36,997 nucleotides of DNA, taken from Pirellulales bacterium. GTDB taxonomy: Bacteria > Planctomycetota > Planctomycetia > Pirellulales > Thermoguttaceae. The position numbers were made by a program, and so were the translations under genes. A model generated the notes under the pieces. It was given only the letters and a program-made list of their open reading frames with translations, was not told where the DNA came from and did not search any database. This document shows positions 1-36,997 of the stretch, piece by piece (within the stretch, counting starts at the first letter, position 1; each line of letters opens with the position of its first letter). The stretch lies in the NCBI GenBank assembly GCA_016935315.1, contig JAFGRD010000087.1, forward strand, positions 1 through 36,997, read 5' to 3'.

Positions 1-103
1 AGGCGGGATTGTTCAGCGTGGCGCTACCGACAACATCGCGGCCGGCCCGCAAGCGATCTTCCCTTGCTTGCGCACGTGGCCCGGCCCACCAGTCCACCTT
101 TCA

Positions 104-131
104 ATTGTACTGGAGCCGCCCAGGGTGTCAA
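104..131 (-). promoter_or_regulatory. Sigma70-like promoter, outward (downstream copy)
   Basis: Read on the minus strand, the -35 is TTGACA (126-131) and the -10 is TACAAT (104-109), with a 16-base spacer. It lies just downstream of the other minus-strand promoter, so the two would act in tandem on a gene or RNA left of base 1. No start codon with a usable reading frame follows within the window, so the leader is long or the product is an RNA. Confidence 0.5.
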
Positions 132-157
132 ATGCAGCACGGCTCGGCAAACCCCCT

Positions 158-186
158 AGGATAGCTCGCCTTGTAGGGGCTGTCAA
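158..186 (-). promoter_or_regulatory. Sigma70-like promoter, outward (upstream copy)
   Basis: Read on the minus strand, the -35 is TTGACA (181-186) and the -10 is TATCCT (158-163), with a 17-base spacer. The -35 is a perfect consensus and the spacing is ideal. Transcription would run leftwards from about 151, out of the window. Confidence 0.5.
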
Positions 187-493
187 CGGGCGGGGCAGAC
201 AGTGTGTGGCAAGACCCTGAGCGGCCCTGACATCCTCCGTGCGCCAAAAACCACCCAGTTTGTCTCCGGGCCGCCAATGCCCCGACGGAGTGGGGCGTCG
301 CGGCCTTTTTCCGATTTTCCGACTGATCCCGGCAAAGATCTGATTGACGAGGACGAATAGATGAACAAGAATCGCGGTAACAGCATGTGGCGGAGTCGGC
401 GCCCGCGGGCGCGCGCCCCGTCGCGGAGAGGTGCGCTACGTCGCCCGTTCGGCTTTCCGAATCAGAACCCTTTTGCCCCATTGGAGGAGTCTC

Positions 494-2266
494 ATGTGGA
501 GGAAACCGATCCTGGCGTTGGCCCCGGCGTTGCCGGTCCTGGTGTTGTCGGTTTTGGCGTCGTCGGTTGCCCGGGCGGCCGAATCGTTGCCGCCGGCCGC
601 CGCATGGATTCCACCCAATGCGGTCGTCGCCTTGGAGATACCCGCGCCCAGGGCGTTGCTCGATCGGGCGCTGGATCCGAAGCTGACCGCGGCGGTCACC
701 TCGCTGCCGGTCTATCAGAAGGCATCCGCCGAGCCTGGCTTCCAGCAGTTCCTGGCGGTAGTTTCCTACCTGGAGGGCAGCCTGGGCACCGACTGGAAGA
801 CGGGTGTCAAGAAGCTTGTCGGCGGCGGGATCACGTTGGCGGCGGCGCCCGACGGCGCGGTACTGCTGTTCGTCGACGCCGAGGACGAGAAGCTGCTGGC
901 CCAATTGCACGCGACAATCCTCGGCTTCGCCCGGGGCGACGCGGCCAACAAGGGCGAGTCGGAGCGCATTGCCTCCCATGAGTACCGGGGCGTCACCGGA
1001 TGGACCTTTGGCAAGGAGGAAGCGCACGCCATCATCGGCAGGCGGCTGGTGATGTCGAATCGCCCCGACGTGTTGAAGGCCGTGCTTGATCTCCGCGCAG
1101 AGCCGGACGGCCGAAGCCTGGCCTCTTTGCCGAGCTATCGGGCTGCCAAAGATGCTGCCGGTCCCGACGCCGCTGTCAGGGCCTTTGTCAATCTGGAAGT
1201 CGTCAAGCAACATCCGCCCGTGCAAAAGGCACTGACGGAAAACGAGAACCCGCTGGCCGCCCTGCTGTTCGTGGGAATCACGGAGGCCTTGCGCGGGTCG
1301 AACTGGCTGGCCTTGGGGCTGGAGCTTCAGGGCGACACGCTGTCGCTACAGGCCGTGGTCGACGGCAAGGCGGTCGATCCGTCGGGCCCGGCGGCGTTCG
1401 CGCTGTCGCAGCAACCCGACCAGGGCGCCATGCCCAATCTGTCGGTCCCGCGCCAGATCGCCGGCTTGAGTCTCTTCCGGGATCTGCACGCCTTCTACGC
1501 CGCCAAGGACGATCTGTTTCCGGAGCGGACTTCCGGGCTGATATTCTTTGAGAACATGATGGGTATCTTTTTCAGCGGGCTGGATCTGACCGACGAGGTG
1601 CTGGGCGAGACCGAGCCGGAACTCCGTGTGGTGGTGGCCCAGCAGCAATACGATCCGGCGGTTGGCACGCCGCAACTTCAGTTGCCGGCCTTCGCGGCCG
1701 TCTTCCGTCTTCGCAACCCCGGGGAGTTCGGCGAGGTGGTCGAGGAGGCGTGGCAGAAGGCCATCGGGCTGGTCAATTTCACCCGCGGCCAGCAGGCCCA
1801 GCCGGGGCTGATCATCGACCGGCTTCTGCACGCGGACGTCAAGTATACGATGGCCTATTTTCGGAGCCCGACAGGCGAGGATCGCCAGGCGATCGACTCG
1901 CGATTCAATTTCCGGCCCGCTTTGGCTATGTTCGGCGATTATCTCATCTTGAGCTCGACCGACGGCCTGGCCGCCGATCTGATCGACGCGCTGAACAGGG
2001 AGATTGCCGATCAGGCAAGGCCGCTGGCCGAAGCCCACAGCCTGTTGGAAGTCAACAGCGCGCAACTGGCCTCGATCTTCGACGCCAACCGCAACAACAT
2101 GGTCCGGCAAAACATGCTCGAAAAGGGCAGCACGCAAGAACAGGCCGAGATACAGGTCGACCTGATCGCAACCGTCCTGAAACACCTGGGCGAGGCTTCG
2201 CTCCAGATCGGCAACCGCCAGGGGCAGCCGCGGGCGAGCCTGGTGGTCAAGCTGAGTATGCCTTAA
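494..2266 (+). CDS. Large secreted protein, possibly DUF3352-like
   Basis: This 590-residue protein has a signal peptide: a charged start (MWRKP), a hydrophobic stretch at about residues 6-25 and an Ala-rich cleavage region. The ATG at 494 is preferred over the frame opening at 431 because GGAGG at 483-487 precedes it and the signal peptide starts there. The mature part begins with a phrase about Pro-rich 'AAWIPPNAVVALEI', followed by alternating beta/alpha segments. This recalls the DUF3352 family of large secreted bacterial proteins of unknown function, but the match is from memory and weak. No catalytic motif was seen. It is first of four plus-strand genes, and the gap to the DUF1800 gene is 52 bases, so co-transcription is likely. 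A role at the cell surface or in the periplasm is inferred only from the signal peptide. Confidence 0.75.
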   Translation: MWRKPILALAPALPVLVLSVLASSVARAAESLPPAAAWIPPNAVVALEIPAPRALLDRALDPKLTAAVTSLPVYQKASAEPGFQQFLAVVSYLEGSLGTDWKTGVKKLVGGGITLAAAPDGAVLLFVDAEDEKLLAQLHATILGFARGDAANKGESERIASHEYRGVTGWTFGKEEAHAIIGRRLVMSNRPDVLKAVLDLRAEPDGRSLASLPSYRAAKDAAGPDAAVRAFVNLEVVKQHPPVQKALTENENPLAALLFVGITEALRGSNWLALGLELQGDTLSLQAVVDGKAVDPSGPAAFALSQQPDQGAMPNLSVPRQIAGLSLFRDLHAFYAAKDDLFPERTSGLIFFENMMGIFFSGLDLTDEVLGETEPELRVVVAQQQYDPAVGTPQLQLPAFAAVFRLRNPGEFGEVVEEAWQKAIGLVNFTRGQQAQPGLIIDRLLHADVKYTMAYFRSPTGEDRQAIDSRFNFRPALAMFGDYLILSSTDGLAADLIDALNREIADQARPLAEAHSLLEVNSAQLASIFDANRNNMVRQNMLEKGSTQEQAEIQVDLIATVLKHLGEASLQIGNRQGQPRASLVVKLSMP

Positions 2267-2318
2267 GGTCTCGCCATTCCGCGTGAGCCCGTATTGAAGC
2301 ACTCGAAGGGGGTCCCGC

Positions 2319-3749
2319 ATGTTTGACGCACCGCAATCGCCGCTACGCCCCGCTGGGACGACAGCGGCCGAACCGCCGGAGACGGCGGCCGACAAATGGT
2401 CCGATCCCCGTTGGGCCTGGGCACCCTACGAGCCCGACGACGCGCGCCGGTGGAACTCCCGCCTTGCCGGACATCTCTATCGCCGCGCAGCCTTCGGGGC
2501 CGACTTCGGCCAACTGGAACGGGCATTGGACGACGGACCGCAACGCACCATCGACCGGCTCCTGCAGGGCGAGGCCGATGCGACCGTCTTCAATCAGACC
2601 TACGACGGCTATGAAGCCGGGGCCGCGTCGGCAGACGGTTTGCGGGCGTGGTGGCTGCGCCGGATGATGCTCACGCCGCATCCGCTGCTGGAGAAGATGA
2701 CGCTCTTCTGGCACGACCATTTCGGCACCAGCAACGCCGACGTGAAGGACGCCCGGCTGATCTGCGCCCACGTGCACCTGTTGCGCAGCCACGCCCTGGG
2801 CCGCTTCCAGCCGTTGCTGGAGGGCGTCGCCCGCGATCCGGCCGTGCTGGTGGGACTGGGATGCCAGGCCAACCGCAAGGCCCAGCCGAACGAGAACTAC
2901 GCCCGCGCCCTGATGGATAACTTCACCCTGGGAAAGGGCAACTACGCGGAAGCGGATCTCCGAGAAGCCTCCCGCGCGCTGACCGGCTGGTTCGTCCTGC
3001 GAAGCCGGCTGCGCTACATCGAACGCGAGCACGACGCGGGTACCAAGAAGGTCTTGGGCCGGGAAGGCGATTTCGACGACAAAGATATCGCGCGGATCGT
3101 GCTGGAGCAGCCGGCCGCGTCACGTCTGCTGGTGGGCAAGCTCTACCGCTGGTTGATCTGCGAGACCGACCCGCCTGGCAAGCCGCTGATCGCCCCACTG
3201 GCCGAGTCTTTCGCCAAGGATTACGACATCGGCAAACTCGTGGAAACGATGCTCCGCTCGAACCTGTTCTTCTCGCCGGCTGCTTACCGCCGGCGGATCA
3301 AAGGGCCCGTCGAGTTCGCCTTGGGGATCATTCGCGGCCTGGAGGGCATGATCCCTACGGGGCCGCTGGGCCACGAGCTGGCCGCTTTGGGCCAGAATCT
3401 GTACCATCCGCCGACCGTCAAGGGGTGGCCGGGCGGACGCCACTGGATCAACCACGCAACGCTTCTGGGGCGCAGCAGCCTGGCACAGGCCCTGCTGGCA
3501 GGCAAGGAACCATACGGCGAGACACTCGACCCCCTGGCGGTGGCCCGCAGGCACGGCCACCGATCGCCCGAGGCGGCCGGCCGGTTCTTGCTCGATCTGT
3601 TCTTGCAGGGCGACGTGGAACCCGGCGTGCGCGAGGCGCTGCTGCAAACGGCGGCGGCGTCCGATGCGGCGGCCGGCAGCAACGCCGGGCAACGTTTGCG
3701 ACAGCTCGCCCATCATGTGGTGATGCTGCCCGAGTTTCAGCTGGCCTAA
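2319..3749 (+). CDS. DUF1800 family protein
   Basis: The 476-residue protein matches DUF1800 throughout. It has the N-terminal HLYRRAAFG segment (52-60), the WHDHFGTS block (131-138), NENYARALMDNFTLG (191-205) followed by EADLREASRALTGW (211-224), and a C-terminal part with PPTVKGWPGG. DUF1800 proteins have no proven biochemical activity. They are typically encoded next to DUF1501 proteins, as here (gene at 4373). The start at 2319 has AAGGGGG at 2306-2312. Unlike its DUF1501 partner, this protein shows no signal peptide: the first 45 residues are polar and Pro/Ala-rich. That suggests either a cytoplasmic role or export as a passenger with the Tat-exported partner (inference). Confidence 0.9.
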   Translation: MFDAPQSPLRPAGTTAAEPPETAADKWSDPRWAWAPYEPDDARRWNSRLAGHLYRRAAFGADFGQLERALDDGPQRTIDRLLQGEADATVFNQTYDGYEAGAASADGLRAWWLRRMMLTPHPLLEKMTLFWHDHFGTSNADVKDARLICAHVHLLRSHALGRFQPLLEGVARDPAVLVGLGCQANRKAQPNENYARALMDNFTLGKGNYAEADLREASRALTGWFVLRSRLRYIEREHDAGTKKVLGREGDFDDKDIARIVLEQPAASRLLVGKLYRWLICETDPPGKPLIAPLAESFAKDYDIGKLVETMLRSNLFFSPAAYRRRIKGPVEFALGIIRGLEGMIPTGPLGHELAALGQNLYHPPTVKGWPGGRHWINHATLLGRSSLAQALLAGKEPYGETLDPLAVARRHGHRSPEAAGRFLLDLFLQGDVEPGVREALLQTAAASDAAAGSNAGQRLRQLAHHVVMLPEFQLA

Positions 3750-3801
3750 GAAACCCCGCGCTCGTACGACCGACGCCGGACAAACCCTGGAGAAGACCTC
3801 G

Positions 3802-4311
3802 ATGACTGCAAGACGCATCCTGGACGTGATCACCGACATCCTCACCTTGCTTGCGCTGGTGTTTGCGGGTTTTGGGCACCTTCTGCCGTGGATCCGCGTC
3901 GGCGACGGAGGGCTGATCGGTATACCGATGGAGTTTCAAATGTGGCACGCCGCGCGAAGCGGTATCGCGCTGGGCGCGGCCGCCTTGCTGGTGGGGGCGT
4001 CGCTCGCGTTCGATCTGGGGACGGGGGCAAGGAAGCTGCTGGTCCTGCTGATGTTTGCGGCCGTATTGACCGCCTTGGTTTTTCAGGTGCTGATTTTCTC
4101 GCCGTACCCGATGAGCGAGATGCATCAACTCTTGATGCGGGACCCCTCCTGGCGCCAGGACGACGGATTCCTGGTGGCCCTGGTTCCCAGCATGATCGCA
4201 GGCGGCTTGTGTCTGGTGCGGATGGCCTGGACGATGATCCCCTGGGGCAGCGGAAGGCAACTGCCGCCCATTCCGTCTTTTGAATCCGCGGCAAGCAGTG
4301 ATCCGGACTGA
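3802..4311 (+). CDS. Small four-helix inner-membrane protein
   Basis: This 169-residue protein has four probable transmembrane helices at about residues 13-32, 53-71, 79-100 and 126-145, and a polar C-terminal tail. I do not recognise the family. It lies between DUF1800 (52-base gap) and DUF1501 (61-base gap) on the same strand, with GGAGAA upstream of the ATG, so it is probably part of the same transcript. It could be a membrane partner for the neighbouring proteins, but nothing in the sequence shows a function. Confidence 0.75.
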   Translation: MTARRILDVITDILTLLALVFAGFGHLLPWIRVGDGGLIGIPMEFQMWHAARSGIALGAAALLVGASLAFDLGTGARKLLVLLMFAAVLTALVFQVLIFSPYPMSEMHQLLMRDPSWRQDDGFLVALVPSMIAGGLCLVRMAWTMIPWGSGRQLPPIPSFESAASSDPD

Positions 4312-4372
4312 TTGGCGCCCGCATGGGCGTCGCAACGCGAAGACCAAAGAACCACTGGGGAGGCAACGAACC

Positions 4373-5644
4373 ATGTCCTCGACCCGACGCGATTTTCTCA
4401 AGACCTCGCTAGGTACCGCGGCCCTGGCGTCGTTGGGCCCGATGGTCCCGGCAGTCCTCGGCCGCCCGGCCTGTGCCGCGGGGATCACTCCTGACGCCGG
4501 CGAGACGATCCTGGTCGTGGTGCAACTGGCCGGCGGCAACGACGGCCTGAATACCCTGGTGCCCTTCGAGGACGACGTCTATGCCCGAAACCGCCCCACC
4601 TTGCGGATGCCGCCCGAGAAGGTCCACAAGATCGACGACCTGCTGGGCTTTCATCCCAACATGACGGCCTTCGCGAGACTCTATCGCGAAGGACGTCTCG
4701 GCGTCGTCCAGGGTGTGGGCTATCCGAACCCCAGCGGCGATCACGATGCCTCGATGCGTTACTGGCAAACGGCCAGGCCTCATCAAGATGGCTGCCAGAC
4801 CGGTTGGTTGGGCCGGGCCGTTGACCACGCACGGTGCCCGGACGACGCGAGCGTGCCGGCCGTCTTCGTCGGACAGATCAAGCGGCCGCTGACCGTCAAC
4901 GGCGAAACGGCGATCGTTCCCACGATTCGGTCGCTGAAGCAGAACGTCATGGAGCCCATGCCCGGTCCCGAAGAAGGCCCCGCGCATCAGCGCCGTCTGG
5001 TCGAGGCGGCCCGCCTCCCGCGACCCGGCCAGGACAATCCCCTGCTGGGTTTTCTGCAACGCAGCTCGGTCGATGCCTATGCCGTCGGCCGGCGGCTCGA
5101 AGAGGCGGCCCGGACGGCGACTTCAGATCGCACGGCGGAGTATCCGGCGTTTCAAGTCGCACGAGACTTCCACACCGTTGCCCAGCTCATCCGCGCCGAC
5201 CTCGGCATCCGAATCTACTACACCGAGCTCGGCGGCGAAGGGCCCGGCGGTTTCGACAACCACGCCAATCAACTCGGCAACCATTGTGCCCTGCTGCGCC
5301 AACTGTCCGAGTCGGTGGCGGCCTTCGTCGATGACCTGGCACGCGACAAGTTGTTGGACCGCGTGTTGCTGATGACGTTTTCGGAGTTCGGCCGCACCGT
5401 CAAGGAGAACGGCCGCCGAGGCACCGGACACGGCTCGGCCGCCCCGATGTTCCTGGCCGGAGGCTGCCTCAAGGGTGGCATGGCCGGGGAGCACCCCAAC
5501 CTCACCGACCTGGAAAACGGCGGGCAGAAGTTCCACACCGACTTCCGCCGGGTCTACGCGACCGTGCTGGACCGCTGGCTCGGCTTCGACAGCCGGGCCG
5601 TGCTCGGCGAGACGTTCGAGCCGCTCGACGTGCTGCGGGTGTGA
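4373..5644 (+). CDS. DUF1501 family protein with Tat signal
   Basis: The 423-residue product starts MSSTRRDFLK, a twin-arginine motif (R5-R6) followed by a mild hydrophobic stretch and an Ala-rich cleavage region near residue 36, so Tat export is expected. DUF1501 hallmarks are AGGNDGLN (53-60) with TLVPF, and the C-terminal FSEFGRTVKENG followed by GTGHGSAAPMFLAGG (about 335-365). The family is annotated as sulfatase-like (alkaline phosphatase superfamily) and is very common in planctomycetes, but its substrate is unknown. The ATG at 4373 has GGGGAGG at 4357-4363. An upstream in-frame start at 4280 would put 31 residues before the Tat motif and is rejected. Last gene of the operon. Confidence 0.93.
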   Translation: MSSTRRDFLKTSLGTAALASLGPMVPAVLGRPACAAGITPDAGETILVVVQLAGGNDGLNTLVPFEDDVYARNRPTLRMPPEKVHKIDDLLGFHPNMTAFARLYREGRLGVVQGVGYPNPSGDHDASMRYWQTARPHQDGCQTGWLGRAVDHARCPDDASVPAVFVGQIKRPLTVNGETAIVPTIRSLKQNVMEPMPGPEEGPAHQRRLVEAARLPRPGQDNPLLGFLQRSSVDAYAVGRRLEEAARTATSDRTAEYPAFQVARDFHTVAQLIRADLGIRIYYTELGGEGPGGFDNHANQLGNHCALLRQLSESVAAFVDDLARDKLLDRVLLMTFSEFGRTVKENGRRGTGHGSAAPMFLAGGCLKGGMAGEHPNLTDLENGGQKFHTDFRRVYATVLDRWLGFDSRAVLGETFEPLDVLRV

Positions 5645-5834
5645 TCGATACTATCTGAGGTTGGGTATCTATCCATCGCCAGAGTCACTCCCTGATGGCC
5701 TATCCGCCTGGGGTCCATGCGGCGCCCGTGTAGGCTGCGCCCGGAATATTGCTCTACAACTCAAGAACATTGACTTCTGCGCCGATGATTAGTATAATCC
5801 AACAACGTGGGAGGCAGCGCAGGAGGTGAAGGCC
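5645..5834 (+). promoter_or_regulatory. Near-consensus sigma70 promoter and leader (core 5770-5798)
   Basis: The -35 TTGACT (5770-5775) and a perfect -10 TATAAT (5793-5798) are separated by 17 bases. Transcription would begin near 5805, leaving a leader of about 30 bases with an AGGAGG ribosome-binding site at 5821-5826. It drives the XRE regulator and probably the acyl carrier protein. The rest of this gap shows no gene; in particular no toxin-sized reading frame precedes the regulator. Confidence 0.75.
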
Positions 5835-6221
5835 ATGGCGACCAGAGATACGCGGACGTTCGACCACAGACGGGTGGAGTTGGATGGGATTCGATACGTC
5901 ATTCTGCGGGAATCGGCGTTCGAGGTCCTCTGCCGCCGAGCAGGGCTTGATGCGGATGATCCCCCGATCGACGGGACATCGTCGGTCCCAGGCTTCGGGC
6001 TGGACCGCGCGTCGCTCGCGGAGAAGCTGGTGCGTCGCCGCCGGGCAGCGGGGCTATCCCAGGCCGAGCTGGCGCGTCGTGCCGGCATCCGCGCGGAAAC
6101 CCTCAACCGCATCGAGCGCGGGCGGAGCACGCCCGATTTCGCCACGGTCCGCAAACTGGTGGTCGCCATGGGCGTCGCCGAACGCGAATCGCTCGCACTC
6201 CCAAAACCCAAGGATCGTTGA
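5835..6221 (+). CDS. XRE-family helix-turn-helix regulator, antitoxin-like
   Basis: The protein is 128 residues. Its C-terminal half (about 60-117) is a Cro/C1-type helix-turn-helix with the typical order LAEKLVRRRRAAGLSQAELA, then RRAGIRAETLNRIERGRS. The N-terminal part (about 14-38, VELDGIRYVILRESAFEVL) resembles the dimerisation segment of Phd/YefM-like antitoxins, where a strand is followed by a helix. The start at 5835 is favoured over GTG at 5826 because AGGAGG at 5821-5826 overlaps the latter. No toxin gene lies on either side. Downstream, only 18 bases away, is an acyl carrier protein. It is probably an autoregulator of this short operon; what else it controls is unknown. Confidence 0.88.
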   Translation: MATRDTRTFDHRRVELDGIRYVILRESAFEVLCRRAGLDADDPPIDGTSSVPGFGLDRASLAEKLVRRRRAAGLSQAELARRAGIRAETLNRIERGRSTPDFATVRKLVVAMGVAERESLALPKPKDR

Positions 6222-6239
6222 CAGTCAAGGAGCAATGCG

Positions 6240-6551
6240 ATGATGCCCACCGAGAGCCCTTTGGCTCATAGAGGCTGCCTTTCCCGCCAGGAGGTTCTGG
6301 CAGAAGTGAAAACCATCGTCCAGGAATTCACCGACGTGCCCCTCGAAAACACCCAGGAGAGTAGCGCCCTGGAAGGCGATCTCGGGCTCGACAGCCTCGA
6401 CATCGTCGAGTTCGCCATGGAGGTCGAGGAGCATTTCGGCATTACGATCGGCGACGACGCCGTGGAGCAGAGCCGTACGATCGGCGCCGTTGTGGACGGC
6501 GTGCTGCGGCTGCTTTCCGACGCTCGCGCCAGCAAGCCGAATTCCTTGTGA
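6240..6551 (+). CDS. Acyl carrier protein, free-standing
   Basis: The 103-residue product has the acyl carrier fold signature: GDLGLDSLDIVEFAMEVEE, with Ser52 in the DSLD motif as the expected 4'-phosphopantetheine attachment site, followed by the helix III/IV region and GAVVDGV. Compared with a housekeeping AcpP (about 77 residues) it has some 15 extra residues at the N terminus and a short polar tail. AAGGAG at 6227-6232 supports the ATG at 6240; an ATG at 6243 is the alternative. No fatty-acid, polyketide or peptide synthase gene is nearby, so it is probably a secondary carrier with a partner elsewhere. Coupling with the XRE gene (18-base gap) is the notable feature. Confidence 0.92.
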   Translation: MMPTESPLAHRGCLSRQEVLAEVKTIVQEFTDVPLENTQESSALEGDLGLDSLDIVEFAMEVEEHFGITIGDDAVEQSRTIGAVVDGVLRLLSDARASKPNSL

Positions 6552-6577
6552 CGCGACGGCACTCAGGAGGCCGTGGT

Positions 6578-6997
6578 CTATTGTTGGCTGACGTGGCTGG
6601 CGACCAGGTGCGGCATCCAGAGGGCCTTCTCGATCAGTTCCAACAACACCTCGCGGTCGAACGGCTTGCGGAGATAGTATGTGCCGCCCACCGCGTGACT
6701 GCGGCGGATGATGTCGGGAATCTGGGCCCCCGACAGGAACATCACCGGCACGTCTCGCAGCGCCTCATCCTCCTTGATCCGCTCGCACATTTCCAGTCCG
6801 CTGTGTCCCTGCAAATTGATGTCGGAGATGATCAGGTCTGGCGGATCGGCCGCGGCGGCCTCGACGGCGTCTTCGGCACTGGTACAGCAACGGCACCGGT
6901 AGCGGGCGTCGGCCAGAATGGCGGCCACTTCTTCCAGCACGTCGGCTTCGTCGTCGACGACCAGAATTAGCGGGCGGCGCGGTTCGATGGGGTTCAT
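6578..6997 (-). CDS. Single-domain response regulator (CheY-like)
   Basis: The 139-residue protein is a receiver domain with no output domain. The acidic pair Asp15-Asp16, phosphoacceptor Asp59 (LIISD), Ser89 (FLSG) and Lys111 (LRKPF) are all in place, so it should be phosphorylated by a histidine kinase. Such proteins relay signals by protein-protein contact. The start at 6997 has TGGAG 7 bases upstream; the longer open frame to 7048 lacks this. It converges on the acyl carrier gene with a 26-base gap. No kinase gene is in the window, so the partner cannot be named. Confidence 0.93.
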   Translation of the reverse strand: MNPIEPRRPLILVVDDEADVLEEVAAILADARYRCRCCTSAEDAVEAAAADPPDLIISDINLQGHSGLEMCERIKEDEALRDVPVMFLSGAQIPDIIRRSHAVGGTYYLRKPFDREVLLELIEKALWMPHLVASHVSQQ

Positions 6998-7359
6998 GGG
7001 CGCTCCAGGTTTCGGGGAGTTCGGGGTCGGTCTGGCGCGGGTGGGCAACTTAGTCGGGTGCCGGAGATCCCGCTATCCTCTTGATTCGTCCGCAGAGACC
7101 CCGTGGTTGATGAAGCTTTCTCTGGATCGCCTAACCGGCACGACCGCTGCAACCATTCGATTCAATGGCTCGCAGAACAGCACGTCGGGCATAACACGCC
7201 GGAGCAAGGAATCACAGCGGCCTTGCTCTGGCATGAGCGGACTGAACCGAGAGATTTGCATCGGCCGAACGTTTCGGGTACAAAAGGGCCCCAAGCCCGG
7301 TTTTTTGCAGGACGCCCAGAGCACTGCTCCCCATGGGAGCCCAGCCGCGAGGCCCCACC
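6998..7359 (+). promoter_or_regulatory. Divergent intergenic region with promoter for the symporter
   Basis: Between the response regulator and the symporter there are 362 bases with no supported gene. On the plus strand TTGCAT (7256-7261) and TACAAA (7279-7284) are 17 bases apart, giving a reasonable sigma70 promoter with a start near 7291 and a leader of about 70 bases. No clear promoter was found for the response regulator on the minus strand. Confidence 0.45.
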
Positions 7360-9576
7360 ATGACGCTTCTCGACTACGCGGTTCTGATCACGTACTTCAT
7401 CATCATGGCCGGTATTGGGCTCTGGTCGATGCTGAAGATCAAGAAGCAGGAGGACTTTTTTCTCGGCGGCCGCGCCTTTGGGAAGGTTCTGCAGGCCTTT
7501 GCCGCCTTCGGGGCCGGGACCGGCTCCTACGACCCGGTGACCGTGGGACGCACCACCTTTACCAGCGGGCTCAGCGGCATCTGGAGCGTGATGCTCTGGT
7601 TGTTTGTGACCCCGTTCTACTGGATCACCGGCGTCTGGTACCGGCGCATGCGCCACCTGACCCTCGGCGACTGGTTCGTCGAACGCTACCAGAGCAGAGC
7701 CTTGGGGTTGGCCTACGCCCTGTTCGGCGTGGCGCTGATGATGTCGTACCTGGGGCTGGGTTTCTCGGCCGTGGGCAAGGTCTGTGCCCCGCTGATCGGC
7801 CAGAAGACCTTCGACCTGCCCCAGTTCGGGTCCCTGGGAGGAACCGTCGGAATCGAGTTCGTGCTGGTGCCGGTGATCGCGTTGGTGGTGTTGATCTACG
7901 GGATTCTCGGCGGGCTGCGGGCCGCCTATTGGACCGACCTGGTTCAAGGCATCTTCATCATTCTGCTCTCGGTGCTGCTGATACCGGCCGGGCTCAGCGC
8001 CCTGGTCCAGCGATACGGAAATCCCGATACGATGTCCATCGCCGATGGCTTCCAGGTTATGCACCAGCAAGTGCCCGGCGAGTTCTTCCAATTGGTCGGC
8101 ACGCCCCGCAGCAGCGATTTTCCCATCCAGTACATCGTGGCCATCTGCCTGCTGAACCTGGTTGGCATCGTGGTGCAGCCCCACTTCATCGCCACGGGTG
8201 GCGGCTCGGCAAAGTCGGAGACTTCGGCCCGCGTGGGGTTGGTGGTGGGCAACTTCATGAAGCGACTGTGCACCATCGGCTGGGCGCTGACGGCGCTGAT
8301 CGTGCTGGCCTACATGGCCGACAACGTCGAACTGGCCGAAGACCCGGACCAGGTCTGGGGCGTGGCGGCCCGAGAGCTCCTCGGCCCGTTCAAAATGGGG
8401 CTGGTGGGGCTGATGCTGGCCTGTCTGCTGGCCGCGCTGATGTCATCGGCCGACTGTTACATGCTGATCGTCTCCGCCCTGATCATCCGCAACGGCTACG
8501 CCGCCTACTTGCACGCCAACGCCAGCGAGCGGGTCTACGTGCTGGCGGGCAGGCTGGTGGGAATCGCCGTCATCGTCGGCGGGGCGGTCATCTCGCTGTC
8601 ACAGTACAACGTTTTCGACCAGTTGAAGGTCGTCTGGGAAATGCCCATCCTCTTCGCCGCCCCCTTCTGGGTGGGCATGTACTGGCGTCGAGCTACCCCG
8701 GCCGCCGCCTGGCTGACGATGTTGATGACGCTGGTCTTGTTCTTCATCCTGCCGCTGGCGCTGCCCCAGATGATGCCCTCGCTGGCCGAAGACCAGCGAC
8801 TGACCGCCGCCAACGACCAGATCACAACGATCACCACCCGGGCCGTCGCGCCCGCCGATGTGGCCAAGCGCGAAGGCGAAATCGCGCTCTGGAAGAAACG
8901 CGTGCGACAGTTGATTATCAAAGAGGGCCCCAAGGCCGAGGCCGACGTGTTGCGCCAATTCGGTCCGTGTCCCGAACCGCGGGTGCTGGGGCGGACCATG
9001 ACCGATACGCACATTACCGGCGGCAGGCCCATCTATTGGAGCGGCCCGTTGGAGCCGATTGGCGAGAAGATCTACTTCAAGCAGATCGGGCCGCCCGAAA
9101 CAGCGAAGCAAGCCGGCGACCACGGCAGAGAGGTGATTCGCCGGCAATATGATTGTCCCATGCGGGGCACGGGCAGCTTCCAGCCCGATTTCCTGCTGTA
9201 CGACCTGGCCGGCGTGCCGTTGACAAAGCTCTCCAACGCATGGATCGAGACACTCCGGCTGCCGACCCGGGCGGTGCTGCCTTTTCTGATCATGATCGTG
9301 CTGAGCCTGATCACTCCCAGGGCCCGCAAGGAGGCTCTGGACCGCTACTACGTGAAGATGAAAACGCCGGTCGACCCCGATCCCGTCATCGACCAACAGC
9401 AACTGGAACTCTCCTACAAGAACCCGACTCGCTTCGACCATCGCCGGCTGTTGCCCCTCTTCGGACTGGAGTTCCAGAAGCCCCGATTGATCGACGTGGC
9501 GGGGTTTGTGGGGAGCTTCGTGGTCTGTTTTCTGTTGATCTGGTTGGTCGTGTGGGTGGCGGCGTTGGGAAGTTGA
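7360..9576 (+). CDS. Sodium:solute symporter with large soluble insert
   Basis: The 738-residue protein belongs to the sodium:solute symporter (SSS) family of secondary transporters. It has about a dozen or more hydrophobic helices, an N-terminal DYAVLITYFIIMAGIGLW helix, and the family-like GGLRAAYWTDLVQG segment. Most family members have 480-600 residues. Here about 160 mostly polar residues (about 470-632) lie between two late helices, containing charged helices and two Cys, and the last helix ends at the C terminus. The start at 7360 is chosen because GAGG at 7348-7352 precedes it; ATG at 7333 is possible. The substrate is not readable from the sequence; sugars, sugar acids or sialic acid are common for this family. 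Confidence 0.92.
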   Translation: MTLLDYAVLITYFIIMAGIGLWSMLKIKKQEDFFLGGRAFGKVLQAFAAFGAGTGSYDPVTVGRTTFTSGLSGIWSVMLWLFVTPFYWITGVWYRRMRHLTLGDWFVERYQSRALGLAYALFGVALMMSYLGLGFSAVGKVCAPLIGQKTFDLPQFGSLGGTVGIEFVLVPVIALVVLIYGILGGLRAAYWTDLVQGIFIILLSVLLIPAGLSALVQRYGNPDTMSIADGFQVMHQQVPGEFFQLVGTPRSSDFPIQYIVAICLLNLVGIVVQPHFIATGGGSAKSETSARVGLVVGNFMKRLCTIGWALTALIVLAYMADNVELAEDPDQVWGVAARELLGPFKMGLVGLMLACLLAALMSSADCYMLIVSALIIRNGYAAYLHANASERVYVLAGRLVGIAVIVGGAVISLSQYNVFDQLKVVWEMPILFAAPFWVGMYWRRATPAAAWLTMLMTLVLFFILPLALPQMMPSLAEDQRLTAANDQITTITTRAVAPADVAKREGEIALWKKRVRQLIIKEGPKAEADVLRQFGPCPEPRVLGRTMTDTHITGGRPIYWSGPLEPIGEKIYFKQIGPPETAKQAGDHGREVIRRQYDCPMRGTGSFQPDFLLYDLAGVPLTKLSNAWIETLRLPTRAVLPFLIMIVLSLITPRARKEALDRYYVKMKTPVDPDPVIDQQQLELSYKNPTRFDHRRLLPLFGLEFQKPRLIDVAGFVGSFVVCFLLIWLVVWVAALGS

Positions 9577-9770
9577 GGGCTGGGGAAAATGGCGAGTCGG
9601 GGAATGGTTCGACTGCGAGTTGTATGCCGAGATAGACCCCGCGGGGCGCCGATCGCGCGGACGAGTTGGCCGACGCGTCGTTCGCTCCCGGCGACCGCCA
9701 TTCGCGCCGGGATGAACCCGGCGGCTCGCTGCTCATGATGAGAGCAACTCGCCGCGGCGCTATGTCCTGG
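9577..9770. other. Convergent intergenic gap
   Basis: Between the symporter stop and the end of the M23 gene I see no gene, promoter or convincing terminator. Confidence 0.4.
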
Positions 9771-11085
9771 CTACGGCTGGCCCGTCGTCTGGACCGTCTC
9801 GACGAAGAAGCCCTCTCGCGGTTCCCACTCGGAGAGGTCCCTCGCCCACGGATCGTTCCGCCCCGGATTCAGGCCGACGCGCACATTGGTCCAAGCCTGG
9901 GGAACGGTCTTCCTGGGAAAACGGCCCTGCCAGGCGGCCACGTGCAAATGGGGCCCCGCACTGCTGCCGGAGTTGCCCACCAGCCCTACCTGTCGGCCGG
10001 CGGAGACCCGTTCGCCTGTGCGCACCGACACGCTGTCCTGCTGCAAGTGCACCAGGTCCAGGTTGAAGCCGTTCGGCGAGGCAATGTATACCTGGTTGGG
10101 CACGGCCTGGCGGCGATCCGTCTGTTTGCCCGACTGGTCGGCCATCTGCCCGCGGGCCATGAGCACGCGGCCCTCAATCGGACTGTACACCGGCTGCCCC
10201 CAGCCGTGGTAGGCGTCGTTTTGCCGGCTCTCGGGCGGCCAGGATTGATGCCCCGTCGCGTCGAGCTGCACCAGGTCATACGCCCAGACGTTCTGGTGGC
10301 TGAAACTCCCGAACGCCCCTTGGACCACGAGCCATTGCCCGCGAACCGGCAGACCGAGTTGCACGGGCGAATCGGGCCGGTCGGGCAAGGCGGGGTCCAG
10401 AGCATAGGGCGTTTCGACAATGCGGAAGCTGGCCACCGTTGGCCCGAAATCGACCCGTCGCTCTCGCTGGGCGTTCCAGGTCCAAGCCCGGATCCGCACC
10501 CACGGCCGGGCGTTCTCGCCGCGGAGCAACGCGGCCTTCTCCTTCGGCAGCACGGTCGCCAGATCCTCGTACGCAATCCGCATCTCCACCACCTGACGGA
10601 TCGCCATCCGGGTGCGGCGAAGCGGGATCGGCTTGCTCGGGCGCCAGTCCGAGTCGTACAGCCGAAGCACGGGCAGCTTCTGAAGCGATTCGAACTCGAT
10701 GCGACAATCGTCGCCGTTCCCACCCAGCAGATCCACCTCCAGATAAAACCCCCAGGAATCGGTCGTGGGGGGGACCGGCCGTGCGCAACAGCACCCAAAG
10801 GTCGTCCTCCCGGGGAACGATGGCTGCCGCCACCAGATCGCGTCCGGCGTCACCGCCCGCGTCGCCGCGCGGGTCGCTCATCTGGGGCACCTGCCGCCAG
10901 TCGCGGTCCAATCCGTCCAGCCGCAACCGCCGGGCCGTTCCGCGCATCTGCTCGATGCGCCGGTAAATGGCCGCGTCGTCGCGGGCGCCGGCCGGCTCGC
11001 CGTTGCCCTGAGCCCACAGTGCCTGTGCCGTCGCTGCCGCCGCTACAGCCACCGGCAGCAGCCGGGCAAAGATGTGTCGCAACAT
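9771..11085 (-). pseudogene. Secreted M23-type peptidase, broken by a +1 frameshift in a C7 run
   Basis: Two overlapping frames encode one protein. The first starts at 11085 with a signal peptide (MLRHIFARLLPVAVAAAATA) and runs to about 10770. The second continues to 9771 with the peptidase domain. They join at seven C on the coding strand (G7 at 10767-10773). Removing one C gives a continuous 437-residue protein reading TAGPPTTDSWGFYLEVD across the junction. The C-terminal half is LytM/M23-like, with WGQPVYSPIEGRV, LVHLQQDSV, GLVGNSGSSAGPHLHV and the zinc-binding HxH at about 379-381. The usual upstream HxxxD motif is not clearly present; NDAYHGWG stands in its place. The expected role is cutting cell-wall or other extracellular peptides. 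The shift may be real or a homopolymer assembly error. Confidence 0.8.
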
Positions 11086-11409
11086 TCCACTCTCTGCATT
11101 CCCCCTCTCTGGATCTATGCATTCTCGCACGGCACAGCATTTCGGACAAGCTTTCAACGCGATTCTCCCCCAAGTCCTGAACACGCATGCGCTTGTGCAA
11201 CAGGTGGCCCATCCACGCCACCAGGGGGGCTGCTGCTCCGCTGCGGGCAAGTGCCGCAAGACGGGGCAACCGGGCAGACAATGCGACGCCGGTGACCTTG
11301 CGGCGGATGGCCATTTTGGCTACAACCCTGCCGCATTTCCACCGGGTCACTGCAAGCCTTGGAGACCTGCACGTTGCAGAGTGTTCGTCCATCGCGGCGG
11401 CCGGCGACC
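11086..11409. other. Divergent intergenic region
   Basis: These 324 bases lie between the starts of the M23 gene (minus) and the GT-C gene (plus). On the minus strand TTGTCC and GAGAAT 17 bases apart, upstream of the M23 start, form a weak promoter candidate. No gene is supported; the true start of the glycosyltransferase may lie up to about 100 bases further downstream, since 11410 has no good ribosome-binding site. Confidence 0.35.
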
Positions 11410-13386
11410 ATGCCCGGCTGTTGCGACCGCCGCCCGATTTGTCCTGCGACCCGTCACTATCGGCGGCTGTCCGAGACGGCGCCAGCCGAGCCGGTTGTGA
11501 GGACCGTGACCATCGGGTTGGCGGTCTTCGTCGGTGCCCTGCTTGTACTGGCGCCGCACTGCTGCCACTACATGCCCTTTCTGGCCGACGACGCACTGAT
11601 TTCCCTGCGATACGCCCAGCGCCTGTTGCAGGGCCACGGCCTGAGCTGGACCGACGGACGACCGGTCGAAGGCTACTCAAATCTGCTCTGGGTCCTGCTG
11701 GCGGCTTTGACGGGCCGCATGGGACTCGACTTGGTTGTCGGCCTGCGGGTGCTGGGTTTCGCCTCGGCCAGCCTGCTCGTGGGGGCAATTGTCTACGGCC
11801 ACCGCGCCGCGACCCTTCGCCAGGCCATGCCGATGGTCTTCGCGACAGCGGCCGTGGTCCTGGCCGGGCCCACCGCCGTCTGGGTCGTGGGCGGATTGGA
11901 GTCGGTCTTGGTCGCCGGCCTGTTGGCGTGGGCCGTCGTGCTCTGCTATCCGATCTTCCAGCAGGAGAACGCCGAGGCGAGGCACGCGGTCCGGGCGTCG
12001 GTCTTCCTGGCATTGCTGTGCATCACGCGACCCGACGGCGCGCTGTTCGCGGCCGCCGTCGTCGTGGCGCTGTTGTTGGCCCGCGGGATTCGCCGGGCGA
12101 CGTTCCGACTCGGCCTCTGGCTGGTGCTTTTGCCGACGGTGTTCTATCTGGGCCAACTGGCGTTTCGGCTGGCCTATTACGGCCAGTGGATACCCAACAC
12201 GGCGTTGGTCAAGTTTGCCCCCTCGTCGACGCATCTGGCTCGCGGCGTGGTTTACGTGGCCGGCGGACTGCTTTCGTTAAGCCCGCTGTCGTTGGTGACC
12301 GGGCTGTTCGGCGGCTGTCTGCTCTGGCAACGATCGGACGGGGCCAGCCGGGCCAAGGCCCTGCTGCTGATCGTGCCGGCAACGGCCTGGTCCCTCTACA
12401 TCGCCTCGGTCGGCGGCGACACGTTTCCCGGCTGGCGACACATCGTGCCGCTGATCCCCTTGATGGCCCTCCTGCTGGCCCAAGGCACCGAGCAACTCCT
12501 GCAACAACGCGGCCGCAGCGTCGTCCTCGTGTCGGCCGTTCTCGCCGTTGCCCTGACTCTGTACGCTTACCGGCAGTTCCACGACGGTCGCAACCGGCTG
12601 GCACTCAGCGAGCGTTGGGAATGGGACGGGCAGGTCGTCGGACAGATGCTCCGCAGGGGCTTTGGCTCGGCGCGCCCCCTGGTGGCCGCCACGGCCTGTG
12701 GCTGCTTGCCCTATTGGTCGGAGCTGCCCGCGCTGGACATGCTGGGCCTGAACGACTACTACCTGCCCCGCCACTCCCCGGAAGGCTTCGGCCACGGCAC
12801 GCTATCCCACGAGCTGGGCGACGGGCAATACGTCTGGGATCGGCAGCCGGATCTGTTGATCTTCGGCGGTCCCCGGGGGCTGGAGAAGGCCCACTTCCTC
12901 AGCGGCCGACAAATGCAGCAGAAGCCGGAGTTCTACGACCGGTATACGCTGGTGCGATTCGAGGGCCGAGAGCCCCATACGGTGCAATCGCAGATTTGGG
13001 TCCGGCGGCACGGCGGAAAAACCGGCATCCGCGCCGAGGGCGACCGGATCGCCGTGCCCGGCTACCTGCTCAACGGTAATCCGGCCACGGTGGTCCATCT
13101 CGACGGAGCGGGCCAATTCGTCGTCTCGCCGTCGCCGGGACAGCCGGCGGCCATCGAAGATCTCGCGCTGCCGCCGGGAACGTGGCGCGTCGGCGTGGGT
13201 TCTCTCGGCAAGGTCAACGTGACGATACGCCCCGCCGGACAGAATAAGGTCCTGGTCGACGCACCGGCTCCCGTTACGTTCGACTGGGCTGGAAGAGAGG
13301 GCGCCGGCGTCGACGTCACGCTGAGTCCCGTGTCGCAGAAGGCTGTGGAGATTCGTGCGGTCGTGTTTGTCCGCGTCCGGCGGTGA
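11410..13386 (+). CDS. GT-C-like membrane glycosyltransferase
   Basis: The protein (up to 658 residues) has an N-terminal half of hydrophobic helices and a soluble C-terminal half ending in beta-rich sequence. After the first helix comes FLADDALISLRYAQRLLQGHGL followed by VEGYSNLLW. The Asp pair in the first outside loop and the VEGY(S/T)N phrase are typical of GT-C enzymes of the AftB/arabinofuranosyltransferase-like group, which use lipid-linked sugars at the outer face of the membrane. FPGWRH in a later loop is also shared with such proteins. The donor and acceptor are unknown. The start is uncertain: ATG 11410 lacks a ribosome-binding site and GTG 11497 is an in-frame alternative closer to the first helix. 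It converges with the TIGR03790 gene. Confidence 0.8.
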   Translation: MPGCCDRRPICPATRHYRRLSETAPAEPVVRTVTIGLAVFVGALLVLAPHCCHYMPFLADDALISLRYAQRLLQGHGLSWTDGRPVEGYSNLLWVLLAALTGRMGLDLVVGLRVLGFASASLLVGAIVYGHRAATLRQAMPMVFATAAVVLAGPTAVWVVGGLESVLVAGLLAWAVVLCYPIFQQENAEARHAVRASVFLALLCITRPDGALFAAAVVVALLLARGIRRATFRLGLWLVLLPTVFYLGQLAFRLAYYGQWIPNTALVKFAPSSTHLARGVVYVAGGLLSLSPLSLVTGLFGGCLLWQRSDGASRAKALLLIVPATAWSLYIASVGGDTFPGWRHIVPLIPLMALLLAQGTEQLLQQRGRSVVLVSAVLAVALTLYAYRQFHDGRNRLALSERWEWDGQVVGQMLRRGFGSARPLVAATACGCLPYWSELPALDMLGLNDYYLPRHSPEGFGHGTLSHELGDGQYVWDRQPDLLIFGGPRGLEKAHFLSGRQMQQKPEFYDRYTLVRFEGREPHTVQSQIWVRRHGGKTGIRAEGDRIAVPGYLLNGNPATVVHLDGAGQFVVSPSPGQPAAIEDLALPPGTWRVGVGSLGKVNVTIRPAGQNKVLVDAPAPVTFDWAGREGAGVDVTLSPVSQKAVEIRAVVFVRVRR

Positions 13387-13453
13387 GGCGCTGCACGAGA
13401 GGCGACGTGGTGCCACACGGGCACCCATGGCGCGTCGGCGCGGTGCGGCTCCC

Positions 13454-15289
13454 TTACCTGGCGACGATGGTTACGTCGAGCGGCTCGGCGGTGACGTAGT
13501 CCAACGGCCCGCCCTTGCCCAGCCCGACGACTTGAAGACTGACGACGCCCAGGCCCAGCTTCGACGAATCGATCGTCAGCCGGCCATCTTCGCCGGCCGT
13601 CTTGCCGACCAGCCGGCTGTGGTGCATCACGACGATGGCCGTCGAACCGGGCGATTTTGCGGCAATCACCACCGGCGTGCCGGCGGCCACCGCTGCCGGG
13701 GTTGCCAGCGATGCTTCGATCGTCCGCCCGTGGTTGGCGGTGACGATCGTCATGATTTGCCGACCTTGGGAGCGAATCCAGCCGGCCTCCAAGGCCACCA
13801 CCCGAACCTCGTGATGCCCGTCGGCAAGCTGCGCCGTGTCCCACTCGAGCAATTCGCCCGGGCCGCACTCGGCCCGCTGCCAGCCGTCGACGAACAGCTT
13901 GAATCGGTCGACCTTTGACCCGCCGCCGATGGTGGCCGACGGCATCACCTTCAGCGGGCCCGTGACGGTTGCCCCGGGCTGGATGCCTTCGGTGGTCACT
14001 TGCGGAATATTGGCCCAAGGGCGGCAGAGCGGGTCGCCCACGATCAGCAGTTGGTACGGGCCCTGGACCGACTGGTAGAACGCTTCGGCCAGCGTGCAGC
14101 CGCGGGCGTAGTGAACGTGGATGCTGGGGGCGGGAAACTTCGGCTGAAACTTCACACCGCCGATGCCGTACGGCTCGGCCACCGTGCCGCTGGCACCGGC
14201 CGCGCCGTAGCGAAGAAACTCCGAAAGCGGCGTCTGCTTCGTGGTCTCGCTCATTACGCCGCCGAAACTGGTCAAGTGCTCGCAGATGGCCCCGGGCAGG
14301 ATCGTGCTGCCGGACGATCGCCAATACACGGCCTCGGCCCCAACCATGGCCCCTTGCACGTCGTGCTTCCCCTGAGGCACTTGCCCGGTGACGATCTCGG
14401 CGGCGACCCCTAGCTGCCTCAGCGCCTCGACGGCCTCGGGAAATGCCTGGTCGCGAAGCTTGGAACGGATGTTGGAATTCTTGACGTAGTAGATCGTCCC
14501 GCGCGGGTGGGTGCCGTCGGCGGCCGCACTGCGGCGGAGATAGTCGATCACTTCCTGCAGCGAGTTGCCGCGGCTGGTCCTCACCCCCAGCACGGTTGAA
14601 AGCATGTAACGCATGCCTTCCGATTCGACCAACTCGCCGTGTCGGCCGAATTGCATCGTGCTCTTGAAGCCGAGCGTGGGGGCGTCTTCGTGCGTGGGTG
14701 AGACGCCGCGCATGTAGGCGTTGCTTTGCATCAGGCCGTAGGCCAGGTGGCCGGCCATCACCGGCTGCCACAAATACGTGAGGCCGTTGATCGACCCGAA
14801 CGGCGTGAACTTCGGCGGTAACTTGCGGGGCACCGAGGGCTTGCCCGGATCCTCCGCGTCGGCCTTCCTCGCCGCCTGAAGAAATCGATCCGCGTCAGGC
14901 TTCAGATCGATGCCCCAGGGATAGTCGCTGGAGTAGACAATGCAGTCAATTTGAGGGGCCAATCGCCGCTTGTCGATCGCCGCGAGCACGGGCAGCAGAA
15001 TCTCCTTGCGAAACGTGTTGATGTCGGTCGTGCCCGCCTTGGGGTTCCAGGCAAGACTCAGTACGTTGCCGGGCGGAATGTGGCGCCGCCGAATGTAGTG
15101 GTTGGCGATGGTCAGCGAATCGGGACTTTCGGGGTTGACCACCAGGAACACGTTCTCCGGTCCCCCCCCGGCCACGGCCATGTTGGGAGCCGCTGCCCCA
15201 ACACCGACCGCGGCCAAAGTCAGCAGCACGCGCGTCAGCGCTGGGAAGCCTGCGAGACGGGCGAAAGTCGCTGGTGACGAATGGCTCAT
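13454..15289 (-). CDS. TIGR03790 family secreted protein
   Basis: The 611-residue product has a signal peptide (hydrophobic stretch about 18-36) and then the TIGR03790 pattern: ENVFLVVNPESPDSLTIANHYIRRRHIPPGNVLSL near the mature N terminus, IDCIVYSSDYPWGID, GLTYLWQPV, a GTIYYVKNSNIRS segment and GDPLCRPWA. The family is widespread in planctomycetes and acidobacteria, with no established activity. The last roughly 150 residues form two beta-sandwich-like segments. ATG 15289 was chosen because the signal peptide starts there; the ribosome-binding site is weak (GAGAGA). Its start is 178 bases after the stop of the minus-strand glycosyltransferase, so the two may be co-transcribed. Confidence 0.88.
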   Translation of the reverse strand: MSHSSPATFARLAGFPALTRVLLTLAAVGVGAAAPNMAVAGGGPENVFLVVNPESPDSLTIANHYIRRRHIPPGNVLSLAWNPKAGTTDINTFRKEILLPVLAAIDKRRLAPQIDCIVYSSDYPWGIDLKPDADRFLQAARKADAEDPGKPSVPRKLPPKFTPFGSINGLTYLWQPVMAGHLAYGLMQSNAYMRGVSPTHEDAPTLGFKSTMQFGRHGELVESEGMRYMLSTVLGVRTSRGNSLQEVIDYLRRSAAADGTHPRGTIYYVKNSNIRSKLRDQAFPEAVEALRQLGVAAEIVTGQVPQGKHDVQGAMVGAEAVYWRSSGSTILPGAICEHLTSFGGVMSETTKQTPLSEFLRYGAAGASGTVAEPYGIGGVKFQPKFPAPSIHVHYARGCTLAEAFYQSVQGPYQLLIVGDPLCRPWANIPQVTTEGIQPGATVTGPLKVMPSATIGGGSKVDRFKLFVDGWQRAECGPGELLEWDTAQLADGHHEVRVVALEAGWIRSQGRQIMTIVTANHGRTIEASLATPAAVAAGTPVVIAAKSPGSTAIVVMHHSRLVGKTAGEDGRLTIDSSKLGLGVVSLQVVGLGKGGPLDYVTAEPLDVTIVAR

Positions 15290-15467
15290 GTCGTGTCTCT
15301 CGTCGTATTCGCGTCCACCCGGGAACACCCGCCCCAAAAAGCCGGCGACTGATGCCCGCGCCGACCAAACCGTCCGGCGCAACCACCGGTCGCAGTTTCC
15401 CGTTGCCCCCAACACATCTTCCCTCCTCCTACGCATCGCACGGCCGCCTGGGTCGCCGCTTCTCGCA

Positions 15468-17120
15468 TTATGGCCGTCCGGCCATCCGAACGGGCGGCCC
15501 GACTGCCTGCAAATACGGCCCCCTCTGATTCACCTGAACGGGCAGGTGTGGCGAGAATTCCCGCAGATTCGCAGCCAGGGCATCTTTCGCGTCCGAATCG
15601 ACGGCGTAGAAGGAGACCACGATTTGCCGTCGGTCGTCGGCCGCCGCGATTTCCCATTGGCCCACGCACTGCCACTGCGGCGGCAGACCGCCGTACCACC
15701 GGTCGAACCAGTCTGCATACACCATGGCGATCTTCACACCCCGTGCCGCGGCCAGACGGCGCATGGCCTTCGGTCCATAGCGTTGCCGCAGCCGGGCGTC
15801 GGCTACCTCCAGGTCACCGAGCCCCCAAAGGTCCAGGTTGCGGATGTCCGCGTAGAAGTTGATCGTTCCGACGTCGTTCGCCGCCACGGCTTCGCTGGAG
15901 TAGTATCGCTTCACGAACGACGCCATCTGGTAGTGCTGCTCGTAGATGACCGACGACACGCGAGGAATCAGCACCAGCGACCGGGCTGCCCGGCTTGCCA
16001 GTGGCAGAGCCAGCAACGCGGCCAGGGCGCATGCAACAATCGGCTTGGCGGCGGCCCCGGGCTTGAAACCTCGAAGCAGTTCGTCGTAGGCAACCACGAG
16101 GATCACCAACAGTGCGGAAGCCACCAAATAGGCCTCGTAGCGGAAGAACCAATCGGTTCGTGCGAACTGGACGTGCAAGGCGGCCGTCAGCACTACGATC
16201 CAAATCAGCAGTTTCGGTTGCGTCCAGCGTTGGGGGTCTCGGCGGAGCAGAACCAACAACAACAGCAACGTGGCGATGCCCAAGGCGGGAATGTGCGGCT
16301 GTTGGATCAAGGTGACGGCCGTCGAGCGCAGACTGCCCAGCACCTGGTCCAGCGACGAGCCCGGCGGCATGCGGCCTTTCAACAGCACCGAATTGGGCAG
16401 GAAGTGCCAGCCGTGGGCCATCGACACCAGCCCGCTGAGGACCACCGGCGCCGCCCCCAGAACGCCCAACGCCGCTGCCTGCCGAAAGCGCCGGCGAAGG
16501 ACCGACAGCAGGCCGACGACGGCAACCAGAAACGCCCCTTCGTACCGTGTCATCGTAATCAGCGGGGGCAACGCGAAGTAGATTGCGCGAAGTCCGCCGG
16601 ACGAGGCTCGTGCGGCCTCCGGTTCTTCCGCCAGAAACCGCGCAGCCAGGAATACAAAGCCGACCGCCAGCAGCACGTGCAGCGTATGCTCCATGCCGGT
16701 GAAGACGATCGCCGGCAGCGGCGTGCAGAAACAGAGGATCAGCAGGCTGACCAGATTCAACCCCGGCGGGATCCCGCGTTGCCTAAGCAACACGTACGCC
16801 AGCCACACCACGGCGGTAGCCGCCGCCACGTTGAGCACCAGCGGTGCGAAGACGCCGGGCCCGGTCAACCAATAGCTCAGCGCCAGCAACAGCGGCCAAT
16901 CGATCGACGAGGTCGACGAGGAGAATTCGTATCGCGTGATCCCGAACACCCCGTGTTCGCTGAGGTTCCTGGCCACTGCCATGTGGATGTACGGATCGTC
17001 GAGCACGTAGACGAAATGGCCGTCGTTCCGCTCGAGCGAAACAGCCAGGCACACGGCCAGGGCCGCGTAGAGCACCGCCAGCGCCGCCGCCAATGGCCAG
17101 TGTTTTCCGATTGCCGTCAT
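15468..17120 (-). CDS. GT-C-like membrane glycosyltransferase, second copy
   Basis: This 550-residue protein has about ten hydrophobic helices, with a short soluble tail. Following the first helix is FVYVLDDPYIHMAVARNLSEHG, again with the outside-loop Asp pair of GT-C enzymes, and then SSSTSSIDWPLLLAL. It is shorter than the plus-strand enzyme at 11410 and differs in most of its sequence, so it is a paralogue at best. The start at 17120 has GAGG 6 bases upstream; an ATG at 17177 is less likely. Glycosylation of lipid, polysaccharide or protein from a polyprenyl-phosphate sugar is inferred from the fold only. Confidence 0.8.
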   Translation of the reverse strand: MTAIGKHWPLAAALAVLYAALAVCLAVSLERNDGHFVYVLDDPYIHMAVARNLSEHGVFGITRYEFSSSTSSIDWPLLLALSYWLTGPGVFAPLVLNVAAATAVVWLAYVLLRQRGIPPGLNLVSLLILCFCTPLPAIVFTGMEHTLHVLLAVGFVFLAARFLAEEPEAARASSGGLRAIYFALPPLITMTRYEGAFLVAVVGLLSVLRRRFRQAAALGVLGAAPVVLSGLVSMAHGWHFLPNSVLLKGRMPPGSSLDQVLGSLRSTAVTLIQQPHIPALGIATLLLLLVLLRRDPQRWTQPKLLIWIVVLTAALHVQFARTDWFFRYEAYLVASALLVILVVAYDELLRGFKPGAAAKPIVACALAALLALPLASRAARSLVLIPRVSSVIYEQHYQMASFVKRYYSSEAVAANDVGTINFYADIRNLDLWGLGDLEVADARLRQRYGPKAMRRLAAARGVKIAMVYADWFDRWYGGLPPQWQCVGQWEIAAADDRRQIVVSFYAVDSDAKDALAANLREFSPHLPVQVNQRGPYLQAVGPPVRMAGRP

Positions 17121-17444
17121 CGCATGCCTCGATCGTCTTCCGCGAAGGACGTACTGGGGAAAAACCGAGGACCCCATCGGAGGCCGGTACTATTCCACGC
17201 GACAGAACATCCGCAGGGTTTCAGCCGAGATCAATACTCGAACGGCTGGCGGCAGGCAAGATCAATCGAGATCCAGGGCTGCCACGTGCCCCCCAAAAGA
17301 ATTTCGCCGCCGCTTGACGACATGCGGTTCAGTGAACCTATAATCGCGTATCTGCCGCATCGGCAAACCGGGCACCGTTCCGCGCTGAACTGGACTACGC
17401 GTTTCCCTCCCTCAATACCGTACCTCTATGTGAAAGGACCCGAA
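17121..17444 (+). promoter_or_regulatory. Divergent region with a TATAAT promoter for the DUF1080 gene
   Basis: The gap of 324 bases contains TTGACG (17314-17319) and a perfect TATAAT (17339-17344) on the plus strand, with a 19-base spacer, longer than ideal. The leader would be about 95 bases, ending in AAAGGA (17433-17438) six bases before the start. No gene is supported in the gap although the plus frame stays open far upstream. Confidence 0.45.
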
Positions 17445-18440
17445 ATGTTCCGAAACGCACGCTTATTGTTGATCCCGCTCCTGATCGGCGGGCTGGCTTG
17501 CACGGCCGCCTCCAAGGAGATTATCGACCCGGAAGAAGCCAAGGCCGATCCCGATTTTGCCATCCAGGGCGAGTACGTCGGCGAACTCACCGATGCGGAC
17601 GGCCAGAAACACAAGGTCGGCTGCCAAGTAATCGCCCGCGGCGGCGGACAGTTTGAAATGCTGGCGCTGCCAGGCGGCTTGCCCGGCGACGGATGGAAAC
17701 GGGGCGACAAGAGCTTTCGCAACCAGGGCAAGCTGGAAAACGGCTCGATGACGGTGACCTCCGACGAAGGGATCACGTACAACCTGAAATTCGCCGACGG
17801 TACGATGAACGTCCGGACGGCGGACGGCCGCATGGACGTCACGCTGAAACGCGTCGAGCGGAAGAGCCCCACCTTGGGCGCCAAGCCGCCCGAGGGCGCG
17901 TTGGTCATCTTCGACGGAAAGAAGCTCGATATGCTTGAAGGCGACGTGAAGAGCCACCTGGCCAAAGACGGCCTGGTCTCCGGCGTAACAACCAAGGCCC
18001 TTCCGAACGACTACACGCTGCACCTGGAGTTCCGCCTTTCCTGGATGCCCGAGGCCCGCGGCCAGGGCCGCTCCAACAGCGGCGTCTACCTCTACGACTG
18101 CTACGAGTGTCAGGTGCTCGACTCGTTCGGACTGGAAGGCTACGACAACGAATGTGGCGGGTTCTACCAGGTTCGGAAGCCCGACGTGAACATGTGCCTG
18201 CCGCCGCTGGTCTGGCAGACCTACGACGTGGACTTCACCGCGCCGAAATACGAAGACGGCAAGAAAGTGGCCAACGCCCGAGTCACCGTCCGCCACAACG
18301 GCGTGGTGATTCACGACGACATCGAGTTCAAGTCGGGGACTCCCGGCCGCCAGGGCGAAGGCCCCGGCCCTCGCGGCATCCATCTGCAAGGCCACGGCAA
18401 CATGGTGCTGTACCGCAACATCTGGGTCCAGGCGAAATAG
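17445..18440 (+). CDS. Secreted DUF1080 (3-keto-disaccharide hydrolase-type) protein
   Basis: The 331-residue product has a signal peptide whose GLACTAA segment (16-22) could be a lipobox with Cys19. Residues about 38-140 form a separate beta-rich domain. The DUF1080 domain follows (about 150-331): GALVIFDGKKLD, then RSNSGVYLYDCYECQVLDS (about 208-227), CGGFYQVRKPDVN, and a C-terminal NMVLYRNIWVQAK. DUF1080, a concanavalin-like fold, includes enzymes acting on 3-keto-glycosides and is greatly expanded in planctomycetes. The start at 17445 rests on AAAGGA and the signal peptide; the same frame remains open to 15102 but that part is antisense to the glycosyltransferase. Confidence 0.93.
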   Translation: MFRNARLLLIPLLIGGLACTAASKEIIDPEEAKADPDFAIQGEYVGELTDADGQKHKVGCQVIARGGGQFEMLALPGGLPGDGWKRGDKSFRNQGKLENGSMTVTSDEGITYNLKFADGTMNVRTADGRMDVTLKRVERKSPTLGAKPPEGALVIFDGKKLDMLEGDVKSHLAKDGLVSGVTTKALPNDYTLHLEFRLSWMPEARGQGRSNSGVYLYDCYECQVLDSFGLEGYDNECGGFYQVRKPDVNMCLPPLVWQTYDVDFTAPKYEDGKKVANARVTVRHNGVVIHDDIEFKSGTPGRQGEGPGPRGIHLQGHGNMVLYRNIWVQAK

Positions 18441-18560
18441 CCCGGCCGGGACACGGCATCCAACACACGGACAGCGACAAACCTCCCACGCAGCCGCGCG
18501 GCCGATGGATCGGCCGCCGGATTTGCCTCGCCTCCACCGCTGAACGTCCGAATCACGGTG

Positions 18561-18576
18561 CCGGGACTTGTCCCGG
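18561..18576. terminator. Short GC hairpin between convergent genes
   Basis: CCGGGA, CTTG, TCCCGG form a perfect 6-bp stem with a 4-base loop between the ends of DUF1080 (+) and the cold-shock gene (-). No T-run follows on either strand, so intrinsic termination is uncertain; it could be an RNA-stabilising 3' hairpin. Confidence 0.3.
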
Positions 18577-18589
18577 TCCCGTGCGGCGC

Positions 18590-18808
18590 TCAGACCCTTG
18601 CCACCGAAGCAGCACGCGGTCCCTTGCCTCGTCCCCGAGAGCCTCCACTCTCTTCCTCCAGTTCGTACTCGACCGTCTGCCCCTCCTGGAGATCATCGAA
18701 GCCATTGTCCTTCACCGAAGAATGGTGAAAGAAAATGTCCGATCCGTCTGCCGAGATGAATCCGAAGCCACGATCCGCGACAAGCTTCTTGATAACTCCC
18801 TGCGGCAT
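18590..18808 (-). CDS. Cold-shock domain protein
   Basis: This 72-residue protein is a CspA-type nucleic-acid chaperone. RNP1 (RGFGFI, 13-18) and RNP2 (DIFFHHSSV, 24-32) are intact, and the region around FDDLQEGQTVEYELEE completes the five-stranded domain. The tail SGGSRGRGKGPRAASVARV is basic and Arg-Gly-rich, longer than in minimal CspA proteins. The start at 18808 is chosen because GAGG stands nine bases upstream; ATG 18817 would abut that site. The long upstream gap fits the long regulatory leaders of cold-shock genes. Confidence 0.95.
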   Translation of the reverse strand: MPQGVIKKLVADRGFGFISADGSDIFFHHSSVKDNGFDDLQEGQTVEYELEEESGGSRGRGKGPRAASVARV

Positions 18809-18943
18809 TGCTGCCATCCTCACATCACTCCGCGGGCATCGGCCCGCCAACGTGCATCGACCGGCTGATTCGTCCCCAAGACGAGGCCGGACGTCCAGAC
18901 AATCGTCGCCGATACTCTGGAAACATGCAGATTCTCCACCCGT

Positions 18944-18972
18944 AGGATACTACAACCAAGACCCTACCACAA
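18944..18972 (-). promoter_or_regulatory. Possible promoter for the cold-shock gene
   Basis: On the minus strand, TTGTGG (18967-18972) and TATCCT (18944-18949) are 17 bases apart. Transcription would start near 18937, giving a leader of about 130 bases before the start at 18808, a length usual for csp leaders. Both hexamers are only partial matches. Confidence 0.3.
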
Positions 18973-19175
18973 GTGGGGACAACAGAACACTGGTCCGTAG
19001 GGCTGCCGAACGGGGTGCCAAACTGTTTGGCGGCCGAGGTCGGCGGGGGCGATTCGGTCTGGCCTGACGCGAGACCGGCAAGCTTGCATAGAGGATTAGG
19101 TATTGCGTGCCTAGTTGTCTCGGGGGGTATTATTCGGGCATGCACGCGGGTTTTCTCCAACAGGGTGGCATTTCG

Positions 19176-19204
19176 TTGACAGCCGCCCGGAGCGTGGTTA
19201 AAAT
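19176..19204 (+). promoter_or_regulatory. Near-consensus sigma70 promoter
   Basis: A perfect -35 TTGACA (19176-19181) and a -10 TAAAAT (19199-19204) are separated by 17 bases. Transcription would begin near 19211, with a leader of about 145 bases before the coiled-coil protein gene. The rest of the 546-base gap between 18809 and 19354 shows no gene. Confidence 0.65.
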
Positions 19205-19354
19205 CGACTTAGGTCTTTGTGGTGAAAGAGTTAACTCTTTCTCTCTCGGCTCTTCCGGAACGTCCGAGCAGGAATCAGGAACGAGGCAGTTGGCCAAACG
19301 AGACTCTGCGCCGCACGTCCCCAGTGTGCAGGAGTCTTGAAGGAGCAGTCAGTT

Positions 19355-20782
19355 ATGGCACGTGAGAACCAGGGTCTGCAAATCGCGCTGATCGTTTTCG
19401 TCATGCTCACGATTATCCTGGGCGTGACGACGTTCATCTTCTACGGGCAATACAACGAGGCGCAAACCAAGGCAACCACGGCCGAGAAGAGCGCCGCCGA
19501 CCAAAGGGCGGCCGCCAGCGCTATCGCCGGGGAGTGCATGGAACTGAAGCGGGAGATCGGCGTTGCCGAGACCGAGAAGTTGGAGGACTACAGCGCGCAG
19601 TTCAAGCAGACCATGGCCGAGTTCGGCGGCAACTTCCCCGAGGAAAACCGCTTCTATCGACCGCTGCTTGGATACTTGGCCCAGGCGATCCAGGACAAGG
19701 TCAACGAAAACGCGCTGTTGAAAGCGGAAGTCCAGAAGCTCAAGGACGAGTACGAGATTCGCGAAGCGGCCAAGGACACGCAGATCCAGCAGCTTCAGGC
19801 AGCGCTGAAGAAGGCCGAACAGGACCTGGCCGCTCAGATTGCCAAATTCGACACAGACCGGACACGCTTTACCAAGGATCAGGGCGACCTTCAGACCCAG
19901 TTGCAGGCGGCACGTAAGAAGGCCGCCGACGACCTGGCGTCCCTTCAGGTGAACGTTGACGAGACTCAGCAGAAGAACCAGTTGCTGACGACGCGGAATA
20001 GGCAGATGACTGATAGGCTGAAAGGCTTGGTCGAGGAGACTTTCGAGGTTGCCGATGGTGAAATCCGCTTCGTCAACCAGCGTAACGGGACGGCGTGGAT
20101 CAATCTGGGCCGGGCCGATTCGCTGGCGCGCCAGACCACCTTCGCCGTCTATCCCATGGACACGACCAACCTGGCCAAGGGCGTCAAGAAGGGTTCGATT
20201 GAAGTGACGCAGATTCTCGGCGAGCACTTGGCCGAAGTCCGGGTCCTAGAAGATGAGATCTCCGACCCGATCATGCCCGGCGACAAGATCCACACGCCCG
20301 TCTGGACGCCCGGCGAACGGAAGCGATTCGCCCTGACCGGCTTCATGGATATCGACGACGACGGCAAGAGCGACCTGCAGACCATCCGCAACCTGATCAC
20401 GATGCACGGAGGCGTGATCGATTGCGAGACGGATGACACCGGAAAGCGGCGCGGTGAGATGACGATCAGCACTCGATACCTGGTGCTTGGTGAGACGCTG
20501 GACGCTCGGGGCGGCGAGGAGATGGTCGCGGCTTCCACCGCCATGATTCGCGAGGCAGAGCAACTCGGGATTCAGAAGATTCCGCTTCGCGACCTGCTGC
20601 AGCGGATGGGCTGGAAGAACCAAACGCCGGTGGTCCAGTTTGGTCGGGGCGCCAATCCCGAGAACTTCCGAGCCAGGGCGCCCGAAGGCGGGCCCAAGGT
20701 CTCCAGCGGCACCGTGTCGGGGCTTTTCCAGCCGCGCCAGGCGCCGCCGCGCCGGGGCGACCGAAGTGGCGGGGCCTACTGA
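19355..20782 (+). CDS. Membrane-anchored coiled-coil protein with possible BRCT-like domain
   Basis: The 475-residue protein has one transmembrane helix (about 8-30) after a short charged N terminus, then a long Ala/Glu/Lys/Gln-rich coiled coil (about 32-225). Next is a beta-rich segment (about 228-320) with WINLGRADSLARQTTFAVY and PIMPGDKIHTPV, similar in pattern to small SH3-like barrels. Residues about 323-375 (FALTGFMDIDDDGKSDLQTIRNLITMHGGVID, then TRYLVLGE) resemble a BRCT domain in spacing of the Gly-Gly and TxYLV elements; this is my pattern reading, unverified. AAGGAG (19340-19345) supports the start. It resembles planctomycete proteins of unknown function. The tail is Arg/Gly/Pro-rich. 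Its last seven bases overlap the convergent gene. Confidence 0.8.
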   Translation: MARENQGLQIALIVFVMLTIILGVTTFIFYGQYNEAQTKATTAEKSAADQRAAASAIAGECMELKREIGVAETEKLEDYSAQFKQTMAEFGGNFPEENRFYRPLLGYLAQAIQDKVNENALLKAEVQKLKDEYEIREAAKDTQIQQLQAALKKAEQDLAAQIAKFDTDRTRFTKDQGDLQTQLQAARKKAADDLASLQVNVDETQQKNQLLTTRNRQMTDRLKGLVEETFEVADGEIRFVNQRNGTAWINLGRADSLARQTTFAVYPMDTTNLAKGVKKGSIEVTQILGEHLAEVRVLEDEISDPIMPGDKIHTPVWTPGERKRFALTGFMDIDDDGKSDLQTIRNLITMHGGVIDCETDDTGKRRGEMTISTRYLVLGETLDARGGEEMVAASTAMIREAEQLGIQKIPLRDLLQRMGWKNQTPVVQFGRGANPENFRARAPEGGPKVSSGTVSGLFQPRQAPPRRGDRSGGAY

Positions 20783-21342
20783 TCGCTCGTGCGCAGCTCC
20801 GTGTTCGGCCCCGTTTGACCCGTCCAGGGCGGGATGTCGAGTGTCGGGCTGATCGGGGGCGGCGAAAGCGGCGTGGCGGGCCGTTGCTGGTCGGGCTCCT
20901 GCTTCTGAGGGTCGGCAAATAAAACGCGCCGCAGGCGGTCGAGTTCCGCCGCATACAGCCGCCACGCCGGGTCAAGTTGCATCGGATCGAATCGCTCCGG
21001 CTCCAGGAACAGCCGGGCCGGTTCGCGCAGCCGATGGAACCAGGCGACCCGCCACAGCAGCCGTTGCTGCGACCACCCCAAACGATGGGCCCGACACAGC
21101 GCAAGAAACAACGCGCCCGAGCTGAAATACGAGCCGCGACGCTCCAACTGCGCCAGCAGCCGATAGAGAAGCCACGCTGCTGCGATGATGCCCGCGAGGA
21201 TCAACAGCCCCGCCACGACGTCGCCCACGTCGATACGGGTGCGGCGCCCTTTGAATGGGCGGGCGAGATCGCCCAGGCGGCCTTGTTGGGCCAGCAGGAC
21301 GGCTCGACAGATCGTGTGGTTTATCCAGGTGATCTCAAACAT
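20776..21342 (-). CDS. Membrane protein coupled to the HEAT-repeat gene
   Basis: This 188-residue protein has one clear hydrophobic helix (about 41-62) followed by a helical cytoplasmic-like domain (SYFSSGALFLALCRAHRLGWSQQRLLWRVA), then a Pro-rich tail (about 150-188). I do not recognise the family with certainty. Its ATG lies inside the end of the upstream HEAT-repeat gene (eight-base overlap, 21335-21342), so translation is probably coupled and the products likely act together. Its 3' end overlaps the convergent coiled-coil gene by seven bases. Confidence 0.75.
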   Translation of the reverse strand: MFEITWINHTICRAVLLAQQGRLGDLARPFKGRRTRIDVGDVVAGLLILAGIIAAAWLLYRLLAQLERRGSYFSSGALFLALCRAHRLGWSQQRLLWRVAWFHRLREPARLFLEPERFDPMQLDPAWRLYAAELDRLRRVLFADPQKQEPDQQRPATPLSPPPISPTLDIPPWTGQTGPNTELRTSDQ

Positions 21343-22945
21343 TGGGCAGGGTATCGGATCGCGATCGGGGGGTCGAGCGCTGGTTGAGACTTTTCCGTGC
21401 CGTCGCTTGAACGGTCACACTGCTGTCGCGCAGCGCCCGCTCCAGGGCGAAGCGGCTGGCCCGGGACGAGCTTTGGGCTAAAGCCTCCGCCGCTTCCATG
21501 CGAACCAGGGCATCCTCGTCCCCCAGCAATCCGATGATCGCGTCGTCGAGCTGCTGGACGACCTCGATCATGCGGGCAATGGCCAGACCCCGGAGCCGCC
21601 GCGTACGCATGGCAGACTCGAGCTCTTCACGAAGCAGAGGCAGCGTGTGCGGGTCGATCTTCTTGACCAGCATGCCCGTACTGCGACGCACGTCGTCGTC
21701 CAACATGTCGAACGCGCCGAGGTATCGGCGAAAGGTAAACTCTTCCAGGGCGTCTCGCACGGCGTTGCGGACCGCGTCGTGCGGGATATCGGCCATCTTC
21801 ACCAGACGCGGCAGCACGCCGGGGATTCCGCGACGTCGCAGGTGCGCCAACACATTGGCCTGGACTTGCGGATCCGGGTCGTCCAGCGCACTCATCGCCA
21901 GATGGTTTGCCTCGGCGCCGCTGAATTCGGCCAACGCGACTGCCGCTTCTCGGCGTCCGCCAGGTTTGCCGCGGACCAACAGGTATTTCACGAAGAGGAA
22001 CGCTTCCTGGCGCGGCACGGACGACAGCATGACCAATCGAACCGCCCCATGCTGAGCGTCGTCGTCGAGCTGATCCAGAACCTCCTCCGGGCGGCTCAGC
22101 CACGCGATCGAACGAATTCGCTTGAAAACACGTTTGACGGCGGTGGAGGGCTCGTGGCCGGTCTTGCGCAGCAGCAAGGCGACGAATTTCGGGTCCGCAC
22201 GTTTCCCGAGTACCGAGACGATGGCGGAAGGGATGTGTGGATCGTTGAGAAAGCTGAGCACCAGTCGCATCACGCCGGCGCGGGTGCTGTTGGCCAGGGC
22301 ATCGACCATCGCGACGAATGCCGCGTGATGCGGATCGTGAAGGACCTGCTTCAACGTGCCGTTGTCCCGCCGGGCCAACAGTGCAAACGCCTCAACGACT
22401 TCCCGCCGACGGTGCCGTACGAACTGGGCGACCGACGTTTCGAGGCTGCTGACGATGTGTTGCTGCACCAATTGAGGATCCCGTCGCTGCTGCTCGTCGC
22501 GAGGGCAAGTCACCTCGGCGTACAGCTGATCGGTCAACTCGAGGATGGTCTCCGCCACCACGTCGGCACTGTTGCGGTCGAGATCGCCCAGAGCGCTCAG
22601 CAGCGTGGGAATCAGGTCGTACTCGCGAAACCAGACCGCCGCCCGACAGGCGTTGAGAAACAGTTGTCGGTCGTTGCCCAGGACGGCGTCGCGAAGCGCC
22701 CGCGTCATTCGAACATGATGTTGCCGGATGATTTCGATCCAGCGTTCGGGCATTGTGTGCAGGCGGAGGAGGATTTGCCGACCACCCGAGCGACTCCGCC
22801 GGGCCAGCAGCGCAATCAGTGCCCGATCTTGGATGGACTCGTGGGGGGAATCCAGCGCAGCCAGCAACACGCGACCGGCCGCTCGACTGGCCGTGTTGGT
22901 CAACACCCGAAACGTGGTTGCCAGACCTTCGCTCGCGCCGCGCAT
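21335..22945 (-). CDS. HEAT-repeat protein
   Basis: The 536-residue product consists of repeated pairs of helices with the HEAT/PBS lyase-like pattern: SALGDLDRNSADVV, SALDDPDPQVQANVLAHLRRRG, GLLGDEDALVRMEAAEAL and ALRDSSVTVQATARKSL recur at roughly 30-40 residue intervals. Such proteins are scaffolds with no catalytic residues of their own. There is no signal peptide, so it is cytoplasmic. GGGGA precedes the start at 22945. The eight-base overlap with the following membrane protein gene suggests a two-protein unit at the inner membrane. Confidence 0.85.
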   Translation of the reverse strand: MRGASEGLATTFRVLTNTASRAAGRVLLAALDSPHESIQDRALIALLARRSRSGGRQILLRLHTMPERWIEIIRQHHVRMTRALRDAVLGNDRQLFLNACRAAVWFREYDLIPTLLSALGDLDRNSADVVAETILELTDQLYAEVTCPRDEQQRRDPQLVQQHIVSSLETSVAQFVRHRRREVVEAFALLARRDNGTLKQVLHDPHHAAFVAMVDALANSTRAGVMRLVLSFLNDPHIPSAIVSVLGKRADPKFVALLLRKTGHEPSTAVKRVFKRIRSIAWLSRPEEVLDQLDDDAQHGAVRLVMLSSVPRQEAFLFVKYLLVRGKPGGRREAAVALAEFSGAEANHLAMSALDDPDPQVQANVLAHLRRRGIPGVLPRLVKMADIPHDAVRNAVRDALEEFTFRRYLGAFDMLDDDVRRSTGMLVKKIDPHTLPLLREELESAMRTRRLRGLAIARMIEVVQQLDDAIIGLLGDEDALVRMEAAEALAQSSSRASRFALERALRDSSVTVQATARKSLNQRSTPRSRSDTLPNV

Positions 22946-23151
22946 AATATCCCCTGAAACAGTACCCCGTTGTCTGAATCGGTTGCCTTAAGCTGATAAT
23001 TCACTTTAATCGGCAGTCTTCGCCAAATTTGCGCATTTCCTTCAATTGGACGCCGGGAACGGCTTGATTTCCGCATCGAGTTGGAGTCTGATGGTGGCAG
23101 TGATCGATTCTGATCTCTTGCGTGGCCAAGTAAACCTTGCGAGGACCCGAC

Positions 23152-23403
23152 ATGCCGATTCCGTTGGCCGCAACCGAAGTCCTGGACCGGGAGTTTCTTA
23201 CGGTTCGGGAGAAACTGCTCGACCTGGCCGCCACCCTGGACCGGATTGACCGGGCGGAGGGAGTCGTGGACGACGATCGCATGGAGAAAATCCGGCAGAG
23301 TCTCCAACTCCTCATCGGCGATGGCCCCGATCGGGCCCAGCGGCTGCAAAGGCTCTTTTCGCTCCCCTACAACGAAGGGTGGCAGGCCGACTTCGGCCTG
23401 TAG
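23152..23403 (+). CDS. Small conserved-looking protein upstream of the TatD hydrolase
   Basis: This is an 83-residue, mostly helical acidic protein (MPIPLAATEVLDREFL start, LLDLAATLDRIDRAEG, IRQSLQLLIGDGPDRAQRLQRLF). I do not know a function. AGGA lies eight bases before the ATG at 23152, an upstream frame start at 23137 being less likely. It is 68 bases ahead of the EboB-like TatD gene on the same strand, so a shared transcript and linked role are likely. Confidence 0.75.
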   Translation: MPIPLAATEVLDREFLTVREKLLDLAATLDRIDRAEGVVDDDRMEKIRQSLQLLIGDGPDRAQRLQRLFSLPYNEGWQADFGL

Positions 23404-23471
23404 GGGGATCAACGGACCGGAGCGACGGCAGCAACGGCGTTGCCACTACCTAGCATGAAGGCGCAACGATT

Positions 23472-24290
23472 ATGTACTTCTTTGATCCCCATATTCACAT
23501 GGCCGCACGAACGACCGATGATTTTGCGACGATGGCCAAGATGGACTGTCTGGTCGTCGGCGAGCCGGCTTTCTGGATGGGCTACGACCGCAGCGGGACC
23601 AATAGCTTCTACGACTACTTCCGACAACTGACCGAGTGGGAGCCCAAGCGGGCGGCCAACCACGGCATTCAGCACTACGCGTGGATGGGCATCAACGCCA
23701 AAGAGGCCGAAGACGTCGGCTTCGCACGAGAGGTCATCGCTTTGCTTCCCGAGTTTCTCGACAGGCCCAATGTGCTCGGCATCGGCGAGATCGGCTTGCA
23801 CAAGTGTACGAAAAACGAAGTGACCACGCTGCTGGGACTGATCGATCTGGCCATGGCGCGAGAGGAGCAAATGCTCTTCCACACGCCGCACTTGGAGGAC
23901 AAGTATCTCGGCACCCGGATGATTCTCGACATCTTGCGGGCCGATTCGAGGGTGGATCGCAGTCGGGTGTGTATTGACCATTGCGAGGAGCACACGATTC
24001 GCCCGGCGCTCGAGGAGGGCTACTGGGCCGGGATCACACTCTACCCGACCACCAAGGCAACTCCTCAACGGGCGGCCGACATGATCGAGGTCTACGGGCC
24101 GGAGCGCATTCTGGTCAACTCTTCGGCCGATTGGGGGCCGTCCGATCCGCTGGCCGTCCGCAGGTTCATGCACGAGATGCGCCGCCGCCGGCATCCCGAG
24201 TCGCTCATTCGCCGAATCGTCTACGACAACCCGCTGGAGTTCTTCCGCGGCAGCCGGAACTTCCGGTTTGTTCCACCGGAGCAGGACTGA
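23472..24290 (+). CDS. TatD-like metal-dependent hydrolase, EboB-type
   Basis: The 272-residue TIM-barrel amidohydrolase has the expected metal ligands: His7 and His9 (DPHIHM), Glu106 (GIGEIG), His137 (FHTPH), His170 (IDHCEEHT) and Asp220 (NSSADWG). The phrases ARTTDDF, EPAFWMG and ILVNSSADWGPSDPLAV set it apart from DNase-type TatD and match, from memory, EboB of the ebo (edgeless/eustigmatophyte bacterial operon) cluster. EboB's substrate is not known to me. GAAGG at 23457-23461 supports the start. The other ebo genes (UbiA-like eboC, the epi-valiolone-type cyclase, and so on) are absent from the window. Confidence 0.88.
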   Translation: MYFFDPHIHMAARTTDDFATMAKMDCLVVGEPAFWMGYDRSGTNSFYDYFRQLTEWEPKRAANHGIQHYAWMGINAKEAEDVGFAREVIALLPEFLDRPNVLGIGEIGLHKCTKNEVTTLLGLIDLAMAREEQMLFHTPHLEDKYLGTRMILDILRADSRVDRSRVCIDHCEEHTIRPALEEGYWAGITLYPTTKATPQRAADMIEVYGPERILVNSSADWGPSDPLAVRRFMHEMRRRRHPESLIRRIVYDNPLEFFRGSRNFRFVPPEQD

Positions 24291-24358
24291 GCGGAGTTGG
24301 TAACGGGCCGAACAAGGTAAGTCGCCTCAAGGCTCGATTCTCCGGGGAGTGTACGCAG

Positions 24359-27300
24359 CTATTTGTCGGCACCGCGAAAACAGATCAAGCTCCCGTCCTC
24401 CAGCGACAGCAGCAGGCCGGCGTCGGAGGCGATCATCCCGTCGAACACGGGCGGCGCGTCCAGGTCCCGCTCGGCGACCTGCTCTCCGTTGACGGCTGAA
24501 AACACGGCCAGGCGGCCGCCGCGACGGCCTTCGAAGGCGGCGTACGGATCGTTCGCGTCGTATACGTCGGGCGGTCCCGCCACGAACAATCGATCGCCCG
24601 CCTTGACCATGCTGCGGACACGGATCGGCGTCCACGTGGCCCAGAGCGGCGGCTCGGCGCGTGTGTAGCCGATCATCTTGTCCAGCCCGAACGCCGGGCT
24701 GTCGAGCGTCCGCAAGGGGGTTCCGATCCGCCGCACATAGTCCGACTGCGGGAGCCACCGCACCGGCGGCCTGGCCCCTTCCTCGCCGACGATCTGCGGC
24801 TCGGTCGTGTTGTTGTCGGCAAACAACAGGTAGCCCTCCTTGCCGGGGAAGAACATCGGACTGTGCACGTTGCGGCGATAGAAGTACTTCACGGCGAACG
24901 TCTGCTGCTCGTCGAAAACGAGCAACTGGCCGCTCTTTGGCGCCTGGTTGGCCAGCTGAAAGCCGGGCCAGCGGGCGCCGTACACCCAAAACGTGCGGTT
25001 GTAGCCGGAGCCATCGAGCAGCCCGGCCGTCGAGAAGACGTGCCGTCCGACGTCCATCTCGCCCTTGCTCGACAGCACCGGCATCACCACCTCTTCCAGC
25101 GCGGGGGTGAGTTTCTTCTGTCGCATGTAGAGGAAGCCGCCTTCCGCTACGAGGACGTCGGAGTTGGCGCCCAAGGTGTAGAACGAGACCTCACGTTCGC
25201 CCATGTCTTCGGGAAACGGTCCCTCGAGGATTGTGCGATGGCGAATCGCTCCGGTAAGAGGGTCCAAGCCGTAGACGTGAATGCCGCCGTCGAGATAGGT
25301 CGAACGCCCTGCCGCGCAATAGGCGACGCCGTCGACCACCAGCACGTTGCCGTGTACGGGCCAGACCGATTCGAGCTGGTCGAAGACCCCGATTCGACGA
25401 TCGGCCGGCGCGGCGGTCAGACGCCAAACCATCGCTCCGTCCGAAGCCCTCAGGCAATACACGCGGCCGTCGTTCGAGCCAAACAGCACCAGACCGCGCC
25501 AGACGGTCGGCGGCGAATCGATGCGGCCATCGGCCGTGAACTGCCAGAGCGGTGAGCCGGTTTTCACCTCCAAGGCGTGAACCGTGTGGGTGTCACTATC
25601 AGCCACCAACACGCGACCGTCGGCCACCACCGGCTGGGTAAGCTTCCCGCCCAACTCGACACGCCATGAGGCGGTAACGCCGGCCGGCACGGCGATCGGC
25701 GTCGTGCCACTGCGAGCGGCGTCGTGGCGGAAGGTCGGCCAATCGCCGGGTATGGTGTCGGGACCCGCGGGCCGGACCTGCCCGTACACCGGGCCCTTCA
25801 GCAGCCGCGATTCGTCGGGAATCGGCTCCAGCGGTGCTTCCGCCTTCACGGCCGCAAAGCCGAGAATCTTCGAGCCCGGATGGCAGAAGCACTGATCGGG
25901 TGGCACGTAGAGCATGCCGTTGGCCGGAAGGATTCCGTAGCGGCACGCCCCGCGAAGCCAATTGTTCTGTGAATGGTCGTCCTTTTGAAGATCGACGAAC
26001 TCGATGCCTTCCATCCCGGTCATCAGGTAGCGCTCCGTGGCCTTGTTCCGATAACAGCGGTGATGGTGTTCCGGGCTGCGCAATTCGCGGGCGATCACCT
26101 CCCGCTTCTGCTCGCCCGTGCGAAGATCAAGCCCCAAGGCCATCACATCCGCGCTCTTTCCGCCGATCTTGGGCCGACCCCGCGCGTCGGTCTCCGAAGC
26201 GATCGACGCCACGCCACGCCACACCAGGCCATCGGCCACGAACAAATCGGCACTCTCTGCTCCGCCGATGCGATAGGTCGATTTCTGCCACAGCAGGGAA
26301 CCATCGTCCAGATCGTAGGCCACCAACGTGTTTCCGCCCGAGATAACGGCAACCCCGTCGACGGCCACCATGGTCGCGCCGCCGCCTCTGCTTCGCGCGG
26401 TTCGCCAGAGTTCTTCCCCTGTCCGAAGCTTGCGGCAGACCAGCTCGCGCGACGTCTCGTACACGATCCGCCCGCTGTCAATCGCCAGGAAGAGAGGCTG
26501 AATGGGAGCGACTTCCTGCCCCCAGAGCACTTGGCCGGAATCGCCGTCTACGGCGACAAGCCGGCCGGCGCCTGGCTGCGGCGTGCCCCGTCGCTTTGCC
26601 GCCTCGGATGGAGGCTGCTGGATGTAGGCCAGCGCGATTTCGTCCTGGACGAGGATTTCCCGCGTGTGCTCGGTGTTCGCGGCCACGTGCACCGTCTTGC
26701 CCGTGGCGGCGTCGAGAATAGAAAGCGGTTGACGATGGCCGAGCGTGACGAAAAGCCGGTCGCCGTCGACAACCAGCCGGCGTTGGTTCTCAGCGGGCAC
26801 GTCGACGCGCGCCGCCCGCAGCGTCGTCCAGTCCTTGCCCTCGTAGCGACTCCGGCTCCACTGCCGCCAACCCCAGTCGGGCAGCGGTCGTTTCCACAGC
26901 AGTTTTCCGTTGAAGGCGTCCCGACAGACGAGCGACCAGCGATCGGGCAACCGCTCGTCGGTGATGCCGACCAGCCCCTCGTCGAAGAAGTAGAAGATAC
27001 GGCCACCGCCACAGACGGAGGCCTGGACACCGGAGGGCGTCTCGTGGCTCCGCAGCCACAACGGCGAGGCAAGCCACTGGAGCCGGCGCGGGGGACCGAC
27101 CACCTTGTCGTGTGCGACCGCATTGTTCGACGGGTCATGCAGGAAGTGCGTCCACTCGTCGATGTCTTCCGGCCTCGGCTTCACGTGCTTTGTCCAACCG
27201 CCCTCCTGCCGGACGTAGGCTACGCCGTCGGGAACCAGCACTCGCATCATCTCCTCCAGCGACACCGGGCCGGGCTCTTCCGCCACGACGAGGTTCGCCA

Positions 27301-27634
27301 GATTGTCGACGTAGGGAAGCGTCGCCCCTGCCATGTGTTCGATGGACACGGGTCCGTAAAGGCCCCGCAATCGAATCGACTCTCTCGCCGGCTCGACGGC
27401 CGCCGGATCGGTCTGAAGACCGTGGACAGTGTATCGCTCGTCGGCACGCAACGCCGCCGTCAGCCGGCCGTCACCGCAGCCGAGGTGGACGATGATCCCG
27501 CCTTCAACGCCGGTTGACTCAAGCAGCGTCTCGGCAGAAATGGTCACTTCTCCCGACGCGGCGGCGTGTGTCGGTACGCCGGCCGGCGTCAGCAGTCCGA
27601 GTAGCACGAGACATCCGACCCTCGTGTGGCACAT
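24359..27634 (-). CDS. Exported methyltransferase-fold and PQQ-type beta-propeller fusion
   Basis: This 1091-residue protein starts with a signal peptide (MCHTRVGCLVLLGLLTPAG, cleavage near 24). Residues about 35-150 have a class I S-adenosylmethionine methyltransferase layout: motif I VHLGCGDGRL (49-58), VHGLQTDPAAVE (70-81), LPYVDNLANLVVAE (106-119) and EMMRVLVPDG (128-137). The linker DIDEWTHFLHDPSNNAVAHD leads into a long PQQ-like propeller (about 180-1091), with repeats such as LVAYDLDDGSLLWQ, VDGDSGQVLWGQ, ALEVKTGSPLWQF and CLRASDGAMVWRL. There is no CxxCH heme site. GGGAG seven bases before 27634 fixes the start. It lies 46 bases after the ThuA gene. Whether the exported methyltransferase part binds any cofactor outside the cytoplasm is open. 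Confidence 0.88.
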   Translation of the reverse strand: MCHTRVGCLVLLGLLTPAGVPTHAAASGEVTISAETLLESTGVEGGIIVHLGCGDGRLTAALRADERYTVHGLQTDPAAVEPARESIRLRGLYGPVSIEHMAGATLPYVDNLANLVVAEEPGPVSLEEMMRVLVPDGVAYVRQEGGWTKHVKPRPEDIDEWTHFLHDPSNNAVAHDKVVGPPRRLQWLASPLWLRSHETPSGVQASVCGGGRIFYFFDEGLVGITDERLPDRWSLVCRDAFNGKLLWKRPLPDWGWRQWSRSRYEGKDWTTLRAARVDVPAENQRRLVVDGDRLFVTLGHRQPLSILDAATGKTVHVAANTEHTREILVQDEIALAYIQQPPSEAAKRRGTPQPGAGRLVAVDGDSGQVLWGQEVAPIQPLFLAIDSGRIVYETSRELVCRKLRTGEELWRTARSRGGGATMVAVDGVAVISGGNTLVAYDLDDGSLLWQKSTYRIGGAESADLFVADGLVWRGVASIASETDARGRPKIGGKSADVMALGLDLRTGEQKREVIARELRSPEHHHRCYRNKATERYLMTGMEGIEFVDLQKDDHSQNNWLRGACRYGILPANGMLYVPPDQCFCHPGSKILGFAAVKAEAPLEPIPDESRLLKGPVYGQVRPAGPDTIPGDWPTFRHDAARSGTTPIAVPAGVTASWRVELGGKLTQPVVADGRVLVADSDTHTVHALEVKTGSPLWQFTADGRIDSPPTVWRGLVLFGSNDGRVYCLRASDGAMVWRLTAAPADRRIGVFDQLESVWPVHGNVLVVDGVAYCAAGRSTYLDGGIHVYGLDPLTGAIRHRTILEGPFPEDMGEREVSFYTLGANSDVLVAEGGFLYMRQKKLTPALEEVVMPVLSSKGEMDVGRHVFSTAGLLDGSGYNRTFWVYGARWPGFQLANQAPKSGQLLVFDEQQTFAVKYFYRRNVHSPMFFPGKEGYLLFADNNTTEPQIVGEEGARPPVRWLPQSDYVRRIGTPLRTLDSPAFGLDKMIGYTRAEPPLWATWTPIRVRSMVKAGDRLFVAGPPDVYDANDPYAAFEGRRGGRLAVFSAVNGEQVAERDLDAPPVFDGMIASDAGLLLSLEDGSLICFRGADK

Positions 27635-27680
27635 TTCAGTCTCCCAAAGAAAGGATTGACGTTCTGGGCGGCATCGGCGA

Positions 27681-28613
27681 TCACCTGGGCTCGACGGGCG
27701 CATCGAGGTCGCCCGCCGCAAACTGGATCGCGTCGAGGTAGAACTCCAGAATCGCAGGGTTCCACCAGACCTCGGTACGATGGCCGAACTCGCTGTAGAA
27801 CACGCGGCCCTTGCCGTACGATTTCACCCACGCCAGCGCATAGTCGTTGTCGGTACGTTTCAGCCAGGGGACGCCCATGTTGGTTGTCTTGGTGTCGATC
27901 GACAAGAGGACGCGGACTTTGTCGCGCGCGTAGGGGGCAAGATACTGGAAAACCTCTTCGGCGATGCGAAAGTCCTTGCCACCGAAAACCCTCAACAGCG
28001 GATGGTCGGGCTCGTCGAGCTTCACACCGATTTCTTCGTTCCACGGGTGGCCGCCGCAACTCGCACCGAGGAGTCGCTCCAACTCGGGCCAGTGCCGGGC
28101 TGCGCCGATGGAATAATGGTAAGCGACCACACCGCCGCCGGCTCGAACCCACTCGAGGAAGCCTTTGCGAAGCTGCTTTTCGATGTCGTCTTTGTCTGCT
28201 CCGTATTTGGCGAATCTCGGCATCGCCTGGTCCGTCGGCGTGGTCCACGGCCCGCAACTGTTGTTCATCACGAAAACGTCGAACTGCCTGATCTGTTCGG
28301 GCAGCAACAGCGACTGGTCGTCACTGACGACGGCCTCGAATGCGCCCGTCTTCTCGCCAAGCGTTCTGATGGCAAAAGCCCCCTGGGGAATCGTGTATCC
28401 CTTGTGCGGCGATTGCTCCATGTAGGGCGTGTTCCAAATCAGCACGCGGCGTGGCTGCCGGGGGACTGCCCGGGCCTTGGCGGGGGCCGCCTCGCGAATC
28501 CGCTTGGCCTGATCGGGCGTCAGGTCGCCTCGCGCCGCTGCCGCAAAGACGGCAAGGAACGCTACCGCGCGCCATACGGCCGGAAGAACGATCGATGTGG
28601 TTTGTCGATGCAC
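27681..28613 (-). CDS. ThuA-like secreted protein
   Basis: The 310-residue product has a signal peptide (about 1-29) and a class I glutamine amidotransferase-like ThuA fold: RRVLIWNTPYMEQSPHKGY, FDVFVMNNSCGPW, GGGVVAYHYSIGAARHWPE (about 159-177), GGHPWNEE, GKGRVFYSEFGHRTEVW. ThuA proteins are linked to trehalose and other sugar catabolism, and in planctomycetes often accompany glycan-degrading enzymes and oxidoreductases. Translation starts at GTG 28613, preceded by AAAGGGAGG eight bases upstream; the ATG nearer that site is in another frame. It is followed after 46 bases by the methyltransferase-propeller gene, making a two-gene unit. Confidence 0.9.
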   Translation of the reverse strand: MHRQTTSIVLPAVWRAVAFLAVFAAAARGDLTPDQAKRIREAAPAKARAVPRQPRRVLIWNTPYMEQSPHKGYTIPQGAFAIRTLGEKTGAFEAVVSDDQSLLLPEQIRQFDVFVMNNSCGPWTTPTDQAMPRFAKYGADKDDIEKQLRKGFLEWVRAGGGVVAYHYSIGAARHWPELERLLGASCGGHPWNEEIGVKLDEPDHPLLRVFGGKDFRIAEEVFQYLAPYARDKVRVLLSIDTKTTNMGVPWLKRTDNDYALAWVKSYGKGRVFYSEFGHRTEVWWNPAILEFYLDAIQFAAGDLDAPVEPR

Positions 28614-28653
28614 GAGTCATTCCTCCCTTTGAGGTTCAGAGGCTGCGTTTCTT

Positions 28654-28764
28654 AGAACTCGCAAGGAAACAACCCCCCGGAGTTCGAGGGGGACAACCCC
28701 AGTTTCTCTCCGCTGCGCCGCGCGAAAACCGGGACAGTCCCCAAGTTATTCATGTACGAGTTCT
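28654..28764. repeat. 111-bp element with inverted ends, possibly REP-like
   Basis: AGAACTCG (28654-28661) and its inverse complement CGAGTTCT (28757-28764) bound a stretch full of short palindromes, including CCCCC and GGGGG arms near 28674-28692 and GGGACAGTCCC near 28731-28741. It fills much of the 258-base gap between the heparinase and ThuA genes. The GGGACAGTCCC core recalls targets of RAYT-type transposases (from memory). The 12-mer TGTACGAGTTCT at its right end recurs on the minus strand at 36915-36926. Confidence 0.35.
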
Positions 28765-28871
28765 CGGCCGGGAGTCGGTTGACTCCGGGGCTTCGTGTGG
28801 GAGGCGATCTCCTCGTCTGTGTCCAACGAGTGCCATGTCCGCCGGTGCAATGATCGCCTTCGGTCGCAACG

Positions 28872-30932
28872 TCACGGCGCCGCCCCGGCGCGAAAGGTGA
28901 AACCATAGGCAGCCGTCGGTTCGGGCCCTTTCCATGCAAAGGTGATCCGCTGCAACCGCGGTCCCCACGCTTCTCGCAGATTGTCGTCTTCAACCGGAAC
29001 GGCCTGGACCGTCGCGGTCATCCGCTCGGCGTCGTAGGTCAAGAGCAACGGTCGCGGGGCGCAGCCGATCTGGAGCGTGCCGGGCCGCTCGGTCTTGACC
29101 GGCCGAGCGGCGTACATCGAAATCTGCACGTGCGCGGGGCCACGGGCCAGCCCGAGCGTATCGCGAACCGCCAGATGCGGGTCCACGCCGCGATCGAACT
29201 CAAACTCCCTTCGCAGCGAGCGGATACCGGCACTCTCGGGATAGGCCTGCTCAAGATTCATACCCAGATGCAGCACCGAATCCCGCTCCTGAAACTCCAC
29301 GTTCGTCGCCCGATACTGCCGACCGGCATGTTGCTCCACACCGTCGACCACCGGTGCATTATGTCCCAGCCCACGGGTAAACCAGAGATCGTAACGCTGG
29401 CTGCTGAACGTCTTTCGCGTGTAGGTCTCTCGCCCAACGTCGATGATCCCCGGTTGCCCGTCCAGGAACAGGATGAAGTGTCCCAGATCGTTGTGGTTGT
29501 GGCTCTCCGCGTTGTGTCCGCCCTTGGCCGCCAGCACAAGCCCATGTCCGGGCTCCGGCGACTGTCTTGCGAAGAGCACCTGGAGATCCTCGAGCCACAC
29601 GACGGTTTCACGAGGAAGCGATCGGGGTCGGGCGTCGACAGGGATCCAGAATAGCTCCATCAAGGGTCCCAGGACACTGCGGCTGACGCCCGAGGTGCGA
29701 ATGGGCGGATCCACCGGCCCGTCGGTGCGCCAGTCGCGCATCGACAACAGGGCCAGGTCCTTCATTGCATCGGATCCGACGCGGTCGCCATAGCGGTAGA
29801 CCTTACCAGGGTGAGGGCGAGTCTGGGGGTCCGCATCGGCGAAGTTGGCGAACCAGGGGCCGTCCATGTGGGCATACGTGATGAAGCGCCCCATGGCTGC
29901 GATTTTCGGATGCTCGTAGAGATCGATCGCCCCGTCGGTCCGGGACCGCAACAGCTCGAGAAACACGAGCATCGCGCCACCCGCCTCACTCCAATACCCG
30001 GGGCCTTCGTCACATCCACCGTCTTCGCCGTAACCGTCGATGAACCGATCGACCACCTGCATGAGCCGGAACGTAACGTCTGCCAGCCGCTGCGGGTCTT
30101 CTTCCAGATACATGGCGGCCCCCATCACGTTGGAGGCGCACCAGGGCGACCAATTGTTGTGCCCATTCGTCCATCCCGAGTTGCCGAACCTCTCTCCGGT
30201 AGCATAAGGCTCGATAATGCGACGCCCGACTTCCTCGCGAATCCGCTCGCAGAGCGTGGGCGAGATCCCATCGAGCTCCTCGCGGAGCAGATAGTGAACC
30301 TGCGCCAGGCTCATGCCCGTCTCACACGCGAACAGATCGAGCCCTTCGACGTCCAGTCGATGCAGCACGTCTCCGCTGCGGCGGCTCGCATGGGCAGGAA
30401 GGCACCAGGTCGACTCCTCGCAGATGGTCCAGATTCCGTTAGCGATTTCGTCGAGGAAACGTCCGCGGTGCTCCAGGCACTCCGTCAGCGCCAGCGTACT
30501 CAAGTTCTCGCGGCGCCGGAAGTACGGAGCCTGGTAGTGCGACCGATTCCCCGTCCGCGCGTACTCCATGTACAACGTCGCCGGCAGAACCGGCCACGGC
30601 TTTCCCAGAAGCGCCTCGGCCCGCTCGGCCAGGTAGGCCTTTCGTGCCCGGTGAAGCGGCGCGGTCTGGATCGCGTCCCAGGCCTCGCGGTCACGGGCGG
30701 GCGGAAAGGGCTTCCACTGATCGCGATCGACCATTTGCTCCAGAAGGAACTCACGGTCGTGCCCGGTGGTGAGCAGCCGCGTTTTCGCAAGATCCGTGGT
30801 GGTCGGCGACTCCGCCGCTCGGGCGGCCGTCGTGCTTCCCAGGACGAGCAGCGCGATTGCGGCGGGCGTGCCGATACTCCAACAAGACAGAACCCGGCTG
30901 TCCATCCGGCTTCTTGCATAACTGCTTGGCAT
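28872..30932 (-). CDS. Heparinase II/III family polysaccharide lyase
   Basis: The 686-residue protein has a signal peptide (about 10-40), an alpha-helical barrel in the N-terminal two thirds (WTNGHNNWSPWCASNVMGAA, YGEDGGCDEGPGYWSEAGGA) and a C-terminal beta-sandwich with ESHNHNDLGHFILFLDGQPGIIDVG (about 472-496). This is the heparinase II/III signature, in which the HNHND stretch provides His and Asp for metal binding and catalysis. Such lyases cleave uronic-acid glycosidic bonds by beta-elimination; the substrate (heparan-like, alginate, other) cannot be read here. The start at 30932 has AAAGGGA seven bases upstream. It is 87 bases after the glycosidase-like gene on the same strand. Confidence 0.93.
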   Translation of the reverse strand: MPSSYARSRMDSRVLSCWSIGTPAAIALLVLGSTTAARAAESPTTTDLAKTRLLTTGHDREFLLEQMVDRDQWKPFPPARDREAWDAIQTAPLHRARKAYLAERAEALLGKPWPVLPATLYMEYARTGNRSHYQAPYFRRRENLSTLALTECLEHRGRFLDEIANGIWTICEESTWCLPAHASRRSGDVLHRLDVEGLDLFACETGMSLAQVHYLLREELDGISPTLCERIREEVGRRIIEPYATGERFGNSGWTNGHNNWSPWCASNVMGAAMYLEEDPQRLADVTFRLMQVVDRFIDGYGEDGGCDEGPGYWSEAGGAMLVFLELLRSRTDGAIDLYEHPKIAAMGRFITYAHMDGPWFANFADADPQTRPHPGKVYRYGDRVGSDAMKDLALLSMRDWRTDGPVDPPIRTSGVSRSVLGPLMELFWIPVDARPRSLPRETVVWLEDLQVLFARQSPEPGHGLVLAAKGGHNAESHNHNDLGHFILFLDGQPGIIDVGRETYTRKTFSSQRYDLWFTRGLGHNAPVVDGVEQHAGRQYRATNVEFQERDSVLHLGMNLEQAYPESAGIRSLRREFEFDRGVDPHLAVRDTLGLARGPAHVQISMYAARPVKTERPGTLQIGCAPRPLLLTYDAERMTATVQAVPVEDDNLREAWGPRLQRITFAWKGPEPTAAYGFTFRAGAAP

Positions 30933-31019
30933 GTGGCTATCCCTTTCTATGCGGCAATCGTATGGCGACGGCGCGAGAATATGACGAGGTTTCTTGTGCT
31001 GGACAAGGCGAGGTTCCGG

Positions 31020-32249
31020 TCAGCGGATCTTGTACAGGTGTACGTCGTACGGGCCGAAATCGTCGGCAAACTGTCCGTCGGCTACCGGAATACTCCGATC
31101 CTCGTCGACCACTTCGGCCGTGGCGCGGGCCGGCAAGTCTCGCAGGCGGAAGGTCGCCTTGGCCGGTTCACCCTCCATGCGAACGGTGAAAACGTAAGTG
31201 GCGCCCTCGTTGCGTTTCACCATGGCGGCGACCGGCTCGGGGCCGAGCAGCTCGGACCGCCGAGGCGAGACGTCGGCCGGCTCGGCCGTAACGGTCACGG
31301 CACCGTCGACGGTGGGACCGTTGAGCACACGGGCCAGACTGTGGATCCGGCGATTGATCGCTCCGACCGCCGCGGACATCTGTGGGTCGGCAAGCAGGCC
31401 CGCCTCGATGAACTGCGGCTGGAACTGGTGGCTGAAGTAAATCAGCCCGCGGGAGCCGTGAATCAATGCCATCCAGACTTCCGCCTTGACTTGCACGGGC
31501 GTCGGCTTGGTGTTCGGATTGCTGATGCGCGTGCATTCGATGCAGTTCCAAACGGGCTTCTCGTCGCGCGTCCACTGCCGCAACCGTTTGACACCGCGAG
31601 GAACGTACCAGAGTTTGCCTGCCACGGCGGCACGTTCGCTGACCGCCGGATAGATGTCGAACGAAGCCACGTCGCACCCGCGCGCATACTCCGCATAATC
31701 CTCGGGATGATTGGTCCGCACGCCCCGTCCGATCCAGCCGTCCCAGGCAACGCCTTGGCCCAGGTTCAGCATCACCGGCCGCGAAGGATCGGCGGCCTTG
31801 ATGGCCCGATAGTCGGCAATGATCTTCTGCGGCGGAACCGGCGGGCCGTAGCCCTTGCCGCTCCCGAGAGATTGGGCGTTGTCGGGCTCGTCACCGTGCA
31901 TCCAGCCGACCATGGTCTTGTCGTCGAGATGCCGCAGTGCATACTCGTTCTGTGCACAGATGACGGGCATGCCGTGCCGTTTCAGTTCGGCAAGCTGCTG
32001 CTCGGTCGGCCCCTGCCACAAGCCCACATAGAGATTGATTCCGATCGCCTGGTATTTCGGGGCGTTTCGTGGCGACTGAAGCCAGACCGCGATCGGGAAG
32101 TAGTCGGCGCCGGCCCCGGGGCCGTTTTCCCAAGCGGAATAGGGGCTTTGCTCTGCATGCACCGACGTTGCCCCACTTAGCAGCACGATCGCGGACAAGA
32201 CGGACACCGCGGCGGCGAATTGACTTCCTCCGCACCTTTGAACTCGCAT
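31020..32249 (-). CDS. Secreted TIM-barrel glycosidase-like protein
   Basis: The 409-residue product has a signal peptide (about 1-33). The mature part begins YFPIAVWLQSPRNAPKYQAIGINLYVG, then MVGWMHGDEPDNAQ, CDVASFDIYPAV, PVWNCIECTRISNPN and LIHGSRGLIYFSHQF, the pattern of a beta/alpha barrel hydrolase related to GH42/beta-galactosidase-type folds. Candidate acids are Glu in HGDEPD and Glu in NCIECT, at positions that fit strand 4 and strand 7 ends. A small C-terminal beta domain follows. GGAGG eight bases upstream fixes the start at 32249. It opens the minus-strand group that continues with the heparinase. Family number is not assigned. Confidence 0.8.
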   Translation of the reverse strand: MRVQRCGGSQFAAAVSVLSAIVLLSGATSVHAEQSPYSAWENGPGAGADYFPIAVWLQSPRNAPKYQAIGINLYVGLWQGPTEQQLAELKRHGMPVICAQNEYALRHLDDKTMVGWMHGDEPDNAQSLGSGKGYGPPVPPQKIIADYRAIKAADPSRPVMLNLGQGVAWDGWIGRGVRTNHPEDYAEYARGCDVASFDIYPAVSERAAVAGKLWYVPRGVKRLRQWTRDEKPVWNCIECTRISNPNTKPTPVQVKAEVWMALIHGSRGLIYFSHQFQPQFIEAGLLADPQMSAAVGAINRRIHSLARVLNGPTVDGAVTVTAEPADVSPRRSELLGPEPVAAMVKRNEGATYVFTVRMEGEPAKATFRLRDLPARATAEVVDEDRSIPVADGQFADDFGPYDVHLYKIR

Positions 32250-32423
32250 TGAGACAACCTCCGACCCGGAATTCCCGACGTATTGGTTTTCCTTCCAAAG
32301 CAACTTCCGTACAAAACGACTCCGCGGAGAATATCTCGCTACGGAGCCTCTCTGTATAGAAGAGTGGAGCGTATCAGAGACGGAATGTCAAGAAACGGGC
32401 CGTTTGCAGACGGCGCACGCATG

Positions 32424-33155
32424 CTACGGGCCGTTCTGGGCGAGTCGGGCGGGCACTTGCGCAAGACCGATCGCCTGGAGTCGGGCCAGGATTTGGGCTT
32501 CGAGTTGCCCGGAGGCCTTGCGCGCAGCCATTTGATAGTAGATCTTGGCGACGTTGGCCTTGCCGCCGGCTTCGGCCTTCTGGCCCCTCTCAAACAGGCT
32601 CGCTGCCTCCTGATTTCGCGCTTCCCGCTGTTGCAGGCGATGGGCTCGGGCTTCGGCAGGGCTTGTCGAGGAGAGGGCCTCCGCACCAGTCGAGGAAGCA
32701 GGGCCCCAACTGCGGCCGAAGGCGGGGTTTCGGGCCTGCCGTGTCTTTCCGTCAGCGGCGATGGCGGCGCGGGACGGCTGCCTCGACAAGGAGCGCGACA
32801 ACGTCGTCGGCTGCCCCAAAAGGTACGCGTCCATCGCTTCAAAATCATGGATCGTCGCCGTCACGTGCAAGCTCGAAACGCTTCGCTCGCTGCCGATGGC
32901 CGAGTTGCGGAACGGCCGAAAAGGCAATAGCGGAACGCCGAATTCGTTCCGTCCCGTCGCCGCCCGTTGGACTCCGCCCAGATAAACACTGCCGCGGTCC
33001 GGCACCGAAACGGTCGTGCGGGCCGAGAAAGAGGATAACGTCGGCAATTGAACCGCCGAGCCGGGCCGCTGGGCAAGCGCACTTTCAGAAACCATGCCCG
33101 CCAGCGCAAGCAACAGCCACGCAGCCGGTCGTCTTGCAGGAAACGGAAGTCTCAT
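32424..33155 (-). CDS. Secreted protein of unknown function
   Basis: This 243-residue protein has a signal peptide (MRLPFPARRPAAWLLLALAGMVSESALAQ). The middle contains VYLGGVQRAATGRNEFGVPLLPFRPF and VTATIHDFEAMDAYLLGQ. The C-terminal 60 residues (EAASLFERGQKAEAGGKANVAKIYYQMAARKA) look like a single helix-turn-helix TPR-like unit. I do not recognise the family. The start at 33155 lacks a strong ribosome-binding site but coincides with the signal peptide. It follows the 829-residue mosaic protein by 44 bases, so it belongs to the same transcript and the two are probably used together. A weak hairpin (32399-32414) lies beyond its stop. Confidence 0.75.
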   Translation of the reverse strand: MRLPFPARRPAAWLLLALAGMVSESALAQRPGSAVQLPTLSSFSARTTVSVPDRGSVYLGGVQRAATGRNEFGVPLLPFRPFRNSAIGSERSVSSLHVTATIHDFEAMDAYLLGQPTTLSRSLSRQPSRAAIAADGKTRQARNPAFGRSWGPASSTGAEALSSTSPAEARAHRLQQREARNQEAASLFERGQKAEAGGKANVAKIYYQMAARKASGQLEAQILARLQAIGLAQVPARLAQNGP

Positions 33156-33199
33156 ACCAGGCCGCTTGCCATCGACCCGACCGATCGGCGATCGGAAGG

Positions 33200-35689
33200 T
33201 TAGTACGTGCTCTTGTACGTGTTGGGGGAGTTGCGATCCCAGAACATCCGCGGCCCGACCACGAAATCCGTCATCGTCTCGTTGGTCCACGGGAACAAGC
33301 TGCGGGTTTTGTCCTCTTTGAGGTCGTACATCAGGAACCAGGGTTCGCCGACGACCTGATCGCTGTCGCGGGCCACGGTGCACAGCGACCCACACGGCGA
33401 GAACGACAACAGCCCGCTGCGATACATGCTCTTGTTCGGCGGCAGGCGCAACTTCTTGACCATCTCCTCGCCTTCGAACACGTAGATCTGGTTCGGTGCT
33501 TGGGTGGCCGCCCATTTCAGCGACTTTGTGTCGGCGGCCACGCCGCCCGGCTCGGGAAGCAGCGGGGCCCCGGAAGCCGAGTGGTCGTCACCCGAGAACC
33601 GGAAGATGCCCCGTTCGCCATCGGTGCCGAAAATCACGTGCTTGTCCCTGGTAATGGCAATCGACATCTGTTGGGCGGTCCATTTCTGGCCCTCCAGACG
33701 CTGATAAACCTTCGGCCGCAGCCCGGCGGTGGAAGTCGCCGCCAACACGTCGGCGATGTCGTCGGCCACCAAAATCGAATCGGAATTCGCGCCGACGGCC
33801 ACGTCGACCGGATGCACCAGCGTCTTGGTCGCGTCCTTCTCCACCAGCGTCGACACCTTCCCGGTATCGTCGATCCGCATGATCTTGCCGCCGTCGCGCG
33901 GAACGGCCAACACCAGACCGTTGTCGCGATGCAGGGCCATGCCGGTCGGCGTGTAAGGCAAATTGACCCAACCCAGCACGCGACCGTGCTCGTTGACCTG
34001 ATAGACCTTTCCCGGCCCCGTCTCGTCGCCCGTGGCCACATAGAGCACAAATGCCGGAGGCAGTTCGGGCGGGGGCGCCAGGGCCTCGATGGCGCCTTCC
34101 GGCAAAGGCTCGCGACCTTCGCCTCCACCTCCGTCGCCGCCGCCAGCGCCATAGCCGTCTCCGTAGCCCGGTTGACCGTAGTTGCCGAGCCTGAGCCTGG
34201 GGTCAAATGCGACTCTCGGATCGTAGAGCACCCGCGGGTCGTAAATGGTGGGCATTTCAGGAGTCCGAATATCCGGCCGAATCACGCGCGGACCCACCAC
34301 TCGCGGACCAATCGTCTGCGGGCCGATGGCACCGAGCATGCCAGGACCGCCGGGGCCGCCGGGTCCGCCGGGTCCGCCGGGGCCATCGGGTCCAGCAAGG
34401 CTATTGGGACCAGGTTCTGGACCGGGACCTGGACCGGGACCTTCACCCGGTGCCTGCCCAGGCTGCATCGCCTCATTTGCGTCATTGTTGTGCTCGTGCG
34501 GCCGGTCGCCTCCGGGGTGGGAATGCGTGGTCTCGGTGCCGTCGCTGTGGACGTGTGTGTGCATGACGCATTCGCCATCTGCGCAAGCTTCGCCGGGTCC
34601 ATTTCCCGGTCCCTCGCCGGTGCCGTCGCCCGGCCCCTTGCCAGGCCCATCACCGGGTCCGCTACCAGGTCCGGCGCCGGGCCCATCCCCGGGTCCGCTA
34701 CCCGGCCCGGCCCCCGCACCGTCTCCGGCGCCGTCGTGGTAGACGTGCGTCACTGAACCGTCTTCGGCGGCGCCATCGTGATAGACGTGCGTCACTGATC
34801 CGTCTTCGGAGGAGCCATCGTGATAGACATGGGTTGTGGAACCGCCACCGTCATGGTGATAGATGGTCCGATCTCCACCGACGTGGACCACGCGGTCGCC
34901 ACCGCCATCGTGGTGCACGACCCGATCCTCGCCGTGATAGATGTGAGTAGTCGTGCCATTGTGTTCAACGACGTCCGTGCCGCCGTAGTGCACGACGCGG
35001 TCGTCATAGAGGTGCGTCGTATCCACGTGTTCGACAACTCGGTCTCCACCGGCGATCACGGTGCGCGTTTCTGGCACGACCACCGTCCTGATGTCCGGCA
35101 CAACGGTCTGTGCTCGGGGGACCATCACCGTTCGCGCTGGAGGAACAACCACCGTTCGCGGCTGCGGAAGGTACGTCCTGGGCGCCGGCAGATACGAGGT
35201 ATAGTCTGGCTGTGTTGCGATATGGACGGGCGGACGGCTCACGACCGCCGACGGCGGCGCGAGCGGCACGGTTGTCTTCGTCTGTGGGGTCACAACGCGG
35301 GTGTCGAAGAGCGGCTCGCGGTGGCCGTTGCCATCGAGGTACAGGCCTTGCAGATCTCCCCAATTTCCGTCAAAAATCACCGTGGAACGGTCGTCATTCC
35401 AGCCCCAGCGATCACCGATCTCTTTGCCCTGCTCGTTGACCACACGGAACTTGTGTTTCCGACGGCTTTCGGGCGGGATGTTGAAACGGACTTCGACGTG
35501 CAGGTACTTTCGCGGGCCCGCGGTCGCGACGGTTGCATCACTGGCGCCCAGAGGGCGGTTGAGTCTGCTCACCTTTTGACGATGCCAGGGTGCCGGATCA
35601 TTTGCACTGGCGGCAGACCGCTGCGCCAAGGCGGTGGCAACACTGCAGGTCAGCGTCAAGCCCACAAGCAAGGTCGTGCCAAATCTCAT
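33200..35689 (-). CDS. Secreted mosaic protein: His/Asp repeats, collagen-like tracts, propeller
   Basis: The 829-residue protein has a signal peptide (about 1-23). Residues about 60-125 form a compact domain with YLHVEVRFNIPPES and STVIFDGNWGDLQG. Then come a stretch of TVVVP-type repeats (about 155-205), a His/Asp-rich region with VVHHDGGG and three THVYHDG units (about 211-320), and a Gly-Pro tract (about 322-363). A short Cys pair and a second His-rich patch (HTHVHSDG, HSHPGGDRPHEH) lead into a GPGGPGG collagen-like tract (about 413-450). The C-terminal 285 residues form an NHL/SMP-like propeller (VYQVNEHGRVLGWV, VHPVDVAVGANSDSILVADD). Metal binding by the His/Asp part and an extended surface stalk are inferences. 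AAGGAG eight bases upstream supports the start. Confidence 0.85.
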   Translation of the reverse strand: MRFGTTLLVGLTLTCSVATALAQRSAASANDPAPWHRQKVSRLNRPLGASDATVATAGPRKYLHVEVRFNIPPESRRKHKFRVVNEQGKEIGDRWGWNDDRSTVIFDGNWGDLQGLYLDGNGHREPLFDTRVVTPQTKTTVPLAPPSAVVSRPPVHIATQPDYTSYLPAPRTYLPQPRTVVVPPARTVMVPRAQTVVPDIRTVVVPETRTVIAGGDRVVEHVDTTHLYDDRVVHYGGTDVVEHNGTTTHIYHGEDRVVHHDGGGDRVVHVGGDRTIYHHDGGGSTTHVYHDGSSEDGSVTHVYHDGAAEDGSVTHVYHDGAGDGAGAGPGSGPGDGPGAGPGSGPGDGPGKGPGDGTGEGPGNGPGEACADGECVMHTHVHSDGTETTHSHPGGDRPHEHNNDANEAMQPGQAPGEGPGPGPGPEPGPNSLAGPDGPGGPGGPGGPGGPGMLGAIGPQTIGPRVVGPRVIRPDIRTPEMPTIYDPRVLYDPRVAFDPRLRLGNYGQPGYGDGYGAGGGDGGGGEGREPLPEGAIEALAPPPELPPAFVLYVATGDETGPGKVYQVNEHGRVLGWVNLPYTPTGMALHRDNGLVLAVPRDGGKIMRIDDTGKVSTLVEKDATKTLVHPVDVAVGANSDSILVADDIADVLAATSTAGLRPKVYQRLEGQKWTAQQMSIAITRDKHVIFGTDGERGIFRFSGDDHSASGAPLLPEPGGVAADTKSLKWAATQAPNQIYVFEGEEMVKKLRLPPNKSMYRSGLLSFSPCGSLCTVARDSDQVVGEPWFLMYDLKEDKTRSLFPWTNETMTDFVVGPRMFWDRNSPNTYKSTY
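34330..34725 (-). repeat. Gly-Pro low-complexity coding tracts
   Basis: Two blocks of short imperfect repeats lie within the mosaic gene: about 34335-34450 (nine-base units encoding GPG) and about 34600-34725 (GPG with Ser, Asp, Ala, Lys or Glu between). They encode collagen-like or extended linkers. Confidence 0.7.
34736..34819 (-). repeat. In-frame 42-bp tandem repeat
   Basis: Two full 42-base units (34736-34777 and 34778-34819) differ at only a few positions, and a partial third unit continues to about 34850. Each encodes 14 residues of the form THVYHDG plus a Ser/Ala-Glu-Asp-Gly-Ser-Val spacer. The near identity at the DNA level points to recent duplication. Confidence 0.85.
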
Positions 35690-35863
35690 CCGTTTTGCTC
35701 CTTAAGCTGAGTTGTCCACGACAGCGCCATCAACTGTGCGGCATCGGGGACGATACTTCAAAGCAAATCGCCGTGTGTTGCGACATGGGAAGCAGTAAGA
35801 GGATGGGGCTCCATTGGACGCACGCCGGATCCCCCCCTGAAGGCGGATCTACTTCACCATGTA

Positions 35864-36295
35864 TTAGTATACCAAAACCGGACGCCGAGTGCAAAAGTCC
35901 AGCAACCCTACGTCATTTGGTCGGGTATCGCGGAACTCATGGATCTCCAACACGTTTCCGTAACCCGAATCGGGAACCCCCCACTCGTTTATTCCCTCTG
36001 AACGTGTTTCGGGACATGGCGCGAGGCATTGCGGGCCGCCGGTGTATCGGCACCCCCCTTCAGGGCAGGGCACCGGACATCGGCCGGTGAGAGATCCGAT
36101 ACGCGGCACTGATCCAGATGCGCCGCGTTGAGCAGGCTGCTGCTCGGAGGCATCTCGATCGACGGCCACGATCGTGGCGATCGTGCCCAACTTCGCCGCT
36201 GTGTCCGTCGAGGTTTCTCTCTCGGCCGCTGACAACGCAACCGCCGAACCGACCAGTGCCAACAGCGCGATGGAGACTAAAGACAACCTCGTCAT
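35864..36295 (-). CDS. Small secreted Cys-rich protein (possible separate gene within the RHS frame)
   Basis: Starting at 36295, this frame gives 143 residues with a good signal peptide (MTRLSLVSIALLALVGSAVALSA, cleavage near 24), then GRCPVPCPEGGCRYTGGPQC, LAPCPE and a C-terminal IHEFRDTRPNDVGLLDFC. AAGGA stands nine bases before the ATG, so an independent start is credible. The same frame continues upstream without a stop into the RHS fragment, so the region could equally be the end of one 372-residue product. Its place right after an RHS tip would suit an immunity protein, but the signal peptide and Cys content also suit a secreted factor. Function unknown. Confidence 0.55.
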   Translation of the reverse strand: MTRLSLVSIALLALVGSAVALSAAERETSTDTAAKLGTIATIVAVDRDASEQQPAQRGASGSVPRIGSLTGRCPVPCPEGGCRYTGGPQCLAPCPETRSEGINEWGVPDSGYGNVLEIHEFRDTRPNDVGLLDFCTRRPVLVY

Positions 36296-36982
36296 GCTGC
36301 CGTTCCTTTCATTGTGAGGGTAGTCGCCTGGGATAGGAGTCGTCCCATATCGGAACATCTGTCTCCAATGTATCGTGCAGTGGTATTGCGTTCCGCCGCC
36401 AGGGCCACAGGCGGGCTTGTTGATGTTGGGGATCTTGAAGCACTTGTCTATCTGCAAGAAGTCGCCCCACATCATAGGGATGCGAGCCGTATTTGGGCAA
36501 GATTGCTGCAAGAAGACCCCACCGACTCCACCCGCGTATGGATAACTGTATCGTGGGCATATCGGCCATTTTGGATGACGGTTCCTACAGTCACATTCCT
36601 CTTCACGAGGGGTCCGCGGTCTTATCTCGTCATCGCGGCCGCATTCCGTCGGGTAGCACAAGACGATCGTAGCCGCACCCACACCCGTACAAATCGGCTT
36701 AAGGCAACATCGCGCAGCGCTACCAGCAACACTCTCGCTCGGCGGGGCTGGTGGGGCTACCGGCGGGGCTGGCGGCGCTACTGGAACATCGAGGATTTGA
36801 CGGAGTCCTCCCGGATCACGCTGGACGACCGGATAGTCCCCCACATACCGATACAGATTCCCATCTTCCGCACGAAACCCAATCGGATCCTCACTCATCC
36901 ACCTGCCTGTGCTTAGAACTCGTACAAGAATTACTTCCCGGGTTTCGCCCTCGGCTTGATGGTGTAGTTCCAGTCGGGGCAT
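35864..36982 (-). CDS. RHS core fragment with variable Cys-rich tip
   Basis: In this frame, from about 36913, the sequence reads STGRWMSEDPIGF, then EDGNLYRYVGDYPVVQRDPGGL, the hallmark end of an RHS repeat-associated core. After it come a Pro-Ala-rich linker and a Cys-rich tip (about 90-229) rich in CC, CDCRNRHPKWPICP and GGGTQYHCTIHW. RHS proteins are very large shell-forming polymorphic toxins or surface proteins whose C-terminal tip varies. Here only the last part of the core is visible, and no stop separates it from the secreted Cys-rich frame beginning at 36295. The start is unknown: ATG 36982 lies upstream of recognisable core, and ATG 36898 is inside it. The tip DNA is visibly richer in A/T than the neighbouring genes. 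It may be an orphan tip cassette or a broken gene. Confidence 0.6.
   Translation of the reverse strand: MPRLELHHQAEGETREVILVRVLSTGRWMSEDPIGFRAEDGNLYRYVGDYPVVQRDPGGLRQILDVPVAPPAPPVAPPAPPSESVAGSAARCCLKPICTGVGAATIVLCYPTECGRDDEIRPRTPREEECDCRNRHPKWPICPRYSYPYAGGVGGVFLQQSCPNTARIPMMWGDFLQIDKCFKIPNINKPACGPGGGTQYHCTIHWRQMFRYGTTPIPGDYPHNERNGSMTRLSLVSIALLALVGSAVALSAAERETSTDTAAKLGTIATIVAVDRDASEQQPAQRGASGSVPRIGSLTGRCPVPCPEGGCRYTGGPQCLAPCPETRSEGINEWGVPDSGYGNVLEIHEFRDTRPNDVGLLDFCTRRPVLVY
35866..35894 (-). promoter_or_regulatory. Sigma70-like promoter for the mosaic-protein operon
   Basis: On the minus strand TTGCAC (35889-35894) and TATACT (35866-35871) are exactly 17 bases apart. Transcription would start near 35860 with a leader of about 170 bases before 35689. 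The promoter lies within the last ten codons and stop of the upstream gene ending at 35864. Confidence 0.6.
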
Positions 36983-36997
36983 GTGTTGTGTCTGTGG
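36931..36997 (-). CDS. C-terminal end of an upstream reading frame (partial)
   Basis: In a frame different from the RHS fragment, the last 21 codons to a TAA at 36931-36933 read HNTCPDWNYTIKPRAKPGK at their end. This looks like a natural protein C terminus, with Cys, Trp and a basic tail, running in from the right edge. It ends about 18 bases before the RHS core homology begins, which is how an RHS gene followed by an orphan tip cassette would look. With so few residues the identity is a guess. Confidence 0.3.
   Translation of the reverse strand, partial: HRHNTCPDWNYTIKPRAKPGK

Follow-up and report, generated by a model that had tools for sequence, protein, structure and literature searches.

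A methyltransferase-type domain joined to two propellers in a predicted exported protein family of Planctomycetota and other phyla

Class I methyltransferase folds are regarded as cytosolic, their cofactor S-adenosylmethionine (SAM) being both made and held in the cytosol. The locus described here raises the question of what such a fold may be doing in a protein that appears to be exported. Within the window, i.e. the whole 36,997-nucleotide stretch of DNA that was analysed (contig JAFGRD010000087.1, assembly GCA_016935315.1, from a Pirellulales bacterium), a single gene encodes 1091 residues comprising a signal peptide, a methyltransferase-type (MT) domain and two propellers (Table 1). The reading favoured here, with confidence a little better than even, is that the MT domain was recruited as a Rossmann module that does not methylate and that serves, in an exported two-propeller protein, in recognition or assembly beyond the cytoplasm. 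That reading is built on computed evidence, namely the predicted fold, the signal peptides of the family, a class of relatives with permuted domain order, the altered cofactor residues and acceptor side in relatives that share the window protein's order (class A), and the conservation of the individual domains.

Table 1. Features of the locus and of its upstream neighbours (coordinates in the window)
Feature	Coordinates	Strand	Basis
Gene for exported 1091-residue protein (P0001)	24359..27634	-	ORF, Pfam
Putative signal peptide, about residues 1-26	27557..27634	-	Sequence; family heuristic
Truncated class I methyltransferase-type (MT) domain, residues 34-145	27200..27535	-	Pfam, AF2, Foldseek, VIA
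Motif I HLGCGDG, residues 50-56, His replacing the usual Asp/Glu	27467..27487	-	
Residue 74, ribose-acid position, Gln in window copy	27413..27415	-	Asp/Glu in 63/74 class A copies
LPYVDNLANLVVAE, residues 106-119 (strand 4), followed by shortened loop	27278..27319	-	
Propeller 1, about residues 160-600	25835..27157	-	AF2; VIA Z about 22-23
HxRC (524-527) with C564, C582 and C584, in propeller 1	25883..26065	-	Class A alignment
Propeller 2, about residues 620-1091, BamB/PQQ_2-like	24362..25777	-	Pfam PQQ_2, VIA
ThuA-family gene, upstream, ending 46 bases before the ATG	27681..28613	-	Pfam 104.8 bits (cut-off 33.4)
Heparinase II/III-like gene, upstream	28872..30932	-	Pfam 29.9 bits (cut-off 24)
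Glycoside hydrolase-like gene, upstream	31020..32303	-	Pfam Glyco_hydro_42 17.2 bits, under cut-off 21

The gene lies on the minus strand, its ATG at 27634 and its stop at 24359 agreeing exactly with the extent first proposed, and the same interval read on the plus strand is interrupted by stops. GGGAG is found just 5' of the ATG, and the frame stays open beyond it as far as a TTG at 27721, within the 3' end of the ThuA gene. The N-terminus, MCHTRVGCLVLLGLLTPAGVPTHAAA, has the appearance of a Sec signal peptide. An in-house heuristic finds signal peptides in 67 of the 73 family members that could be evaluated (two of 75 rows have no start codon in range), as against 25 of 697 internal control stretches, and the claim of a signal peptide was in this way borne out. 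Were translation to begin after that peptide, the product would be a cytosolic protein with its MT domain free. From the end of the signal peptide to residue 60, codon 30 (GTG) is the only potential start (ATG, GTG or TTG), and initiation there is hardly credible, given that position 30 varies among relatives, that nearly all evaluable members have the signal peptide, and that in the permuted class the MT domain comes behind a propeller, where a later start cannot render it cytosolic. On their sequences, the permuted proteins, whose visible N-termini mostly resemble signal peptides by eye, carry the MT domain in the interior of a predicted exported chain. Export as originally predicted is thereby upheld, and the accompanying suggestion of a planctomycete compartment is not needed, as relatives are not confined to Planctomycetota: by record title they are found in Verrucomicrobiota, Lentisphaerota and Sumerlaeota, among others.

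The class I methyltransferase fold itself is well supported. Pfam Methyltransf_25 scores 31.5 bits over residues 48-137 (cut-off 27) and Methyltransf_11 scores 28 bits (cut-off 21.2), the methyltransferase models above cut-off spanning about residues 48-140. An AlphaFold2 model of residues 27-1091, built with 66 sequences, has a pLDDT of 89.9 and a pTM of 0.92 (protein residue = model residue + 26). Fold searches with this full model were dominated by propellers and returned little on the MT domain, which was therefore modelled separately (residues 27-151, 59 sequences, pLDDT 95.2). The resulting 125-residue model begins with a helix, after which strands and helices alternate, with six strands in total. 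Its top Foldseek match is 3dlc (TMq 0.78, rmsd 1.9, 114 columns) and its top VIA-align match is 1xxl (Z 15.5, rmsd 2.0, 120 aligned), with the SAH-bound 3t7t and the SAM-bound 3t7s no more than 1 Z unit below the latter. The predicted structure thus has the Rossmann-like alpha/beta core that the original prediction required, and the three motifs on which that prediction was based (HLGCGDG, LPYVDNLANLVVAE and RVLVPDG, the last at residues 131-137) were all located. E128, R131, P135 and G137, the last being the Gly before strand 5, are present in 75 of 75 class A rows, and the Asp/Glu/Asn position opening strand 4 is N114 in 72 of 75. Because the aligned ranges reach the C-terminal part of the target structures, we infer that the last strand of the model would be canonical strand 7, strand 6 being missing.

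The remainder of the protein had been described as a giant PQQ-type propeller. Propeller repeats do follow the MT domain, but they form two propellers rather than one. Propeller 1 (model residues about 128-574) matches propellers in VIA-align with Z of about 22-23, including the eight-bladed design Tako8. Propeller 2 (model residues about 593-1064) matches Rv3035 (Z 28.2), BamB (Z 25) and PQQ dehydrogenases (Z about 22-24), and Pfam PQQ_2 scores 110.1 bits. An identity as BamB was rejected despite the common fold (73.5 bits against a curated equivalog cut-off of 285.2), the present protein having two propellers and an MT domain, as was an identity as a PQQ-dependent alcohol dehydrogenase (37.6 bits against a curated cut-off of 480.05). 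The active site of PQQ-dependent dehydrogenases has an adjacent cysteine pair; no such pair occurs among the 13 cysteines of the window protein. Within propeller 1, H524, R526 and C527 are found in all 74 class A copies, and C564, C582 and C584 in 73 of 74, the other showing a gap. Six permuted proteins likewise have four invariant cysteines at similar spacing (C976, C1014, C1036 and C1038 in the first row). Judged from these alignments, the four cysteines are a mark of the family and may form two disulfides or a metal site.

A single scan of GTDB contigs found relatives at 64 contig loci in eight phyla, with phylum read from the record title: 45 loci in Planctomycetota, six in Verrucomicrobiota, five in Lentisphaerota, two in Sumerlaeota, two without a phylum, and one each in Armatimonadota, Poribacteria, Kiritimatiellota and Bacteroidota, the last a fragment matching query residues 7-207. 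Nearly all of these records are metagenome-assembled genomes, and contamination could explain individual cases. The match runs from residue 50 or earlier to residue 1083 or later at 49 of the 64 loci, which indicates that the architecture is no accident. The fusion, the frequency of which in planctomycetes was a point raised at the outset, is sporadic: across 199 genomes from the same phylum as the window, matches at E <= 1e-150 were found in 15, counting the window's own genome. The class A set comprises 75 rows with the window protein (BLAST E <= 1e-30, query start at or before 60, end at or after 500), and counts out of 74 omit L004, the MT domain of which is degenerate. Alignment A1 holds the window protein and 65 sequences with a query end of at least 900; A2 holds the window protein and 58 of those 65, seven having been dropped by hand under no set rule. 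Class A falls into two clades, the main one about 52-65% identical to the window protein and the second one 35-44% identical. The window's own genome has two further class A copies, on contigs C78 and C42. Five more proteins of this genome (C170, C66, C105, C1 and C34) show the permuted order propeller 2-MT-propeller 1, with a malectin domain in three; a sixth (C74) has its domains ordered as in class A, its MT domain being degenerate. L060 holds another permuted copy. A search with six permuted sequences matched 29 of 199 genomes at E <= 1e-120, some over part of the model only. Among 20 loci fetched (L092 is the C34 copy; L105 and L109 are cut at a contig end), all except L107 had an MT match, and in all 19 of these that match was preceded by one to propeller 2 and followed by one to propeller 1. 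Two loci carry additional domains in frame upstream of the MT domain. At L039 (4699-9243) a BNR repeat domain forms part of a single 1515-residue open frame, either a fusion or an assembly artefact; at L070 (193-3000) the domain is a glycerophosphodiester phosphodiesterase, and the heuristic found no signal peptide immediately before the MT domain.

Whether the MT domain can methylate turns on residues whose roles are taken from passages of PMC1282579, where the acid of strand 1 (motif I) is called exceptionally well conserved among methyltransferases and the acid ending strand 2, which contacts the ribose, partially conserved. Motif I had been judged well kept. This holds for GxGxG, retained in 62 of 74 class A copies including that of the window, but not for the strand-1 acid, a position that is never Asp or Glu in the 74 and is His in 69 (His50 here). 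The ribose acid, kept by most relatives (63/74), is Gln74 in the window copy; GxGxG and the ribose acid occur together in 59 of the 74. The acceptor side is also reduced: between strand 4 and the helix that follows there are about 5-6 residues fewer than in five aligned solved methyltransferases. At the position matched by eye to strand 3 of 3dlc, only 16 of 74 copies have an acid. A canonical class I methyltransferase has a seven-stranded sheet with a full acceptor region, neither of which was found in the six-stranded model with its short post-strand-4 loop. On the sequences and the model, methylation by the class A domain is unlikely, and by the window copy most of all, given the lost strand-1 acid, the short loop, the scarcity of the strand 3 acid, the missing strand and, in the window copy, Gln74. 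The permuted class may have a function other than that of class A. Some of its members (C1; L090, L103 and L111) have a canonical DLGCGDG, an acid ending strand 2 and a longer post-strand-4 loop, so that the change in motif I is not family-wide; in many others motif I is degraded (e.g. GSEEG in L094). These canonical copies, the Pfam scores above cut-off and the cofactor residues kept by most of class A are what can be said for a working SAM-dependent methyltransferase outside the cytoplasm, supplied by leaked SAM or with its missing acceptor site provided by a propeller. That proposal is nevertheless very improbable, as it has to contend with the changes to motif I, strand 3 and loop, with the cytosolic origin of SAM and, in the window copy, with the loss of the ribose acid as well.

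If the domain does not methylate, it might be no more than a vestigial or purely structural cap that closes or stabilizes propeller 1, with neither ligand nor partner. Such a cap would account for the lost acid and reduced acceptor side of class A, for Gln74 and for the degraded motif I of many permuted copies, and in the main clade the MT domain is moreover less conserved than either propeller (mean pairwise identity 0.573, as against 0.621 and 0.677). In the second clade, however, it is the most conserved (0.528, as against 0.463 and 0.438); it is also retained in both domain orders, and the 59 class A copies with both GxGxG and the ribose acid exceed what a purely structural role needs. A mere cap is therefore rather unlikely, and a SAM-like ligand may be bound in class A. 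Together with the canonical permuted motifs, the retained residues speak for a kept ligand over mere decay, in line with the original argument that the domain is not simply decaying, which holds across relatives. The pocket could in that case have become a receptor for an extracellular ligand, the ribose side being kept in most copies and the His suiting an anionic group such as uronate, phosphate or sulfate; the domain would then sense its ligand or pass it to the attached propellers. In this specific form the idea is tentative and rather improbable. It is also conceivable, though doubtful, that the MT domain chiefly pairs paralogues into hetero-oligomers, copies in tandem arrays being kept alike there while their propellers diverge. 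Main- and second-clade copies occur together at 13 loci, on the same strand in 12 of them, and with one pair per locus the MT identity is 0.628 within loci and 0.591 between arrays (p 0.0004), compared with 0.392 and 0.389 for propeller 1 (p 0.12). An earlier comparison (0.626 vs 0.520, 16 pairs) gave a larger MT difference; the control restricted to loci with pairs is fairer, and the smaller difference is to be used. Of the 74 class A copies, 21 have their nearest MT domain in the other clade, and paralogues at L041 share 81% identity in the MT domain and 38% in propeller 1. Against pairing, the effect is modest, gene conversion is mechanically favoured too where DNA is most similar, a single main clade on the MT tree survived an AU test (p 0.057), and the class A paralogues of the window's genome sit on other contigs.

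The same comparisons fit a history of recombination, or of gene conversion, with the MT domain at its centre. All five alignment segments within residues 33-175 show the same-locus excess (p <= 0.028, uncorrected), and outside that range only 421-480 and 601-660 fall below 0.05, with p near 0.03 (uncorrected); the propeller 1 tree splits the two class A clades with a FastTree support of 100. Exchange centred there may reflect a common partner, or merely greater DNA similarity. A mosaic gene was seen in L022 (130-3495) compared with L056 (5800-8520): by synonymous differences the MT domains are distant (pS 0.73) and the propellers nearly the same (pS 0.08 and 0.05). L041 (1-15156) is an array of five family copies, of which those at either end are cut or partial, and an IS200-like transposase separates two of the copies.

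Under the favoured reading of a recruited, non-methylating module, the MT domain would serve recognition or assembly outside the cytoplasm. In most relatives a ribose-bearing or other small ligand may still occupy the old cofactor pocket, with His standing where the acid facing the methionine end of SAM would be; in the window copy, with Gln74, the ribose contact may be lost and a structural or docking role alone kept. Any chemistry or polymer binding would fall to the propellers, possibly for the breakdown of acidic or sulfated polysaccharides. The original prediction had entertained both another ligand and a recognition domain, and a conserved, remodelled fold in an exported protein is consistent with either: the domain may bind another ligand and possibly acts in recognition. 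Precedent is counted in favour of this reading, as non-catalytic methyltransferase relatives are known, namely mtTFB, Gcd10p and DNMT3L, which keep the fold without methylation and in some cases use it for docking (passages of PMC1282579). Counted against it are the 59 copies with intact GxGxG and ribose acid, the canonical permuted copies, the low MT conservation in the main clade and the unconserved neighbours.

Compared with small class I SAM methyltransferases such as 3dlc, 1xxl (YcgJ) and 4pne (SpnF), the family shares the Rossmann core and the GxGxG, LPY-D-N and RVL-P-G elements, but differs in the His in place of the motif I acid, the short post-strand-4 loop, export and the propeller fusion, and the 125-residue model is small beside targets of mostly 170-350 residues. 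The SpnF entry is titled as a [4+2]-cyclase, so the same fold is capable of non-methylating functions. Reuse of methyltransferase folds without methylation is thus already known, and what stands out here is the location outside the cytoplasm. mtTFB, Gcd10p and DNMT3L are intracellular and act on nucleic acids, whereas the present family appears exported and largely keeps GxGxG. No description of the MT-double-propeller architecture was found among the papers listed by searches of a largely open-access literature, as judged from titles and the openings of abstracts, and 'PQQ' and 'propeller' are both absent from the main text of PMC8567305. A widespread exported family with a remodelled yet conserved cofactor site provides a setting in which use of this fold without SAM can be tested, and draws attention to the large exported proteins of Planctomycetota and neighbours. 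For annotators there is a caution, in that such proteins can exceed methyltransferase model cut-offs, as the window protein does.

The flanking genes, which the original prediction had looked to for clues, differ from locus to locus. No conserved flanking gene was found among the family loci in BLAST clusters over 67 sources with 71 same-strand neighbours (set A3 keeps 71 of the 93 ORFs listed, after removal by hand of alternative frames and of fragments of the family). Sulfatases are the two scanned members of a 14-member cluster represented in 10 of 67 sources, and another cluster, the one scanned member of which is a GFO/IDH/MocA oxidoreductase, is represented in five of 67; sulfatase models match at least six of the 71 neighbours. 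Sulfatases are common in Planctomycetota, and little was concluded about function from the neighbourhood. Participation in the degradation of acidic or sulfated polysaccharides is plausible, if tentative. The ThuA gene is presumably on the same transcript as the 1091-residue gene, and among the matches listed it is the only ThuA match in the 71 neighbours. Elsewhere in the window, 20779-22945 on the minus strand holds a gene for a HEAT-repeat protein and a small neighbour.
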